Notes under the pieces: model-generated
Told to the model about the DNA's origin: nothing
What the model saw: only the letters and a program-made list of their open reading frames with translations
Database searches by the model: none
Translations under genes and position numbers: made by a program
Shown: piece by piece, positions 1 through 64,000 of the stretch
Layout: every line of letters starts with the position of its first letter
Numbering within the stretch: position 1 is the first letter of the stretch
From: Acidobacterium capsulatum ATCC 51196
Lineage (GTDB): Bacteria; Acidobacteriota; Terriglobia; Terriglobales; Acidobacteriaceae
Length of the DNA stretch: 64,000 nt
NCBI RefSeq assembly: GCF_000022565.1
Contig: NC_012483.1
Location: 1,426,001-1,490,000 of the forward strand
Direction of reading: 5' to 3'

Positions 1-8
1 GAGTACGA

Positions 9-341
9 ATGACTGACAGAAGTCTATGTTGCACGTTGAACCAGCCCCCGGAGATCGCGCGTCGGGGCAGCTTGCTGAAGACTTTGTACGAATCAACCCT
101 GGAACGCCGCGAACTGGAACATGGTTTTGCGTTCCAATTCAACGGCGACGCGGCGACGGAGCGAAAAGTGTTCGAGTTCATCGCAATGGAACGGCAGTGC
201 TGCCGCTTCCTCTCCTTCCAGTTAAACCTGGCCGCGGAACGCGGATCGATCTGGCTGGCGGTGGAAGGGCCGGATAACATGAAGGAATTTGCTCGCGCCG
301 AGATGGAAAGATTTGGTCCGCATGGCATAGCAGCCTCGTAG
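9..341 (+). CDS. Uncharacterised small protein with paired cysteines
   Basis: This is a 110-aa soluble protein with no signal peptide or membrane segment. It carries a CC pair near the N-terminus (residues 7-8) and a second pair in the stretch ERQCCRFL (about 63-64), followed by a C-terminal WLAVEGP...KEF segment. I recall proteins of this general type beside mercury and other metal genes, but I know no assigned function. The two CC pairs fit thiol or metal chemistry, which is inference. It is co-directional with the membrane thioredoxin-fold gene 148 bp downstream. The start is the ATG 8 bases into the window, so its own upstream region is not visible. Confidence 0.6.
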   Translation: MTDRSLCCTLNQPPEIARRGSLLKTLYESTLERRELEHGFAFQFNGDAATERKVFEFIAMERQCCRFLSFQLNLAAERGSIWLAVEGPDNMKEFARAEMERFGPHGIAAS

Positions 342-489
342 ATCGCAATGATCGCGCTCAAGGCACAACTCTGCGGCGAATCGTAGGGCGAGCCATTGGC
401 CGTCAATGCCCGGAAAGCACAGAACGAAGAAAGTACATCTGTCATTTTTATGCTGCGGGAGGGTTTCCGCTGCTGCAAAGAGGTAACGC

Positions 490-897
490 GTGAAGACACG
501 CTGGATCGGAATTCTTTTCGTAGTCATCGTAGTGGCCGGAATCATCGCGTGGAAGCTACACAGCCAGCCGCTAGCCGCGGCTCAAACTGCGCAAGCCGGT
601 TCCTCCGCAACGCCGCAGGTCATTCTTGTCGCCAACTTGCGCGAAGCCAATGACAAAAGCGACAACTGCTCGACAATCATTCACATGGTTCACGTCGCGG
701 GCAAGCATGGAATCGCGATTCGAGAGCTTTCTCCCGGCAGCCCGTCTCCATTGATCAAGCGTTATCACGTCCTGACCATTCCCACTCTCCTGGTGCTTCA
801 TCGCGGCAGGGTTGTTTCGCGTTACGAAGGAGAAAGCCAGTCTACAGTTCAGAAGATTCGAACCCGGTTGGCCAAACTTGAAGAGGCCCAGTCTTGA
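490..897 (+). CDS. Membrane-anchored thioredoxin-fold protein lacking CXXC
   Basis: This is a 135-aa protein read from a GTG start. Residues 5-22 form one hydrophobic anchor, so the rest should face the periplasm. The C-terminal half has the thioredoxin signature of a cis-proline segment (TIPTLLVLHRGRVVSRYEG). The usual WCxxC active site is missing; only one cysteine remains at the matching place (SDNCST). Its stop codon overlaps the TTG start of the CcdA-like gene, so the two are probably translationally coupled. A periplasmic thiol partner of that electron carrier is a reasonable inference, but a single cysteine would allow only monothiol chemistry or binding. Confidence 0.65.
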   Translation: MKTRWIGILFVVIVVAGIIAWKLHSQPLAAAQTAQAGSSATPQVILVANLREANDKSDNCSTIIHMVHVAGKHGIAIRELSPGSPSPLIKRYHVLTIPTLLVLHRGRVVSRYEGESQSTVQKIRTRLAKLEEAQS

Positions 898-1595
898 CAT
901 CCTTGCTGAATCAACTGACCCACGACTTATCCGGCAGCAGCGTTTTGGCGATTCCTGTTGCGCTGGTGGGCGGCGCCATCGCCTCGCTGTGCCCTTGTTG
1001 CCTTCCTTTGTATCCCGCCGCCGCGGCAACCTGCAGCAGTGCAAGGGAGTCAGACTGCGGTTGTTGCGGGCCGCAGATGCCCATCGCGAAACGCGGCCTC
1101 GCTAATTCTGTAGCCTTTGCTCTTGGGATGGCGGTCGCCATGGCTCTGCTCGGCATTGTGGCGGCGCTCGTAGGACGAATTGCGACGGCGGGTGACTGGC
1201 TTCGATATGTGGTGGCGGTTATCCCACTGTTAATGGGCATGCACATTCTTGGGTGGTTGCGATTGCCGCTGCCTGCATTTTCCATCAAGGAGTCTCGGTT
1301 TCAGGCAACAGGCGCATTCGGCATTGGCTTTCTACTCTCGCTGGTGATCGCTCCCTGCGGAACCCCGATACTGGCGGCCGTGCTTTCCTACGCTGCCATC
1401 AAGGGAAACACGCTATATGGCGCTCTGCTCCTATTCGCATATGGTGTTGGGGCGGGGATTCCACTTTTGATTGCAGCCAGTGCGAGCGGCCGCATCGCGG
1501 GATGGTTGGATCTTCGCGGCTACCGGAAATGGGTGGATAGAGCGACAGGCGCGCTGCTGCTGGGACTGGGCTTTTACCTCTTGTGGGTGGCGTAG
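894..1595 (+). CDS. CcdA/DsbD-like transmembrane thiol electron carrier
   Basis: This 233-aa polytopic protein has about six hydrophobic segments. Two cysteine-proline motifs in membrane helices mark the CcdA/DsbD-beta family, which carries reducing equivalents from cytoplasmic thioredoxin across the inner membrane: CPCCLP at about 33-38 and APCGTP at about 153-158. A further CGCC cluster (about 55-58) sits in the first loop and is not a standard CcdA feature; it may bind a metal, which is inference. The start is TTG, overlapping the previous stop (TTGA), which fixes it well. The gene is convergent with the iron permease downstream. Confidence 0.75.
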   Translation: MTSLLNQLTHDLSGSSVLAIPVALVGGAIASLCPCCLPLYPAAAATCSSARESDCGCCGPQMPIAKRGLANSVAFALGMAVAMALLGIVAALVGRIATAGDWLRYVVAVIPLLMGMHILGWLRLPLPAFSIKESRFQATGAFGIGFLLSLVIAPCGTPILAAVLSYAAIKGNTLYGALLLFAYGVGAGIPLLIAASASGRIAGWLDLRGYRKWVDRATGALLLGLGFYLLWVA

Positions 1596-1644
1596 CCAGC
1601 AATTGAACGCAATATCTCGGATGAGCTTGGCGAAAAAGCAGAAG

Positions 1645-2625
1645 TTATCGCCGCGCAAGGAAGTACGATCCGACGACCAGCACAGCCGCAATCGCCTGTG
1701 CTGATAGTGTCTGCACCGTGGGGAAAATGGAGAACCATAATCCCATCCACGCGGGTGTAAAGCGCACAAGTGAAGGGATGACAGTTGTGGGGAGCCAATG
1801 GGCCAACTGCATTTCCTGCGCCTGCTCCCCGACCATCACAAGCAGAACAGCCCCCAGCATCACGCCTGTGAGCACCAACATCCGCTTGTACGGTAACTTC
1901 CGATGCCCCATGAACGTAAGAATCGCGACAACTCCGGTGAAAAGCAGCCCGAGCAAGACACCGTAGAAAACCGTGTCCCCTCCCAGCTTCAACCGATAGC
2001 TCTGCAGGAACAGAACGACCTCTACACCTTCTCGATAAAAGGATGTGAATCCGAGAAGGGCCATCCCAAACAGCACCCTGCGCTTCGAGATATCTTTATC
2101 TCCCGCAGTCTGGATCAAATCCCGCTTGCGTCTGTTGTGCATCGAAATCCATCCGGTCCAATAGACCTTATGGAAAAACCAATTCATCACAACCAGAAGC
2201 ACAAATATCGCCAGCAGTCCGGTAGCGGCTTGCACATACAGCGCATTCATGCTCTTTGTTAAATCGTTAACGATGCCAACCGCAATGAACCAGGTGACAA
2301 GTGTCGCCAGGAATCCCATTCCTACGCCTGCGGCCACTGGACGCTGATAGGACTCGTGCGATTTGACCATGCTCGCGGTGATAGCTGAAAGGACCAGAAT
2401 GCACTCGAGTCCTTCCCGGAAAACAAGGATGGCGATATCCAGAATTCCGGCAAGAGAGCCGCGGGCCTGGGCCAGTGGGTCCGGGTTACCAGCCGCGGTA
2501 ATCCCTTGCCAGATCAATACCCCCAACAGTGCGAGGGACAGCCCCCCGAAAACTGCCCACAGGATTAGTTTCAGTTTTACAGGTGGCTCCGGTACAGTAC
2601 GTAAGTCATTGTCTACATTGAGCAT
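1645..2625 (-). CDS. FTR1/EfeU-family high-affinity iron permease
   Basis: This 326-aa inner-membrane protein has seven or more hydrophobic segments. It shows both REGxE motifs that define the FTR1/EfeU family: REGLE at about 70-74 and REGVE at about 198-202, where glutamates take part in ferric iron transport. In characterised systems the permease works with a multicopper ferroxidase. Here it is the last gene of a leftward cluster that contains a copper ATPase and a multicopper oxidase, so pairing with CopA for copper-dependent iron uptake is possible. It lies 112 bp downstream of the ATPase gene. Confidence 0.85.
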   Translation of the reverse strand: MLNVDNDLRTVPEPPVKLKLILWAVFGGLSLALLGVLIWQGITAAGNPDPLAQARGSLAGILDIAILVFREGLECILVLSAITASMVKSHESYQRPVAAGVGMGFLATLVTWFIAVGIVNDLTKSMNALYVQAATGLLAIFVLLVVMNWFFHKVYWTGWISMHNRRKRDLIQTAGDKDISKRRVLFGMALLGFTSFYREGVEVVLFLQSYRLKLGGDTVFYGVLLGLLFTGVVAILTFMGHRKLPYKRMLVLTGVMLGAVLLVMVGEQAQEMQLAHWLPTTVIPSLVRFTPAWMGLWFSIFPTVQTLSAQAIAAVLVVGSYFLARR

Positions 2626-2737
2626 TTCAATCTACGACTATTTTAATCCTAGATTGATGCCCGTGCAAACTCAGCACGTCGCGTCGGCCAGAAGTGCTCC
2701 ACTCTCACAGCCTCAAACAAAGGCAACGACAATGAGT

Positions 2738-5188
2738 TCATAACTTCGCATTTCGCAGCCGAAGCGCGTTTGAGATCACCGACACGGAGCTGAAGCTCAT
2801 CGTCGCAGCCGCAATGACCGGGCTCAGGAGCCATCCAAAAACCGGGTAGAGAATGCCCGCGGCAATGGGCACTCCGAGGGCGTTATAGATGAAGGCAAAG
2901 AACAGATTCTGACGAATATTCCGCATGGTGAATTGACTCAAGCGCCTGGCCCGCAGGATTCCGCGCAAGTCTCCTTTCACCAGAGTCACGCCCGCAGCCT
3001 CCATCGCGACATCGGTGCCGGTTCCCATGGCAATACCCACCTGCGCCTGCGCTAATGCGGGAGCATCATTGACGCCATCACCGGCCATAGCAACCAGGCT
3101 GCCTCTCGCCTGCAAGGCTTTCACTATTTCCGATTTTTGATTTGGTAAAACGTCCGCGTCGTAGTCGATCCCCAACTGGCTTGCCACAGCGGCAGCCGTA
3201 ACCCGGTTGTCGCCCGTCACCATGCGCAGCTTGAGACCGCTCGCCTTGAGTTCGCGGACGGCTTCCACCGCAGAAGCTTTAATGGGATCGGAGACTCCCA
3301 GAAGACCTGCGGCTCGCCCATCGATACCGATGAGCATCACGGTCTGTCCTTCGCTTCGCATCGCTTCGGCTGATTCTTTCAAGTCGCCCGGATCGATCGA
3401 CAACTCACGAAACAGTGCCTCGTTCCCGGCGGCGACAACCATGCCGGATACCTCTCCTGAGACTCCCATGCCGGTCAGGGAGCGAAAGCCAGTCGCAGGT
3501 GGCAGCGTCAGCCCTCTTTCCGTTGCTCCAGTAACGATGGCATGAGCCAACGGATGTTCGCTGGCTCTCTCCAGGCTTGCCGCCAACTGAAGAAGAGCTT
3601 TCTCGTCATAGCCTCGCAGTGGAACAACGGAGGTAAGAGTGGGTTTTCCTTCCGTGACGGTTCCGGTCTTATCGAAGATCAGGGTGTCTACTTTCTCAAA
3701 GATCTCAAGGGCTTCAGCATTCCGAATAAGGACTCCAGCGCCAGCGCCGCGGCCCGTGCCCACCATGATTGCCATCGGTGTGGCAAGACCAAGCGCGCAT
3801 GGGCAGGCCACAATCAGCACAGCCACAGCATTCACCACAGCATGTGCAAGGCGCGGCTCCGGGCCAAAGAAGAACCAGACAATAAAGGTGGCGGCAGCTG
3901 CGGCGATCACTGCAGGTACAAAATAACTGGACACCCGGTCAGCCAGCCGCTGAATCGGTGCCCTTGATCGCTGCGCCTGGCTCACCATACGGACGATCTG
4001 GGCAAGCACGGTGTCCGCGCCAACACGGTCTGCCTGCATCACAAAGCTGCCCGTTCCGTTTACCGTTCCGCCCGTGACTCTGGCTCCCGTGCTCTTTTCG
4101 ACGGGGACCGGTTCCCCACTAATCATGGACTCGTCCACGGAACTGTGGCCGTCGAGAAGCATTCCATCGACCGGAACTTTTTCTCCGGGGCGCACACGCA
4201 GCTTATCTCCAATGACCACCTTGTCCAATGGAATATCGGACTCCTGACCATTCTGATCGATTCGCCGCGCCGTTTTTGGAGCAAGCCCCAGCAACGCACG
4301 AATCGCGCTGCTGGTCTGACTGCGAGCTCTCAGTTCCATGACCTGACCAAGGAGGACGAGGGCAACAATAATCGCGGCCGGCTCGAAATAAACCGCTATC
4401 TCTCCTCCCGGCCCGCGCAGAGAAGCGGGAAAAAGCAGGGGGAAGAACGTCGCAACAACACTATAGAAATAGGCCGTTCCCGTACCAAGCGCAATGAGCG
4501 TGAACATATTGAGATTGCGCGTCTTAAGGGATAGCCATCCGCGCGCAAAGAACGGCGCGCCTCCCCACAGCACCACCGGAGTTGCAAGGGCGAATTCAAC
4601 CCATGTCCATATCCTTGCCGCAATTCCATGTGAGAACAAAGGGGCAGGCAGAAGTTGGGCGATCATATATGCCAGCAAGGGCAATGACAATGCCACGCTG
4701 ACCCAGAAGCGGCGCTTCATATCGCGAAGCTCAGGATTCTCCTCTCCGTTCGCAATCGCTTTCGCCTCCAAAGCCATGCCGCAGATAGGACAGCTTCCGG
4801 GTTCGGAGCGCACGACTTCCGGATGCATTGGACAGATATATTCTGTCCTGGCCAATGTCGCTGGAACCATCTCAGGTTCGAGCGCCATGCCGCACTTCGG
4901 GCAACTTCCGGGCGTGTTTTCTCGCACCTCCGGGTGCATGGGGCAGATGAAGTCTGAACGGCTCGCACTTGCGGCATGATCGGATGCCGCAGATGGGGGC
5001 TGCAATTTTTCAGACGGCCAATATTTTCCGGGGTCGTGGCGAAACTTTGTCGCGCATCCTGAGCTGCAAAAATAGAGATTTTTTCCCGCGTGTTCGAGCG
5101 TCTCCGCCGCATCTCGTGGATCTACGGTCATTCCACAGACCGGATCCTTAATCTTCCCGGCCGGCTTTTCCGATTCAAGAATGGTCAA
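2738..5188 (-). CDS. Copper-type P1B ATPase with YHS and two HMBD domains
   Basis: This is an 816-aa heavy-metal exporting ATPase of the inner membrane. The order is a YHS domain (about 14-56, DPVCGM), two repeated heavy-metal-binding domains (about 80-104 and 117-141, both with CPMHPEV and a CPxCGM end), eight transmembrane helices, the actuator loop with SGEP (about 357-360), the ion-path CPC motif (462-464), the phosphorylated DKTGT (506-510) and the [12 protein letters not shown] hinge. The CPC motif points to Cu(I)/Ag(I). The classical N-terminal HMA (GMTCxxC) domain is absent and replaced by YHS/HMBD modules, as in SilP/CopF-like pumps. It lies in the copper operon, 51 bp after the sigma-factor gene. 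Confidence 0.92.
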
Positions 5189-5239
5189 TTTCTCCTCCTG
5201 ATTGCACTCGTTCAGGTAGACGCAGGAGCCAGGAGAATC

Positions 5240-5812
5240 TTACAGTTTCGTCCAGTGGCAGGTGCAATCGACACACTTATGCTGTGCGCAGACACCGCAG
5301 ACCAGTATCAATTGGCCTGCGAGGGCCTTGCGGGCGCGGTGAAGCCGAACCGAGGCATTGTTCATAGTGATTGCCTTGGCGCGGGCAAAATCTTCAATCG
5401 ATTCCCCTCCCAAATCGATCCGCTCTATCGCTTCCCGATATTCGCTCTTCAGGCCTGTCACCAAATCTGCGATGCACATACAGCTCTGCTCCTGCAATTC
5501 GGGCACATACGAATTCGGAGCTTCCACCGCATAGCGCTGATGAGCATGATCCCGCGCCGCACTTCGGCGATAGTGGTCGATTAAGCTGTTTCGCAGAATG
5601 CGATAGAACCAGGCGACTATGCTCTCGTCAGACCGGAGTTGATGTTCCCGCTCAAGTGCTTTGACGTAAGCGGAATGGAGAATGTCCTCGGCCTCAGCCT
5701 TGTCCCCAACACGTACTGCCAAAAATCTGAGAAACCTCGCATGTTGATCGGCAATTCCCTCAATCGTTACGACTCGATCACCGTTGCCTGAATTACAAGC
5801 GGAATCTTTCAT
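5240..5812 (-). CDS. ECF sigma factor with CorE-type cysteine-rich tail
   Basis: This 190-aa ECF sigma factor has region 2 (about 22-85, including AEAEDILHSAYVKAL and FYRILRNSLIDHYRR) and region 4 (about 115-165). The C-terminus has a cysteine/histidine cluster at 172-185: C172-x2-C175-x2-H178-x-C180-x2-C183-x-C185. Two more cysteines (CMC, 111-113) lie in the linker. This tail matches the CorE/ECF44 type, in which copper binding to the tail switches the sigma factor and no anti-sigma factor is needed. No anti-sigma gene is adjacent. I chose the internal ATG at 5812 because a GGAG box lies 10 nt upstream; the longer frame would overlap the upstream gene by 26 nt. Confidence 0.85.
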   Translation of the reverse strand: MKDSACNSGNGDRVVTIEGIADQHARFLRFLAVRVGDKAEAEDILHSAYVKALEREHQLRSDESIVAWFYRILRNSLIDHYRRSAARDHAHQRYAVEAPNSYVPELQEQSCMCIADLVTGLKSEYREAIERIDLGGESIEDFARAKAITMNNASVRLHRARKALAGQLILVCGVCAQHKCVDCTCHWTKL

Positions 5813-5885
5813 TGCCAAGCCTCTCCTCAAGGCAACTACATTCAAAGATACTGTACCCGACTTTTTCTTAAGGGGTGTCCGGACA

Positions 5886-6875
5886 CTATTGGCTAAGTAA
5901 CTGCTCATCAACAGAATCCTGACCCTCCTTCGTTCTCGTATTGCGCAAGGGCTGGCGATACAGAACCATGAAATAGCCGAAGATCAGCGCGTAGATTACC
6001 GCATTGCCGAACATATTGCCCGGCATGCCGCTCACACCATTGCCGTAAGGTCCACCGAAACCTTCCGCTGTGGACCAGATCATTAGCGAATACACCAACC
6101 CAAAAGGCAGAAAGATGCGCATCAGCTTTCCGCTCAACAGGCTCCATGCAATTAGCGCCTCCGCAATCGCAGACACTATGCCGACAAGAATCGGGCTCGT
6201 ATGAGTAATCAATACGATCCACAGTTTGAGCCAGCCCACAATCCATGCGGGCTGCCCGGCCTCGGCCCCTGAAAGGAAGGAGACGAAATGCGTAATGAAG
6301 TAAGGATGGAACTTAAACAAGGTGTCCCAGGCCCACAGAAAACCAAACATCAAACGCGCAACGTAAATCCACAGATGATAACTGTTATTTCCTGCTGCGT
6401 TAGCCTCCGGCGGGCGGGGCTGAGATATGCGCCAGGTGAGATAGGCAAGTAGCAGCGCAATCAGATAGGGTGGAGCGATTCCGGCATCCGTTCCCCCGGT
6501 AGCAGGATTGAAATCTCCTCCTCGCTCCACCGCAATCCACATCACTGTCAGGTACCCGATGCCGACCCAAAGTGCGGCTCGCATGCCTCTACCGAAAAGC
6601 AATGCCAGCGCAATATAGAGTGCAAAGAACATGACTGCTGTGCCCGTGAGATGAACGGCGGTCGATGCAAACGGCAATCCGAGAAACTGCGCAATGGCAT
6701 GCTTGGTCGCTCCGGAAGAGGCAGTCCAGGCATCGTACAACCACACCAGGCCGAAAAACACTCGAAAGTTGCGAAATTGGCGCGCCTGCGAAGCCGAAAT
6801 AGACAAGGCCGTTGATGCATCGGGTGGAGCATCCAACCCCACCCATCGAAAAATTGCGGACGTTACGTCAGGCAT
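5886..6875 (-). CDS. DoxX-like polytopic membrane protein of the copper operon
   Basis: This 329-aa protein has about eight hydrophobic segments arranged as two similar halves. Each half opens with an aromatic-rich R-x2-FGLVW / ARLMFGFLW...FKF pattern typical of DoxX/DoxD-like proteins. That family is broad and has been linked to thiol or sulfur oxidation and to quinone-linked membrane complexes. No catalytic site can be named here. It sits between copB and the CorE-type sigma gene in the same direction, so a role in copper or redox stress is inferred from context only. Confidence 0.6.
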   Translation of the reverse strand: MPDVTSAIFRWVGLDAPPDASTALSISASQARQFRNFRVFFGLVWLYDAWTASSGATKHAIAQFLGLPFASTAVHLTGTAVMFFALYIALALLFGRGMRAALWVGIGYLTVMWIAVERGGDFNPATGGTDAGIAPPYLIALLLAYLTWRISQPRPPEANAAGNNSYHLWIYVARLMFGFLWAWDTLFKFHPYFITHFVSFLSGAEAGQPAWIVGWLKLWIVLITHTSPILVGIVSAIAEALIAWSLLSGKLMRIFLPFGLVYSLMIWSTAEGFGGPYGNGVSGMPGNMFGNAVIYALIFGYFMVLYRQPLRNTRTKEGQDSVDEQLLSQ

Positions 6876-7004
6876 ACGATCCTCCTCATATTCAGGACTG
6901 CTGGTTGGCTGTAGCGCTGTTGGTGCGTGAATCGATCAACGCTCACATAATCCCAATGAGGAGCAGAGTCTGGGATCATCTCTACCCCTGATTGGATATT
7001 TGCG

Positions 7005-7829
7005 TCAGTACCAGGCCCTGACTCCGAACACGAAACGCGGATCGCTGGTGGACTCACCAGCTTGCCGTGCGAAATTGGCCGTATCGCCGTACTTGCCGTT
7101 GTAGGCAAATCCAATATATGGAGCGAATTTGCGGCTGAACTCGTATCGCAGGCGCATGCCAGTGTCGATCTCGGATAGACCAGAACCGGTGCCGCGGGCA
7201 CGATCGTCCTTGTTATAGAAGTTCAGTTCCACTTGCGGCTCGGCAATCAGCCGCTGCGTGAACAGCAGTTCATAGGATGCATTGACGCGACCAGCTACGT
7301 TCCCGCCGTTGCGGATGTAGAGCGTGGGGGCAAACTCAAACAGGTACGGCGCCAGCCCTTCGATGCCGATGGCGGCCCAGACACGCGACGGACCAGAATC
7401 CAGATCCGCGCGCACACCGACTTGAGCATCGAAGTATCGGAGACGCGGAATTGGATGATCGTATAGAAATTCCTGATCGCCGTCGCTCAGCGATCCCATA
7501 CTGGCGACGCCTTCTGACTTGATCCAGAGTTTGTTCATGTCCGTCCCGAACCATCCTTCGCCATCCCAGCGAAATTCGTGATCGGCCCCATTGGTACGAT
7601 CTTCAAACTGGTCGACCAGAACATGGCCAAACAACTGATGGCCCATCTCCAGCGGCTTGATGCCCGGGATCGACGACGTCACCTTTCGATGCGAGTTCGG
7701 AGGTGCCGACTGTCCTTCCGCCATCAACGGCGATACGAATGTGCTCATCCAAAGCGTGGCGGCAGTAAGAAACAGCGTCGATGCTCCCTTGAATGCACCG
7801 GCGGAGCCAAGTACTCTAAGTATTCTCAT
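7005..7829 (-). CDS. copB: CopB/PcoB-family outer-membrane copper resistance protein
   Basis: This 274-aa protein starts with an N-terminal signal peptide (about 1-37, ending near PLMAEGQ). The family pattern is clear: MGHQLFGHVLVDQFE followed by alternating strands (EFRWDGEGWFGTDMNKLWIKSEG) and a C-terminal aromatic residue in an outer-membrane strand (FGVRAWY). CopB proteins form a small beta-barrel in the outer membrane and act with the periplasmic oxidase CopA to bind or export copper. The ATG at 7829 overlaps the CopA stop by four bases (ATGA), giving translational coupling and fixing the start in preference to the longer frame. Confidence 0.88.
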   Translation of the reverse strand: MRILRVLGSAGAFKGASTLFLTAATLWMSTFVSPLMAEGQSAPPNSHRKVTSSIPGIKPLEMGHQLFGHVLVDQFEDRTNGADHEFRWDGEGWFGTDMNKLWIKSEGVASMGSLSDGDQEFLYDHPIPRLRYFDAQVGVRADLDSGPSRVWAAIGIEGLAPYLFEFAPTLYIRNGGNVAGRVNASYELLFTQRLIAEPQVELNFYNKDDRARGTGSGLSEIDTGMRLRYEFSRKFAPYIGFAYNGKYGDTANFARQAGESTSDPRFVFGVRAWY

Positions 7830-9802
7830 GGCAGCACCACCACAGCACGAAACATGCCTGCCTCCATGTGATACAGCAGATGGCAGTGATAAGCCCACCG
7901 GCCCGGGGTATCGGCACTGACCAGATAGGTCACGCGTTCGGCGGGCTTCACGATAATCGTATCTTTGAATGGTCTGTGCTCTCCCTGCCCGTTCTCCAGT
8001 TCGCTCCAGAGGCCATGCAGGTGGATGGGATGCTCCATCATGGTGTCGTTGATGAGTACAAACCGCACCCGTTCACCAAGCTTGAGAACAACAGGATTGT
8101 TGTTCGAGAACCTCTCACCATTGAATCCCCATATATATCGATTCATGTTACCCGTGAGGTGCAATTCAATCTCCCTCGTAGGAGGTCTGCCATCCACTCC
8201 TCGATAACGAGAGCGGAGATCGGCGTAGGTCAACACGCGCCGGCCATTGTGATTGAGTCCGTCTCCCGGCAAGTTCAAGCGTGACTCTACATGCGCTGCG
8301 ATGGTTGCAACCTCAGGCCCCAGATGCAGCTTGACCGGGTTGGAAGGTTCTAAACGTGATTCCAGCGAGCCTAATTCCGCTTCAGGAATGACGACTGCGG
8401 GTCTGGTATAGGGACCAGGCTGCGGGAATGGAGTTTTTCCGATTTCGCTATCGATCTGCATGCCCCGCATGCCCGCCATCGACATTTTCGCCGCCTTGCT
8501 GATCTGTTTCATCCGATTGCGGGCAGCCACCTCGGAGTCATTCATATTCATATTCATCTGCGAATGGCCGTCATCGCCTGTCTGCATGTCAGCGGTGGTC
8601 ATGCCATCAATGCCGTTCATGTTCGCCATCTTCATACCGGCCATGCTGCCCATTTTCATCCCCATATCGACCATAGTGCGCTTTGGTCGAGGGTCCATGG
8701 GCGGAACGGGCGCAGTCATGCCTATGCGTGGAGCCAGCGTGCCGCGCGCGTATCCGGTTCTGTCTTCTGACTGCGCAAAGATGGTGTAGGCTTTTTCATC
8801 AGTGGGCTCCACAATCACGTCATATCTCTCGGCCACGCCGATGCGAAATTCGTCAACGGGAACCGGCTCTACATCGTTGCCGTCTGCCTGCACCACGGTC
8901 ATCTTCAAACCTGGAATGCGGACATCGAAAAAGGTCATGGCCGAGCCGTTGATGAAACGCAGACGAACTTTTTCTCCGTGCGAGAAGAGCCCGGTCCAGT
9001 TCCAGCCGGGTGGGTTGCCGTTAAGCAGGTAGGTGTACGTCGCTGCGGAAATGTCGGAGATATCCTGGGTGCTCATATTCATCTTGGCCCATGCCAACCG
9101 CTCCGAAATAGTCTTTCCCAGACCCTTCTTTCGGGTTGCCGAGAAAAATCCAGGCACGGTGTGCCGATGATAGTTGTAGTAGTCGCTTTCCTCCTTGAGA
9201 TTGCTGAAAACTGTTTCAGGGTTCGTGTCCGTCCAATCGGAGAGAAAGATCACGTGTTCGCGGTCAGATTGAATGGGGTCTTCGCCCTGTGGATCGATGA
9301 TGAGCGGGCCGTTAACCCCTGACTGCTCCTGAAAACGCGTGTGGCTGTGGTACCAGGCGGTGCCATTCTGTTCAACCTTGAAGTGATAGTGAAAAGTCTC
9401 GCCGGGAGCAATACCGGGATAGCTCAGACCTGGCACTCCGTCCATATCAGCCGGAATGCGCAGCGAGTGCCAGTGAACGGATGTCGGCACTTTCAGTCGA
9501 TTGGTAACGTGAATCGACACCTCATCGCCTTCGCGCCAACGTAGTATCGGCCCAGGCACGGAACCGTTGACCGCCATCGCCGTCACCCGCTTGCCGGTAA
9601 AATTGACGGGTAGATAGTCAATGGTGAGATGAAAGTTCTTGCCCGAAAGCGTTTGGGGCATGTGCGGAGACGTTTCGCCAAACGCGGGCACACCACGCCA
9701 GCCGACGGCTGCCATGGCCGCTCCCGCCGTGACACCCTGTACGAAGCGGCGGCGGGTGATTGGGGGAAACGAGGGAGTTTCATCATTCTTGTGACGATGC
9801 AT
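7826..9802 (-). CDS. copA: CopA/PcoA-family multicopper oxidase
   Basis: This 658-aa periplasmic oxidase oxidises Cu(I) to less toxic Cu(II). The N-terminus has a twin-arginine signal (TRRRFVQG, about 17-24). All multicopper sites are visible: HWHS (110-113), WYHSHT (150-155), and near the C-terminus HPIHLHG and the type-1 site HCHLLYHMEAGM. Between domains 2 and 3 lies a methionine-rich stretch (about 385-455, with MGMKMGS and MNMNMN motifs) typical of copper-binding regions of CopA. It is the second gene of the leftward copper operon and is coupled to copB. Confidence 0.93.
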   Translation of the reverse strand: MHRHKNDETPSFPPITRRRFVQGVTAGAAMAAVGWRGVPAFGETSPHMPQTLSGKNFHLTIDYLPVNFTGKRVTAMAVNGSVPGPILRWREGDEVSIHVTNRLKVPTSVHWHSLRIPADMDGVPGLSYPGIAPGETFHYHFKVEQNGTAWYHSHTRFQEQSGVNGPLIIDPQGEDPIQSDREHVIFLSDWTDTNPETVFSNLKEESDYYNYHRHTVPGFFSATRKKGLGKTISERLAWAKMNMSTQDISDISAATYTYLLNGNPPGWNWTGLFSHGEKVRLRFINGSAMTFFDVRIPGLKMTVVQADGNDVEPVPVDEFRIGVAERYDVIVEPTDEKAYTIFAQSEDRTGYARGTLAPRIGMTAPVPPMDPRPKRTMVDMGMKMGSMAGMKMANMNGIDGMTTADMQTGDDGHSQMNMNMNDSEVAARNRMKQISKAAKMSMAGMRGMQIDSEIGKTPFPQPGPYTRPAVVIPEAELGSLESRLEPSNPVKLHLGPEVATIAAHVESRLNLPGDGLNHNGRRVLTYADLRSRYRGVDGRPPTREIELHLTGNMNRYIWGFNGERFSNNNPVVLKLGERVRFVLINDTMMEHPIHLHGLWSELENGQGEHRPFKDTIIVKPAERVTYLVSADTPGRWAYHCHLLYHMEAGMFRAVVVLP

Positions 9803-9991
9803 AGTTGCTCCTGAATCAGTTGGCGCTTATGGGAGTGCTCGTTCTGCGGAACGCATTGAGCGTGCGGCGGCGCGGAACAGCGCAAGTCGGGCAGGAGACA
9901 CTGCCGCGAGGAACAAGCTGGAAAGATGCGGCCAACGAAGAGGCTTTGCGCAAGCATTCCGGCTTTGCAGTGACGCGGCGGCGCCAGGCGA

Positions 9992-10384
9992 CTAGATTCG
10001 GAGAATTGTTACAAGGGGATCGTACGGCGGGTTGTAGGTACTACTTCGCCGGTGGGTGGCGAGTCGCGCGCATAGTGGCGGATTATGAGAGACCGGAAGA
10101 AGGTAGGTTTGCACCAGTAACTGCGTGGTCCCAGCAGCAGTGACAGCGGGTGGATTAGTGATGCATGCAGAGTCGTCTTTGCAGAGGAGGTCTTTGCAAA
10201 GGCTCATTGCAGGCGGAAGATACGCCGCTGTGCGAGCGGAGACGCTGTTTGAGGAATCGCTGCTGATTGCCACGGAAGGACTGGCAAAAGCCATGCTCTC
10301 GCAACGGGCGTCGCACGTAACCGTGAGCGCTTGCACGCTTACAATCACAGCCAACAAGATCCAGAATGCGGTCTTTCGCAGCAT
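9992..10384 (-). CDS. Small exported protein at the head of the copper operon
   Basis: This 130-aa protein of unknown function starts with a hydrophobic stretch (MLRKTAFWILLAVIVSVQAL), so it is probably exported or anchored. Four to five cysteines follow (CDARCE, LCKDLLCKDDSAC), then a Pro/Thr-rich tail. It lies 189 bp upstream of copA in the same direction. Small Cys- or Met-containing leader proteins at this place in copper operons are common, so a periplasmic copper role is a guess from position. The ATG at 10384 is preferred over the longer frame because it places the hydrophobic segment at the N-terminus. Confidence 0.5.
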   Translation of the reverse strand: MLRKTAFWILLAVIVSVQALTVTCDARCESMAFASPSVAISSDSSNSVSARTAAYLPPAMSLCKDLLCKDDSACITNPPAVTAAGTTQLLVQTYLLPVSHNPPLCARLATHRRSSTYNPPYDPLVTILRI

Positions 10385-10721
10385 AGAACGGATTATAAGC
10401 AATGCCGGTCGGGTGAGCAACCGATCAAAGGCGACAGGCAATTCCGAAATTAACTCAGGAGGCTCCATAATCACTCAAAAAGCTCCATAGATTTGCAGAC
10501 ACATACATTGGACCTACGATGCCGGTAGATCTGAATAGGTGCAGCGAGTCAACGCAACAGGAAGAGTACAACCTGCAGCATGCCTCGCGTTAACGAGGAG
10601 ACAATTCGCGTGAAGCGGCTACTACCATGTCAACCTCACCCCTTCTCTTCTTCTTTCAGCTTCGCCCATTTGCATGAAACGTAGTTGACGATTACTCGAC
10701 AACTTCTGAATAACTGAACGA

Positions 10722-10889
10722 CCCTCGACTTTAAGTCGAGGGGTTGATCGGGCGCATCGAATGAATTCGATGAACGCGCCCGATCTTAACAAAGCCGCCG
10801 ACTTTCAGTCGGCAGTCTCCTCTCCTTCGGAGACTTCGACCAACGTTCTTCGCCTGAAGCCGAGGGGTTTCCACCATCCCCGATGGGGA
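10722..10889. repeat. Cluster of five perfect hairpins, possible IS200/IS605 remnant
   Basis: Successive perfect inverted repeats are visible. First, 10-bp arms CCCTCGACTT at 10722-10742. Second, arms GATCGGGCGC (10746-10755 and 10776-10785) enclosing a nested ATCGAAT/ATTCGAT dyad (10756-10771). Third, GCCGACT/AGTCGGC (10797-10813). Fourth, GTCTCC/GGAGAC (10815-10834). Fifth, TCCCC/GGGGA (10877-10889). Read on the minus strand, the stretch GGAAACCCCTCGGCTTC followed by a CCTCGAC hairpin resembles the ends and guide-RNA region of IS200/IS605 elements as I remember them. No tnpA or tnpB is present. The mobile-element reading is inference. Confidence 0.5.
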
Positions 10890-10896
10890 CACTAAG

Positions 10897-10927
10897 TTTT
10901 TGGGCTCCGGGAATTGGAGCCCAAAAA
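10897..10927. terminator. Terminator-like perfect 12-bp hairpin
   Basis: Arms TTTTTGGGCTCC (10897-10908) and GGAGCCCAAAAA (10916-10927) pair perfectly around a 7-nt loop, giving a T-rich end in both directions. It could act as a bidirectional rho-independent terminator or close the hairpin cluster on its left. Confidence 0.5.
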
Positions 10928-11181
10928 TCAATTTCCTGAAACGGAACGGATCAAGCTCTCCAAAGCACCTTTCTGCGTCAGAATGCTTGATTTTCCTGTA
11001 ATGAATCTCTCGCTCCTGAAACTAACCCAATAGAACGCCCCTTCAGGGGGAGCGTCCTATAAACGTCGGCATATTGTTGCAACATCTATATTCAGGCTTC
11101 TCTGCGCATACCTTATCCCCTTGGACGACGGAATACGCGATAGTGGAACCCAAAACTCACAAAGTCTACCGGAGGACTCCT

Positions 11182-11640
11182 ATGAAACGTAAGTTATTGA
11201 TGCTCATTGTTGTTGCCGCGACCACTCTTGCCTTCAGCGGAATGGCAGTGGCTCAAAGCTCTATCGTCAAAGTCGAAAGCCAACACAACTTCAATCAGAC
11301 AATTTCCAAGCTCAAGTCCGCGACCAGCCAGAATGGCCTGATGGTGATGGGACATATCAACCAAGGGCATGTCCTTTCCATGACCGGCCTTCACATGAAT
11401 GGCGAGGCCTTCCTTGTAGGCAACCCCAACGTCGGCAAGAAACTCTTCAGTGTCGATCACGCTGTTGGGCTCTTCATCCCCGCACGTATTTTTGTGTATC
11501 AGGGAAAGAACGGGCGCACGTACGTCAGTTATGACAGGCCGTCAGCGGAGTTGGATCAATTCAACAATCCCAAGATCAGTATGATGGCGAAGATGCTCGA
11601 TAAGAAGCTCGATAGCATCGCACAATCCGCAACCCACTGA
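11182..11640 (+). CDS. Exported DUF302 protein
   Basis: This 152-aa protein has a clean signal peptide (1-24, ending AVAQ). The rest matches the DUF302 pattern: an N-terminal IVKVESQHNFNQTISKLKSA helix-strand, a central FLVGNPNVGKKLF segment, and LFIPARIFVYQ...TYVSYDRPS. The molecular role of DUF302 is not settled. A GGAGG box at 11171-11175 places the start at the ATG at 11182 rather than at an earlier frame start. It is followed after 47 bp by a membrane-protein gene in the same direction and is probably co-transcribed with it. Confidence 0.8.
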   Translation: MKRKLLMLIVVAATTLAFSGMAVAQSSIVKVESQHNFNQTISKLKSATSQNGLMVMGHINQGHVLSMTGLHMNGEAFLVGNPNVGKKLFSVDHAVGLFIPARIFVYQGKNGRTYVSYDRPSAELDQFNNPKISMMAKMLDKKLDSIAQSATH

Positions 11641-11687
11641 TCGACAAGCGTCTGGCTGACGCACCTACAGCAGAAAGCGAGGAGAAC

Positions 11688-12404
11688 ATGAGAAAAGGTT
11701 GGCCAACTCTTATTCTTGCGGGCATATCGCTGGCGCTGGCGTCAGTCGGACCGCTCATCTTTCCTATTGCCGAGTCGGGCACAAGCAGTCTGAGCGCCCT
11801 GGCACTGCACTGGATGGTCCCGGCGATCGTGCTGCTTGCCATTATCGCCATCGCAACGCGCAAGCGCCTGCCCCTAATCAGCCACTCCATCTTCTGGGGA
11901 GCACTCGCTGGGATGGTCGCCACCGTTGGCCTCGAATGCATTCGCATCTCCGGCTTCCACCTTGGATACATGCCCGGCAGTATGCCCAAACTCATTGGCG
12001 TCCTGCTCCTTGATCAATTCATGACCGGCCCCACCGTCCTGTCCAACATTGCCGGCTGGGCTTATCATTTCTGGAATGGCGCGTGTTTCGGGATTGTCTA
12101 TGTCCTCTTTCTCGGCACGCGTCGTCGCTGGCTGGCCATCCCGTACGCATTAGTCATCGGAACGATCTTTATGCTCAGCCCGGTAGTCCGCGCCATGGGC
12201 ATCGGCTATTTCGGTCTTCAGTTTTCCGTGGGCTTCCTGATAGTCGTTTATCTTGCCCACCTGGTCTTCGGTTCCATACTCGGATGGCTGTCTCGGCGAC
12301 TTCTTCAAGCCCAGCCCAGCGCGGTTTGGCAGGCTGCCCGTTTGATATTCAGAAAGACCAGCGACGAACAGCAGCCCTCGGAATATCCGCGAGCAACAAA
12401 ATGA
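11688..12404 (+). CDS. Polytopic membrane protein of unknown function
   Basis: This 238-aa protein has about seven hydrophobic segments and a basic C-terminal tail. I do not recognise a family. A conserved-looking stretch with polar residues inside the membrane (WAYHFWNGACFGIVY) could hold a function. The start ATG is preceded by GAGGAGAAC. The gene faces the anti-sigma gene (tail-to-tail, 38 bp apart). Co-direction with the DUF302 gene suggests one small operon. Confidence 0.6.
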   Translation: MRKGWPTLILAGISLALASVGPLIFPIAESGTSSLSALALHWMVPAIVLLAIIAIATRKRLPLISHSIFWGALAGMVATVGLECIRISGFHLGYMPGSMPKLIGVLLLDQFMTGPTVLSNIAGWAYHFWNGACFGIVYVLFLGTRRRWLAIPYALVIGTIFMLSPVVRAMGIGYFGLQFSVGFLIVVYLAHLVFGSILGWLSRRLLQAQPSAVWQAARLIFRKTSDEQQPSEYPRATK

Positions 12405-12442
12405 AGTCCCGCAATCGAAGCAGAAATGCCTTCGATTCCAGA

Positions 12443-12676
12443 TCACCGCCCGAAAATGCCGTCCATAATCCGGGTCCGCGCCTGGACGACTTCCAAATCG
12501 GACACAGCTGTGCTCGCATCTTTCACGGCTTTCCCCATTCCTCGCAACTGCCACGCAAACTCTGAGCAATGCTTGCAGATTGCAAGATGGATACGTAACC
12601 GCAACTTCTCTGCAAAGCTGGCGTTCACCGCCTCATCGCTCGCTATTTGTCGGACTACTTCGGCGCAGCTAAGCAT
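12443..12676 (-). CDS. Zinc-finger anti-sigma factor
   Basis: This 77-aa protein carries the H-x3-C-x2-C zinc anti-sigma signature at H30-C34-C37 (HLAICKHC), preceded by a helical N-terminus beginning MLSCAEVV. Such ZAS domains hold an ECF sigma factor inactive. It has no membrane segment, so it would be cytoplasmic. It begins 3 bp after the stop of the sigma gene at 12680, the usual sigma/anti-sigma order, which supports the call. Confidence 0.8.
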   Translation of the reverse strand: MLSCAEVVRQIASDEAVNASFAEKLRLRIHLAICKHCSEFAWQLRGMGKAVKDASTAVSDLEVVQARTRIMDGIFGR

Positions 12677-12679
12677 CCC

Positions 12680-13267
12680 TCATTCCTTTCTGAATCCCTT
12701 CCGCTCCAGACATTCCCGCAAATGGTGGCGAGCCCTAAAAAGAATCACACCAATGTTAGTGCTGCTCAAATCCATCTTCTTACAAATTTCTCGCGTGCTC
12801 ATTTCTTCAACCTCCCGCAGGTAGAAAACGATCCTCTGAGTATCCGGCAATTTTCCAAGACAATCCCGAATCGACTTCCCGGCTTCCATCCCATAAATCT
12901 CCCGCTCAATGTCGGCAGGTGGCCGGCGCCATCGTCCTCTCTGATCAAACCGTGACTCCACCACTTCGTCGATCGGGTCATTCTTTTCGATCTTGATCAC
13001 CTCCCGGAGATGCTCTTTCACCTTGTTGTAGAAAATGCTAAACAGATAAGTGCGGATATGTGCCCGCCCCTCAAAATTTGGCGCCGATTCAATGAGTCCA
13101 AGAAACGTGGATTGAGCGAGATCTTCGGCTGCTTCGAGGGAAAACCCCATACCGCGCGCAGCGCGCAAAAGCTGCGGCAGATAAGCGTCAACCACTGCTC
13201 GTACCGTATTGCGCTCGCGACTCTTCACGCATTCAAGGAATCCCGGCTCCGAAAAATTAAGATCCAT
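12680..13267 (-). CDS. ECF-type RNA polymerase sigma factor
   Basis: This 195-aa protein has sigma region 2 (about 25-95, with AEDLAQSTFLGLIESA and RTYLFSIFYNKVKEHLRE) and region 4 (about 135-190, with LPDTQRIVFYLREVEEMSTREICKKM and an HTH ending in FRARHHLRE). It pairs with the adjacent zinc anti-sigma factor. Its regulon cannot be read from this window; the DUF302/membrane-protein pair next door is one candidate. An exact 18-bp tandem duplication lies about 42 bp upstream of its ATG. Confidence 0.85.
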   Translation of the reverse strand: MDLNFSEPGFLECVKSRERNTVRAVVDAYLPQLLRAARGMGFSLEAAEDLAQSTFLGLIESAPNFEGRAHIRTYLFSIFYNKVKEHLREVIKIEKNDPIDEVVESRFDQRGRWRRPPADIEREIYGMEAGKSIRDCLGKLPDTQRIVFYLREVEEMSTREICKKMDLSSTNIGVILFRARHHLRECLERKGFRKE

Positions 13268-13944
13268 TCATTTGTCATCAAGCTTCACAGCCCGATGATC
13301 CCACTCCTCTCTATACCAGCCCTTGCCTCTATACCAGCCCTTGCCGGGGTTCTTTAGGCTTTGATATTAGCCGTCCTTCTCAATTTCGGTCTAGACCTCG
13401 AATTCTCAAAGAAGTGTAATCACCTGACGCACAGTGCGACAAGCCATTTCACCAGCTTTGCTGAACAGCATCTCTTTACAATCTGCGCGGATCATGGCTT
13501 TCTGCCCGTTTGGCCGGTAAAGTCGATCCCCTCCTGCAGAGCAGGAAAGACAAGTTCTGGATCGCTTTGTTGAATATTGATTCCCATGCGGGCTTTAGCA
13601 GCAGCGCTCTGTTTGTCGCACTGAATCAGTAAGCCTTCGCTGATTCCTTGCTTTTGCCTCCAGGTAATCAATCAAGTCTGAATAGTGGTCTAACGCAGCC
13701 TTCGGCTGATTCAGTCTTACGACATTCGTTTCCGGGCGAACTATAGGCTTCGCTCGGCTCCTTCTGTCAATCCCGCTTGTGCAGCTCCGCGCGACGCAGA
13801 CGTGCGCGCCGTGCTCGCTTCCGCGCCCCTTCGGGCTTCGGGGATGGACAGCGCCTCACTTCGCCTTTTTCGCAGCCATGAAACGAATGTCTTTTTTTGG
13901 CCCCATAGGGCCGAAAAGAGGCAAATCCACACTTGGAGCACATC
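13268..13944. other. Gap before the ArdC-ParB cassette
   Basis: About 680 bp without a clear gene. It contains the 18-bp tandem repeat (13309-13344) near the sigma gene. A weak leftward 59-codon frame from a TTG (13492-13671) has plausible residue use but no convincing ribosome site. The last 150 bp run up to the ArdC-like gene with a GGAG box at 13935. I see no strong promoter. Confidence 0.5.
13309..13344. repeat. Perfect 18-bp tandem duplication
   Basis: The unit CTCTATACCAGCCCTTGC occurs twice back-to-back without a mismatch (13309-13326 and 13327-13344). Read on the minus strand, each unit contains TATAGAG, so the duplication could double a promoter element of the sigma gene starting at 13267. 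Confidence 0.85.
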
Positions 13945-14925
13945 ATGGCAACCTCTACAGTCAACAGCACAGCCGCAACCGCCAACAATAGCGCAGCCCG
14001 CAGCCGCAACGAATCGCAGCGCAAGTATCGCAGTGATTCGCCCTACCAGCAGCGCACCACTCAGCGCGACAACCCCACGCAAATGCTCATCAAGCAGGCC
14101 GTGGACCACCTCATCCAGCAGCTTGAGGCAGGGAAAAGCGAATCCCTGACCGCGTACCTGAAGGCGATGGCACGGTTTCATAACTACAGTTTCGGCAATG
14201 TACTCTCCATTGCCCGCCAGAAACCCAACGCGACCCGCGTCGCAGGCATTCGCGCATGGAACGAACTGGGCCGGTTCGTGAAGAAAGGCGAGAAAGGCAT
14301 CCAGATTCTCGCTCCCGTGGTGGGCCATCGGCGGAAGAAGACCGAACCCGAGCAGGACGCGGAAACAGAAAACAACGTTAAGCCTCAACCTGTGTTGATC
14401 GGCTTTCGCGCCGTGTATGTGTTTGACGTAAGCCAGACCGAAGGCGTGGCGCTGCCGGAGTTTGACCACAACATCAGCGGCGAAGTGGGCGGCCACCGCG
14501 ACCGCCTGATGGATTTCCTCAACCAGCAGAACATCGCGCTGGAGTTCAACGAGAAGATCGCCCCAGCCCTTGGCGTGAGCTACGGCGGCAAGATCGCTCT
14601 TCTGCCCGGCCAGTCCAAGGCCGAGGAGTTCACCACGCTGGTGCATGAAACGGCGCACGAACTGTTACATAAAGCCGAGCGCCGCACCATGACTACCGCA
14701 ACCGTCCGCGAGACGGAAGCCGAAGCCGTGGCCTTTATCGTGGGTCAGGCCATCGGGCTGGAGATCGGCAACAGCACCGCCGACTACATCCAGCTTTACC
14801 ACGGCAACGCGGCGCTGTTGACCGAAAGCCTTGAAGTCATCCAGCGCACTTCCGCCGTGATTCTCGGCGCAATCCGGGAAGCGGCTCCGGCGACCGAAAG
14901 CGTGGCCGTCGCGGAGGTGGCCTGA
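13945..14925 (+). CDS. ArdC-like ssDNA-binding/zincin protein
   Basis: This 326-aa protein has a low-complexity Ser/Ala/Asn-rich N-terminus (1-45), then the ArdC-type single-strand DNA-binding domain (about 46-125, with FHNYSFGNVLSIARQKPNAT and GRFVKKGEKGIQIL) and a zinc-metallopeptidase-like domain with HETAH (234-238). Such proteins are typical of plasmids and conjugative elements, where ArdC counters restriction or protects incoming DNA. The ATG at 13945 is chosen because GGAG lies 6 nt upstream; a TTG four codons earlier is poorer. Its stop overlaps the next start (TGATG). Confidence 0.8.
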   Translation: MATSTVNSTAATANNSAARSRNESQRKYRSDSPYQQRTTQRDNPTQMLIKQAVDHLIQQLEAGKSESLTAYLKAMARFHNYSFGNVLSIARQKPNATRVAGIRAWNELGRFVKKGEKGIQILAPVVGHRRKKTEPEQDAETENNVKPQPVLIGFRAVYVFDVSQTEGVALPEFDHNISGEVGGHRDRLMDFLNQQNIALEFNEKIAPALGVSYGGKIALLPGQSKAEEFTTLVHETAHELLHKAERRTMTTATVRETEAEAVAFIVGQAIGLEIGNSTADYIQLYHGNAALLTESLEVIQRTSAVILGAIREAAPATESVAVAEVA

Positions 14926-15341
14926 TGCGCACCGTGGCGCTCATCCTCATGGAGGCCGGGAATCTTCCGCCCGGCTTCCATATCCACATCGACAACCCAC
15001 CGTGGATGCCGCTCGACATCGAGGATATCGGAGTTCCCGGCCCGCATGGTTTGGTTGCCATCTCTGTCGCGCACTACGGCCAGCAGAACGGCGACACGAT
15101 GCGCGACCCGGAGATGCTGTTTGAGTTGCGCCGCGCCGGACAGGATATGGAACTGTTTCCGTACCACTGGCGCAACGACTATCTCGGCATCGAGCAGTAT
15201 TCCAGCTTCCACGATGACGCGGGAAAGCTCTTTACGCTGCCAGCACTCAAACGGCGGCATGAGGAGTTTGCCTACATGTGGGACAACAACCTGCGCGCGC
15301 AAGGCTATTACGAAGCCTTCCAGCGCAGCCGCAGTCAATAG
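14925..15341 (+). CDS. Small protein of mobile-element cassette (DUF6908-like)
   Basis: This 138-aa soluble protein of unknown function has the features PPWMPLDIEDIG, SVAHYGQQNGD and MRDPEMLFE. These resemble a small family I associate with ArdC- and ParB-carrying mobile elements (possibly DUF6908); that name is from memory and should be checked. The start ATG overlaps the stop of the ArdC-like gene, so the two are coupled, and parB follows after 74 bp. Confidence 0.55.
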   Translation: MRTVALILMEAGNLPPGFHIHIDNPPWMPLDIEDIGVPGPHGLVAISVAHYGQQNGDTMRDPEMLFELRRAGQDMELFPYHWRNDYLGIEQYSSFHDDAGKLFTLPALKRRHEEFAYMWDNNLRAQGYYEAFQRSRSQ

Positions 15342-15415
15342 CCCGCTCAATCATGGGCGGGTGATTGCGCCCGCCCAAACCTTCCACTCGACAACCAGCA
15401 AAGGAGAAGATCGCA

Positions 15416-17005
15416 ATGACAACCGCAACTCAGTCCGAATATCGCAACCTCCCCGTCATCAGCCTCACGGAATCGCCCACCAATCCCCGGCAGGTATTTG
15501 ACGAGACGAGCCTCAACGAACTAGCCGAGTCCATCCGAGCGCAGGGCATTCTCTCACCGCTTGTCGTGCGGCCCAAGGGGCAGCACACCTATGAGATCGT
15601 AGCCGGAGCACGGCGTTACCGCGCGGCGCAGAGGGCCGGTCTTGAATACGTTCCCGTCCGCATCGCGGAATTGAGCGATGCCCAGGCAGTCGAAGTTAGC
15701 ATCGTTGAAAACCTGCAACGCCGCGACGTTCACCCGCTGGACGAAGCGAACGGCTACGTCGCCTTGATGCGCCTTGACTACACCGTGGAACAGATCGCCG
15801 CGAAATGTGGCAAATCGCCCGCATACGTGACGGCGAGGACGCGCCTCGCGCAACTTGCGCCCGCCGTCGCCGAAGCCTTCGCCAAGGACGAGATCGGCGT
15901 AGGCCATGCCCTCTTGCTGGCAAAACTTCAACCCGATGAGCAACAGGAAGCACTCGCCGCCTGCTGGCAGCAGGGCTACACCAACGGCAGCAAGGCAAAG
16001 CGCATCCTGCTGCCTGTCCGCCATCTCCAGCAGTGGATTGAGCACAACATTCTGCTGGAGCTTGCCGCCGCGCCCTTCCCCAAGGACGACGCGCAGCTTG
16101 TGCCCGAGGCAGGTTCCTGCCTTGAATGCCCCAAACGCACCGGCCACAACACGCTGCTGTTTGCCGACATCGGAGCCAACCAGCCCGATGCGTGTAGCGA
16201 CCCCAAATGCTATCAGGCCAAGGTAGATGCTTTCGTGAAACAGACCGTGGCGGCAAAGCCGAAGCTGGTACAGATCAGCACCGCTTATGGCAAGCCGAAC
16301 GAAGACAGCCCGGCAATCCCGCGCAACAAGTACGTTGTCATCCGCCAGGACAAACCGCAGAAGAAGGAGCAGCGCGACTGGCCGGAGTACAAGACGTGCA
16401 AGTACACCGCCGAGGCCATCGTCACCGAGGGCAGCGAAAAGGGCGAAACGCGCAAGGTGTGCGCCAATCCCGGATGCCCCATTCACCACGGGAGAAAGCG
16501 CATGCAGACCGATGCCGCGCTCAAGGCCGAACAGGAGAAGCGCCGCCGCGAGGAAGCGATAGCCCAGACAACCGGACTCCGCGTTCTCAAAGCAGTCGGC
16601 GATGCCGTTCCCGTCCGGCTCATGAAACACGACCTGCTGTTTCTTGCCGTTCGCTTGACTTCGATGCTGGATGAGCGCAAGGCTGTCATCCTCATCCGGC
16701 AGCATGGCATCGCTAAGCCAAAACACGGCGAGCAGCCAGCGAAACTGCTGGCCGAGTTTCTGCCTAAAGCCGAAGAAGGCAAGCTGGGTCGCATCCTCAT
16801 CGAGGCTGCCATCCTGCTTTCCATGCGCGGCCCGCAGGACACCGAGCGCATTCTCCGCGAAGCCGCGCAGTGCTACAAGGTGGACGCGGACACCATCGCC
16901 GCGAAGGTCAAACAGGAGTTCGCGGCCAAAGACAAAGGAAAGGCCGCGAAGAAAGCCACGGCCAAGCCTCAACCGAAAGCGGCGAAGAAGTCCGCCGCCG
17001 CTTAA
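15416..17005 (+). CDS. ParB/RepB/Spo0J-family partition protein
   Basis: This 529-aa protein has an N-terminal ParB CTPase domain (about 12-105) with the GARRYRAA box (64-71) and ENLQRRDVHP (98-107), then the HTH segment (about 110-180), a mid-region with several CxxC pairs and a Lys/Ala-rich C-terminus ending in KKSAAA. It is longer than chromosomal ParB (about 300 aa) and no parA gene is adjacent, which fits orphan ParB proteins of integrative elements. The ATG at 15416 follows an AAAGGAG box at 15401; the longer frame lacks one. Confidence 0.85.
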   Translation: MTTATQSEYRNLPVISLTESPTNPRQVFDETSLNELAESIRAQGILSPLVVRPKGQHTYEIVAGARRYRAAQRAGLEYVPVRIAELSDAQAVEVSIVENLQRRDVHPLDEANGYVALMRLDYTVEQIAAKCGKSPAYVTARTRLAQLAPAVAEAFAKDEIGVGHALLLAKLQPDEQQEALAACWQQGYTNGSKAKRILLPVRHLQQWIEHNILLELAAAPFPKDDAQLVPEAGSCLECPKRTGHNTLLFADIGANQPDACSDPKCYQAKVDAFVKQTVAAKPKLVQISTAYGKPNEDSPAIPRNKYVVIRQDKPQKKEQRDWPEYKTCKYTAEAIVTEGSEKGETRKVCANPGCPIHHGRKRMQTDAALKAEQEKRRREEAIAQTTGLRVLKAVGDAVPVRLMKHDLLFLAVRLTSMLDERKAVILIRQHGIAKPKHGEQPAKLLAEFLPKAEEGKLGRILIEAAILLSMRGPQDTERILREAAQCYKVDADTIAAKVKQEFAAKDKGKAAKKATAKPQPKAAKKSAAA

Positions 17006-17244
17006 CCACAAACCCAACCGGGATACACAGCGGAGCCGGCAACAGCGGCTCCGCAATTTTTTGTCTCTGGCTGCCCGTCTTCCCACCCGGTTCTGATGCC
17101 CCGGACGTGTCCGAGGCGACATCCTCAGCCCACCCGACCGGCAGACACGCACATCTGAACAATATCCAATCGTTACCCGGCGGACTCAGAAACCCGGCAT
17201 CGCCCACTTGGCCATAGACATTCACAAATTTGATCGCTTCACGC

Positions 17245-17276
17245 TTGACTCTATACCTACGTACTGGGTTTACCGT
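17245..17276 (+). promoter_or_regulatory. MerR-type promoter/operator for the first merR
   Basis: TTGACT (17245-17250) is followed by a 20-bp spacer and TACCGT (17271-17276), the stretched spacing typical of MerR-activated promoters. The spacer carries a degenerate dyad (CTATACCTACGTACTG) that aligns position by position with the better dyad at 19055-19070. The merR start codon is 7 bp downstream, so this promoter would be autoregulated. Confidence 0.55.
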
Positions 17277-17282
17277 TGATTC

Positions 17283-17693
17283 ATGGAAAGGTTGACCATC
17301 AGCCAAGTGGCGAAACGTTCAGGCGTCAACATTCAGACGATTCGATACTACGAACGCCAGGGGCTTCTCTCAGCCAGGTCTCGCACCGCAGCGGCATATC
17401 GTATCTTTTCAGTTGAGTCGGTGCAACGGATTCGTTTCATCAAACGAGCCCAAGAACTAGGCTTTTCCCTGAAAGAGATCAAGGAACTGCTCTCGTTACG
17501 TATGGACACTCACACGACACAAGCCGACATTCGCAAGCAAGCACAGACGAAGATTGCCGACGTCGAACGAAAGATTCTGCATCTCGAAGCTATCCGCGCA
17601 AGCCTATTGCGAATGGCGGAGAACTGCTCCGGCTGCGGCTCTTTAAAGGATTGCCCCATCCTCGAAAGCCTGGATAAAGAGGATCCCGAATGA
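17283..17693 (+). CDS. MerR-family regulator missing one sensor cysteine
   Basis: This 136-aa protein has the MerR winged-HTH (about 4-70, ISQVAKRSGVNIQTIRYYERQGLL), a dimer helix (about 80-112) and a C-terminal metal loop with C115, C118 and C124 (NCSGCGSLKDC). In mercury-sensing MerR the first ligand is a cysteine at about position 79-82. Here that place reads DTHTTQAD, with no cysteine. It may therefore sense another metal or be non-functional. It leads its own unit, and its stop overlaps the start of a broken transporter gene (ATGA). Confidence 0.8.
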   Translation: MERLTISQVAKRSGVNIQTIRYYERQGLLSARSRTAAAYRIFSVESVQRIRFIKRAQELGFSLKEIKELLSLRMDTHTTQADIRKQAQTKIADVERKILHLEAIRASLLRMAENCSGCGSLKDCPILESLDKEDPE

Positions 17694-18081
17694 CAAACGG
17701 CGACTGGAAGCAAAACCTGCTGATCGCGCCTGGAATCGGGCTATCACCTTTGTTGTGGATCGTCTGTTCAGCCTACTGGCCTGCCTACGCGCCGCTACTG
17801 GCTACGCTCGGACTTGGGCTTCTGGTTTCGAATCAGGCGTATTGATATTTCGCGCCCGCACGCAGCGTATTGACGGACCCCGGGTGCTTGGAATCGCAGC
17901 CGCCTGTCTGATCCTGTTCGGCAAATTCGAACTCGATTCAAGCCCGGCATTCTATTCCGGATCAGCGCTGCTCATCCTGGCCTCTGTATGGAACAGTTGT
18001 CCTTTCGCCATGCGCTGTGACTGCGCCCTGCGAGCAAATTCATTTCCGGCTTTGGGGGCGCGCAGCGAAGACAACTTATAA
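17690..18081 (+). pseudogene. Frameshifted mercury-type membrane transporter
   Basis: From the ATG at 17690 a 51-codon frame reads a membrane protein (start MTNGDWKQNLLIAPG, stop at 17845). The continuation lies in another frame (about 17845-18081: FRARTQRIDGP, GIAAACLILFGKFEL, SALLILASVWNSCP). Together the two look like one transporter of the MerC-like type seen in mer operons, with a frameshift and probably a short deletion at about 17840, because the usual middle helices are missing. The expected Cys pair of the first helix is reduced to one (IVCSAYWPAYA). The family reading is from memory; the frame break is visible directly. Confidence 0.6.
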
Positions 18082-18097
18082 CTCCCGGAGGATTCAA

Positions 18098-18310
18098 ATG
18101 CCCAACAGCAAAAGGAAGGTGGAAGTCTTCAGCGCCGGTTGCGACGTATGCGATGAAACGATTGCTCTGGTGCAGAAGCTGACTTGCGTATCATGCGATG
18201 TTGTGGTCTACGACATACACAAGCCGGAAGCTGCAGCAAAAGCCGCGCACTATGGCGTGCACGCTGTTGTCGTAAATGGCAATCTCGCAGAGTGCTGTGC
18301 CGGCACATGA
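18098..18310 (+). CDS. Thioredoxin-like small protein, cut by an in-frame UGA
   Basis: This 70-aa protein has a redox-type CDVC motif (15-18), a second CVSC pair and a C-terminal CC. It resembles the small thioredoxin/glutaredoxin-like proteins of mer operons. A GGAGG box lies at 18086. The frame ends at TGA 18308-18310, but continues in the same frame for 15 more codons (PNESALRTTEIGVPR) to a second TGA at 18356-18358, and that tail looks like the normal end of the family. A Gly to stop change is the simplest reading. Confidence 0.6.
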   Translation: MPNSKRKVEVFSAGCDVCDETIALVQKLTCVSCDVVVYDIHKPEAAAKAAHYGVHAVVVNGNLAECCAGT

Positions 18311-18641
18311 CCCAATGAAAGCGCCTTGCGCACCACTGAAATCGGCGTTCCGCGATGAGTCTTGCGATTCCGAAAGCCGGAGCGGGATTTCGTACAAAGA
18401 GGCATCGCTCTGGCGTTTCGGAGTTGGTTATCTTGAAAACCAGCTGTGATCAAGAAAATCGCGCACATCGCTCCAAGAGCGACAGCCCATTCTGAGACAG
18501 ATACCCGGTACCCGTTCTGAAAGAGCATTCACAAGAAGCAATACGCTCCAAGAACGCACGAAAAACTCCGTATAATTTGGGCGCGGCCTACTGGGATTCC
18601 TTCCGCTTCAAATGGAGCGTCAGTAAATCCAGCGCACAATC
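18311..18641. other. Gap between the two mercury units
   Basis: The first 48 bp are the in-frame tail of the thioredoxin-like gene. The rest has no convincing gene. A leftward frame starting at 18528 opens with a hydrophobic stretch (VALGAMCAIFLITAG) but then runs into the antisense of the thioredoxin-like gene, so at most it is a fragment. Confidence 0.4.
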
Positions 18642-19046
18642 CTACCTCTCATCTTCGACCAACGTTTCGATAATCGGACAGCTACCACGCTTGTGCTTAC
18701 GCTCGCACCGGCGGACCATTTGCCGTAAGGCATTTTGGATGGAATCGAGGGCTGCGATCTTCTCTTCAACCAGATGCAGTTTGGCGAGAGCCAAATCATG
18801 CGCCACCCTGCAGGTCTGGGGACCATCGAGCTTCAGCAGGCCTGCAATGTCGTTCAGACTGAAGCCGAGCATTTGCGCTCGTTTGATGAAACGGACGCGC
18901 CTGACATCCTCCTTCGTGTATTCGCGAAATCCTAATATAGGACGCTCCGGTTCCTGCAGCAGCCCTGATCGCTGATAAAAGCGGATGGTTTCTACACCCA
19001 CTCCGGCGGCCTCGGCCAATTTTCCGATGGTCATTCGTGGTTTCAT
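18642..19046 (-). CDS. merR: MerR mercuric-ion-responsive regulator
   Basis: This 134-aa protein has an N-terminal winged-HTH (about 5-72, MTIGKLAEAAGVGVETIRFYQRSG) and all three mercury-ligand cysteines: C79 (PQTC), C114 and C123 (RCERKHKRGSC). This is the canonical MerR arrangement, in which Hg(II) is bound across the dimer. The gene is divergent from merT, and the operator lies between the two. The start at 19046 puts the ATG 3 bp from the merT -35 box, as in classical mer operons; an internal ATG at 19034 is possible. Confidence 0.92.
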   Translation of the reverse strand: MKPRMTIGKLAEAAGVGVETIRFYQRSGLLQEPERPILGFREYTKEDVRRVRFIKRAQMLGFSLNDIAGLLKLDGPQTCRVAHDLALAKLHLVEEKIAALDSIQNALRQMVRRCERKHKRGSCPIIETLVEDER

Positions 19047-19048
19047 GC

Positions 19049-19080
19049 TTGACTCCGTACCTATGTACGGAGAGTACTCT
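19049..19080 (+). promoter_or_regulatory. mer operator/promoter for the intact mercury operon
   Basis: TTGACT (19049-19054), a 20-bp spacer and TACTCT (19075-19080) form a MerR-type promoter. The spacer contains the perfect dyad CCGTAC-CTAT-GTACGG (19055-19070), close to the classical mer operator. MerR bound here would untwist the over-long spacer when Hg(II) binds. It drives merT and the genes to merA. Confidence 0.88.
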
Positions 19081-19108
19081 GAATTCAGAGAAAAGGAAAA
19101 CAAGACAC

Positions 19109-19474
19109 ATGGCATCTGAAACCAAGACATCTGAGAAATCGAAATCCGGGATATTGGCGCTGGGAGGTCTGGCGGCAATTCTCGCCTCGACCTGCTGCCT
19201 GGGGCCGCTGGTGCTGATTTCCCTCGGCTTCGGCGGCGCTTGGATCGGAAATTTGACGGTTCTCGAACCCTATCGACCGCTATTCATTGCCGTCGCGTTA
19301 GTCGCGTTGTATTTCGCCTGGAGACGCATCTATCGTCCGGCGGAGAAATGCCTACCCGGCGAAGTGTGCGCGCTGCCGCAAACAAAACGGCTGTATCAGA
19401 TTCTGTTCTGGGTCGTTGCGGGACTGGTGTTGATCGCTCTTGCGTTTCCTTACGTTGCACCATTCTTTTACTAA
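19109..19474 (+). CDS. merT: MerT mercuric transport protein
   Basis: This 121-aa inner-membrane protein has three hydrophobic segments. The first carries the mercury-accepting CC pair (C29-C30, STCCLGP). The loop after helix 2 has C81 and C87 (EKCLPGEVC), the cytoplasmic pair that passes Hg(II) on to MerA. MerT takes Hg(II) from periplasmic MerP. It is the first gene after the mer operator. The ATG at 19109 follows an AAAAGGA stretch; the longer frame runs back across the promoter and is rejected. Confidence 0.92.
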   Translation: MASETKTSEKSKSGILALGGLAAILASTCCLGPLVLISLGFGGAWIGNLTVLEPYRPLFIAVALVALYFAWRRIYRPAEKCLPGEVCALPQTKRLYQILFWVVAGLVLIALAFPYVAPFFY

Positions 19475-19491
19475 GGGAGGGAGTTTTGCCG

Positions 19492-19878
19492 ATGCCTGAC
19501 CACAATCAAGCAGCAACCGACCTGGCATGCAGCCGCTACGCCGTTCTTCTCTGGTGGCTCCCAGTCGCCGCTCTTGTCGTCGGAGCCAATTGGCCAAAGC
19601 TCGAATTGCTGCTCTGGTTTCCGGCTTTTTTGGTTATGGGTGCTGCGTGCCTTGCGAACGCCGCACGATGTGGGCGAATACACTGCTACGTCACAGGCCC
19701 GCTCTTTCTGATCGCATCGGCGTACGTTGCCTTGCACGGCTTTGATCTCGTACCAATGCAGACCAATTTCTTCATGGGGTCCATTGTCGCGGTCTTTCTT
19801 CTTGCCCGCCTCGCGGAAATCCCACTCGGCAAATACAAGAGGAGTGCCTGTGGGGATCAGCCCAAGGCCGTTCGCTAA
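19492..19878 (+). CDS. Cysteine-bearing membrane protein of the mer operon
   Basis: This 128-aa protein has four hydrophobic segments and unknown function. Cysteines lie at C13, C53, C60, C65 and C120. Those at 53-65 (AACLANAARCGRIHCY) sit at the edge of helix 2 and could relay a thiophilic metal. It is not MerC, MerE or MerF by pattern, though similar unnamed proteins accompany merA in other bacteria as I recall. A GGGAGGG box precedes the ATG at 19492. It lies 17 bp after merT. Confidence 0.65.
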   Translation: MPDHNQAATDLACSRYAVLLWWLPVAALVVGANWPKLELLLWFPAFLVMGAACLANAARCGRIHCYVTGPLFLIASAYVALHGFDLVPMQTNFFMGSIVAVFLLARLAEIPLGKYKRSACGDQPKAVR

Positions 19879-19913
19879 GGTCTGGTGCATCTGACCGTAA
19901 AGACAGGAGTGGC

Positions 19914-21266
19914 ATGAATAAGCAATTCGATCTCATTGCAATTGGAACTGGATCAGCGGCGTCGTCTGTGGCTTCGCGTTGTCGTGCCGCCGACTGGCAG
20001 GTTGCCGTAATTGATTCACGGCCGTTTGGGGGCACCTGTGCGCTGCGTGGCTGCGATCCGAAAAAGGTGCTGGTTGGGGCAGCGGAGCTGATCGACTGGG
20101 GCCGTCGCATGCAAGGCAAGGGAATCCAGGCCGGAGAACTGAAAATCAACTGGCGAGAGCTGATGCATTTCAAGCGAACCTTCACCGAGCCGGTCCCTAA
20201 ACATCGGGAAGAAGGTTTCCGCAAGGCCGGCATCGAGGCGTTCCACGGTCGCGCCCGTTTCACTGGCCCTACATCCATTCAAGTTGGCGAAGATACGCTG
20301 GAGGCGCGCCACATCGTCATCGCTGCCGGGCAGAAGCCTGCCGATCTGAAGATACCCGGCTCTGAGCACCTCATCGACAGTGAACACTTTCTCGAACTCG
20401 ATAGCCTTCCGTCACGAATTCTCTTCATCGGAGGGGGATACATCGCGTTTGAGTTTGCGCATGTTGCGCTGCGGGCTGGAGCGCAGGTCACCATAGTCCA
20501 TCGAGACAGCCGTCCACTGCGTCAGTTCGATTCCAGCATGGTGGAACTTCTGGTTCAGCATACGCGCGCGTCAGGAGCGGACATCCAGCTTGAGACCGAG
20601 GCCGTCGCGGTTGAAAAGCAATCGGGAGGCTTGGCTGTGCGGGTCTCGACCTCAGGCCAGATGCGGACCTTGTACGCGGACATGGTCGTCCACGCCGCTG
20701 GGCGTGAGCCCGAGATCGACGACATGAATCTCGACGCGGGCGACGTTGCGTGGGACCGGCACGGCGTGAAGGTGAATGAATATCTGCAGAGTGTTTCCAA
20801 TCCGGCGGTGTACGCCGCAGGCGATGCCGCCGCCAGCGGAGGGCCCCCGCTCACGCCCGTAGCTTCTTACGACGGCGTGTTGGTAGCAACAAATCTGCTC
20901 AAAGGAAATCATGCCAAGCCCGACTACAACGGAATCCCTTCCGCCGTGTTTACGATTCCACCGCTTGCGTCCGTCGGATTGACGGAAAGCGCAGCGCGGG
21001 AAAAGGGATTGAAGTTCACAGTGAAGACGGAATCAACCGGGAGCTGGTATTCCTCGCGAAGGGTTGGCGAATCGTCTTCTGGCTACAAGACGCTGGTGGA
21101 AGAGAGAACGGATCGCATCCTCGGCGCGCATCTTTTCGGCGGCGCCGCCGCAGAAGTCATCAATGTGTTTGCGCTCGCCATCCGGTCGGGAATTCCAGCC
21201 CGGGATCTGAAACATATGATCTTCAGTTATCCGACCCATGGGTCGGATGTGTCTTACATGCTCTAA
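19914..21266 (+). CDS. FAD-dependent pyridine nucleotide-disulfide oxidoreductase
   Basis: This 450-aa class-I flavoprotein is of the glutathione reductase/MerA type. The order is an FAD-binding GTGSAAS (11-17), the redox pair C42-x4-C47 (GGTCALRGC), an NAD(P)-binding GGGYIAFE (about 173-180), the second FAD motif YAAGDAA and a dimerisation domain. In place of the usual catalytic HPT...E near the C-terminus it reads SYPTHGSD, so His is replaced by Tyr and Glu by Asp. It lacks the MerA C-terminal CC pair. It lies between the mer membrane genes and merP, so a disulfide-regenerating role in Hg stress is likely, but its substrate is unknown. Confidence 0.8.
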   Translation: MNKQFDLIAIGTGSAASSVASRCRAADWQVAVIDSRPFGGTCALRGCDPKKVLVGAAELIDWGRRMQGKGIQAGELKINWRELMHFKRTFTEPVPKHREEGFRKAGIEAFHGRARFTGPTSIQVGEDTLEARHIVIAAGQKPADLKIPGSEHLIDSEHFLELDSLPSRILFIGGGYIAFEFAHVALRAGAQVTIVHRDSRPLRQFDSSMVELLVQHTRASGADIQLETEAVAVEKQSGGLAVRVSTSGQMRTLYADMVVHAAGREPEIDDMNLDAGDVAWDRHGVKVNEYLQSVSNPAVYAAGDAAASGGPPLTPVASYDGVLVATNLLKGNHAKPDYNGIPSAVFTIPPLASVGLTESAAREKGLKFTVKTESTGSWYSSRRVGESSSGYKTLVEERTDRILGAHLFGGAAAEVINVFALAIRSGIPARDLKHMIFSYPTHGSDVSYML

Positions 21267-21307
21267 CCCACGATCATTTACCGTGGATCAAATCCCAGGA
21301 GGAAAAG

Positions 21308-23070
<1,763 letters not shown>

Positions 23071-23404
23071 GTTAAATAATTGAAAACAGATGCAATCATA
23101 GTTTCACATCTGAAGATTGCATTGTTGCGGCAAGCACTGCGGTGCCGCTCCGAGCTTATTGTCTCTTCCGTTGAGAGCTCCCCCTGCGCATATCTACACA
23201 ATCTTTACGGGGATACCGCGTCAGTCGGCGTTTGCTCAATGGTCGCCGCGCTGATACTGGCCGACCTGAGCTGCCGTCTTGGTTTAGTCCAGCCATAACC
23301 CCAAAGTTGCGTGCTAAAAAGTTGTGAAAAGCGAGTCTTTTGGACATGGAATGAATCATGTTAAAGATTGAGACCTTTGTTGACGATGCAGGAGTTTTAA
23401 GGTC
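23071..23404. other. Gap after merA
   Basis: About 330 bp downstream of merA. A 72-codon frame opens at a TTG (23080), but it has no ribosome site and unlikely residue use, so I do not call it a gene. No clear terminator hairpin was seen. Confidence 0.5.
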
Positions 23405-23593
23405 ATGAACAATGAAGATGCCTTGGATGAGAATGACTCTAACCCGGTTCATCTCCACATTTGCACCCACTGCGGTCATCCGCGAAAGCGAGAAGAGGTT
23501 GGAGACAGGGAGATCAGTTCAGGGATCGTGCATTGCCCAAAATGCGGCACCGATGGTCCTCTGAACATTGAAATTAGGGATTTTCCAGCCTGA
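23405..23593 (+). CDS. Small zinc-ribbon protein
   Basis: This 62-aa protein has two zinc-knuckle pairs, CTHC (about 20-23) and CPKC (about 44-47), with an acidic N-terminus. This is a single treble-clef or zinc-ribbon fold with no other domain, so its role is unknown; small ribbons often act as adaptors or nucleic-acid binders. GGAG lies 12 nt before the ATG. It sits between merA and a convergent LysR gene near the integrase end of the island. Confidence 0.5.
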   Translation: MNNEDALDENDSNPVHLHICTHCGHPRKREEVGDREISSGIVHCPKCGTDGPLNIEIRDFPA

Positions 23594-23623
23594 AGCAATT
23601 CGATGAAGCGCCCGCCCACCCCG

Positions 23624-24559
23624 TCAAGCGCTGAGAGGCAATCGCGGCTGCGTCGGCCTACGCAGGCTCTCCAGCTTGCGCGCTGTCGCCTTCACGAACT
23701 CTCTTACCAGCCGGGATTTTGTGTCTGCGCGGGCGGCGAGATGGGTGACGAGCTTTAGGTTTTTTTCTGCGAGCGGGCGCATGGTAATGCCGTCCCGCGC
23801 GATACGCCATGCACCTGTCCGAGTGAGAAATGCGAGTCCACCGCATTCCAGGATCAGAGGAACAGCCTCTACAGCTCCGGTGACATGGTGCAAGTCGGAA
23901 GGGGCAACGCCAGCCTTTTTCGCTTCGCTCATGATCGCGTCGTACATGTAGGGGCTAACTTGCCGTGAAAACATGACCCAGGTGCGGCTTTGCAATTCGG
24001 CAAGCCGCACCTCGCGGTTCGCAGCCAGCGGGTCACGGGATAACATCGCGATGTAAAACGGATGCTCGGCCAGCTTGAGGCAAGTGAGATTGCGTATTTC
24101 GGGAACTCCTGTGGTCAGCCCAAGATCAAGCGTTCCGCCGACCACATCGCGAGCCACTTCATGGGAGTAACTGCTTGACCAGTTGATTCGAATCCCCGGA
24201 TAAAGCGGCAAGTGAACAGAGCGAATGACGGAGGCCAGCCATGGATCGGCGTATGCTGATCGCCCGATGTTGAGAACATTTTCTGCTCCCCGTGGCACGG
24301 CCCTGGCGGCTGTCACGGCGTCTTCAATATGGGCGACCCCCTTGCGCGCGTGCTCGACAAACTTTGCGCCGGCGTCTGTGAGTTCGACCATTTGGTGATT
24401 TCGCTCGAAGAGGCGAACGTCAAGCAGGCCCTCCAATTCGAGAATTCGCTTCGTAAGTGTGGACTGATCCACTCTCAGCCTCACGGCGGCTCTGGAGAAG
24501 TGAAGTTCCTCGGCCAGGACAATGCTTGACTGCACCAACCGCATTTCTGGAAGAAGCAT
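23624..24559 (-). CDS. LysR-family transcriptional regulator
   Basis: This 311-aa protein has an N-terminal winged-HTH (about 6-65, with LAEELHFSRAAVRLRVDQSTLTKRI) and a LysR substrate-binding domain (about 92-290). The effector is unknown. I chose the ATG at 24559 (MLLPEMRL), which puts the HTH at the usual distance from the start; an ATG 15 nt further in is also possible, and the longer frame adds an unlikely hydrophobic/basic leader. No divergent target gene is evident; the small HTH gene at 24815 is divergent from it across 255 bp. Confidence 0.85.
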   Translation of the reverse strand: MLLPEMRLVQSSIVLAEELHFSRAAVRLRVDQSTLTKRILELEGLLDVRLFERNHQMVELTDAGAKFVEHARKGVAHIEDAVTAARAVPRGAENVLNIGRSAYADPWLASVIRSVHLPLYPGIRINWSSSYSHEVARDVVGGTLDLGLTTGVPEIRNLTCLKLAEHPFYIAMLSRDPLAANREVRLAELQSRTWVMFSRQVSPYMYDAIMSEAKKAGVAPSDLHHVTGAVEAVPLILECGGLAFLTRTGAWRIARDGITMRPLAEKNLKLVTHLAARADTKSRLVREFVKATARKLESLRRPTQPRLPLSA

Positions 24560-24814
24560 GGCTGCCCTCCGACGGAGAACGCAAGGCAGCAACAGTGAAC
24601 GGAAGAAATGAAGAAGGGATCCCACCACCGGGTGCGTGCAGGGATCATATCGATCAGCTAATCATTCTATTTGATGCGTTCCTGCCCTATGACGGTTGCT
24701 GGAATAAACCCGTTATGCATGGCAGGAATAACGGTCTCCCTACTTTTCATTAGACAGATTCTGCGGTTCCGAGTGAATCTCCAAACATCAGCATCCGTTG
24801 ATTGAGGTCTTGAG

Positions 24815-25141
24815 ATGAGGAAGCTCGAAAGCCGGGAGAAGGAAAACGGAAACAAGTCGCTTCGGCTGATTCCATTTGAAGGTCGCAGCCGCCCAACGGC
24901 GCGGATAAACTTAGGGGATGACGCCGATGCGTCTCACTCTGTCGCGCTGGAGCGGCATTTCACCGTGCCGGAAGTTGCCCGGCAATGGGGGATGAGCGAA
25001 AAGTCCGTCCGGCAGTTTTTCGTTAATGAACCCGGCGTGCTTAAATGGGGATCACCGGAAACCAGGAAGAAGCGCGGCTACTGCAACCTACGCATTCCGG
25101 AGAGTGTCTTGATTCGAGTACACCAGCGCCGGGCCGGATGA
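24815..25141 (+). CDS. Small HTH protein next to the integrase (excisionase candidate)
   Basis: This 108-aa basic protein has a helix-turn-helix in its second half (FTVPEVARQWGMSEKSVRQFF, about 50-70) of the type found in AlpA/excisionase-like and MerR-like HTH_17 proteins. It overlaps the integrase gene tail-to-tail by 54 bp. Small HTH genes adjacent to tyrosine integrases often encode the directionality factor, so an excisionase role is inferred from position. A GAGG box lies 7 nt before the ATG. Confidence 0.6.
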   Translation: MRKLESREKENGNKSLRLIPFEGRSRPTARINLGDDADASHSVALERHFTVPEVARQWGMSEKSVRQFFVNEPGVLKWGSPETRKKRGYCNLRIPESVLIRVHQRRAG

Positions 25142-26332
25142 ACTTGCCGCACGAGCTTTCTTCGGGGATTTCGGCGGTTTTGGTTCCATTTCCTGCCACG
25201 CCTGCCGGACACTCGCCGCAAGTTGTTCCTGTCGCGCCTTCACGAAGGGCGCGTAGTGCTTCTCGGTAATCTTTACGCTCTTGTGTCCCAGCAGAATCGA
25301 GACCTGATCAATCGGTACTCCAGCCAACAGCATTTCGACAGCGAAGGTGTCGCGAAACATATGGGGAAAGCAGCGCTTTCGCCCTCCGTCCGGCTTCTCC
25401 AACCCTGCGACCTCAAACAACCTGCGAAAGGCGCGCTGCCAATCTGCCACCGCCGACTTTGGGTCGCCATTCCCACTCCAGAAGAAGTAGCGCGGGTTCG
25501 GCTTAGGGCCGGGAGGAACATTGCGAAGATCCTCGGCAACTTTATGCGGAAGCGGAACGTAGACGGGCACGCCAGTCTTTGCCTGATAGAGTAAGAGGTC
25601 GTCATTCGACTGCAAGCGTTCCCTTTCGAGCGTCACGGCATCGCGAATGCGCAGACCGCTCCAACGCAACAACTGCACCAATGCACGGATGCGCTGTCCG
25701 CGCTTTTCCACGTCATAGCCGCGCTCCAGCCCGTCATCGAGCCGGTAGGTGCCATCAATGATCTCGTTGTATTCCTCGCGTGGAAAATAGTCGGTTGGCA
25801 TCTGCTGTACAGTAATGCGCTTGAGATTAAGCGTCGGACTCTGTGTGATCCAGCCGGCGCGGATGCAGAACCAGAAGAACCCCGTAAGACGTTCCTGCTT
25901 TTTCTTCTTGGCCAGTCCACCATCTCTCCATGTCGCCCGAAACGATTGAACGGCACGCAAATCCAGTTCGCGCAGCAGGGTGTAGCCCTCTGACTTTGTC
26001 CAGGCAAGAAACTGCTTTCGGAAGATCGTCTCCAGTTTGCTGAGTGTGGACTCTGCCAAATTGCGCGCCCGTGCGTCAGCCAGGTATTCATCAACCGCCT
26101 GCTTAATAGTGACGGGCTCTTCTTTCTTTGCAGGCGCGGCCTTTGGGTCGTCGGCGCTCTCAATCTCGTGGGCAAGATTCTGAGCGCGTTCCCAGCTGGC
26201 GGTCTGGAGGCTGCGACGGATGTAGGTTCCATTGACCGTTCCTTCGACCCACATGGGGCAGGAACAGCGCTTCCAGTAGCGGTCATCGGTCTTGGAGCAG
26301 CGCTTCAAATGGCGACGATAGAGCGTAAGCAT
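25088..26332 (-). CDS. Tyrosine recombinase / island integrase
   Basis: This 414-aa site-specific recombinase has a Cys-containing N-terminal segment (RCSCPMW, about 22-28), a SAM-like core-binding domain (about 74-165), and the catalytic domain with R228 (SGLRIRD), K252, H324-x2-R327 (HMFRD), H350 (LLGHKS) and nucleophile Y360 (KHYAPF). The complete active site suggests it is functional. Its start lies 76 bp from the 3' end of ssrA, a frequent target of such integrases, and it points away from ssrA. This marks the right boundary of the metal-resistance island. Confidence 0.92.
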   Translation of the reverse strand: MLTLYRRHLKRCSKTDDRYWKRCSCPMWVEGTVNGTYIRRSLQTASWERAQNLAHEIESADDPKAAPAKKEEPVTIKQAVDEYLADARARNLAESTLSKLETIFRKQFLAWTKSEGYTLLRELDLRAVQSFRATWRDGGLAKKKKQERLTGFFWFCIRAGWITQSPTLNLKRITVQQMPTDYFPREEYNEIIDGTYRLDDGLERGYDVEKRGQRIRALVQLLRWSGLRIRDAVTLERERLQSNDDLLLYQAKTGVPVYVPLPHKVAEDLRNVPPGPKPNPRYFFWSGNGDPKSAVADWQRAFRRLFEVAGLEKPDGGRKRCFPHMFRDTFAVEMLLAGVPIDQVSILLGHKSVKITEKHYAPFVKARQEQLAASVRQAWQEMEPKPPKSPKKARAASSSGPALVYSNQDTLRNA

Positions 26333-26408
26333 AATGGAGCTATCGTACGCGTATCGTACATGGAAAATCTATAAATTTATAAGTTGCTCAATATAAATAA
26401 GTTAATGC

Positions 26409-26440
26409 TGGTGGAGGCGGCGGGAGTCGAACCCGCGTCC
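26409..26440. other. Probable island attachment site at the ssrA 3' end
   Basis: The T-arm and acceptor part of the tmRNA (complement of TGGTGGAGGCGG...) lies directly beside the integrase gene. Integrases of this class recombine at the 3' end of tRNA-like genes and leave the gene intact. I found no second copy of this sequence in the window, so the partner repeat probably lies left of position 1. Exact limits are not visible. Confidence 0.5.
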
Positions 26441-26760
26441 GAAATTGGTGTCAGAAAAGAGACTCCATGCTCAGTCGCATTCCTTTAGGTTTCGCACTCT
26501 GCGCTTAGAAGCGACAAGATACGCAGAATGCTAGTCCGTGGATCTCATCCCCGCGGCCCAGACCCAGCCGAAGGAACCAGCCTGCTGTATGACGTCCTGC
26601 CTCGGCCCACAGGCGAAGCCTCAGAGGACGGCAACTTATTTAATTAAGCTGCGAGTGCCAGATTGTTGTTGGCAAGTATTGTTTTGCGAGCGATTACGGG
26701 TGCCCACCCCCCGGCATGCCTCTTTGCCGCAGTCAATCCCGTCGAAACCGTGACGCCCCC
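26409..26760 (-). ncRNA. ssrA: tmRNA (ssrA)
   Basis: The RNA starts GGGGGCGUCACGGUUUCGAC and ends with UUCGACUCCCGCCGCCUCCACCA in two parts: the 7-bp acceptor stem (GGGGGCG with CGCCUCC, one G-U pair) and the T-arm are those of the tRNA-Ala-like domain. The 3' CCA is encoded. The tag reading frame at 26644-26673 reads ANNNLALAA followed by UAA, with resume codon GCC. Several pseudoknot-like GC-rich stems follow. Length is about 352 nt. tmRNA with SmpB rescues stalled ribosomes and tags products for proteolysis. Confidence 0.96.
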
Positions 26761-26979
26761 CTTGCTTGCAGGGTTTGGATCTCAAGCAACTATTTCTATT
26801 CTACCGCTGATTCGGGATTTATCCGGCACGATCGGGCACCGGTACGAAATTCAGGCGCGAAGAGTTGCTCTTAACCAGTAAGAGGAGCTGTCCTCAAGGT
26901 GAAGCAACCGCGCGGTAGGCTTTGACCGCTCCTGGGCCGCCCACTGGCCAGCTATGAATAGAATGAAAAGTGGCCGGGC

Positions 26980-27016
26980 AAAAAAAGACGGCACGAACGG
27001 TATGTTGTTCGTGCCG
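26980..27016 (-). terminator. Rho-independent terminator of the candidate small RNA
   Basis: On the minus strand CGGCACGAAC and GTTCGTGCCG pair perfectly (26989-26998 with 27007-27016; 8-nt loop) and are followed within two bases by seven T residues (26980-26986). This is a textbook intrinsic terminator for leftward transcription starting near 27170. Confidence 0.88.
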
Positions 27017-27170
27017 GGAGGCCAGTGACGCAACTTATAAACTTTTGACATCCTGGAGAGCACTTGCTCCATCCATAGATGTTGAGATGGGAACTGCCCC
27101 TTGGGCGTTGCTGCGATCACCGGAAAAACCAAGCCGGCATTTGCAGTGGATGTGTTCCCCATCCCGGTAC
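26980..27170 (-). ncRNA. Candidate structured small RNA of about 190 nt
   Basis: A near-consensus promoter (27177-27205) and a strong terminator (26980-27016) bracket this stretch, which folds by eye into a three-way junction. P1 pairs 27154-27163 with 27086-27094 (9 bp plus one bulged G). P2 pairs 27144-27147 with 27111-27114 and contains an inner CCGG/CCGG helix. P3 is GCCC/GGGC (27096-27106). A second domain pairs 27048-27052 with 27078-27082. I do not recognise the family; its size resembles 6S RNA. Alternative: the leftward frame from ATG 27162 (103 aa, GGAG nearby), but that frame reads straight through the terminator. Confidence 0.5.
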
Positions 27171-27176
27171 TCCTTG

Positions 27177-27205
27177 AATATACGACGAACTGGATATAAA
27201 CACAA
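27177..27205 (-). promoter_or_regulatory. Sigma-70-type promoter of the candidate small RNA
   Basis: On the minus strand TTGTGT (27200-27205), a 17-bp spacer and TATATT (27177-27182) fit the housekeeping consensus, with the start expected near 27170. Confidence 0.6.
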
Positions 27206-27233
27206 GCCCAACTACAAAAAATAAAATCAGATT

Positions 27234-27488
27234 ATGGACTCTCATTCAAATCAACAACTTAATGGCGACTCTTCCCTACCAAAGACGGAAGACGCCTCCA
27301 TAAAACAGGGAAATTCGCGACTTCCGCGGGTGAGCACCGGCGTTTTGCTGGGCGGCAGCGCGCTGATTGGCTGCTTTGCGGTGGCGCTCTGGAACCGGAA
27401 GGCGCTGCTGTCGATGGTGCGAGGCCGAGGGGCACAGCCGGAGCCTGCCGCCGCGGAGCAGCCGGTTGATCCGGACGCGATCTATTAG
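27234..27488 (+). CDS. Small single-pass membrane protein
   Basis: This 84-aa protein has a polar N-terminus (1-34), one hydrophobic helix (about 35-54, STGVLLGGSALIGCFAVAL), then a basic stretch and a Pro/Glu-rich tail. I do not recognise it. No good ribosome site precedes the ATG, so the start is uncertain. It is divergent from the candidate small RNA. Confidence 0.5.
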   Translation: MDSHSNQQLNGDSSLPKTEDASIKQGNSRLPRVSTGVLLGGSALIGCFAVALWNRKALLSMVRGRGAQPEPAAAEQPVDPDAIY

Positions 27489-27580
27489 CCGGACGCGATC
27501 CAGTTCGATAGACGGCCCCGAGATGAGGAAGTGCTCCAGGGATCAGGCTCTTCGGGAAGGGATGGCCTTCGGAAGGAAAA

Positions 27581-28052
27581 AGTGAATGCTAATTCGCATT
27601 CGTAAATATTCTTTATTCGCGTCTGCCTCAAATCCGCAAATGATTGATTTTATTGGGAGTAAATGTGATTCCGAATTCACATTTCTCGCGCAGGCTTCCT
27701 ATGCGGTGGGAATCCCGTGCGCATCTTATTGATAATTAATACATTTATCCCATGGATTTCCCTTCCCTGAACGCTTCGCGGATCGGATTTTAGCGGCTAC
27801 CGAGACTCGTAAGTGATTGATTTCAATAGACCGCAGAAAATGTGAATATGAATTCACATTTTTCGCGATTTTCCCTGATTCTGAATGCGCGATGGAGTCT
27901 GGAGCAGTCAGGACGCGCATTTGCGCGATTGTGAATCCTGAATCACATTTTCAAATGGCTCTCGCCGGCCCGGCGAGGACAGACCGCTTGCGCCTCTATA
28001 TTGCTGATATCAAATTGCTTATTCGCACGCACAATGTGATTTGCAATTCACA
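27581..28052. repeat. Array of five 18-bp dyads, TGTGA-N8-TCACA
   Basis: Cores lie at 27581-27598 (two mismatches), 27664-27681, 27841-27858, 27930-27947 and 28035-28052, all with exactly eight bases between the half-sites. Two cores extend to 24-bp palindromes flanked by AAA and TTT (27661-27684 and 27838-27861). Several are followed by TCGCG or GCGCGCAGG, and copies 2 and 3 share an upstream TGATTGATTT. They could be binding sites of a dimeric regulator of the CRP/FNR kind (which normally uses N6) or REP-like hairpins. Confidence 0.8.
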
Positions 28053-28130
28053 TTGCGCGCAGGATGTGTCCGGCCGATCCGGCGGCGGGGGCGGACCGGG
28101 AGAATGCAGGTCCCTCAGCCCGGTTCGTTT

Positions 28131-28232
28131 GGCCGGGACGACAAGAGGGCGGGGATTGTGGGAGAAACTCCGGGCGGCGTTTGTGGACGAGACATCGCCG
28201 GAATTCTTCGGCCGTTGGCCTCAGAATGACGC
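28131..28232. repeat. 100-bp dispersed repeat, copy 1
   Basis: This stretch (GGCCGGGACGACAAGAGGGC ... ATCGCCGG(A/G)ATTCTTCG ... TCAGAATGACGC) recurs at 37723-37823 with only scattered differences. Neither copy encodes a plausible protein. Confidence 0.75.
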
Positions 28233-28330
28233 ATCCGTGGGTGGGGCGGGGTCCGGGATGGGAATGCGGGGCTCTCCGCTACGCGCCTGTGGCGCTTCGC
28301 TCAGGATGAATGGCCCTTCTTGATCGCGGG

Positions 28331-28427
28331 TTTTCCCTCAGGGGCTAAAGCCCTGGATCTTTGGCGAGTTGGGATGTACGGGCCAAAGCCCGTACCCTTC
28401 AACAAGGCTGAAGCCATGCCCTGATCC
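28331..28427. repeat. Palindromic repeat family, copy A
   Basis: Three modules in order: CCCTCAGGGGCTAAAGCCC, GGGATGTACGGGC...GCCCGTACCC (hairpin with CAAAG loop) and a GGCTGAAGCC-ATGCCCTGAT end. It is the fullest copy beside that at 37509. It lies about 80 bp upstream of the DUF885 gene. Confidence 0.75.
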
Positions 28428-28507
28428 ATGCACGCAGTGCAGGGACCTATATCTATGGTACTGGGGATAGGCGGAATTTCCGGCGTTATACACTGTTCGC
28501 ATTCCGT

Positions 28508-29365
28508 ATGAACAAGATGCTTTTTGCTGCCGGTGCCCTGGTGCTGGCGATGCTGATCTCTACTCCCGGCCACGGACAGACCTTTCCCAAGGGGACGGTG
28601 GTGCATTATCCGCCACGCAACCCGGTGGAGCAGGCTGCGCAGACGCCCACCACGCTGGCTGGGCGGAAGAAAGCGCTGGCACGGGTGCTGGGGCAGATTC
28701 GGGAGTTCCGGCTGAAGACGGACCCTGAGTATGCTTCGCTGATCGGCGACAAGCGGTATGACGCGGATCTGACGGACTACTCCGTAACGGCGTATGAGCA
28801 GTGGCTGGCGCGGTATAACGAGTTTCTGCTGGATCTGGCCCCGATTGACACGACGGGGATGACGGCGGAAGAGCAGGCCAGCAAGAACAAGATGATGCAG
28901 TGGCTGATGGAGCAGCAGGAGCGGGCGGAGTCAAAGCCGTGGCAGGAGCCGGTGACGGCGGACAGCGGACTGCCGTTTGAGCTGCCGGAGCTGGCCACGG
29001 AGTTGAAGTTCGACTCGGTGAAGGACTACGACGATTACATTGCGCGGCTCGAGAAGATTCCCACGGCATTTCAGCAGATCACCGACGACATGACGGCGGG
29101 GGAGCTGGATGGCCGGAGCTATTCGCCGGCGATGCTGGCCAAGGTGCTGGCGCAGGTGAAGGCGGTGGACAGCCAGAAGCCGGAGGCGAGTGAGTTTGCC
29201 GCGCCTCTCCGCCACTTCCCTGCTTCGGTTTCGGCGGCGGAGCAGGCGCGCATTCAGAAGGCTGTGCTGGCGGCGATTGCGCAGAGCGTCTTTCCGGCAT
29301 ACGAGAGATTTGGCCGCTTTCTTGAGGGCCTGATGAAGACATCCCAGACCAAGGTGCATCCATGA
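28508..29365 (+). CDS. DUF885-like protein, N-terminal half only
   Basis: This 285-aa protein has a signal peptide (1-23, ending GHGQ). The rest resembles the N-terminal half of DUF885 proteins (SLIGDKRYDADLTDYS, DYDDYIARLEKIP, FPAYERFGRFLEGLM). Those are usually about 550-620 aa with a putative metal-dependent active site in the second half; here the frame stops where that half would begin. Its stop overlaps the proC start (ATGA), so this is either a decayed gene with a new fixed end or a trimmed protein. The original active-site region is missing. Confidence 0.65.
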   Translation: MNKMLFAAGALVLAMLISTPGHGQTFPKGTVVHYPPRNPVEQAAQTPTTLAGRKKALARVLGQIREFRLKTDPEYASLIGDKRYDADLTDYSVTAYEQWLARYNEFLLDLAPIDTTGMTAEEQASKNKMMQWLMEQQERAESKPWQEPVTADSGLPFELPELATELKFDSVKDYDDYIARLEKIPTAFQQITDDMTAGELDGRSYSPAMLAKVLAQVKAVDSQKPEASEFAAPLRHFPASVSAAEQARIQKAVLAAIAQSVFPAYERFGRFLEGLMKTSQTKVHP

Positions 29366-30204
29366 CGATCCCGACCTCTTCTTCTATTTCTGTTGCCCAA
29401 GCCCGCGTGGCCGTGCTGGGCGCTGGCAAAATGGGCGGCATTCTGCTGCAGGCGTTTTTGAAGCAGAACATTCTGCGTCCCGACCAGATTGTGGCGACGG
29501 TGGCGCATGAGGACCGCGCGCTGGCCCTCTCGGCGCAGTGGGGCGTGGAGGTGACGACGGACAACCTGGCGGCGGCGAAGCAGGCCAACGTGATTCTGCT
29601 GGGCGTGAAGCCGTTTCAGATTGCGGGGTTGATGGAGGAGATTCGCCCGGCGCTGGATGGGACGAAGCTGCTGGTGTCGTTTGCGGCCTCGGTGAAGACG
29701 GCGGCGATTGAAGAGGCCGCAGGCATGGCACTGCCGGTGATCAGAACGATGCCGAATACGCCCTCAATGCTGGGGGCGGGCATCAGCGCGCTGTGCTCGG
29801 GCAAGAATGTGCTGCCGGAGCATCTGCAACTGGCGAGCGCCCTGTTTGAAGCCGTGGGGCGCACGGTGGTGGTGGACGAGAAGCACATGGATGCCGTGAC
29901 GGGGCTGAGCGCGAGCGGCCCGGCGTATATCTACATCATTTTGGAAGCGCTGGCCGAGGCCGGCGTGAAGGTGGGTCTGCCGCGCGACATTGCCACACTG
30001 CTAGCGGCGCAGACGACGCTGGGCGCGGCGAAGATGGTGCTGGATACGGGGTATCATCCGGCGCTGTTGAAGGATGCCGTGACGACTCCGGCCGGGTGTA
30101 CGATTGACGGCATTCTGGAGCTGGAAGAAGGCGGGCTGCGCGTGACGCTGATCAAGGCCGTGATGCGGGCGACGCAGCGGGCGCGGGAGCTGGCGGCGGG
30201 GTGA
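29362..30204 (+). CDS. proC: Pyrroline-5-carboxylate reductase
   Basis: This 280-aa cytoplasmic enzyme performs the last step of proline synthesis, reducing pyrroline-5-carboxylate with NAD(P)H. The nucleotide-binding GAGKMGGILL (about 20-29) opens a Rossmann domain. The C-terminal dimer domain has the family signature (AVTGLSASGPAYIYIILEAL and TTPAGCTIDGILELEEGGLR). Length fits the family. Its ATG overlaps the stop of the DUF885-like gene. Confidence 0.94.
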   Translation: MTIPTSSSISVAQARVAVLGAGKMGGILLQAFLKQNILRPDQIVATVAHEDRALALSAQWGVEVTTDNLAAAKQANVILLGVKPFQIAGLMEEIRPALDGTKLLVSFAASVKTAAIEEAAGMALPVIRTMPNTPSMLGAGISALCSGKNVLPEHLQLASALFEAVGRTVVVDEKHMDAVTGLSASGPAYIYIILEALAEAGVKVGLPRDIATLLAAQTTLGAAKMVLDTGYHPALLKDAVTTPAGCTIDGILELEEGGLRVTLIKAVMRATQRARELAAG

Positions 30205-30498
30205 GAGCAGTGGTCAGTTGTCAGTCCACAGTTGTCAGTTCGGAGTATGGGAGAGACCGCCCTTGAGGAGTTGTGCCTCAGGGGCTGAAGCCCGCTATTT
30301 TCTTGCGTGTTACGGCACGACTAAAGTCGTGCCCTGATACGAAGGATGATGCGGCCGTGGCTGCCGCGGCGAAGGAATGGCACTCGGGTTGCCGCCGTGG
30401 CGCAGGAATAGGACGCCGCTTTTGCGTGGAACGGAAATTGTCCGCGAAGCGGCGTGAGCGGAGCCGGGCGGGATGCCGGGGGTTCGTACAATAACGAC
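30205..30498. other. Gap with palindromic repeat copy B
   Basis: It begins with short direct repeats of CAGTTGTCAGT (about 30218-30240). A copy of the palindromic repeat family lies at 30275-30340: GCCTCAGGGGCTGAAGCCC, then the GGCACGACTAAAGTCGTGCC hairpin and CTGATAC. No gene. Confidence 0.6.
30275..30340. repeat. Palindromic repeat family, copy B
   Basis: This copy carries the first (CTCAGGGGCTGAAGCCC) and last (GGCACGACTAAAGTCGTGCCCTGATAC, 8-bp stem) modules and lacks the GTACGGGC module. Confidence 0.75.
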
Positions 30499-31458
30499 AT
30501 GGCTACCGCACATGCTTCTTCGGCTCGCACGGCTTTGCCTTCTTCTGCGCTGCGGCGCTTTGCCTGGCTGGTGACGGCCTATACGGTGCTGGTGATTGTG
30601 TGGGGCGGCGCGGTGACGGCGACCGGCTCGGGCAATGGATGCGGCGAGCACTGGCCGCTGTGCGATGGGCGCGTGGTAGTGCATCATCCGGCCCTGACCA
30701 CGATGATTGAGTATGCGCACCGGCTGAGCAGCGGACTGTTTCTGGTGCTGGTGGCGGCGCTGATGGTGTGGACGCTGATGCGCACGGAGCGCAAGCATCT
30801 GGCTCGCCTGCTTTCTGTGGTGGGGCTGGTGCTGACGGTGAACGAGGCTCTGCTGGGCGCGGGCCTGGTGATGTTTGGCTACACCGACAACAAGGAATCA
30901 CTGGCGCGCACGCTCTACTTTGCGCTGCACTTCACCAATACCTTTCTGCTGCTGGCGGCGGTGGCCGGCACGGCGCACTTTTTGTCGCGGCGGGAGGCCT
31001 ACCGGCGCGACCGGCTGCGGCTGCGGGCGCTGGGCTTTGCGCTGCCGGGGCTGATCGCGATTTTGGCAGTGGGAGTGACGGGGTCGCTGGCGGCGCTGGG
31101 GGATTCGATTTATCCGGCAACGAGCCTCGGGGCGGCGCTGCGGGCGGATTTTGCCGGGCATGGGTCGCTGCTGATCCGGCTGCGGTGGCTGCACCCGGCA
31201 ATTGCGCTGCTCGCCGGGGCGTTTCTGCTGTGGCTGGTGGCCGGCGCGGTGCAGAAGCCGGCACTGCGCATGCTGGGCGTGGGGCTGATGGCGCTGCTGG
31301 GCGTGCAGTATTGCCTGGGCGTGGCGGACGTGCTGCTGCTGGCTCCGACATGGGTGCAACTGCTGCACCTGCTGGGCGCGGACGTGCTGTGGATTGTGAC
31401 GCTGCTGATCTCGATGCGGCTGTGCGTGGTAGATGAGGCTGTGCCCCTCAGGGGCTGA
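30499..31458 (+). CDS. ctaA: Heme A synthase (CtaA/COX15 family)
   Basis: This 319-aa inner-membrane protein has about eight helices in two similar halves. It oxidises heme O to heme A for cytochrome oxidase. Family marks include GGAVTATGSGNGCGEHWPLC with its cysteines in the first loop, heme-ligand histidines in EYAHR and HFTNTFLL, and the second-half HPAIALL and QLLHLLGADVLW. The ATG at 30499 is preferred over an earlier one. The last residues (VPLRG) and the stop codon are supplied by repeat copy C. Confidence 0.9.
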   Translation: MATAHASSARTALPSSALRRFAWLVTAYTVLVIVWGGAVTATGSGNGCGEHWPLCDGRVVVHHPALTTMIEYAHRLSSGLFLVLVAALMVWTLMRTERKHLARLLSVVGLVLTVNEALLGAGLVMFGYTDNKESLARTLYFALHFTNTFLLLAAVAGTAHFLSRREAYRRDRLRLRALGFALPGLIAILAVGVTGSLAALGDSIYPATSLGAALRADFAGHGSLLIRLRWLHPAIALLAGAFLLWLVAGAVQKPALRMLGVGLMALLGVQYCLGVADVLLLAPTWVQLLHLLGADVLWIVTLLISMRLCVVDEAVPLRG

Positions 31459-31512
31459 AGCCCTGGATTTTTGGCGGGTTGGGATGTACGGGCTAAAGCC
31501 ATGCCCTGATAC
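31443..31512. repeat. Palindromic repeat family, copy C, overlapping the ctaA stop
   Basis: The copy starts CCCCTCAGGGGCTGAAGCCC, inside the final codons of ctaA, and ends CATGCCCTGATAC. Part of the middle hairpin is fused to the end module. A related hairpin, CCCACATCTC...GAGATGTGGGGCACCC, follows at about 31536-31566. Confidence 0.75.
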
Positions 31513-31661
31513 AGGAGGCTTTGATTTGGCTTTTCACCCACATCTCTTTGAGATGTGGGGCACCCGCCGGTAAGGGTGCGCGGGAGGAATGGGCGAGGCA
31601 TTTGGCTCTGGACTGCGATAGGCTGGCATCACGCCTTTGAAACTATCCTCCGGAGTCTTCT

Positions 31662-33764
31662 ATGCGTTCTTTTCGCTGGCTGTGGTGCGGCGCTGCTGCA
31701 TTTTTTATTGCCCTTTCGATGCCTGGCTTGCCGCGCGCGCGCGCGCAGGCGACCAACTACCCTGACCAGCCGCCGATTCTGCTGGGTGCGGCGTGGTATC
31801 CCGAGCAGTGGCCGAGTTCACGGTGGAATGCCGATCTGGACTTGATGGAGAAGGCGCACATTCACGTGGTGCGCATTGGCGAGTTTGCGTGGAGCAGCAT
31901 GGAGCCGAAGGAGGGGATCTACACCTTTGGCTGGCTGGACCAGGCGATTGCGATGGCGGCGCAGCACCATATTGCGGTGGTGCTGGGGACGCCGACGGCG
32001 GCTCCGCCGGCGTGGCTGACGACGAAGTATCCGCAGACGCTGCGGACGAATGATCATGGCGTGAAGGCGCAGCATGGAAACCGGGCGCAGTACTCGTTCA
32101 CGGACCCGATGTACCGCAAGTTTGCCTACCAGATTGCGTGGGAGATGGCGAAGCGCTATGGGCATAACCCGGACGTCGTGGGATGGCAGCTCGATAACGA
32201 GATTGCGAATCCGGACTTTGGGCCGACCGGGCAGGCGGCGTTTCATGCGTGGCTGAAGAACCGCTACGGCACGATTGCGAACCTGAACCAACAGTGGGCG
32301 ACGGCGTACTGGAGCGAGACGTACGACAATTTCGATGAGGTTCCGGTGCGGGACTACAACGAGAACCCCGCGCTGCTGCTGGACTGGCAGCGGTTTGTTT
32401 CTGACACGTGGAAGAGCTATCTCGAAAACCAGATCGAGGCGATTCGTCCGAATATTGATCCGCGCCAGTTCATCACGACGAACACGATGGGCTGGTTTGA
32501 TGGATTCAACGAGTACGAGATTCACTCGGTGCTGGACGTGGCGGCGTGGGATGACTACATCTCAACGGACCACTACGACTACCTGGACAACGGCGCGCGG
32601 CATGATCTGACGCGCGGATATAAGAACAAGAACTTCTGGGTGATGGAGACCGAGCCGGTGTTTGTGGACTGGCGCGGAACGAACACTCCACTGAAGAAGG
32701 GACAGGTGCGCGACATGGCGTGGCAGGCGATTGGACATGGCGCGGACGCGGTGGAGTACTGGCAGTGGAGGAGCGCTCCGAACGGGCAGGAGGAGTATCA
32801 CGGCGTGCTGGTGGGCGCCGATGGCGAGCCCGCGCCGGTGTACCCGGAGATTCAGAAGATTGGCCAGGAATTTGATGAGGCAGGCAGCGCGCTGGAAGGC
32901 ACGACGCCGCACTCCGAAGTGGCGGTGATCAACGACTATGACAGCCGCTGGGCGATCAACTTTCAGCGGCAGGCGGCGAAGTTCGATCCGGTCAAGGAGA
33001 TGCTGGCGTTTTATGATCCGCTGCGGACGGCCTCGCAGGCAGTGGATGTGGTTTCAGTGAATGCCGCGCTGGACCAGTACAAGCTGGTGGTGGCTCCGGC
33101 GCTGAATGTGCTGACGCAGGCCGAGGCCACGAAGCTGGAGGCGTATGTGGAGCAGGGCGGGCACCTGGTGCTGGGTCCGCGCAGCGGGATGAAGAAGCTG
33201 AATGACGGCCTGCAGCCGGAGCAGCAACCGGGACCGATGGAACCGTTTCTGGGCGCGCGGGTGGAGCAGTTCTATGCGCTGGACAAGGATGTTCCGCTGG
33301 AAGGGCCGCTGGGCGTGGGCACGGCGCAGATCTGGGCCGAGCCGTTGAGCGTGACGGCCAAGGGCAAGGATGCCGCGGCGGTGAAGGTGCTGGAGAGCTA
33401 TGGACGGAGCAACGGATGGCTCGACGGGCAGGCGGCGATTGTGACGCGCAAGATGGGCAAGGGGACGATCACGTATGTGGGCGCGTGGCTGACTCCGGCA
33501 CTGATGAAGCGCTTTGCCGACTACGAACTGCAGCAGGCGGGCGTGCATCCGCTGCTGGCGGGAGTTCCGGCGGGCGTGGAGGTATGCGTGCGGTCGAATG
33601 CGCACAAATATATCCTGATCCTGATCAATCACAACACCGAAGCGCGGCGCGTGGAGCTGCATCGCGCGATGTATAACCTGCTGGCGAACAAGACGGCCGT
33701 GGTGAATGCGGTGACGCTGCCGAAGTATGGGGTGGCGGTGCTGGAGGCTTCTTCCGCGCAGTAG
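31662..33764 (+). CDS. Exported GH42 beta-galactosidase-like glycosidase
   Basis: This 700-aa protein has a signal peptide (1-29, ending ARAQA). The TIM-barrel domain (about 35-410) opens with LLGAAWYPEQWP, the GH42 mark. The acid/base glutamate is E180 (WQLDNE) and the nucleophile is probably E329 (FWVMETEP). A beta-galactosidase trimerisation-like domain (about 420-620) and a C-terminal beta domain follow, the usual GH42 order. The substrate would be a galactoside, but specificity varies. It is followed by a strong terminator at 33800. Confidence 0.88.
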   Translation: MRSFRWLWCGAAAFFIALSMPGLPRARAQATNYPDQPPILLGAAWYPEQWPSSRWNADLDLMEKAHIHVVRIGEFAWSSMEPKEGIYTFGWLDQAIAMAAQHHIAVVLGTPTAAPPAWLTTKYPQTLRTNDHGVKAQHGNRAQYSFTDPMYRKFAYQIAWEMAKRYGHNPDVVGWQLDNEIANPDFGPTGQAAFHAWLKNRYGTIANLNQQWATAYWSETYDNFDEVPVRDYNENPALLLDWQRFVSDTWKSYLENQIEAIRPNIDPRQFITTNTMGWFDGFNEYEIHSVLDVAAWDDYISTDHYDYLDNGARHDLTRGYKNKNFWVMETEPVFVDWRGTNTPLKKGQVRDMAWQAIGHGADAVEYWQWRSAPNGQEEYHGVLVGADGEPAPVYPEIQKIGQEFDEAGSALEGTTPHSEVAVINDYDSRWAINFQRQAAKFDPVKEMLAFYDPLRTASQAVDVVSVNAALDQYKLVVAPALNVLTQAEATKLEAYVEQGGHLVLGPRSGMKKLNDGLQPEQQPGPMEPFLGARVEQFYALDKDVPLEGPLGVGTAQIWAEPLSVTAKGKDAAAVKVLESYGRSNGWLDGQAAIVTRKMGKGTITYVGAWLTPALMKRFADYELQQAGVHPLLAGVPAGVEVCVRSNAHKYILILINHNTEARRVELHRAMYNLLANKTAVVNAVTLPKYGVAVLEASSAQ

Positions 33765-33799
33765 CGCACGCGTGTTGACAGGCTTGTTGTCCTCCCAAA

Positions 33800-33838
33800 C
33801 ACCGGGAATCCCTTGCGGGTTTCCGGTGCCTTTTTTTT
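33800..33838 (+). terminator. Rho-independent terminator of the GH42 gene
   Basis: CACCGG (33800-33805) pairs with CCGGTG (33823-33828), with further inner pairing through CCC/GGG, followed by CC and eight T residues (33831-33838). Confidence 0.88.
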
Positions 33839-33867
33839 GCGGAGAAGGATGCAGCGGTGGAGGCAGG

Positions 33868-33900
33868 AAAAAGTCCCGGGCCAGCGAGCTGGCCCGGGAC
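33868..33900 (-). terminator. Terminator of the OmpA-like lipoprotein gene
   Basis: A perfect 13-bp stem (33873-33885 with 33888-33900, arms GTCCCGGGCCAGC) is followed on the minus strand by five T residues (33868-33872). It lies 25 bp after the stop of the leftward gene. Confidence 0.85.
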
Positions 33901-33925
33901 CGTAGTTGGGGAAGGGACTTGTGAA

Positions 33926-34717
33926 TTACTGGGTGTTGGAGGGAAGCTGGGTTTCAGTCTGGCCCTGGGTTTGACTCTGGGTTTGGCTTTGGGGCTGCGC
34001 GGGCGACTGCGCCTGGCTGCCCGAAGAGCCGGTGGAAGTGTTGCTCATGTTGGTGAGCAACTGCACCTGCACGCGGCGGTTTTTCGCGCGGCCAGAGGCG
34101 GTGCGGTTGCTGGCGACTTCATCGGCCTTGCCGAGTCCGAGCACGTAGAACTTGTACGGCGGAACGTGGTAGGTCGCAGCCAGATAGCGCTCGACGGCCT
34201 GCGCGCGGCGCTGGCTGAGCTGATCGTTATAGGCCTTGGTTCCGGTGGAATCAGTGCTGCCGGTCAATGCCACAATGTAGCCCTTGGTGCTGCCCATTTG
34301 CGAGGCGAGCTGGTCGAGCTTGGACTTGTCTCCGCGTGAGAGCACGGCCTTGTTGAAGCCAAAGGTGACGTTGATCTGAGCCACGGGCTGATAGTTGTCG
34401 AGATTGGAAACGACACCCGAGAGCGCGTTGGTCTGGCTCATGGCCTGCTGGGCCGATTGATTGGCGGAGTCCGCACTCTGCTGCGCGGTCTGCGCGGCAC
34501 CCTGCGCCTGCTGGATGCCGGACTGGGCGCGCTTGTCCACATTCTGAATCTCGCGATGATTTTGCGCGGTGACCTGATTCAGCTCATGGGTCTGCTCGAC
34601 GAGGGGCTGCGTCTGGCTGCGCACGTACTTCTTTGTGGCGCACCCGGCAGTGAAAAGCAGAGAAGATGCTGCGCACAAGGCCACCAAGGGTGCTACGGAA
34701 GAGCGATAACGGGTCAT
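33926..34717 (-). CDS. OmpA-family lipoprotein
   Basis: This 263-aa lipoprotein has a lipobox ending at C26 (LLFTAGC). A Gln/Ala-rich coiled-coil region (about 38-105, heptads such as QQAQGAAQTAQQSAD) is followed by an OmpA/MotB peptidoglycan-binding domain (about 115-225, ALTGSTDSTGTKAYNDQLSQRRAQAVERYL and a NRRVQV end) and a Gln/Ser/Pro-rich tail. It probably links the outer membrane to peptidoglycan. The coiled coil resembles Lpp-like spacers. It is transcribed alone, with its own terminator. Confidence 0.88.
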   Translation of the reverse strand: MTRYRSSVAPLVALCAASSLLFTAGCATKKYVRSQTQPLVEQTHELNQVTAQNHREIQNVDKRAQSGIQQAQGAAQTAQQSADSANQSAQQAMSQTNALSGVVSNLDNYQPVAQINVTFGFNKAVLSRGDKSKLDQLASQMGSTKGYIVALTGSTDSTGTKAYNDQLSQRRAQAVERYLAATYHVPPYKFYVLGLGKADEVASNRTASGRAKNRRVQVQLLTNMSNTSTGSSGSQAQSPAQPQSQTQSQTQGQTETQLPSNTQ

Positions 34718-35042
34718 AGGGAACGGTTCTCCATTTCGTGTCTGTCATTCGGCCCGAGACAGCGCCGTCAGGCAGTGGAGAAGCAAGCGAGAGGCCAAAA
34801 TCGCAAGATTACGGCAGGTGCTTGAAATTACGAAAGTTATCTTGCGGGTTGCGGAAGAGCGCACGGTGAAAGTGTGTAGGTTTTACCCGATGCATAGGGT
34901 TGATTTACCCGATTTGGGATGGCGATGAGCCTGATTTTTTGCGCGCAGCAAGCCGCCATGGGCACGGCGGAGAGGGCGCGAGGCGGAGAACTTCCCTGCC
35001 CCGTTACACTGAGAGAAGGCTCTCGCCTGAGAAATTGCCGCC
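34718..35042. other. Divergent gap between the OmpA-like gene and uvrC
   Basis: 325 bp that must carry both divergent promoters. I see no strong boxes and no gene. Confidence 0.5.
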
Positions 35043-36980
35043 ATGGATTTGCAGGAAAAGATTCGAACACTGCCCACCGGGCCCGGCGTGTATCTGTATA
35101 AGAATGCCGACGGTGAGGTGATTTATGTCGGCAAGGCGAAGAATCTGCGCTCACGCGTGCGCTCGTATTTGCTGGAGGCCTCGCAGGCGAACGCGAAGAC
35201 GGGCTCGCTGATGCGCGAGGCTGTGGACCTGGACTACATCACGGTCGGCAACGAGCATGAGGCGCTGGCGCTTGAGAACAACCTGATCAAGCAGCGCAAG
35301 CCACGGTTCAACGTGCTGCTGCGCGATGACAAGACGTATCCGTATGTGAAGCTGACGCTGGGCGACCGCTACCCGAAGGTGTTTGTGACGCGGCGGCTGC
35401 GCAAGGATGGCGCGGCTTATTATGGGCCGTTCTTCCCGGGCAACCTGGCGTACCGGATTGTCGATCTGATTCATCGCAGCTTTCTGCTGCCGAGCTGCAA
35501 GGTGGATTTATCGCGCTACCATGCGCGGGCCTGCCTGCAGTACTACATCAAGCGGTGCCTGGGACCATGCGTGAAGCATCTGACGACGCCGGAGGCTTAT
35601 CGCGAAGCGGTGCGCGACGCGCAGTGGTTTCTGGAAGGGCGCGGCGCGGACCTGGAGCGCTCGCTCGAAGTGCGCATGCAGGAAGCCGCCGCAGCCGAGC
35701 AATTTGAGCTGGCGGCGAAATATCGCGACCTGCTGGTGACGCTGCACCAGTTGCAGGAGAAGCAGCGCGTGGCCTCGGCCGACGATGACGACGCCGACGT
35801 GTTTGGCTACCACTATGAGAACGGCATGCTGGCGGTGAACCTGTTTCACATGCGCGGCGGCAAGATGGTGGACCGCCGCGAGTTCTTTTGGGAAGAACTG
35901 CCGGAGTTTATGGAAGAGGGCGCGCAGGAGGAAGAAGTGCTCCCAGCGCAGGCAGAGGGCCGGGGCGAGGTGCAGGTGGAGCTGCGCTTTGAGCCGGGTG
36001 CATTCTTCTCTGCGCTGCTGAAGCAGATCTATATTGAGCAGCCGTATGTGCCGCGCAGCATTTATGTGCCGGTGAATTTTGCCGACCGCGAAGCGCTGGC
36101 GGGCCTGCTGGCCGAGCAGACGCATCACCGCATTGAGCTGGCCGTGCCGCAGCGCGGCGACAAGCGCTCACTGGTGGACCTGGCCGGGCAGAATGCGCGG
36201 CAAAGCTATGAGCAGCGCTTTCGCGTGATGCAGCCGAATCAGAAGGCCATTCAGGAGGCACTGCAGGATGCGCTGATGCTCGAAGAGCTGCCGCGCCGCA
36301 TTGAGTGCTTTGACATCTCGCACATTCAGGGCGCGGAGACCGTAGCGTCGATGGTGGTGTGGGAGAACGGCGCGATGAAGAAGGCTGACTACCGCAAGTT
36401 CCAGATCAAGACGGTGAGCGGCGTGGATGATTTTGCGTCGATGCGCGAGGTGCTGACACGGCGGTATCGCCGCGTGATTGAAGAGAAGCAGGCGATGCCG
36501 GACGTGATCCTGATTGACGGCGGCATCGGCCAGTTGCGTGCGGCGGCGGCAGCGCTGGAAGAACTGGGGCAGACGACGCAGACGGTGGCTTCGATTGCGA
36601 AGCGCGAAGAGATTATCTACCTGTACGGACACGAAGACGAGCCGATTGTGCTGGAGCGGCGCTCGCCGGTGCTGCACCTGGTGCAGCGGATTCGCGATGA
36701 GTCGCACCGCTTTGCAATCGCCTACCATCGCAAGCGGCGCGAGATGCGCGACCGGGACTCGGAGCTGCTGGAGATTCCGGGAGTGGGCACGCGGACGCGC
36801 ACGCGACTTCTGGAGCACTTCGGCAGCCTGCGCGGTGTGCGCAAGGCCGATGTGGAAGCACTGACGGCGGTGGTTCCGCGGCCCACGGCGGAGGCGATTG
36901 CGGCGCACTTTCAAGGGGAAAAAGCAGAGCCGGAGGCGGCTGCCGGGCTCGTGCGGATTGATGAAAGCAAAACCGTGTAA
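35043..36980 (+). CDS. uvrC: Excinuclease ABC subunit C
   Basis: This 645-aa nuclease of nucleotide excision repair makes both incisions beside a UvrB-bound lesion. The GIY-YIG domain opens PTGPGVYLYKNADGEVIYVG (about 11-30). A UVR motif lies at about 219-245 (EQFELAAKYRDLL). The RNase-H-like endonuclease half carries DISHIQG and VILIDGGIGQL, and the C-terminus has a helix-hairpin-helix domain (about 570-620). The order and length fit UvrC. Confidence 0.95.
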   Translation: MDLQEKIRTLPTGPGVYLYKNADGEVIYVGKAKNLRSRVRSYLLEASQANAKTGSLMREAVDLDYITVGNEHEALALENNLIKQRKPRFNVLLRDDKTYPYVKLTLGDRYPKVFVTRRLRKDGAAYYGPFFPGNLAYRIVDLIHRSFLLPSCKVDLSRYHARACLQYYIKRCLGPCVKHLTTPEAYREAVRDAQWFLEGRGADLERSLEVRMQEAAAAEQFELAAKYRDLLVTLHQLQEKQRVASADDDDADVFGYHYENGMLAVNLFHMRGGKMVDRREFFWEELPEFMEEGAQEEEVLPAQAEGRGEVQVELRFEPGAFFSALLKQIYIEQPYVPRSIYVPVNFADREALAGLLAEQTHHRIELAVPQRGDKRSLVDLAGQNARQSYEQRFRVMQPNQKAIQEALQDALMLEELPRRIECFDISHIQGAETVASMVVWENGAMKKADYRKFQIKTVSGVDDFASMREVLTRRYRRVIEEKQAMPDVILIDGGIGQLRAAAAALEELGQTTQTVASIAKREEIIYLYGHEDEPIVLERRSPVLHLVQRIRDESHRFAIAYHRKRREMRDRDSELLEIPGVGTRTRTRLLEHFGSLRGVRKADVEALTAVVPRPTAEAIAAHFQGEKAEPEAAAGLVRIDESKTV

Positions 36981-37075
36981 GCCGCGCCGATGGTGAAGGG
37001 GATTTTGTTTGATGCCGCCGAAAGAAGCGCCAAACAGGGATTGGGGCATCGGGCAGACGCCATCAGAATAGAAAT

Positions 37076-37447
37076 ATGCCTCGCAAGAATCCGAGCAAAA
37101 AGCCGGTCACCGCGATTCCTCTGCTGCTGGTCGGCTCAGACTCGGCCGAATTGGATCGGAAGGCCGCTCTGCTTACGGCTCATGGATATGTGGTGACCCG
37201 CGCGGAGAATATCTGCTACGCGGAGATGTTTGCGGCGGAGCAGTATTTTGAAGCCGCGGTGTACGACTCCTCGCTGGACACACAGGAGCAGATCTCTCTG
37301 GCGCGCATCATGCGCGTTCGCTGGCCGTGGATGCGGCTGGTGCGCTGCGGGCCGATGCCGGCGCATGCGGATCCGGATTTGTTTGACGCGTGGTCGCTGT
37401 CAGAAGAGCGCCTGCCGCAGGATGTGGAAAGCACGCTGGTGTTTTAG
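37076..37447 (+). CDS. Receiver-like single-domain protein
   Basis: This 123-aa protein has a basic N-terminus followed by what looks like a CheY-like fold: LLLVGSDSAELDRKAALLTAHGYVV, then the possible phospho-site strand AAVYDSSL, and LARIMRVRWPWMRLVRCG in place of the usual third strand. The acidic pocket (normally DD) is reduced to SDS, and the conserved C-terminal Lys is not evident. It could be a non-phosphorylated pseudo-receiver. No kinase is adjacent. It follows uvrC by 95 bp. Confidence 0.5.
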   Translation: MPRKNPSKKPVTAIPLLLVGSDSAELDRKAALLTAHGYVVTRAENICYAEMFAAEQYFEAAVYDSSLDTQEQISLARIMRVRWPWMRLVRCGPMPAHADPDLFDAWSLSEERLPQDVESTLVF

Positions 37448-37458
37448 GGCGTGCGCTT

Positions 37459-37486
37459 GCTCCGGGGCTGAGGCCGTGCCCTGATA
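37459..37486. repeat. Palindromic repeat family, copy D (partial)
   Basis: A short copy, CTCCGGGGCTGAGGCCGTGCCCTGATAC with the first and last modules fused; the middle is missing. Confidence 0.6.
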
Positions 37487-37508
37487 CAGAAACTGAGGCA
37501 TGGGAGGG

Positions 37509-37642
37509 GTTTTCCCTCAGGGGCTGAAGCCCGGAGTCTTTGGATGCTTGGGATGTACGGGCTGAAGCCCGTACCCTTCAGAGGCTGAGGTTCTTTCTTT
37601 GGTGGGCGGTTGGTGGCATGGCGAAAGCCGTGCCCTGATACA
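37509..37642. repeat. Palindromic repeat family, copy E (full length)
   Basis: All three modules are present: CCCTCAGGGGCTGAAGCCC, GTACGGGC-TGAA-GCCCGTAC and GGCATGGCGAAAGCCGTGCC-CTGATAC. This copy best defines the unit. Confidence 0.8.
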
Positions 37643-37722
37643 GAGACTTCGATTGATTGGGCTTTTCACCCGGTTCACTTCGTTTGGTCAGGGTGACAAG
37701 GGGCGAGGACGCCCGGTCTACT

Positions 37723-37823
37723 CGGCCGGGACGACAAGAGGGCGGGCATGGTGGGAGAAACCTCGGGCGGCGTTTGGGGGCCGAGGCATCGCCGGGATTC
37801 TTCGCTGCGCTCAGAATGACGCC
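37723..37823. repeat. 100-bp dispersed repeat, copy 2
   Basis: Partner of 28131-28232. Shared blocks are GGCCGGGACGACAAGAGGGC, GTGGGAGAAAC, CGGGCGGCGTTTG and TCAGAATGACGC. Confidence 0.75.
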
Positions 37824-37840
37824 TTCTTTATCGTGTGCTT

Positions 37841-37909
37841 TGACTCAGAGGCTGAAGCCCGTTCATTTATGCGCGGTTGGTGGCATGGCTAAAGCCATGC
37901 CCTGATACA
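37841..37909. repeat. Palindromic repeat family, copy F
   Basis: First module CTCAGAGGCTGAAGCCC and last module GGCATGGCTAAAGCCATGCC-CTGATAC (8-bp stem, TAAAG-type loop). Confidence 0.75.
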
Positions 37910-37929
37910 ACTGTGCTTCTGGGAGGGAT

Positions 37930-37980
37930 TTTCCCTCAGGGGCTGAAGCCCACATCTCAAAGGCGAGATGTGGGGCACCC
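37930..37980. repeat. Palindromic repeat family, copy G
   Basis: First module TTCCCTCAGGGGCTGAAGCC, joined to a CCCACATCTC...GAGATGTGGGGCACCC hairpin that also occurs at 31536-31566. Confidence 0.7.
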
Positions 37981-38002
37981 GTTTGGTTGTGGCGTTGTGA
38001 GA

Positions 38003-38689
38003 TTAGACGCCGATGGCGATGAGCATCTCTTTGACGGTGGCGCGCCAGCGTTGCAGTTCGGCACGGTCGCCGAGCTTGAGCTGTTGCACGGCCTCGGCAA
38101 GGGTGATGCGGCGGCTGTACAGTTCGTCGGTGACGCGATCGGCAAGATCGGGCAGATAGAGCGCCTGGCCGCCCTGCTGGGCGATGGCGTCGCGCAGCGG
38201 GCTCTGCTCAAAGAGCTCGAATTTGCGCTCGTCGCCGAAGTAGCCGTTGCGCACGACATGCACGACGCCCATGCCGCCGGACATCATCTGCAGATATTCG
38301 TTGAGCAGTTCGAGGCTGTCGCGCTGGCGGTTGATGACCCAGAGGGTGAGCAGCGGGCGGCCCAGTTCCTTGAGTGAGTCCAGCAGCAGCGCGCCGTGGG
38401 CGCGCACGGCGTCGTTGTTGCGCGCGGGCGTGTTGACGACGATGGTCTTGAATGGGTTGGCATCGGCCACGTTGACCATCTGAATCCAGCCATCGACGGA
38501 GTCCAGATCGAGGACTTCGCTCTCGACCTCGCGGTGATAGGACTTCCAGACATCGGGATTGGTCGTGTCGCCTTCGAGCAGGCGCAGATAGCGATGCTCG
38601 GCGGTGAGATAGTCCAGCACGGCCATGGAGGTGATGGATTTTCCCACTCCCCCCTTGCTTCCACTGACAAAAACGATGGGTTGGTTCAT
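38003..38689 (-). CDS. ParA/MinD-like P-loop ATPase
   Basis: This 228-aa protein starts with a deviant Walker A motif, GSKGGVGKS (about 9-17), the mark of the ParA/MinD/ArsA group. It follows with LRLLEGDTTNPDVW (the switch aspartate) and KTIVVNTPA. It lacks an HTH domain and no parB is adjacent, so chromosome partition is unlikely. Orphan members position or regulate other protein complexes. It is the last gene of a leftward group with two protein phosphatases. The ATG at 38689 puts the P-loop near the N-terminus, as usual. Confidence 0.8.
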   Translation of the reverse strand: MNQPIVFVSGSKGGVGKSITSMAVLDYLTAEHRYLRLLEGDTTNPDVWKSYHREVESEVLDLDSVDGWIQMVNVADANPFKTIVVNTPARNNDAVRAHGALLLDSLKELGRPLLTLWVINRQRDSLELLNEYLQMMSGGMGVVHVVRNGYFGDERKFELFEQSPLRDAIAQQGGQALYLPDLADRVTDELYSRRITLAEAVQQLKLGDRAELQRWRATVKEMLIAIGV

Positions 38690-38789
38690 TGCGCCCCATG
38701 CTAAATAATGCGGGCGGTGAGGTGGGAATAATTGTTGGGAAATTTCAAGCGATGGTAACTGCACGCCCAGATACCGGGGTCATGCAGAC

Positions 38790-39272
38790 CTATCGTAGCA
38801 ATGCCTGCCAGTTTTGCGTGAGGAACTGGCGGATTCCCTGCCCAGGCCTGTAGGCCGGATAGAGAAGCGTGAAGGCGGCGGCAGCGACGGAGAAGCTGTC
38901 TTGCGGAATGACGCGGAGATAGCAGGCCAGAAAGAGCATGGCCAGCGAGGGTGCACGCGATTCACCCTGGTTGCAGTGAATGAGCAGGGTGGCTCCGGCA
39001 TCGTAGTGCCGCGCGGCAAAGAGGAGGAATTGCCGGAAGCTCTCGATTTTGAAGAGCGGCAAGGGCGGGTCAATCAGGTTGAGGAAAAGCTCGCCGGGCT
39101 GCAGGCGGCAAAGATACTCCGGGTGCGAGGCGTCGAGGCTGCGAGTGTAACCCACGGCGCGCTGGTGGCAGGGTGACTTGCAGGCGTGCACGACGGCCAT
39201 TTGCGCGTTTCCAGCGCGGCAACAGGAGAGATCGCCGACGAGGACACGCTCAAAGACGGGGACGGGCTGCAT
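38790..39272 (-). CDS. Dual-specificity/tyrosine phosphatase-like protein
   Basis: This 160-aa protein has the phosphatase P-loop HC-x5-R at about 99-106 (HCNQGESRAPSLA), where the Cys attacks the phosphate and the Ser after the Arg helps release it. The preceding NLIDPP segment could supply the general acid. Five more cysteines lie in the N-terminal part (for example SCC at 17-18). It starts 10 bp after the PP2C gene stops, so the two phosphatases are co-transcribed. The ATG at 39272 is chosen because the longer frame is antisense-like to the PP2C gene. Confidence 0.75.
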   Translation of the reverse strand: MQPVPVFERVLVGDLSCCRAGNAQMAVVHACKSPCHQRAVGYTRSLDASHPEYLCRLQPGELFLNLIDPPLPLFKIESFRQFLLFAARHYDAGATLLIHCNQGESRAPSLAMLFLACYLRVIPQDSFSVAAAAFTLLYPAYRPGQGIRQFLTQNWQALLR

Positions 39273-39282
39273 GGCAGCCAGT

Positions 39283-40086
39283 TTACGCTCCGGAGCGGGT
39301 GTAGGGGCGGCCGCGGTACATGGACATGGTTTCGACGGCGCGAATGGCGATGACGAGCGCGGTGATGTTGTCTGAAGCATCGGCGGCGAGCGCCTGATCG
39401 ACAAGGATCTGCGCGAGCGCCTCGGGATCATGAGGCCCGGAGAGCGTGCGGGCGATCTGCGCGCTGGTGAGTGCGTTGGAGAGGCCATCACTGCACAGCA
39501 GAAGAAGGTCACGCGGCTGCAGCATGGCCGTGGTACTGTCAGCGGTGACGAAGCGCTCGGGGCCAAGCGTGCGGGCGAGCACGTTGCGGGAGTGCGATTC
39601 CGCAGCCTCAGCGGCGGAGATGAGGCCGAGACGGAGCTGCTCGTTGACCCAGGTGTGATCGGTAGTGAGGGGATGGGCCGTGCCCTGCCGGATGAGATAG
39701 CAGCGCGAGTCGCCCACGTGCGCGATGTGTGCCACGTGATTGCGCAGGGCGCAGAGGACGAGCGTGGTGGCGATGCCGCGTTCGCGATGGCCGGCGCGGA
39801 GGCCCTCATCATGCACGGCGGCATTGGCGTGCTGTACCAGGCGCGGCAAGAGGCTGGCGAGCGAGGTTTCTTCCGGCGACCGAGCGAAGCCTTCGACGGC
39901 AACCTCAACGGCGCGCGCGGAAGCGACTTCGCCGGCCTCAAGACCGCCGACACCATCAGCCACGGCGAAGAGCCATCCTCGCGAGCGGGCCTCTTGCCGG
40001 GAGCGGGGAGTGTAGACACCAAGGGCGTCTTCATTGACGGCGCGATGACCGGCAGAGGTGGCCTGTCCGAAGGCTAAATCGATCAT
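39283..40086 (-). CDS. PP2C-family Ser/Thr protein phosphatase
   Basis: This 267-aa cytoplasmic metal-dependent phosphatase shows the PP2C motifs VNEDALGVY, FAVADGVGG (metal-binding D), GIATTLVLCAL, AHVGDSRCYLIR, LLLCSDGLSNAL and DASDNITALVI. It could reverse phosphorylation by Ser/Thr kinases such as that at 44187. The C-terminus ends in a short polar tail. It is the first of three leftward genes (PP2C, dual-specificity phosphatase, ParA-like ATPase). Confidence 0.92.
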   Translation of the reverse strand: MIDLAFGQATSAGHRAVNEDALGVYTPRSRQEARSRGWLFAVADGVGGLEAGEVASARAVEVAVEGFARSPEETSLASLLPRLVQHANAAVHDEGLRAGHRERGIATTLVLCALRNHVAHIAHVGDSRCYLIRQGTAHPLTTDHTWVNEQLRLGLISAAEAAESHSRNVLARTLGPERFVTADSTTAMLQPRDLLLLCSDGLSNALTSAQIARTLSGPHDPEALAQILVDQALAADASDNITALVIAIRAVETMSMYRGRPYTRSGA

Positions 40087-40498
40087 TTGGAGCAGCTTTC
40101 ACACCATCGTGGGTGCGGTGAGCGGGTGAGCAGCGGTGACCCGGGTATAGCTAATGAAACGCAGAAACCGCATGAGGAACGCATAAAGGCGCGAGGGAAA
40201 AGAGAAAAACGGGTGGAATCTTCTCTAAACATTAAAAATTCCTTGAGGTTTGGGGAGGCCTTGTGCAAACTTTCTCCATGATGTGGTAATTCCCGCGCTT
40301 GCGGACCACGGATTGGAACCGGCCTCCTATAGCGGCTCTGGTTTCCGGCTGAGGGCATGAAGCCTGCTTGGATAGCGGGTTGGATCGCCTGGATGACCGG
40401 CGGCCATGCATGTATGAGGTCCGTTCTGGCGGCCATGGCCTTGCCGCAAACCTGGGACTGGTTCCCCGCAGCAGTGGCCATCCAGCGACGCCAGCACT
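40087..40498. other. Divergent gap between the PP2C and sensor-kinase genes
   Basis: 412 bp. It should carry both promoters. A 78-codon rightward frame (40357-40593) overlaps the kinase start and is not convincing. No strong hairpin or operator was seen. Confidence 0.5.
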
Positions 40499-41737
40499 AT
40501 GGCAACGCGCGACCTGAGTTTCAGAAAAAGAGGATGGCTGATGGGCAGCTCCCGGGTTCTTCTCAAGAAGACGCCGCAGAACTCTACTCTTGACGAGCTA
40601 CCCCAGCGGCATGGACCTGCCGCCGGGGGCAGCACGGCGCGCGAGCTGGAGGCGGTGTGCTCGCTGGTGGCGGGCGCGACGGAGCTGGACCTGCATCGCA
40701 AGCCGGGAGCGCAACTGGCGGAACGGATTCGCGCGGCGCTCGGGCTGGAGGCGGCGGCGATTTTTGATGCCGACCTCGACGAGGTTTATCCGGCAGGGGA
40801 ATGGTGGCCTGGATTTGAGAATCAGCTGCGGAACATCTGCATTTTCTCGACCGTGCGGGATGAGGAAGAGACCGGGTTGCGGCAGCGGGTGCTGCGGATT
40901 CGCAACTTGCCGATTGGCGCGCTGCTGCTGCGCGGCGAGGCCAGCGCGGCGGCCGTGGATGCGGTAGCGTCGCTGGTGGCCGTGACCTTTGACCGCTACC
41001 ACTCACTCGCAAACGAAACACGCATTGAGAGCGCACGGCGCACCGAGCAGTTGCGCACGACGGTGCTCGACAACCTGGCGCACGCGTATAAGACGCCGCT
41101 GACGGCGATTCGGGCGGCGAGCACGGGGCTGGCGGAGATTGGCGTGCTGACGCCGGCGCAAAGCTCGCTGCTGGCGCTGGTGGAAGAGCAGACGACCCTG
41201 TTGAATGATCTGACGACCCGGCTGCTGCAGACAGCCAGGCTGGAGGCGCATGAGATTGCGCTGCACCTGGAGCCGGTGGGCGTGCTGGCGCTGATGGAAG
41301 AGGTTGTAGCCGGGCTGCGCGAGCCGCTGGCAGGCATGCCGGTGACGATGACCGTGCCGCGTGAGGATCTTGCGCTGCGCGGCGACCGCAGCCTGCTGCG
41401 CGCCATGCTCACGCAGTTTGTGGACAACGCGGCGAAGTATGCGCACGCGGGCAGCCCGGTGACGCTGGCGGCCAGCGAAGAGGCCGGAGCCGTGGTGCTG
41501 TCCGTGCACAATTTTGGTCCGGCGATTCCGGCCGCCGAACAGGAACACGTTTTTGACCGCTACTTTCGTGCCACGGGCGCTTCGCGCCTGGCAACGGGCA
41601 CGGGGATCGGTCTTTCCATTGCACGCCGCGCGGCGCAGGCCCACGGCGGCGATGTCTGGGTGACCAGCGACGAAGATCGCGGCACCACATTCTTTGCCTC
41701 GCTACCTTTCGAGGCCCAGGAGCTGCAAGCCTCATGA
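40499..41737 (+). CDS. Soluble sensor histidine kinase (KdpD C-terminus-like)
   Basis: This 412-aa protein has no membrane segment. A GAF-like region (about 55-165) is followed by a HisKA dimer helix with the phospho-acceptor H195 in the variant box LAHAYKTPLTAI, then an HATPase domain (N-box FVDNAAKYAH, G1 motif VHNFGPAI and G2 motif GTGIGLSIARR). The layout resembles the cytoplasmic half of KdpD. The stop overlaps the start of the response regulator. The first ATG is used; a second at 40541 is possible. The signal is unknown. Confidence 0.85.
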   Translation: MATRDLSFRKRGWLMGSSRVLLKKTPQNSTLDELPQRHGPAAGGSTARELEAVCSLVAGATELDLHRKPGAQLAERIRAALGLEAAAIFDADLDEVYPAGEWWPGFENQLRNICIFSTVRDEEETGLRQRVLRIRNLPIGALLLRGEASAAAVDAVASLVAVTFDRYHSLANETRIESARRTEQLRTTVLDNLAHAYKTPLTAIRAASTGLAEIGVLTPAQSSLLALVEEQTTLLNDLTTRLLQTARLEAHEIALHLEPVGVLALMEEVVAGLREPLAGMPVTMTVPREDLALRGDRSLLRAMLTQFVDNAAKYAHAGSPVTLAASEEAGAVVLSVHNFGPAIPAAEQEHVFDRYFRATGASRLATGTGIGLSIARRAAQAHGGDVWVTSDEDRGTTFFASLPFEAQELQAS

Positions 41738-42450
41738 GCGATCTATCGACCCGTATTCTGCTGGTGGACGACGAAGCCGCCATTCGACGCGCGCTGCGCA
41801 CGTCACTGCAGGAGCTAGGATTTGAAACCACCGAAGCCTCGCGCGGCGAGGAGGCGCTGCACCTGCTGCAGTCGCAGTCGTTTGACGCGGTGCTGCTGGA
41901 CCTGAACATGCCGGGCATCGGCGGCATGCGCACGCTGACGCGGATGCGGACGCAATGCCCGCGCATGCCGATTCTGATACTAACGGTGCGCGACGACGAA
42001 GAGGACAAGATTGAGGCGCTGGAAAGCGGCGCGGATGATTACGTCACCAAACCCTTCAGCATGCGCGAGTGCGTGGCGCGGATTCGCGCGGCGGTGCGGC
42101 GCGCGAAAGCTCCGGACAAGCCGGGCAATGCGCCGCTGGAGGTGGGCGAGATTCGCCTGCTGCCCGAGCAGCGGCTCGTTTACAAGGGCGGGCAGCCGGT
42201 GCATCTGACTCCGAAAGAATATGAGATTCTGCACTACCTGATGACGAACGCAGGCCGCGCGGTGACGCATGGCAAGCTGCTGACGACGGTGTGGGGAGCA
42301 GACTACCGGCAGGAGATCGATTACCTGCGCACGTTTGTGCGGCAGTTGCGGAAGAAGATTGAAGAGGACCCGTCGAATCCGAAGTATCTACTGACGGATG
42401 CGTATGTGGGGTATCGCTTCGCGGAGTCCGGCTCGACGATGACGCAGTGA
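41734..42450 (+). CDS. OmpR/KdpE-type response regulator
   Basis: This 238-aa protein has a receiver domain (about 6-118) with acidic pocket DDE (12-14), phospho-acceptor D56 (LLDLNMPG) and conserved Lys in TKPF (about 107), then a winged-helix DNA-binding domain (about 135-230, LTPKEYEILHYLMTNAGRAV and TDAYVGYRF). Its ATG overlaps the kinase stop (ATGA). The sequence is closest in style to KdpE, so potassium or osmotic control is one possibility; no kdp transporter genes are in the window. Confidence 0.9.
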   Translation: MSDLSTRILLVDDEAAIRRALRTSLQELGFETTEASRGEEALHLLQSQSFDAVLLDLNMPGIGGMRTLTRMRTQCPRMPILILTVRDDEEDKIEALESGADDYVTKPFSMRECVARIRAAVRRAKAPDKPGNAPLEVGEIRLLPEQRLVYKGGQPVHLTPKEYEILHYLMTNAGRAVTHGKLLTTVWGADYRQEIDYLRTFVRQLRKKIEEDPSNPKYLLTDAYVGYRFAESGSTMTQ

Positions 42451-42600
42451 GAAGTGAGTGAAGGCCTGGCTTCCGATTGAAACGCAGATCCTTCGACTGG
42501 GCAGCGCGCCTGGCGCGCTGCTGCGCTCAGGATGACATCCTCTACCGCAGGAGCCGGACGAGAGCCCGAGCCTTCCTGCGGCACCGAAGAATGCATGGAG

Positions 42601-42637
42601 AAAAAGATGCATGGCCGTGTTCGCCATGCATCTTTTT
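42601..42637. terminator. Bidirectional terminator between the regulator and glnA
   Basis: Arms AAAAAGATGCATGGC (42601-42615) and GCCATGCATCTTTTT (42623-42637) pair perfectly around a 7-nt loop, with T-rich ends on both strands. It serves the convergent genes on both sides. Confidence 0.9.
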
Positions 42638-42659
42638 TGCTATGGAATGGACGCTCGCT

Positions 42660-44090
42660 CTAGAAGAGGTTCCAGAGAGCCTGGTTGTAGACCTCGTGAT
42701 GGAACTGCACTTCGGCGGACTTGACGAAGGTGCCAAGCGCGCGGGCGCAGCGGTCGGCGGAAGCCTGCTTGAGATCGGCATAGCGGCCCTTGACGTCATC
42801 GCCGAGGATCTTCGTAACCCACTCGGAGGCGCGGAAGTCTTCGAGCGCGGAGTAGATTTCGCTGGGCAGATAACGCTCGGCCTGGCGAAGTCCGTCGATG
42901 GAAAGCGTGGAGCCTTCAAAGCCGGTCTTGAAGATGGAGTAGAGCGTGAGGTAGGGGTTGGCATCGGGCGCGACGGAGCGCACCTCAACGCGCGAAGACT
43001 TCGAGTTGCCGATGGGAATGCGGATCATGGAGCCGCGATCGGTGGCCGAAGCCTTGATCTGATTGGGCGCCTCAAAGTGGGGGTCGAGACGGCGGTAGGA
43101 GTTCACGCTGGGGTTGAGAATGAGGCAGAGATCCAGCGCGTGCGAGAGGACGCGATCGACGAACTCCCAGCCGAAGGTGGAGATTTTCTCGACGCCGTTG
43201 GGGTCCCACATGAGATTGGTGCTGTCTTTGGAGACCGAAAGATTGGTGTGCATGCCGCTACCGTTGACGCCGACGACGGGCTTGGGCAGGAAGGATGCCG
43301 TGTAGCCCATGTTGTTGGCAATCTGGCGGGCGAGCAGCTTGTAGATCTGAATCTGATCGGCGGCGGCGACGACTTCGCCGTAGCCGTAGTTGATCTCAAA
43401 CTGGCTGGGCGCGACCTCTGGGTGGTCCTTCTCATTCTGGAAACCCATGGCGCGCTGCACTTCAGCGGCGGTGTCAATGAAACGGCGCAGCGGGTCAAGC
43501 GGCAGCGAGTGATAATAGCCGCCGGTGTTGACGAACTCGAACTTGCCGGTCTCATGGAAGCGGCGCTCGGCGTCAGGGCCGGCAAAGAGGAAGCCTTCAA
43601 TCTCGTTGGCGGCGTTGAGAGTGTAGCCCTGCTCCGAATAGAGCTTGTTGGAGTAGCTCTGGAGGACGCCGCGCAGGTCGCCGGAGTAAGGCGTGCCGTT
43701 TTTGTCGATGACCGAGCCGAAGACCAGTACCTTGCCGCTGCCGAAGACGTCGGCGGGCACCCAGTAGAAGGCGCTCCAGTCAATGCCGAGGCGCAGATCG
43801 CTCTCTTTTTGCGCGGTGAAGCCGCGGATGGACGAGCCGTCAAAGGTGAGGTTATCGTAGCTCGACAGCAGGAACTTCTTGTCGTAGTCCAGCAGGTGCA
43901 GCCGGCCCTCGAGGTCAGAGAACAATACGGTCACGGCCTTGATGCGCTTTTCATCGGTGAGATACTTCAGGCGTTCTTCCTGAATCTTGTCGATGGCGAC
44001 GCGATTGCGGCGGTCGGTTTTGGCCTTGAGATTCAGCTCTTCGAGCTCTTCATAGCTCAGCGCGAGAAAGTTGCGGTACTCACTCGACAT
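42660..44090 (-). CDS. glnA: Glutamine synthetase
   Basis: This 476-aa enzyme joins ammonia to glutamate using ATP. The N-terminal beta-grasp carries FSDLEGRLH, followed by FDGSSIRGF, and the catalytic domain has NEIEGFLF (metal-ligand Glu), VNGSGMHTNLSV (His and Gly of the ATP/metal site) and RIPIGNSKSSRVEVRS. Length fits class I. The usual adenylylation loop (NLY.LP type) is not evident by eye: the matching region reads RQAERYLPSEIYSALEDF. It closes the long leftward nitrogen cluster. Confidence 0.92.
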   Translation of the reverse strand: MSSEYRNFLALSYEELEELNLKAKTDRRNRVAIDKIQEERLKYLTDEKRIKAVTVLFSDLEGRLHLLDYDKKFLLSSYDNLTFDGSSIRGFTAQKESDLRLGIDWSAFYWVPADVFGSGKVLVFGSVIDKNGTPYSGDLRGVLQSYSNKLYSEQGYTLNAANEIEGFLFAGPDAERRFHETGKFEFVNTGGYYHSLPLDPLRRFIDTAAEVQRAMGFQNEKDHPEVAPSQFEINYGYGEVVAAADQIQIYKLLARQIANNMGYTASFLPKPVVGVNGSGMHTNLSVSKDSTNLMWDPNGVEKISTFGWEFVDRVLSHALDLCLILNPSVNSYRRLDPHFEAPNQIKASATDRGSMIRIPIGNSKSSRVEVRSVAPDANPYLTLYSIFKTGFEGSTLSIDGLRQAERYLPSEIYSALEDFRASEWVTKILGDDVKGRYADLKQASADRCARALGTFVKSAEVQFHHEVYNQALWNLF

Positions 44091-44186
44091 GAATGGTTTT
44101 CCTCCAGTAGTGCCCGACGTGGGGCCACCTTTTCAACGTAGGAGGCGAGCCATGAAGATTGCATGAAGAGCAGGCACGGAGAGGAC

Positions 44187-45164
44187 TCAATGGCGCTGCG
44201 ACAACAGCAGCATGGCCACGAAGAGCGCAATGGGAATGGCGGCCAGCGCCACGTAGACCAGCACCTTGCGCCAGGAGCCGGAGCGCTGGGTCTTCCACTC
44301 GCGCAACTCGCTGCGATCGGCCACGCCAACCTTGTCGAGATTTTCAAGATCCCAGGCGAAGGCGTGCGCGTTGGGGTAGCGGTTGCGCGGGTCACGCTCG
44401 AGGGCGCGGTAAAGCACCTCTTGCAGGTGAGGCGTGATCTGCGGGTTGGCCTCGCGCGGCGGCAAAGGGTGGCGCATGAGGCGCTCATTCATCACGGCCA
44501 GGGGCGATGGGCCGGTGAAGGGCGTTTTGCCGGTGAGCATTTCGTAGAGCATGATGCCGAGCGCATACAGATCAGACCGCGCATCGCCGCGCTTGCCCTT
44601 CACCTGCTCGGGCGAAATGTATTCGGGCGTGCCGAGCGCCTGTGTGTAACCGGTGTAGGTGAGGCGTTTGGCGCCTTCGAGCGAGGCGATGCCAAAGTCA
44701 ATGAGCTTGATGTGGTCGTGCTCGTCAACCATGATGTTTTCCGGCTTGAGGTCGCGGTGTACGACGCCGTGATTGTGAATGTATTCGAGCGCGCGCAGAA
44801 TGCCGAGGGTGATGCGGATGGCGCGCTCCTGCGAGAAGGCATGCTCTTCATTGAGCAGCGTGCGGAGCAGCTTGCCGGGCACCCACTCCATGACCATGTA
44901 GGGGCGGGAGTGGTCATGATGCGGCACGATCTGCATGACGTTGACGTGGTGCATGCTTTCGCCGATCTCTTCTTCGCGCTTGAAGCGGTCAAAGAGAATG
45001 GGGTCAGCCTCGATGGAGGCGTGCGGCACCTTGATGGCGACCTGGCGGCCGTCGCGCTCGTCAGTGGCGCGGTAGATGGTGGCCATGGCCGTCTCGGCTA
45101 CCTTGGCGTCGATGCGGTAGTGGTCAAGCTGCGCGCCGACTTCGACTTCAGCAGGAAGCATCAT
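44187..45164 (-). CDS. Membrane-anchored Ser/Thr protein kinase
   Basis: This 325-aa protein has a PknB-like kinase domain (about 16-280): K45 (AIKVPH), catalytic HRDLKPEN with D138, DFG at 156-158 and the activation-segment APE equivalent SPEQ. The glycine-rich loop is degenerate (KVAETAMATIY), yet the other catalytic residues are intact. One hydrophobic helix (about 303-321) near the C-terminus anchors it, with almost nothing outside, so it is not an obvious extracellular sensor. It lies between glnA and the divergent Amt gene. Confidence 0.9.
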   Translation of the reverse strand: MMLPAEVEVGAQLDHYRIDAKVAETAMATIYRATDERDGRQVAIKVPHASIEADPILFDRFKREEEIGESMHHVNVMQIVPHHDHSRPYMVMEWVPGKLLRTLLNEEHAFSQERAIRITLGILRALEYIHNHGVVHRDLKPENIMVDEHDHIKLIDFGIASLEGAKRLTYTGYTQALGTPEYISPEQVKGKRGDARSDLYALGIMLYEMLTGKTPFTGPSPLAVMNERLMRHPLPPREANPQITPHLQEVLYRALERDPRNRYPNAHAFAWDLENLDKVGVADRSELREWKTQRSGSWRKVLVYVALAAIPIALFVAMLLLSQRH

Positions 45165-45312
45165 GAAGCGTTCCTCTTTCGGCGGCCCGTCGAGCCGCGG
45201 GAGAGATCAGCATGGCTGGAGTATAGCCAGCCAGGAGGTAAGAAATGCGTAAAGTTGCCGCTCATTTTCCGTAAGCCGGCGGCCATGCGTCGCGATTGCG
45301 GCGGGCAGAGAG

Positions 45313-46593
45313 TCATCGGGGCAGAAATTCGTCTCCGTAGATCACAAACTCTGGATAAGCGCCGGCGCCCAGTTCGTGCAGGTCCATGCCGAGACGTTCT
45401 CCCTCGGCCGAGGTGCGGTAGCGCAGCGCCTTGTTGAGCAGCCAGTGCATGCCGTAGAGCAGCGGGAACACGAGGCCCAGCAGCGTGCCGATGCCAAGCA
45501 GTTGCGCGAGCATCTGGCCGGGCGGAAAGCCGCCGAGCAGGCCCAGCGCGAAGAGGCCCCACAGGCCCGAGACGCCGTGGACGGCAATGGCTCCGGAGGG
45601 ATCATCCATGTGGGCGTAGACTTCGAACCACTCGACCAGAAACGGCAGCGCACCACCGGCGAGCGCGGCAGCCAGCAGCGCCTCGGCAGGCGAGGCATAA
45701 GGCGCCAGCGCGCTGCTGACGACGAGGCCTGAGACCCATCCGTTGGCGCAGAGCGAGGCATCGGGCTTGCGAAAGCGCAGGCCCGTCACCAGCATCGCAG
45801 CCAGCAATGCGGCGGCGGCGCTGAGCAGCGTGTTGAGCACCACCAGCACCAGCGACGGCAGGGCGATACCTGCGAAGAGAATTGCGCCGAGACAGTTGAA
45901 GGCCATCCAGCCGGGCAGCAACAGCAGGCAGCCGAGCAGCACATAGATCATGTGATGGCCGGGAATGGCGCGCGGCATGGAGGAGCCGGAGAACTTGGTG
46001 CGGCGCGGGCCGAGAATCCAGATGACTGCCAGAGCGCTGAGACCACCGAGCGCCTGCACGGTGGCTGCGCCGCCGGGGTCGATGAATCCCGCTCCGAGAT
46101 GAAAGCTCGTGCCGAGCGTGGCGAGCCAGCCGCCGCCCCAGACCCAGTGCGTAACGACGGGAAAAGCGAACGCAGCAAAGACCGCCGTGACTAGACAAAC
46201 TGAGCCGAGACGCCAGCGGTCCGCGCCCGAGCCCCAGGGAATCAAGGCGGCGAAGCCTGCGGCCAGAGCCTCGAGCGCGGCGGCGAAGCTGGCGGGAGTT
46301 CCGGTCCAGTGCAGGCCGCCGAGGAAAAGCGGGCGCGCGCCGATCCAGTTCCAGGAGGTGGAGCCGAGGTCGAGCGAGTAGTGGGTATTGCCCGGATAGG
46401 CCGCGAAGGAAAAGCCTGTCATGCAGAAGACGATGGCGGCGACGGCGATGATCGCAAGCGCGCCGAGCAGCGATTGCGCCGCGCTGCGCGAGCGGCCGAG
46501 GCCGGTGTTGAGCAGCGCGATTCCGCACAGTGCGAGCGGCGCGAGCAGGAGCAGCAGCAGGCAGAGAACGGCGGATACGGTGTCGAGCGGCAT
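45313..46593 (-). CDS. Divergent ammonium-transporter-family protein (first His replaced by Gln)
   Basis: This 426-aa protein has about eleven helices of the Amt/Mep/Rh fold: THWVWGGGWLATLG, IDPGGAATVQALGG, and IAVHGVSGLWGLFALG. Compared with AmtB at 48952 in this window, the first pore histidine (in VVHAVGG) is Gln180 here, while the second, H339, and the recruiting-site-like D172 remain. The usual GWFGFNPGS motif is also altered (GWMAFNCLG). Transport may therefore differ or be lost. The ATG at 46593 overlaps the stop of the small membrane gene before it. Confidence 0.85.
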   Translation of the reverse strand: MPLDTVSAVLCLLLLLLAPLALCGIALLNTGLGRSRSAAQSLLGALAIIAVAAIVFCMTGFSFAAYPGNTHYSLDLGSTSWNWIGARPLFLGGLHWTGTPASFAAALEALAAGFAALIPWGSGADRWRLGSVCLVTAVFAAFAFPVVTHWVWGGGWLATLGTSFHLGAGFIDPGGAATVQALGGLSALAVIWILGPRRTKFSGSSMPRAIPGHHMIYVLLGCLLLLPGWMAFNCLGAILFAGIALPSLVLVVLNTLLSAAAALLAAMLVTGLRFRKPDASLCANGWVSGLVVSSALAPYASPAEALLAAALAGGALPFLVEWFEVYAHMDDPSGAIAVHGVSGLWGLFALGLLGGFPPGQMLAQLLGIGTLLGLVFPLLYGMHWLLNKALRYRTSAEGERLGMDLHELGAGAYPEFVIYGDEFLPR

Positions 46594-46772
46594 CAGGTTT
46601 GTCCTCCGGCGAGGGCGCGATGATAACGGCCGGCGAGGAAGAGACCGAGCAGTTCCACCAGAAGGCCCGCAACGACAAAGACAAAACGTAACCATGTCGA
46701 TGACAAAATCACCGGCGCGATGAGCAGCAGCAGCCATCCGGAAAGGAGCAGGAGAAAACCGGCCCACTTCAT
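46593..46772 (-). CDS. Small two-helix membrane protein
   Basis: This 59-aa protein begins MKWAGFLLLLSGWLLLLIAP and has a second hydrophobic segment (about 25-45), ending RALAGGQT. Its stop overlaps the start of the divergent Amt gene (TGATG), so the two are probably translated together; it could be an accessory subunit. I recognise no family. A GTG-poor upstream region carries a weak ribosome site. Confidence 0.6.
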   Translation of the reverse strand: MKWAGFLLLLSGWLLLLIAPVILSSTWLRFVFVVAGLLVELLGLFLAGRYHRALAGGQT

Positions 46773-46858
46773 CGTGCGCTCCCGAAGAGAATTTCGGCAA
46801 AAGGCAAGGCCGGATTGAGGCTGTACGTCATGCGGGGATGGATGGGTGTCTGCATCAT
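46769..46858 (-). CDS. Possible tiny ORF upstream of the small membrane protein
   Basis: A 29-codon frame, MMQTPIHPRM...EILFGSAR, ends by overlapping the next start (ATGA). The overlap suggests a coupled leader or microprotein, but there is no family match and its size makes it doubtful. Confidence 0.25.
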   Translation of the reverse strand: MMQTPIHPRMTYSLNPALPFAEILFGSAR

Positions 46859-46871
46859 GGCGGATTCCCTG

Positions 46872-48245
46872 TCAGGCCTCGGCCCTTGCCTTGAGCTGCG
46901 TGGAGCCGGATTCAGCGGTTGCTGCGTAGGACGCGGGGGCGGCTTCGTCCATGACTTCGCCGCCGCCGGGAATGTCTTCATCGTCTTCGGCGCACTTGAG
47001 ATGGAAGGCTCCGCGCAGGGCCACGGGCGTGAGCAGCGTGGTGAGCAGCACGACGGCAACCATGAGCGCGACCTGCGACTCGGTGAAGATTTTGGCGCGC
47101 ACGGCCATGGCGGCGACGATGATGCCGACCTCGCCACGCGAGACCATGCCGCAACCGATGCGCAGGCTGCGCACGGGGCTGAGGCCGCGCGCGAGAGCCG
47201 CGAGTCCGCAGCCGAACATTTTTGTAACTACAGCGATGACAAATATGACGCCGAGCAGCAGCCAGTGTCCGCCGAGGGCGCGAAAGTCGCTGGTGATGCC
47301 GATGGAGATGAAGAAGAGCGGAATCAGCAGACCGTGGCCGAGCGCGTGAAAGGTGCGCTCGACGTCGGCCTTGAAATCAGACTCGGCAAAGACGAAGCCG
47401 ATGAGATAAGCGCCGGTGATGCCGGCGACGCTGCCGAGCCATTCGGCGCCGACGGCATAGACGAAGACGAGCGCGAGGACGCAACTGGTGACAGCCTCGG
47501 CCGAAGAGAGGCGGCGCATCTGCAGGATGAGCGGGTCGAGCCAGCGTTTGGCTCCGCCGTAGCCGATGACGAAGAAGATGCCGACGCTGAGAGCGATGAG
47601 CAGCATGCGCACGGCCAGCGGGTATTGCGCGGCAAAGCTGACATGATGCTGCAGCCAGACGGCGGCGGCGGGAGCGACGCCGAAGGACTGGACATCAGCT
47701 CCGCTGGCGGTGGCGGTGAGAAAGGCCAGCACGAAGAGGCCCATGACGTCATCGATGACAGCCGCGCCCAGAATGACGGAGGCCTCGGGGGATGACATGC
47801 GCCCGGCATCCATGAGAGTGCGAGCCGAGATGGAAACGCTGGTGGCGGTGAGCGCGCCGCCGAGAAAGAGGGCGACGTTCCAGGGCAGGCCGAGCATGTG
47901 ACCGGCGGCCGCACCGAGAAAGAAGGGCCAGATGACGCCGGAGAGCGCGACCAGAAAGGCCGTGACGCCGGCCTCTTTCATGCGGTCGATGTCGGTCTCA
48001 AAGCCGGCGATGAACATGAGCACGAGGCCGCCGACTTGCGCGAGCAGCATGAAGGCACTGTCGGCCTGGGCTCCGCGAAAGGGCGCCATGTGGAGCATGT
48101 TGAGCGCGGCCGGGCCAGCGACGATGCCCACGAGCAGCTCCCCGATGATGCCGGGGATGCCGACGCGGGAGCAGACGGACGCGAAAATCTTGCTGGCAGG
48201 CAGAAGAATCGCGATCAAAAGCGCGAGTTGGAGAATCTGTGGCAT
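46872..48245 (-). CDS. CPA2-family cation:proton antiporter
   Basis: This 457-aa protein has about twelve helices. It shows CPA2 features: an early GELLVGIVAGP, the paired-acid/polar region (AAVIDDVMGLFVLAF) with its essential acidic DD, and a late LLIPLFFISIGI. It exchanges K+ or Na+ for protons. There is no C-terminal TrkA-N (RCK) domain, unlike KefB/KefC; the tail (about 420-457) is acidic and soluble. It sits inside the nitrogen cluster and could balance charge or pH during ammonium uptake (inference). Confidence 0.88.
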   Translation of the reverse strand: MPQILQLALLIAILLPASKIFASVCSRVGIPGIIGELLVGIVAGPAALNMLHMAPFRGAQADSAFMLLAQVGGLVLMFIAGFETDIDRMKEAGVTAFLVALSGVIWPFFLGAAAGHMLGLPWNVALFLGGALTATSVSISARTLMDAGRMSSPEASVILGAAVIDDVMGLFVLAFLTATASGADVQSFGVAPAAAVWLQHHVSFAAQYPLAVRMLLIALSVGIFFVIGYGGAKRWLDPLILQMRRLSSAEAVTSCVLALVFVYAVGAEWLGSVAGITGAYLIGFVFAESDFKADVERTFHALGHGLLIPLFFISIGITSDFRALGGHWLLLGVIFVIAVVTKMFGCGLAALARGLSPVRSLRIGCGMVSRGEVGIIVAAMAVRAKIFTESQVALMVAVVLLTTLLTPVALRGAFHLKCAEDDEDIPGGGEVMDEAAPASYAATAESGSTQLKARAEA

Positions 48246-48249
48246 CGAG

Positions 48250-48834
48250 CTACTGCGGGCTCAGGGCTACGGCGCTGGACTCCTTGGCGGAACGGCCGCT
48301 CCAGCGGCGCGCGAAACTGAACATCTGAAGCATTTTGCCATATCCGCCACGCTCGATGCCCTCGCGCAGCATGGTGCGGATGGTGGCGGCCTGGCGGCGC
48401 GCAAGGTCGGCCTGCAGCGAATTGGCGGCCAGCTCGACGGCCAACTGCGTTTGCTCGGCAGCCTGATCGCAGATGCGCAGGCGCATGAGCAGCTCGCCAA
48501 ACTTGAGGCGGGCGATGAAGCTTTCGGGTTCGAGACGACAGGCTTCGCGCAGCTCTTCCATGGCGGACTGGCCATCGAAGTTGACGCAGAGCGCCATGCC
48601 GAGCAGCACGCGGAGCGGAGCGGACTCCGGCTGCAATGCGACGGCCTCGCGCAGATGAGCGACGAGTTCGGCGCGCTCGGGGCGTTCGAGCAGACTGGGG
48701 TCGCGGAACATGCGCGCCAATTGCGTGCGGGCCGCGTCAGGAATGGCCGCCGGGAGGGCCAGTGGCGCGGCCTGCGAGGAGGTCAGGGAGGATTCAGTAT
48801 TGGCTGCGGTGGACCACTGAGTCGTGCCGGTCAT
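48250..48834 (-). CDS. TPR-like soluble protein
   Basis: This 194-aa protein has at least two tetratricopeptide-like helix pairs (about 65-150: LREAVALQPESAPLRVLLGMALCVNFD and ELREACRLEPESFIARLKFGELLMRL). TPR proteins act as scaffolds. It starts from the ATG at 48834, as the longer frame adds an unconvincing basic leader, and it ends 4 bp before the antiporter start. No partner can be named. Confidence 0.65.
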   Translation of the reverse strand: MTGTTQWSTAANTESSLTSSQAAPLALPAAIPDAARTQLARMFRDPSLLERPERAELVAHLREAVALQPESAPLRVLLGMALCVNFDGQSAMEELREACRLEPESFIARLKFGELLMRLRICDQAAEQTQLAVELAANSLQADLARRQAATIRTMLREGIERGGYGKMLQMFSFARRWSGRSAKESSAVALSPQ

Positions 48835-48951
48835 CTTCGTAAGCTCCTGGAACGTGGACCGCGCATTGTGCAGGCGCGGGCTGGAGAACAAAGGTGCAGC
48901 AGAGGGAACGACAAGAGTAGTTCCCTCCGCTGCATGCAGGAGAAGTGGTGC

Positions 48952-50598
48952 TCAGGCGATGGCGGCTTCTTCGGCCATCGTGAGGAATGCGGGTTCCGGC
49001 TTGAAGACGAACTCGGGGTAACCGAGCTGGCCCATTTCTGGCAGGTCGAGACCCGCGACTTCCGACTCGGCAGAGACGCGCTGGCCTACCGTGATGTCGA
49101 GAATCCAGTTGAGGACGAAGCTGAAGGTGAAGACGAAGCCGATCAGCGTCACGATGCCGACGAGCTGTGCGACGAGTTGGCCCGCATCGCCATAGAAGAG
49201 GCCGGTGACTGAGCCGTTGACGCCGTTCCATGCGCCGCCGTAATTGCTCTTGCCGTCAGCAAAGAGCCCGACAGAGAGAACGCCCCAGAGACCGCAGGTG
49301 CCGTGGACGGAGACCGCACCGACGGGATCGTCGACCTTGAGCTTGTTCTCAATGAAGGCCACGCTGATGCAGACCAGGACGCCGGCAATGAAGCCGATGA
49401 TGGCCGCGCTCACCGTGTTCACAAAGCCGCTCGGAGCCGTGATGGCCACCAGGCCTGCAAGCAGGCCGTTGGCGCCCATGCCGGCATCGGGCTTGCCCTT
49501 GAAGATCCACATGTAGAGGAGGGCTCCGAAGGTTCCGGTGCAGCCGGCGAGCATGGTGTCGACCGCGATGGTGCCGATACGCAGATTGCCTGCGGCCGAC
49601 GCGCCCAGCGTGCTGCCGGGGTTGAAGCCGAACCATCCGAAGGCAAGGATGAAGCAGCCGACCAGCACGGCCGAGATGTCATGGCCGATGATGGCGTTGC
49701 TTGAACCATCGCGATTAAACTTTCCGATGCGGGGGCCGAGGATAAGGGCAACGGCAAGAGCGGTAAGGCCACCGACGGCATGCACCACGCCGGAGCCGGC
49801 AAAGTCGCAATAGCCATGGCCGAGACCAAGGTTGGAACCGAGGGCCGAGAGCCAGCCGCCGCCCCATGCCCAGTTGCCGAACAGAGGATAAGTGAACGCA
49901 CCCATGAGCACGGACGAGACGCAGAAGGTGAGGAACTTCCAGCGTTCGGCGGCCGCGCCGGTGACGATGGTGAGGGCCGTATCCATGAAGACCATCTCGA
50001 AGAGGAAGATGACCATCACGCCCACATCATAAGTGTGGCCGGAGAGGAACATGCCCTGCGTTCCCCAAACTCCCCAGTGGGCGCCGAAGAGGGTGATCAT
50101 GTGCTCGGGAGCGAGCGTGGCGAGGCCGCCAAGATTGCCGTTGCCGGCGGCACCGCCCATTTGTATGGCGAAGCCTATGAGCCAGTAGGCGAAGAGCCCG
50201 CACGCATACACGGTGAAGTTCATCATGTAGGTGTGGTTGGCGTTTTTGACGCGGCAGAGACCCGCCTCGACCATGGCGAAGCCAGCCTGCATGAACATGA
50301 CGAGGAAGCCGGTGACGAGTGTCCAGACAAAGTTGATGGCGATTTTGTTCTGGCCGACCTGATTGGCGACATCGCCGGTGGTGACTCCGGCTTTAGCATT
50401 GGAGACCGGCACGTCATTGATGGTGCCGGTGAGCGTGCCGCCAGGGTCGCCCTGCGACATCTGGGTGGCAGTGGGGGCCGCGGCTGCGGCGGCTTTAAGA
50501 TCGGCGGCGGCCGATCCGGCCTGGGCGTGAGCCGTGTTGCCCAAGGCGAGCAGCAACGCGACTGCGCAAATCCAAACTCGATTGCGGAATTTCTTCAT
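48952..50598 (-). CDS. amtB: Ammonium transporter AmtB
   Basis: This 548-aa protein has a signal peptide (1-25, ending AHAQA) and an unusual Ala-rich N-terminal periplasmic extension (about 26-85). The Amt core follows, with FMQAGFAMVEAGL, NWAWGGGWLSALG, the first pore histidine H273 (CDFAGSGVVHAVGG), AFGWFGFNPGS and the second pore histidine H432 (SVHGTCGLWG). All key transport residues are present. No glnK/PII gene is adjacent, which is unusual. Confidence 0.93.
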   Translation of the reverse strand: MKKFRNRVWICAVALLLALGNTAHAQAGSAAADLKAAAAAAPTATQMSQGDPGGTLTGTINDVPVSNAKAGVTTGDVANQVGQNKIAINFVWTLVTGFLVMFMQAGFAMVEAGLCRVKNANHTYMMNFTVYACGLFAYWLIGFAIQMGGAAGNGNLGGLATLAPEHMITLFGAHWGVWGTQGMFLSGHTYDVGVMVIFLFEMVFMDTALTIVTGAAAERWKFLTFCVSSVLMGAFTYPLFGNWAWGGGWLSALGSNLGLGHGYCDFAGSGVVHAVGGLTALAVALILGPRIGKFNRDGSSNAIIGHDISAVLVGCFILAFGWFGFNPGSTLGASAAGNLRIGTIAVDTMLAGCTGTFGALLYMWIFKGKPDAGMGANGLLAGLVAITAPSGFVNTVSAAIIGFIAGVLVCISVAFIENKLKVDDPVGAVSVHGTCGLWGVLSVGLFADGKSNYGGAWNGVNGSVTGLFYGDAGQLVAQLVGIVTLIGFVFTFSFVLNWILDITVGQRVSAESEVAGLDLPEMGQLGYPEFVFKPEPAFLTMAEEAAIA

Positions 50599-50623
50599 TG
50601 GCTGGGCTCCGGTTTAAGAAAAG

Positions 50624-51013
50624 TTAGGCCTTCCAAATGGCGTTCTTGTTGCACGCCGCCGGCAGAATTCCGATCATGCCGACCAGCGAAATCGCGAGAC
50701 CCACGAGCGCGATGACCATGCGTCCGCCCACCGATGCGGTGAGGTGCAGGCCAAAGAGCGTGAGCAGCCAGCCGCCCGCGGTGACGACCGCTCCTACCAG
50801 CTTCATCACGGCAGGTTGCGCGCCCAGCGCAGGTTTGCCTTCCAGCGGTTTGAGCTTGAAGAACGTGAAGAACGACGCTGCCAGAACGACGAGCCCAATG
50901 ACCAGCGCAGCCTTGCCCACACCACTCGAAAAGGCTGCGATTCCGGCACACGTGGCCGTCAGCCCTCCAAGAAAGAGCCCTAACGACCGGCCCTGTGATT
51001 TGTTTGCCGCCAT
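50624..51013 (-). CDS. Small four-helix membrane protein
   Basis: This 129-aa protein has four hydrophobic segments and no recognised family. A loop (FKLKPLEGKPALGAQPAVMK) separates helices 2 and 3, and the C-terminus ends in ACNKNAIWKA. It lies 25 bp upstream of amtB in the same direction, so it is probably part of the same transcript. Its role is unknown. Confidence 0.6.
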   Translation of the reverse strand: MAANKSQGRSLGLFLGGLTATCAGIAAFSSGVGKAALVIGLVVLAASFFTFFKLKPLEGKPALGAQPAVMKLVGAVVTAGGWLLTLFGLHLTASVGGRMVIALVGLAISLVGMIGILPAACNKNAIWKA

Positions 51014-51116
51014 ATCCCTTCCTCCAGGAAGAATTGATTGAACTGCATGGGGTGATTCCCTGGCCCTGAGCGAGGAGAAAGCTCAGAGCCGGGGGCTGGC
51101 TTCCGCCCGGATGCGA

Positions 51117-51509
51117 TCAGCTCGCCCCGGGACCGGAAACAGGAACCGCAACGCGCCGGTGACGCCCGCTCCGGCCTTTTCTGACTGGCGTCTCAAGCGT
51201 GACTCGCTCTCGGGTGGCGCTCTTCTGCTCTTTGGCCACGGGAAGCGCGAGAAAGACGATGAACTGCAGAGCCGCCGTGAGCTCGACGACCAGCGGTACG
51301 CCGGTCTGCAGCCGGACCAGGATGAGAATCCCGACCATGGCAAACCACTGCCAGCGGGAGCGGCTGAGCCGCTCCACGCGATCGGTCAGACGGAACAGAT
51401 CGCGCGGGCGCTGAGCGATGTCCCGGATCTCCCCCGCTCTCGCCTTGAAGCAGGCGACAGCAAAGAAGCCGGAAACCAAGAGTTCGAGAAAGAGTGCCTG
51501 ATCCTTCAT
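51117..51509 (-). CDS. Small membrane-associated protein of unknown function
   Basis: This 130-aa protein has two hydrophobic stretches: ALFLELLVSGFFAVACF at the N-terminus and a central pair WFAMVGILILV...LQFIVFLALPVA. Basic N- and C-terminal regions follow. It lies between the porin gene and the four-helix membrane gene, co-directional. A RBS-like GGAGA precedes the ATG at 51509. Confidence 0.5.
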   Translation of the reverse strand: MKDQALFLELLVSGFFAVACFKARAGEIRDIAQRPRDLFRLTDRVERLSRSRWQWFAMVGILILVRLQTGVPLVVELTAALQFIVFLALPVAKEQKSATRERVTLETPVRKGRSGRHRRVAVPVSGPGAS

Positions 51510-51539
51510 GGGTATCTCCGTTCGAGGTTTGCCGCCGCG

Positions 51540-52709
51540 TTACCGCTTCGGACCAAAGAAAGCGATGAAAGCCACGGTCAGCGTGGATTGCGCGTCGACC
51601 ATTCCGGTATCTCCCTTGTGGAAGAAAGGCTGATCAGACCAGTCGCGCCGGTACTCCACGCGGGTGAGCGCGCCTGCGTTCCACTTGTACTCATAAGTCG
51701 CGGTGACCTCTTTGAGCTGCTGCGTGGTGCCGGTGGAGTAGCCCTCGCTGTCATTGAAAAATTCACCACGAAACGAGAGCGCCTGCTTGGGCAGGAACTG
51801 CTCGTGCAGATCGCCGGCGAAGCCCTGCCAGTGCGCCGAAGACTCAGGCGTTGCGCCGGAGGCATCGGTGTGATTCTGGCCGTAGTCGTAGTTGAGATAA
51901 GCACTGAACTTGGGCGTAGGCGTGAGATTGAGCGTGGTGTCAATCAGGTTGCGGTAGGCCTTCTGTGTGTCGGTATTCTGCGGGCCGACGTAGTAGTTGA
52001 GCGCCCAGTTGTACTTGGGCTTGGTGTAGAGGCTGGTGAGGCCGACGGTGACGCCGCCGTTGTTGGCCACGACATTGTTCCAGCCGTTGACGACCTGCAC
52101 GCCGGCGGTCCAGGACTTGGTGACGGGCGTGGAGGTGCGGATGCCGAAGTGATAGTAAGGAATGGCCCAGGCAAAGAGGATGGAACGCGAGTAGTTCCAG
52201 TCATTCATCGCCTCGATGACTTCAGCGCCGGCGGAGGTTACAAACTGGCCGAAGTCAAGCTCAGTGCCGTGCCACTTGGGAGGAGTGGCGCTGATGTAGG
52301 CCTGCTCAATGTAGCTGTCGGTGTTCTTGTCGGTGCTGGGGTGCATGATGTCATTGGCGCGGCCGAAGATGAGATCCACATGCACGCCGACCGGATCAGG
52401 ATTGTGGTTGATGGTGAGCTTGGCCATCGCCAGGTTGAACTGATCGGTCTTGTCGTTGAAGTTGTACAGGTCGTTGACCTGTCCGTTGGCGGCATTGCTT
52501 GGGCGGTTGGCGTTGTAGCTGTAGTAGCCGTCGACCAGGCCACTGAAGTCGAGCGAACCGACACTCCATACTGAGGGCGCGGGAGCAGGTGCGGGTGCAG
52601 GTGATGGGGCGGCTGCAGGTGCCGGTGCACTCTGAGTCTGTGCAAAGGCTGCAACGCTGCAGCAAAGAAGAACTCCGAACAATCCACGTGAAACAGGTTT
52701 GATTTTCAA
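51540..52709 (-). CDS. Outer-membrane porin, OmpL/BBP2-like
   Basis: This 389-aa beta-barrel has a signal peptide (about 1-24, ending AAFAQ), a Pro/Ala-rich linker (about 25-48) and amphipathic strands to a final aromatic region (FIAFFGPKR). Pattern LDFSGLVDGYYSYNANRPS and the two-strand TKLTINHNPDP-like segment (here AKLTINHNPDPVG) resemble the putative OmpL-like porin family. I chose the TTG at 52709 because GGAGG lies 9 nt upstream and the signal peptide then starts at once; the ATG at 52763 is the alternative. It heads the leftward nitrogen cluster, so it may pass ammonium or amino compounds. Confidence 0.75.
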   Translation of the reverse strand: MKIKPVSRGLFGVLLCCSVAAFAQTQSAPAPAAAPSPAPAPAPAPSVWSVGSLDFSGLVDGYYSYNANRPSNAANGQVNDLYNFNDKTDQFNLAMAKLTINHNPDPVGVHVDLIFGRANDIMHPSTDKNTDSYIEQAYISATPPKWHGTELDFGQFVTSAGAEVIEAMNDWNYSRSILFAWAIPYYHFGIRTSTPVTKSWTAGVQVVNGWNNVVANNGGVTVGLTSLYTKPKYNWALNYYVGPQNTDTQKAYRNLIDTTLNLTPTPKFSAYLNYDYGQNHTDASGATPESSAHWQGFAGDLHEQFLPKQALSFRGEFFNDSEGYSTGTTQQLKEVTATYEYKWNAGALTRVEYRRDWSDQPFFHKGDTGMVDAQSTLTVAFIAFFGPKR

Positions 52710-52965
52710 GACGCGGTTCCTCCATCCAAAAATGTGTACTGCTGACTGCATCGACACATCCAACGAGGCTTAATAGGTACAGCTCCAGCGGAACCCTCCT
52801 CCCGGGGCCCTGAAACGTTGCCTCTGTAAAAACTGCTTGCGTTCTGGATGGACCTAGGAACTCATGTTGGTCATGAGGAATTCATAAAGAACTTACATAA
52901 AGGGCATAAGAATCCACCAAGGCCGGGCGGGGGGTATTGATTAGAAAGATAAGAGCAAAAAGCAA

Positions 52966-52987
52966 CGGGGTGGCCGAAGCCACCCCG
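52966..52987 (-). terminator. Terminator of TonB receptor 1
   Basis: CGGGGTGGC (52966-52974) pairs with GCCACCCCG (52979-52987) around a CGAA tetraloop; on the minus strand five T residues follow after a short gap. It lies 21 bp after the receptor stop. Confidence 0.75.
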
Positions 52988-53008
52988 CAGATAAGAGTTG
53001 ATGCCGAG

Positions 53009-56000
53009 TTAGAAGCTGAACTTAACCTCAACTTCAGAGATGCGGCGGCCAATCTTGATGTTGGTCGTTCCGAACACGTTCGCATTGCTGTTCGTCGCGC
53101 TTGCCAGCGCATTCGGGAGCGACTGATAGAAGGTATTGGAGTTGGTTGAGTTGAAGTTGGTGTAGTTGAGAATCAGATTATTCGGCTCAACGTTCGTGTC
53201 CAACGTGGAGTTGGCATGGTTGAGGAAGTTGAAGGCCGTGTAACGGACCAGGATGCTCCGGCTGCCACCAAGACCGAAACTCTTCTGCAGCGAGAGATCC
53301 GTGTCAAAGAAGGCAGGTCCGGCGACCTCATGGAACTGATAGGGCCCCTGCTGTCCAACCTGGGTTGGAAGGCTGAAGCAGGAGTTGTTGATGTAGACGT
53401 GCGAACCATGCGTTGCGGCCGGATTACACGTTACCTGCGGCATGAGATAGACATCCGGGGTACCCAGCAGTTCCTGCGCGCTGACCGGAATGTTGGCTTT
53501 GTAGCCGTTGTACAAAATGTTCAACGAACCCGTGGTGCCGAAATCAGGGTTCCAGCTTGCCTGGAGAGGCGATCCGCTCTGCGCCGTGGTGATGCCAGAG
53601 ATCATCCACTGATTGGCGAGACCGGCCAGCAACCGCTGATGGAAGATCTTGCCCACCGTGTATGCATAGGTGGCGTTGAAGGCATTCCGGCGATCAAAGG
53701 CCTCTGGACCGTAGTTTGAGCGCAGATCGAACGGAGTTCCCGGGGTGCCGTTGTTGGAAGCACCCCATACGCCCAGAGCCTTGGACCAGGTGTAGTTGAT
53801 GCCAAAGGTCAGCGGCCCTTGCTGCTTGTTCCACGTGACCTGCAGGGAGTTGTAGTTCGCGTAGAGCCGGTGGCTTGCGATGTTGAGCGCGTTGTAATCA
53901 GGGAACGGACGGAAGTCATCCACCTGCTGCTGGCTCAATCCGCTGATTGCCGTGCAGGTGCTGCTGCTGCTGCCGGGCGGGCAGGCGAGAGGATAGGTCT
54001 GGCCAGTGATTGGGTCGGCCTTGTAAAGGCCACCAATCGGGATGGCGTTGATGTTGTCAGTGGTGACAGGCTGCGTCGAACCATTGTCGAGCAGATGCCG
54101 CGAGATGTTGCCGATGTATGCGATCTGAAGCAGGGAGTGCCAGATTGTCCGCTGATCGAGATCCACGTTGTAGGTATAGATCTGCGGCTGCAGATCGTCA
54201 CCCATCTTGAAGCCGGAGACGCTGGTGGTTGGGGTGAAGCCCGAGCCGGTGACGGCATTCTTCGCCAGCTCAGGTACTGCCTGCTGGTAGAGGAACGGGC
54301 CGGTGAGCTGAATGGTGCGCTGCCCCACGGCTTCGCTCGCCGGTGTCTCAACATCATTTGCGGAGTCGTGCGAGGTGTAGAGGCCGAAGCCGGCGCGCAG
54401 CACCGTCTGGCCGTTGTGACGCATATCCCAGGCAAAGCCTACGCGCGGTTCAATGAAAGGAGCATGCGCGTTGATGCCTGAGGCGGGAATGCTCTTATCG
54501 ATTCCGTGCCAGAGGAAGCCGGGCAGGCTGGGATTCTGACCCGTGGTGTAGGTGGAGGGATCCCACACAGGGATGCCGATGCCGTGGGCATCGCTCCAGG
54601 GAGCCAGATCATCAATGCGGACGCCATACTGCAGTGTGATGTAGGGCGTGACACGGTAATGATCCTGAACGTAACCGGCAATGTTCCAGAAATAGATATT
54701 GGGAGCCGGGTCCAGATTGGTTTGCGAGTACTGGAAGACACCACCTTCGAGGAAGTCGGCAAGATAGTTGCCGCCGTTCCCGCTACCCTGAGCACCGGTG
54801 GAATATTCGGTGGTGCCATTGGGCGCGTCGTTATAGGTGCTGCCGATGTAATACATGTCAATCGCGCCGTTTGTAGCAACGAAGGGCGTGGCCTGGTGAT
54901 TGTTGGTGAGACCGATATAGATGCCACCGCGCAGGGTGTGACGGCCCAGCACCTTGGTGATGTCGTCTTCTCCGTAACGATCCCACTTCTTGGCGTAAAT
55001 ACCGCCAAAGCTGGTATCCGGATAAAGGTTTACAGGCAGACCGTTGTAGCCGTAATCCTGGAACTCGGGAATGACTTTGGACCCATTGTTAAAGATGCCA
55101 GAAAAATTCCACTGTCCATTCAGCGTCAAAGCGGCCGGGTCTTTCAGAACGTAATCCTGGTCGAAATAAGCACCGGACAGACTGAGTTGGTTGGTCATGG
55201 TGGGGCTGAGGATGGTGGTCAGATTGAGCGTGCCGATCTCGGAGTTGAGATCTGCCAGCATGCCGCCACCCGGAGTGTTGGTGCCGCCCGTCGGGCCATG
55301 TGGAGAGTAGTAGGGCACCTGGGGAACGCCTTCCTTACCGCGTTCGGTGCTGTACATGACAAACAACCGGTTGTTTTGATTAATCTGGTCGTCGATGCGG
55401 ATCTGGCCCTGCCAATTGTCATTGTCGATCAGGTTGGTGTGCGCATAGTTGTAGCCCTGCGTGACCGTAGCCTGGTTCGGCAATGGAAGAGTATTAATCA
55501 GCGCCTGCTGCGTGGCATTGAGGTTGGAGCCCAGCTGTCCATTGGCCAGAGGAGTTCCGTCAAGGCCGGTCGCCGGAACGCGGGCGAGGTTTGCATAGGA
55601 ACTATTGCTCGCGAGCGGCCCCAGGTACTGATTGAGCTGTGCCTGACTGAAATCGCCGTTGCGCATGGCTGCGGTGGGAACCAGGGCCGTGACGATCGCG
55701 CTACCAGCGTTGCCGTAGGCATACTCGTTCTTCTGGAAGTAGCCTTCAAGACCGGCGAAGAACGTGAGGTGCCGGTTGTGATTGAAGTCCAGATGCGGCA
55801 GCAGGACGGGACCGCTGATGGCAAAGCCGGGATAGATTTCGCGGTCTGGCGGAGCGGACTGATGATCAAACTTAGAAAGCCAGTCCACCGAATTCATCTG
55901 ATAGGTGCGCCCATAGGTGTATACATCGCCGTGGAACTCGCGCGTGCCAGACTTGCCAACAGCATTGATGATCACCGGGCCGCCGACGTTATCCGCTGTG

Positions 56001-56740
56001 GCGCCCGAGGTGTCCACCTTCACTTCAGCGACCTGATCATAGTTGATGTTCTGCAGGCTGCCGCCGTAGTTGCCGGGGTCTGTAATGTCGATGCCGTCAT
56101 ACAGTTCTTCAATCGCGCTGCTGATGGTGCCTTCAGCAGAATAGGAACCGTAGCCGCCGGCCACGGAGACCTGGGCCGGATCACTCACCGGGGTATTGGT
56201 GACGCTGTTGTTGCCGGTCGAGAGCGAGAAGCCGGGCAGAATTTTCAACAGTTCCGTAACGTCGCGGCCTTCGACGGCGAGGTGCTTGATGTCCTGCGCA
56301 GAGATGAGGGTGCTGGCGGAGCCGGAATCCAGGGTGATTTCATTGGCCGCGGTTTTGACCACGACGGTTTGCGTCGTGGAGCCGGGCTGCAGAATGAGCT
56401 CGTGCAGGTTGCGCGAGTCGCCTGGATCGAGGTGGATTCCGCCAACCTTATCGACCTGAAAGCCGGACATCTGCACGGACAACGTAAAGTTGGCCGAGGG
56501 CAGATCGACGAAGGTGAAGTCGCCGGTTCCGTTGGACTTGGTGGTGCGCACGTCGCCGGTGGCCACGTTGGTCAACTTGACCGTCGCACCGGGAAGAACG
56601 GCGTGCGTGGGATCGACCACGGTGCCGCTGAGGGTAGCATTGTTGGCTTGTGCAAGGAGCATGTGCGGCGCCGCGCAGACGGCCGCAGACGCGACGGCAA
56701 GCCGCAAGTAGCGGCCCCATCGCCCGTTTTTGGGTTCCAT
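53009..56740 (-). CDS. Oar-like TonB-dependent outer-membrane receptor 1
   Basis: This 1,243-aa protein has a signal peptide (about 1-31, ending LLAQ), a carboxypeptidase-regulatory-like beta-sandwich (about 33-110, ATLSGTVVDPTHAVLPGATVKLTN), a TonB plug (about 135-270) and a long barrel with a terminal phenylalanine (VEVKFSF). These large receptors are typical of Acidobacteriota and import large or scarce substrates, often glycans. No partner lipoprotein or enzyme is adjacent. It is divergent from an OmpR-type two-component pair, which may control it. Confidence 0.9.
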   Translation of the reverse strand: MEPKNGRWGRYLRLAVASAAVCAAPHMLLAQANNATLSGTVVDPTHAVLPGATVKLTNVATGDVRTTKSNGTGDFTFVDLPSANFTLSVQMSGFQVDKVGGIHLDPGDSRNLHELILQPGSTTQTVVVKTAANEITLDSGSASTLISAQDIKHLAVEGRDVTELLKILPGFSLSTGNNSVTNTPVSDPAQVSVAGGYGSYSAEGTISSAIEELYDGIDITDPGNYGGSLQNINYDQVAEVKVDTSGATADNVGGPVIINAVGKSGTREFHGDVYTYGRTYQMNSVDWLSKFDHQSAPPDREIYPGFAISGPVLLPHLDFNHNRHLTFFAGLEGYFQKNEYAYGNAGSAIVTALVPTAAMRNGDFSQAQLNQYLGPLASNSSYANLARVPATGLDGTPLANGQLGSNLNATQQALINTLPLPNQATVTQGYNYAHTNLIDNDNWQGQIRIDDQINQNNRLFVMYSTERGKEGVPQVPYYSPHGPTGGTNTPGGGMLADLNSEIGTLNLTTILSPTMTNQLSLSGAYFDQDYVLKDPAALTLNGQWNFSGIFNNGSKVIPEFQDYGYNGLPVNLYPDTSFGGIYAKKWDRYGEDDITKVLGRHTLRGGIYIGLTNNHQATPFVATNGAIDMYYIGSTYNDAPNGTTEYSTGAQGSGNGGNYLADFLEGGVFQYSQTNLDPAPNIYFWNIAGYVQDHYRVTPYITLQYGVRIDDLAPWSDAHGIGIPVWDPSTYTTGQNPSLPGFLWHGIDKSIPASGINAHAPFIEPRVGFAWDMRHNGQTVLRAGFGLYTSHDSANDVETPASEAVGQRTIQLTGPFLYQQAVPELAKNAVTGSGFTPTTSVSGFKMGDDLQPQIYTYNVDLDQRTIWHSLLQIAYIGNISRHLLDNGSTQPVTTDNINAIPIGGLYKADPITGQTYPLACPPGSSSSTCTAISGLSQQQVDDFRPFPDYNALNIASHRLYANYNSLQVTWNKQQGPLTFGINYTWSKALGVWGASNNGTPGTPFDLRSNYGPEAFDRRNAFNATYAYTVGKIFHQRLLAGLANQWMISGITTAQSGSPLQASWNPDFGTTGSLNILYNGYKANIPVSAQELLGTPDVYLMPQVTCNPAATHGSHVYINNSCFSLPTQVGQQGPYQFHEVAGPAFFDTDLSLQKSFGLGGSRSILVRYTAFNFLNHANSTLDTNVEPNNLILNYTNFNSTNSNTFYQSLPNALASATNSNANVFGTTNIKIGRRISEVEVKFSF

Positions 56741-56811
56741 TGTTGACTGCCTCCTGAAGATTTACCTGTGTCAAAAAGTGATGCAAATAAAACCGTTAAC
56801 TAACTGTTTAC

Positions 56812-56819
56812 AATCGATT
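56812..56819. promoter_or_regulatory. Possible LacI-type half-palindrome upstream of receptor 1
   Basis: AATCGATT is palindromic about a central CG, as are many LacI-family operators. It lies about 72-79 bp upstream of the receptor start. Eight bases alone could occur by chance. Confidence 0.25.
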
Positions 56820-57134
56820 ACCGTATAGCATTCAGCCACAGCGGGAAAACTATTGTCAAGTGGGCAAAGCGATTTTCCTAACGAGTTATACCGCTTTACC
56901 ATGCCAGCAAAAGGCCGAAGCAGCGTCCTTTTTACTGGCCATAGCTATTGGATTCTGAGTTAACGTTTAAGGCATTCGTTTGCCCGGCACGGGATACGTT
57001 TTCCGCCTCTTTTGAGAGATCGGAAAGAACAGGAAAACTATTAGCAATATCATAAAAACGCGCAGGGTGCGGTGACCCGACCGGGACTCCTGAGATCCGG
57101 CGTCGCCAACCGGGCACGCCGCAGAATCGATTTT

Positions 57135-57165
57135 TTGTGACCGCACCTTAACACCCCTGTCACAA
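57135..57165 (+). promoter_or_regulatory. Inverted repeat upstream of the two-component operon
   Basis: TTGTGAC (57135-57141) and GTCACAA (57159-57165) are perfect inverted repeats 17 bp apart, 30-60 bp upstream of the start. A second pair, CCGGTA/TACCGG (about 57170-57192), touches the start codon region. They may be regulator binding sites. Confidence 0.4.
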
Positions 57166-57194
57166 CCGGCCGGTAGCATGACGGCTTACCGGAT

Positions 57195-57869
57195 ATGAAC
57201 GTTCTGCTCATTGAAGATGACCGGCGCATTGCCCAACTGGTGGAGCGCGGGCTCAGGGAAGACGGCCATCGCGTTTCAGTGACGCATGACGGAGCCGACG
57301 GAGCACGGCGCATGCTCTCGGGCGAATTTGATGCGGCGCTGCTCGATATCCTTCTGCCCGGAATGAGCGGCCTGGAAGTGCTGGAACGGGTGCGCGCGCA
57401 ACATTGCAAGACTCCGATTCTGATGCTGACGGCCGTGGATGCCGTGCCGAAGGTGCTGGAGGCATTTGACCTGGGCGCGGACGACTACCTGGTAAAGCCA
57501 TTTCTGCTGGAGATTCTGCTGGCACGAGTGGGCGCCATTGCGCGCCGCGTGCAGCCCCAGGCACCGCAAATGCTGCATGCCGGCGGGCTCACCCTGGACC
57601 GCCAGCGCCGCGTGGTGGCACGCGACGGACGCCAGATTGCTCTGACGCGCAAGCAGGTCGATCTGCTGGAAGTGCTGATGCGGCGCAGCGGACTGGTGAC
57701 GTCGCGGGAAGAACTGATTGAGGCGGGATGGGGAAGCGCCTCGGCCGTAAAAGAAAATACCCTTGACGTCTATATTCATAGCCTGCGCACCAAACTGGGC
57801 GACCGCTCAGAGAATCGCCCGCTGATTCGCACGATTCACGGCACGGGCTATACGTTTGTGGCGGATTGA
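57195..57869 (+). CDS. OmpR-family response regulator
   Basis: This 224-aa protein has a receiver domain (about 1-112) with the acidic pair EDD (7-9), phospho-acceptor D51 (LLDILLPG) and Lys in VKPF (about 100), then a winged-helix domain (about 128-222, ALTRKQVDLLEVLMRRSGLV and RTIHGTGYTFVAD). The type is close to CusR/QseB. It overlaps the kinase start (TGATG). It is divergent from TonB receptor 1. Confidence 0.9.
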   Translation: MNVLLIEDDRRIAQLVERGLREDGHRVSVTHDGADGARRMLSGEFDAALLDILLPGMSGLEVLERVRAQHCKTPILMLTAVDAVPKVLEAFDLGADDYLVKPFLLEILLARVGAIARRVQPQAPQMLHAGGLTLDRQRRVVARDGRQIALTRKQVDLLEVLMRRSGLVTSREELIEAGWGSASAVKENTLDVYIHSLRTKLGDRSENRPLIRTIHGTGYTFVAD

Positions 57870-59299
57870 TGATTCGCTCTCTGCCGATTCGCGCGAAGCT
57901 GACGATCTGGTTTCTGCTGCTCACCTTTGCGGGCGCGCTGCTGTTTGGCGTGATCTCGTATGGCGTGATGTTTTATGCGCTGACGCAGGAAAAAGCGACC
58001 CACCTGGTGGGTCGCGAGCACCGGCTGGTGCGCCTGCTGCGCGACAACCGCAAAGAGCATGTGAACTCGACGCTCGATGAGCAGCTCGCCAACTTTGCAC
58101 TGGTGACGCATGAGGGGGATCTGTTTGAGATTCGCCGGCAGGACGGTTCCCTGCTCTTCCCGGTCAGCAGTCGCCGTGCGCCGCGGGTACCCTCCACCCC
58201 CGGCGACTGCCCCAAGCGCAGCTACAAGCTCACGCGCATTGAGGGGCAGTGGGCTGTGGTGATGTGCCACACCATTTCGCTTGAAGGCAACGTGGTCACG
58301 CTGCATGTGGGCGGCATTCTGGGCGAAGAGCTGAATATTCTGGACACCTATCGGGATGCACTGCTGTTCCTGTTGCCCCTGATTCTGCTGGCTTCTTGCA
58401 TGGGCGGATACTTTTTGAGCCGGCGTGCGATGGCTCCAGTGGACCGCATGACGAAGGCTGCGGTGAACATTGGCATCGGCAATCTGTCGGCAAGGCTGCC
58501 GGTGCCGCAGGCGCGCGACGAGGTGCAGCAACTGGCCGAAGCGTGGAACCAGTTGCTGGGCAGGCTCGAAGCCGCAGTGCTGCGATTGAGCCGCTTCTCT
58601 GCTGATGTTTCGCATGACCTGCGCACGTCGATCACCGTGATGCTGGGTACGGCGCAGCTCTCGCTGCGGCAGCAACGCTCCGCACAGGAGCACCGCGACG
58701 ACCTCGAACGCATTGTGACCGAATGCCGCACCGCCTCCACCCTGCTGGATGCGCTGCTGTCGCTGGCACGCAGCGACAACTTCATGCAGGAAGTTTCGTT
58801 TCAGAAAATTGAGCTGTGCGATCTCGCCGTGAGCGGCTGCCGCAGAGTGGAAGACCTGGCCGAGGCCAACGGCATTCTGCTGGATTGGGTGTTGCCTGAA
58901 GCGCCGGTCTACATCTATGGTGACCGGCAGTTGCTCGAGCGCCTGTTCGGCATTCTGGTGGATAACGCCATCAAGTACACGCCGCCGAGTGGCGCCATTC
59001 ACGCGGAAGTCACTCTGGAGCACGGGCAGGCCGTGCTGGCCGTGCGCGATACCGGCATCGGCATGACGCGTGAGGTGCGCGAGAAGATCTTTGACCGCTT
59101 CTATCAAGCCGATCTGCGCGAGCGTAAATCACAAGCCGGGTGCGGGCTTGGGTTGTCCATTGCCCGCTGGATTGCCGATGCACACCGCGCGGAACTGACG
59201 GTGGAGAGCGCGCCGCTCGAAGGATCGCTCTTCCGGATCCGCTTTCCCCAGGTCACGTCTGAGAATGCCGCGCCGCACATGGAGCAGCAGTTCAGCTAG
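57869..59299 (+). CDS. Membrane sensor histidine kinase (CusS/QseC-like)
   Basis: This 476-aa kinase has two membrane helices (about 8-38 and 163-186) enclosing a periplasmic sensor region, a HAMP linker (about 187-240), a HisKA box with H249 in VSHDLRTSI and an HATPase domain (VDNAIKYTPP, GTGIGM-like DTGIGMTREV and GCGLGLSIARW). The HisKA proline (HELRTP) is replaced by Ser. The ATG at 57869 overlaps the regulator stop and is preferred to the TTG one codon earlier. Confidence 0.88.
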   Translation: MIRSLPIRAKLTIWFLLLTFAGALLFGVISYGVMFYALTQEKATHLVGREHRLVRLLRDNRKEHVNSTLDEQLANFALVTHEGDLFEIRRQDGSLLFPVSSRRAPRVPSTPGDCPKRSYKLTRIEGQWAVVMCHTISLEGNVVTLHVGGILGEELNILDTYRDALLFLLPLILLASCMGGYFLSRRAMAPVDRMTKAAVNIGIGNLSARLPVPQARDEVQQLAEAWNQLLGRLEAAVLRLSRFSADVSHDLRTSITVMLGTAQLSLRQQRSAQEHRDDLERIVTECRTASTLLDALLSLARSDNFMQEVSFQKIELCDLAVSGCRRVEDLAEANGILLDWVLPEAPVYIYGDRQLLERLFGILVDNAIKYTPPSGAIHAEVTLEHGQAVLAVRDTGIGMTREVREKIFDRFYQADLRERKSQAGCGLGLSIARWIADAHRAELTVESAPLEGSLFRIRFPQVTSENAAPHMEQQFS

Positions 59300-59329
59300 C
59301 GGCTTACCGGCAGGAATGGCGCGCGGCAC

Positions 59330-59368
59330 AAAAAGGAGAGGCAGCCGCAAACGAATTGCGACTGCCTC
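59330..59368 (-). terminator. Terminator of TonB receptor 2
   Basis: A 12-bp stem with one mismatch (59338-59349 with 59357-59368) is followed on the minus strand by five T residues (59330-59334). It lies about 45 bp after the receptor stop and before the converging kinase gene. Confidence 0.65.
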
Positions 59369-59411
59369 GGTTACGAATGGAAATCACGGCAAGTTCAAGC
59401 TGCGGCGCTGC

Positions 59412-62400
59412 CTAGAACTTGAACCTTGCCCCAAACTGGAACTGACGCGGCGTATTCACCGTGCTGGTGATTTGACCAAAGGTTTCCGCCACGGTTGGCT
59501 GCGTCTCGACGGCGGTGATGGTCGGTACGCTGGGCATGCCGAGCTGCGCATAGTTGGTCACGTTGTAGGACGAAACCTCGATGCGCAGGTTGCGCTCGCC
59601 GCCCAATGAGAATGATTTGTAGAGCGACAAGTCAAGATTGCGCGCGCCCATGGTGCGCATGTGGTCGAGATAGGCTGGCGCTGATCCCGGCACAAACGGG
59701 CTGGACGGAATCGAGAAGCAGGCCGGAGTGAACCAGGTGGTGGCATTGCGCGGCGCACCCTTGCTGGGGTTGCAATTGAGATTGGCGCGCTGATTGAAGT
59801 AGGAGATGCCGGCCCCCACGGTGGGCGAGGCAATGGGAATGCCGCTGCTGATATAGGCGATGCCGTTGACCGTCCAGCCGCCGGCAAAGGCGTCGCCGAG
59901 CTTTCCGAGCTGCACGGCTCTTCCCTTGCCGACCGGCAGATCGTAAGAGGCCTCGGCAGTGAGCTGATACTTCACATCCTGCGGGCTGACGGACCACTCG
60001 TATTGCAGATCCTTGGTGTCCTGCGGCGCTCCGCCATGCGAGCCCACAAAGCCCAGCGGAGGGTTGCCATCGTTGGTCATCAGCTTGGCCCATGTGTAGC
60101 CGACCAGCATGGTGAAGTGATTGGTCAGCCGCTTCTGCAGCTTGGCCTGCAGGGAGTTGTATTCGGATGCGCCGATGGGATCACCGTTGACGAGAACGCC
60201 GTTGCCCGAGCCATAGCTGCCGTTGCCGAACTGCGGATACTGCTGCAGCGCTACCCACAGCGGAACAGTCGAGGAGCCATAATTGCCGTTCGTTGCCGGC
60301 TGCGTGGCGGCCCACTGGTTCGGGACCATCTGGCAGTTCGGGTTGGAGGTATCAACGCAGAGCGCCGCGCCGTACTTGCGGATGGTTTCAAGGCTCAGGG
60401 TGTTCAGGTCAATCTGGCCAAACGGAAGAAAGAGCCCATGGCTGCCGACGTAGCCGACACTCAACACCACGCCGCGAGGAAACTGATATTCGAGCCCCAG
60501 GTTGTAGTTGTAAGTGGTCGGCGTGCGCTGGGAATGCAGAACCGTGTTGATGGTCTGCCCGAGATTGTTGTTCAGGCCCGAGGGCGGCGAAGTCAACACT
60601 GGCACCACTCCATTGGGAAATGGATTGCTAAGCGAATAGATTCCGGTTTCACTCGGGGCAGGACTGCCCGGCGCAGCACCCACGCACCCTGAGGTGCCGT
60701 TGTAGACCGTGTTGCCATCGGCGTTGAGACAAGTGGCGTTCCAGTTGGTGACCGAAGAGAAGCCATCGCTGTCAAGCGAGCCATTCGCAGCCATCTCAGG
60801 GCTGGGGCCATAGTAGATGCCGGCGCCACCGCGCATGACGACATGGGTGAGCGGCTGCCAGGTGAAGCCGAGGCGAGGGCCAAAGTCTTTGAGGTTGGTG
60901 GTGAAGGGCGAGCGATTATGGCTGTTGACGTAAATCTCAGCGCCGGTGAAACCGACACCGTTGTCATTGCCCTGCGCGTTCGGGTCGAAGTACTCCAAAC
61001 GATTGTGACGCTCGTTGCGGCCGACGAAGACATCCCACCGCAGGCCGGCCGTGATGGTGAAGTTCTTGAGCGCGTGGTAGGTATCCTGCACAAATGCGCC
61101 GTAGTAGGGATTGGATTCCGCAACGAAGAGATCTTTGGTGAAGTTGACGCTCTCGGTGCCGGGCGCGGTGCCCATGCCGACGAGGAATGAGGCGAAGTCG
61201 CTGCCGCCCACGCCGCTCGCTACCGATTGATCCGTCGCGCTCACGTCGAAGTAATAAGCCCCTGAGGGAGCCGGTGGCTGCCCCACGTTGAGATAGCGCT
61301 TCAGATATTCAAAGCCGAAGCTCAACTGGTGCTTGCCCTGAATGCGTGTGAGGTTGGCGATGAAATCGTGGTTCTCGCTGGCGTACTGGAAGGTGTCATA
61401 GTTCGCCGTGCCACCCACGCCGCCGCCCACATCGTTGAAGATGACATAGGGCAGCGTCTTGTAGTTTTCCTGCGCGGCCAGCGATGCCGGGAAGCCGAGC
61501 GAAGTAATGTCAAAGCCGGTCTGGCGCGGGTCTCCGGTCTGGTTTTCATCGTGACGCGTAAAGGAATACCGCAGTTGCAGCACGGTGTTGGAGTTGAAGG
61601 TGTAGTCATCGGCCAGCAGAAAGTTGTGAGCGTTGGTGATGTTTTGCGCGTAGAAGGGATCCCACATGTTGTTGAAGGCGTTCACCAGAGAACTGGTGAG
61701 GTGCGCGTACGAGTAGCGGCCGAAGATGTGCTGCTTTTCGCTCTTGGCCCAATCAAGACGTACATCAAACTTCTGCGCCGTGGAGGGATCGGTGCCCGGC
61801 ATGTAGTAGTTATTCACATCGCCATTGGGATCAGAGTCGCAGGTAGCAGGATTGGGGTAATTGCACTTGGGCATCTCGGAGAGAAACTTGAGCGCAATTG
61901 GATTGGGATTGGAAATGATGTTGTTGGCGAAGGGCTGACGCGTGCCGTCGGGATTGTCGGGAAGACGCGGGTCGTAGATGGTGAAGTTGTCGCTGGAGAA
62001 ATCGCCCGTGCGCTCGGCCGAGGTGGGCACGGTGAAGAAGTTCGATCCATCAAAGAGCGCCTGTTGTGTTGCCTCATAGTCGCCAAAGAAAAACAGCTTG
62101 CGACGAATAATCGGGCCGCCCAGCGAGCCACCCTCCTGATAGCGATGAAATGACGGAGGCGTATTGGGCATGCCGCCGGAGAGCTGCCCTTGCTTGTTGA
62201 AGTATTCATTCGACGCCAACACATCCGGACGAGTGACATCGAAGATGTCGCCATGGAATTGCGAGCCGCCGGCCTTGGTGGCGAGGCTGATCACGCCAGC
62301 GCCGCCGCTTTGATAAGTGGCCGGAGTGTTTTGCGTTTCGACGCGCGTCTCTTCCACATCGTCTTCCGGCAGCACCATGGCCGGAAGAATGACGCCGGCA

Positions 62401-63071
62401 TTGTTCTCAGCCACGCCGATCGGGCTGCCATCGACCATGTAATACACCGAGCCCTGCACCGCGCCGTTGATGGTGTAGGAGGAAACGTCAATGCCGGGGC
62501 GGCCGCTCGTGATGCTCGAAATCGCCTGTGAATTCGAAGAGTTGGGCGCGCCGTTGGCCGGGGTGACGCCGGGGCTGAGTTGCACGAGATCATAGACGTC
62601 TCGGGTCAGCAGTGGAACGCGATCCATGGTGGCCGCATTGATCAACTGGCCGACGGTGGAGTTGGTGGAGGCCGTCAACCCTTCGCTGCCGGTAACGGTC
62701 ACCACCTGCGTGACGCTGCCCAGATGCAGGGCCAGATCGACATTGGTGGTTTGATCGACGGAAACGGGAATGCGGTCATGGACCACGGTGACAAAGCCGG
62801 GCTGGCTAGCGCGCAGACTGTAGGTTCCTGGATTCAGAGAGAGAAAGCCAAAATCGCCCGAAGCATTGGCCGTGGTGCTTTGCACGACATGGGTCGCCGA
62901 GTTGGTCAGTGTGACCTTTGCGCCTGGGATCACGGCTCCGGAGGGATCGGTGACCGTGCCACTGATGGCTCCTCTGCCGGCCTGGCCAAATGCAGCCACG
63001 GTGAAGAGACACAAAAGCAACGTACATAAGGCCGTGAGGGCGCGTCTGGCAAGCTGAACATCGGATTTCAT
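59412..63071 (-). CDS. Oar-like TonB-dependent outer-membrane receptor 2
   Basis: This 1,219-aa protein has a signal peptide (about 1-30, ending AAFG), a carboxypeptidase-regulatory-like domain (about 35-115, GAISGTVTDPSGAVIPGAKVTLTN), a plug (about 125-260) and a large barrel ending in FGARFKF. The ATG at 63071 has GAGGTGACC directly upstream; a frame start 30 bp earlier lies inside the operator. A divergent LacI-family regulator and a palindromic operator just upstream suggest control by a sugar. Confidence 0.9.
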   Translation of the reverse strand: MKSDVQLARRALTALCTLLLCLFTVAAFGQAGRGAISGTVTDPSGAVIPGAKVTLTNSATHVVQSTTANASGDFGFLSLNPGTYSLRASQPGFVTVVHDRIPVSVDQTTNVDLALHLGSVTQVVTVTGSEGLTASTNSTVGQLINAATMDRVPLLTRDVYDLVQLSPGVTPANGAPNSSNSQAISSITSGRPGIDVSSYTINGAVQGSVYYMVDGSPIGVAENNAGVILPAMVLPEDDVEETRVETQNTPATYQSGGAGVISLATKAGGSQFHGDIFDVTRPDVLASNEYFNKQGQLSGGMPNTPPSFHRYQEGGSLGGPIIRRKLFFFGDYEATQQALFDGSNFFTVPTSAERTGDFSSDNFTIYDPRLPDNPDGTRQPFANNIISNPNPIALKFLSEMPKCNYPNPATCDSDPNGDVNNYYMPGTDPSTAQKFDVRLDWAKSEKQHIFGRYSYAHLTSSLVNAFNNMWDPFYAQNITNAHNFLLADDYTFNSNTVLQLRYSFTRHDENQTGDPRQTGFDITSLGFPASLAAQENYKTLPYVIFNDVGGGVGGTANYDTFQYASENHDFIANLTRIQGKHQLSFGFEYLKRYLNVGQPPAPSGAYYFDVSATDQSVASGVGGSDFASFLVGMGTAPGTESVNFTKDLFVAESNPYYGAFVQDTYHALKNFTITAGLRWDVFVGRNERHNRLEYFDPNAQGNDNGVGFTGAEIYVNSHNRSPFTTNLKDFGPRLGFTWQPLTHVVMRGGAGIYYGPSPEMAANGSLDSDGFSSVTNWNATCLNADGNTVYNGTSGCVGAAPGSPAPSETGIYSLSNPFPNGVVPVLTSPPSGLNNNLGQTINTVLHSQRTPTTYNYNLGLEYQFPRGVVLSVGYVGSHGLFLPFGQIDLNTLSLETIRKYGAALCVDTSNPNCQMVPNQWAATQPATNGNYGSSTVPLWVALQQYPQFGNGSYGSGNGVLVNGDPIGASEYNSLQAKLQKRLTNHFTMLVGYTWAKLMTNDGNPPLGFVGSHGGAPQDTKDLQYEWSVSPQDVKYQLTAEASYDLPVGKGRAVQLGKLGDAFAGGWTVNGIAYISSGIPIASPTVGAGISYFNQRANLNCNPSKGAPRNATTWFTPACFSIPSSPFVPGSAPAYLDHMRTMGARNLDLSLYKSFSLGGERNLRIEVSSYNVTNYAQLGMPSVPTITAVETQPTVAETFGQITSTVNTPRQFQFGARFKF

Positions 63072-63096
63072 GGTCACCTCGTATTTTGTTCTTGAT

Positions 63097-63110
63097 TTCA
63101 AACGTTTGAA
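63097..63110. promoter_or_regulatory. LacI-family operator between receptor 2 and its regulator
   Basis: TTCAAACGTTTGAA is a perfect 14-bp palindrome with a central CG, the usual form of LacI/PurR-family operators. It lies 26-39 bp upstream of the receptor start and about 175 bp from the divergent lacI-type start. Confidence 0.75.
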
Positions 63111-63285
63111 TGGATTACGACTTTAGGAACAATTGCAAACCATGTCAAGAAAAAAATGGCTGTGAAGCGGGGATTGCAGGCCGGCGGGCAGGGCCAGGAT
63201 TCTCTTGAGGCAGTAAAGGAAAAGCAGGGCCGGTCAGCAATCCACGTATGATGCTGTTCGGACACCAAAGCCGAGGAGGGTAAGA

Positions 63286-64000
63286 GTGGGAAGAAGCGCA
63301 ACAGGACATGTCACCTTGTCTGACATTGCACGCGCGTGCCAACTCTCTGTTTCCACCGTGTCGATTGTGCTGAGTGAAGCACCGCTCTCGCGCCATGTCG
63401 CCGAGTCCACACGTCAGCGCATTCAAGCGACGGCGCAGAAGATGGGCTATCACCCCGATCTGTATGCGCGTTCGCTGCGCCGCCGCCGCACACAGACCAT
63501 TGGAGTGCTGGCCTATGACACCTCTGACCCGTTCTGCATTCCCGTGGTGCGCGGCATTGAAGAGGGCCTGCAAAAGGCACAGTACTTTTCGCTGCTGGTG
63601 AATGCGCAGACGCAGCGCAAGCTCTTTGACCAGTACCTGCGCATGATTCTGGAGCGGCGCGCGGAAGGCGTGATCATCATTGCGAGTTGGGTCTTTGAAG
63701 AAGCCAACCTGCTCTCTGACATTGAAAAAAACAACGTGCCGATTGTGATTGTGGGTCGCGACCTGACGGAGCGGCGCGCAACGTCGATCCTTGTGAATAA
63801 CCGTGCCGGGGGCGCGATGCTGATGCGGCATCTGGCTTCGCTGGGGCATCGGCACATCGCCGTGATTCGCGGGCCGCAGGAGATGTTTGACAGCGTGCCG
63901 CGCTGGGAAGGCATTCAGAGTGCCGCAGCCGAGGCGGGCATTCGCATTGAGCCGCAACTTGTTTTCCAGTTGCCCAATCTCTCTGACTCCATGTCGAGCT
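63286..64000 (+). CDS. LacI-family transcriptional regulator (runs off the window)
   Basis: At least 238 residues are visible from a GTG start with GGAGGG 7 nt upstream. The N-terminal HTH (about 9-30, HVTLSDIARACQLSVSTVSIVL) and hinge (ARSLRRRRTQTIGVL) are typical, followed by a periplasmic-binding-protein-like effector domain (LAYDTSDPFCIPVVRGIEEGL, VPIVIVGRD, RHIAVIRGP). The effector is probably a sugar. Its C-terminal part lies beyond 64000. It is divergent from TonB receptor 2 and probably binds the palindrome at 63097. Confidence 0.88.
   Translation, partial: MGRSATGHVTLSDIARACQLSVSTVSIVLSEAPLSRHVAESTRQRIQATAQKMGYHPDLYARSLRRRRTQTIGVLAYDTSDPFCIPVVRGIEEGLQKAQYFSLLVNAQTQRKLFDQYLRMILERRAEGVIIIASWVFEEANLLSDIEKNNVPIVIVGRDLTERRATSILVNNRAGGAMLMRHLASLGHRHIAVIRGPQEMFDSVPRWEGIQSAAAEAGIRIEPQLVFQLPNLSDSMSS

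Follow-up and report, generated by a model that had tools for sequence, protein, structure and literature searches.

What is a cluster of TGTGA-N8-TCACA dyads doing in one intergenic gap of the Acidobacterium capsulatum chromosome? In the window, by which we mean the whole 64,000-nucleotide stretch analysed here, a scan found four exact copies of this dyad, at 27664, 27841, 27930 and 28035 (Table 1). The earlier note on this DNA had described five evenly built dyads; the fifth, at 27581, is a degenerate copy with two mismatches (AGTGA...TCGCA), and the start-to-start distances of 83, 177, 89 and 105 bp are uneven. No further exact copy was found in the 64-kb window, where the other matches carry one or two mismatches and occur at chance frequency. 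As to the two 24-bp palindromes previously claimed, AAA...TTT frames are present at both 27661-27684 and 27838-27861, with perfect 10-bp arms in the second only. The flank said to precede the dyads, TGATTGATTT, is indeed there, at 27641 and 27814. It is the reverse complement of an IHF consensus site, which lies on the minus strand at 27637-27649 and 27810-27822 and recurs in every array of this kind, and the proposed duplicated unit was thus right in spirit.

Three perfect matches to the IHF consensus occur in the whole window (27249, 27637 and 27810), all at the array locus, and the intervals of 105, 89 and 177 bp agree less well than most with the geometry of IHF sites described below. A 44-bp leader on the minus strand (28444-28487), which the earlier note had missed, was recovered by the genome search with the R1 model at E = 1.7e-6. 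A dispersed repeat of the GGGCTGAAGCCCGTACATCCC type, with GTGGGAGAAACT and CAGAATGACGCATCC pieces, is present at 28060-28443 and also beside two other arrays (L041 and L045). An ORF related to the small one at the distal end was seen at the same locus of the congener G002.

Table 1. Features of the array locus (window coordinates).
Feature	Position	Strand	Remarks
Dyad 5 (distal, degenerate), AAAAGTGAATGCTAATTCGCATTC	27578-27601		17/20 consensus positions; 83 bp from dyad 4
Dyad 4, AAATGTGATTCCGAATTCACATTT	27661-27684		Exact TGTGA-N8-TCACA
Dyad 3, AAATGTGAATATGAATTCACATTT, full consensus	27838-27861		20/20 consensus positions
Dyad 2, GATTGTGAATCCTGAATCACATTT	27927-27950		Exact TGTGA-N8-TCACA
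Dyad 1 (leader-proximal), CAATGTGATTTGCAATTCACATTG	28032-28055		Exact TGTGA-N8-TCACA
IHF consensus site, AATCAATCATTTG, between dyads 5 and 4	27637-27649	-	Perfect WATCAANNNNTTR match
IHF consensus site, AATCAATCACTTA, between dyads 4 and 3	27810-27822	-	Perfect WATCAANNNNTTR match
Weaker IHF-like site, TATCAATAAGATG, between dyads 4 and 3	27722-27734	-	8/9 consensus positions
44-bp leader, AACGCCGGAAATTCCGCCTATCCCCAGTACCATAGATATAGGTC, pointing into the array	28444-28487	-	Position-weight score 40 bits; next best in window 9.6
Stretch separating leader and dyad 1	28060-28443		Other dispersed repeats; 80% identity over 55-90 bp with stretches beside L041 and L045
Small conserved membrane-protein-like ORF, 84 aa	27234-27488	+	3' end towards the array's distal end
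tmRNA gene (ssrA), locus landmark	26409-26760	-	ARAGORN and Rfam RF00023

The dyad belongs to a genome-wide family. The window covers positions 1426001-1490000 of the genome's single 4,127,356-bp contig, which holds 59 exact copies, as against none for the reversed-pattern control, and about 107 near-consensus dyads (consensus AAATGYGAAT-N4-ATTCACATTT). The dyads form approximately 34 intergenic arrays of two to five dyads each, in a catalogue built from stretches around arrays, where degenerate arrays may be under-listed. Distances between dyads fall into classes of 73, 80-85, 99-108, 113-123, 127-132 and 140-151 bp, the favoured values being 73 and about 82, 104, 120, 128 and 142 bp, and motif geometry is kept to 1-2 bp among arrays that are nearly all unalignable outside the motifs. 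Two arrays (L016 and L044) share 75% identity over 425 bp that start in the leader region and run through the last dyad, and their common descent implies that part of the regularity of the arrays is due to copying. Phasing of the inter-dyad spacers at 10.5 bp was not significant; the best period, 11.7 bp, reached only P = 0.03 after the search over periods, and we make no claim of helical phasing. Exact matches in other genomes number zero to four, which is the control level, with one in each of two congeners. The extended palindrome was found in 22 stretches among one-per-species GTDB genomes, mostly as single copies and none with a neighbouring leader, and had zero matches in viral contigs. 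We found no paper on these Acidobacterium repeats.

Variation among the 107 dyads bears on what kind of site they are. Variants common to both arms include TGCGAA for TGTGAA, AAAGTG for AAATGTG and TGTGATT for TGTGAAT. At pair 5/18 the combinations are T/T (75 dyads), C/T (25), T/C (5) and C/C (1), so that changes are one-sided and uncompensated. Because half-site changes are non-compensatory, the dyad reads as a dimer-bound duplex site and not as a conserved hairpin stem; it looks like the site of a protein dimer that tolerates half-site variants.

The TGTGA and TCACA half-sites resemble those of CRP and Rex, and the half-sites of CRP and Rex sites are separated by 6 bp. In contrast, the separation is 8 bp in all 59 exact dyads, none having the TGTGA-N6-TCACA form of CRP/FNR-type sites, and the dyads stand in IHF-linked arrays and not at promoters. 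A CRP reading is not supported by this comparison, and CRP and Rex operators were rejected on spacing and context; despite the resemblance of the half-sites, the duplication of ordinary operators of either type in one intergenic gap is a most improbable explanation.

REP families with RAYT genes, and TIR families with TIRYT genes, are lineage-specific dispersed palindromes, and A. capsulatum has the TIRYT acp 645 (PMC3733652). The palindromes of the arrays are likewise lineage-specific and dispersed, and the earlier note had raised a REP-like family, which hundreds of copies beside a RAYT-type gene would mark as an ordinary one. The genome-wide scan that it proposed did uncover a family, and one array overlaps the 3' end of a REP-type transposase gene; the copies are not in the hundreds, and the family is not ordinary REP. 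The genome has three Y1-type transposase genes, one of which adjoins an array and is flanked by a different palindrome, while the other two have no array nearby. Hairpin-preserving, compensatory changes were not seen among the 107 dyads. We discarded a REP family for lack of RAYT linkage and of hairpin covariation, and because of the copy number, with 59 exact dyads and about 107 near the consensus spread over about 34 arrays.

The array-associated gene (L023:3288-4100; genome 729287-730099) encodes a REP-associated tyrosine transposase (NCBIfam NF047646) and has its stop codon inside a leader. Its own inverted repeats upstream, CCCCACATCTCGCAGAGATGTGGGG, are a separate dispersed repeat family of the genome. 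Judging from the number only, it is perhaps the TIRYT acp 645 of PMC3733652.

A broader alternative is that the arrays are non-autonomous mobile repeats (MITE- or REP-like) multiplied by a transposase, with the IHF sites and dyads serving as transposase and host-factor sites and the leader as one end. The similarity of L016 and L044 is what two copies of one element would show, one of the three Y1-type genes overlaps a leader, and IHF sites are common in mobile repeats. However, the neighbouring transposase has a palindrome of its own, none of the RAYT genes of the congeners G001 and G002 adjoins a leader, and nearly all arrays keep their geometry while being unalignable outside the motifs. 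Loci are also conserved between species, and one class of arrays is evenly spaced, as described below. We consider a mobile repeat unlikely, although it deserves serious weight.

An oriented comparison of the arrays revealed the leader as a gapless 44-bp element, YGCCGGAAATTCCCCC-N6-CGCTACCATGGAAATAGGG, in 24 of the 26 first arrays. It always points inwards and usually lies 18-146 bp before the first dyad, compared with 388 bp in the window; at least one array (L041) has no detectable leader. A sequence model of the leader gave 52 matches in the genome at E<0.01, of which thirty-odd head dyad arrays (type I) and most of the others head a type II unit. The leader contains an invariant TA...T, as in a -10 hexamer, from which we infer that it may be a promoter. 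The type II unit (about 17 copies; L077-L094, for example L080, and L016:1200-1560) comprises a leader, a terminator-like hairpin, GTTGATTCTAAAGGACTTGCCAGCCTAATGTCC..AATCAANNACTTNCAGGACGTTAATG and a T tract, and its motif can also be given as GTTGATTCTAAAGGACTTGCCAGCCTAATG..AATCAANNACTTCCAGGACGTTAATG plus the T tract. This unit is kept at the sucA locus in G002.

An unsupervised motif search of 71 inter-dyad spacers returned TTTATTWTCAATGRCTTR, which corresponds to the IHF consensus WATCAANNNNTTR together with an upstream AT-rich tract. The perfect consensus occurs nine times in 5.5 kb of spacers (1.63 per kb) and three times in 135 kb of flanks (0.02 per kb). Putative IHF sites, enriched about 80-fold inside the arrays, thus lie between palindromic units, as is the case for RIB (BIME-1) elements. 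These sites are found in either orientation, yet both ways round they put the predicted bend centre equally far from the dyad. We set this centre immediately 5' of the W, following the lambda H' complex, and used the external Escherichia coli IHF consensus alone for scoring; the distance from bend centre to dyad centre was approximately 39 bp in the 104-bp class, 45.5 bp in the 128-bp class and 23.5 bp in the 73-bp class. In 46 of the 68 intervals the predicted bend centre lay no more than 2 bp from the median of its class, whereas 200 shuffles gave a mean of 9.4 such intervals and a maximum of 18. That the geometry is conserved while the orientation is free points to selection for a bent complex more than to mere descent of the sequence. 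Three HU/IHF-family genes are present in the genome, one of them an IHF-beta equivalog that scores above the NCBIfam cut-off.

Type I arrays are spread over-evenly along the chromosome (gap CV of 0.545 versus 0.961 for random placement, P = 5e-5), with a smallest gap of 24 kb (P = 0.0008), and the evenness survives the addition of six random sites. They share this non-random distribution with chromosome-organising sites; no over-even spacing was detected for type II arrays (P = 0.22). Even spacing could also have arisen because deletions between close repeats are selected against, or through a dispersal process. The orientation of leaders correlates with local GC skew (r = -0.77), a correlation that probably arises via gene direction. 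The neighbours of the arrays are diverse, unrelated housekeeping genes, and the 3' end of the distal gene faces the array in about 36 of 49 cases by hand tally, which is a bias and not a rule. DNA repair genes account for five of 30 array-adjoining genes (two HhH-GPD glycosylases, recR, rmuC and ruvA; L017, L021, L024, L033 and L035), a post hoc observation that may be due to chance.

The gene contexts weigh on the possibility of a regulon, in which a homodimeric transcription factor, with IHF as its architectural partner, would control either the genes next to the array or a non-coding RNA transcribed from the leader. The resemblance of the leader's TA...T to a -10 box, the dimer-type duplex site and the terminator-like hairpin that follows the leader in congeners are all in keeping with such control. 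Nevertheless, distal neighbours mostly have their 3' ends towards the array, the neighbours are functionally unrelated, and Rfam covariance models detected only the tmRNA in the window, with no known RNA family match for the array. We find a regulon rather doubtful.

Among the functions proposed in the earlier note, that of a nucleoid site fits best, given the IHF geometry, the even chromosomal spacing, the housekeeping neighbours and the 3'-end bias. We see about an even chance that the window locus is one of some 34 polar, RIB/BIME-1-like extragenic nucleoprotein arrays that organise the chromosome together with a second, lineage-specific protein. The anatomy of the arrays, in terms of motif content, geometry, polarity, distribution and locus conservation, is strongly supported, and it is from this sequence anatomy that we infer protein binding, folding and function. 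IHF would bend the DNA sharply between dyads, and bending could unite dimers of a sequence-specific protein bound to the dyads, so that each 300-500-bp array would fold into a compact complex. Such complexes may help to fold the chromosome or may form topological or transcriptional boundaries, roles also ascribed to RIB/BIME-1 elements, and the leader may fix polarity or yield a short RNA.

The closest known kind is the RIB/RIP (BIME-1) element of E. coli, characterised, in the account cited in PMC2817692, as extragenic, located at the 3' ends of transcription units, containing an IHF site between palindromes and present in tens of copies (Boccard and Prentki, 1993). The arrays are similarly extragenic, number in the tens and have putative IHF sites between palindromes; for location at 3' ends they show the bias noted above. 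Membership nonetheless fails on the REP units, since RIB elements have flanking REPs in opposite orientation, whereas the array dyads are not REP sequences: they are AT-rich, near-symmetric, in the same orientation, non-hairpin and without a GTAG tag. The arrays further differ from RIB/RIP in having several IHF sites, a conserved polar leader, even spacing, a palindrome swapped between species and no RAYT linkage. With matS, SlmA sites and parS they share short palindromes distributed over the chromosome as putative protein docking sites; unlike these, the array dyads are clustered, IHF-spaced and leader-headed, with about one array per 120 kb. As IHF-containing extragenic repeats, the arrays offer an abundant, evenly spaced set.

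We detected the leader in 10 of 200 family genomes, with at least 20 copies (strict setting) in each of three Acidobacterium species; outside Acidobacterium there are nine copies in G113 and one or two in other genomes. Downstream of the leaders in the congeners G001 and G002, the IHF consensus occurs at 1.45 per kb, compared with 0 in flanks. Partner motifs after the leaders of relatives are GTTAACC...CCCATAG and ATACGATT..AATCGTAT, and GCGGGGGATGATCCCCCGC in G113. The leader-headed arrays of G113, which represents a third genus (L125-L133), have this last palindrome between TAAGTNATTGAAAATA repeats, and most of the nine fetched copies are near-identical.

Five of 20 G002 leaders share their gene border and orientation with A. 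capsulatum leaders: those at tmRNA (the window locus), amidase, ribBA, Metal_resist and sucA. The chance expectation is below one, by a rough estimate that takes about 52 leaders and some 3,000 intergenic regions. At four of these five loci the A. capsulatum array is type I with TGTGA dyads, whereas G002, with one TGTGA-N8-TCACA in its entire genome, lacks dyads there, which indicates that the loci are old and that the palindrome has changed. The best reading of these comparisons is that the leader and IHF sites form a conserved core, while the palindrome appears lineage-specific and exchanged between Acidobacterium species at loci that keep the leader. More tentatively, the Acidobacteriaceae may have a chromosome-organising system whose leader-headed IHF arrays keep to orthologous loci but whose partner palindrome, presumably together with the protein that binds it, is exchanged across the whole genome from one species to another; a rapidly evolving docking site would then sit on a bending scaffold that is conserved. 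The same loci with another palindrome in congeners are natural controls, and if the dyad protein does coevolve with its sites, this would be an unusual bacterial example of binding sites turning over across a whole genome.

The tmRNA-linked integrase was considered as the owner of the array and rejected, because the same integrase is found at the G002 locus without TGTGA dyads, and arrays elsewhere lack an integrase. The tyrosine recombinase gene that adjoins tmRNA (window 25088-26332) is approximately 98% identical in G002, far above the other genes compared. Farther away, window 21598-23070 encodes a pyridine nucleotide-disulphide oxidoreductase that begins with CCQT, ends with LSCCAG and by eye resembles a mercuric reductase; a LysR-type gene comes after it.
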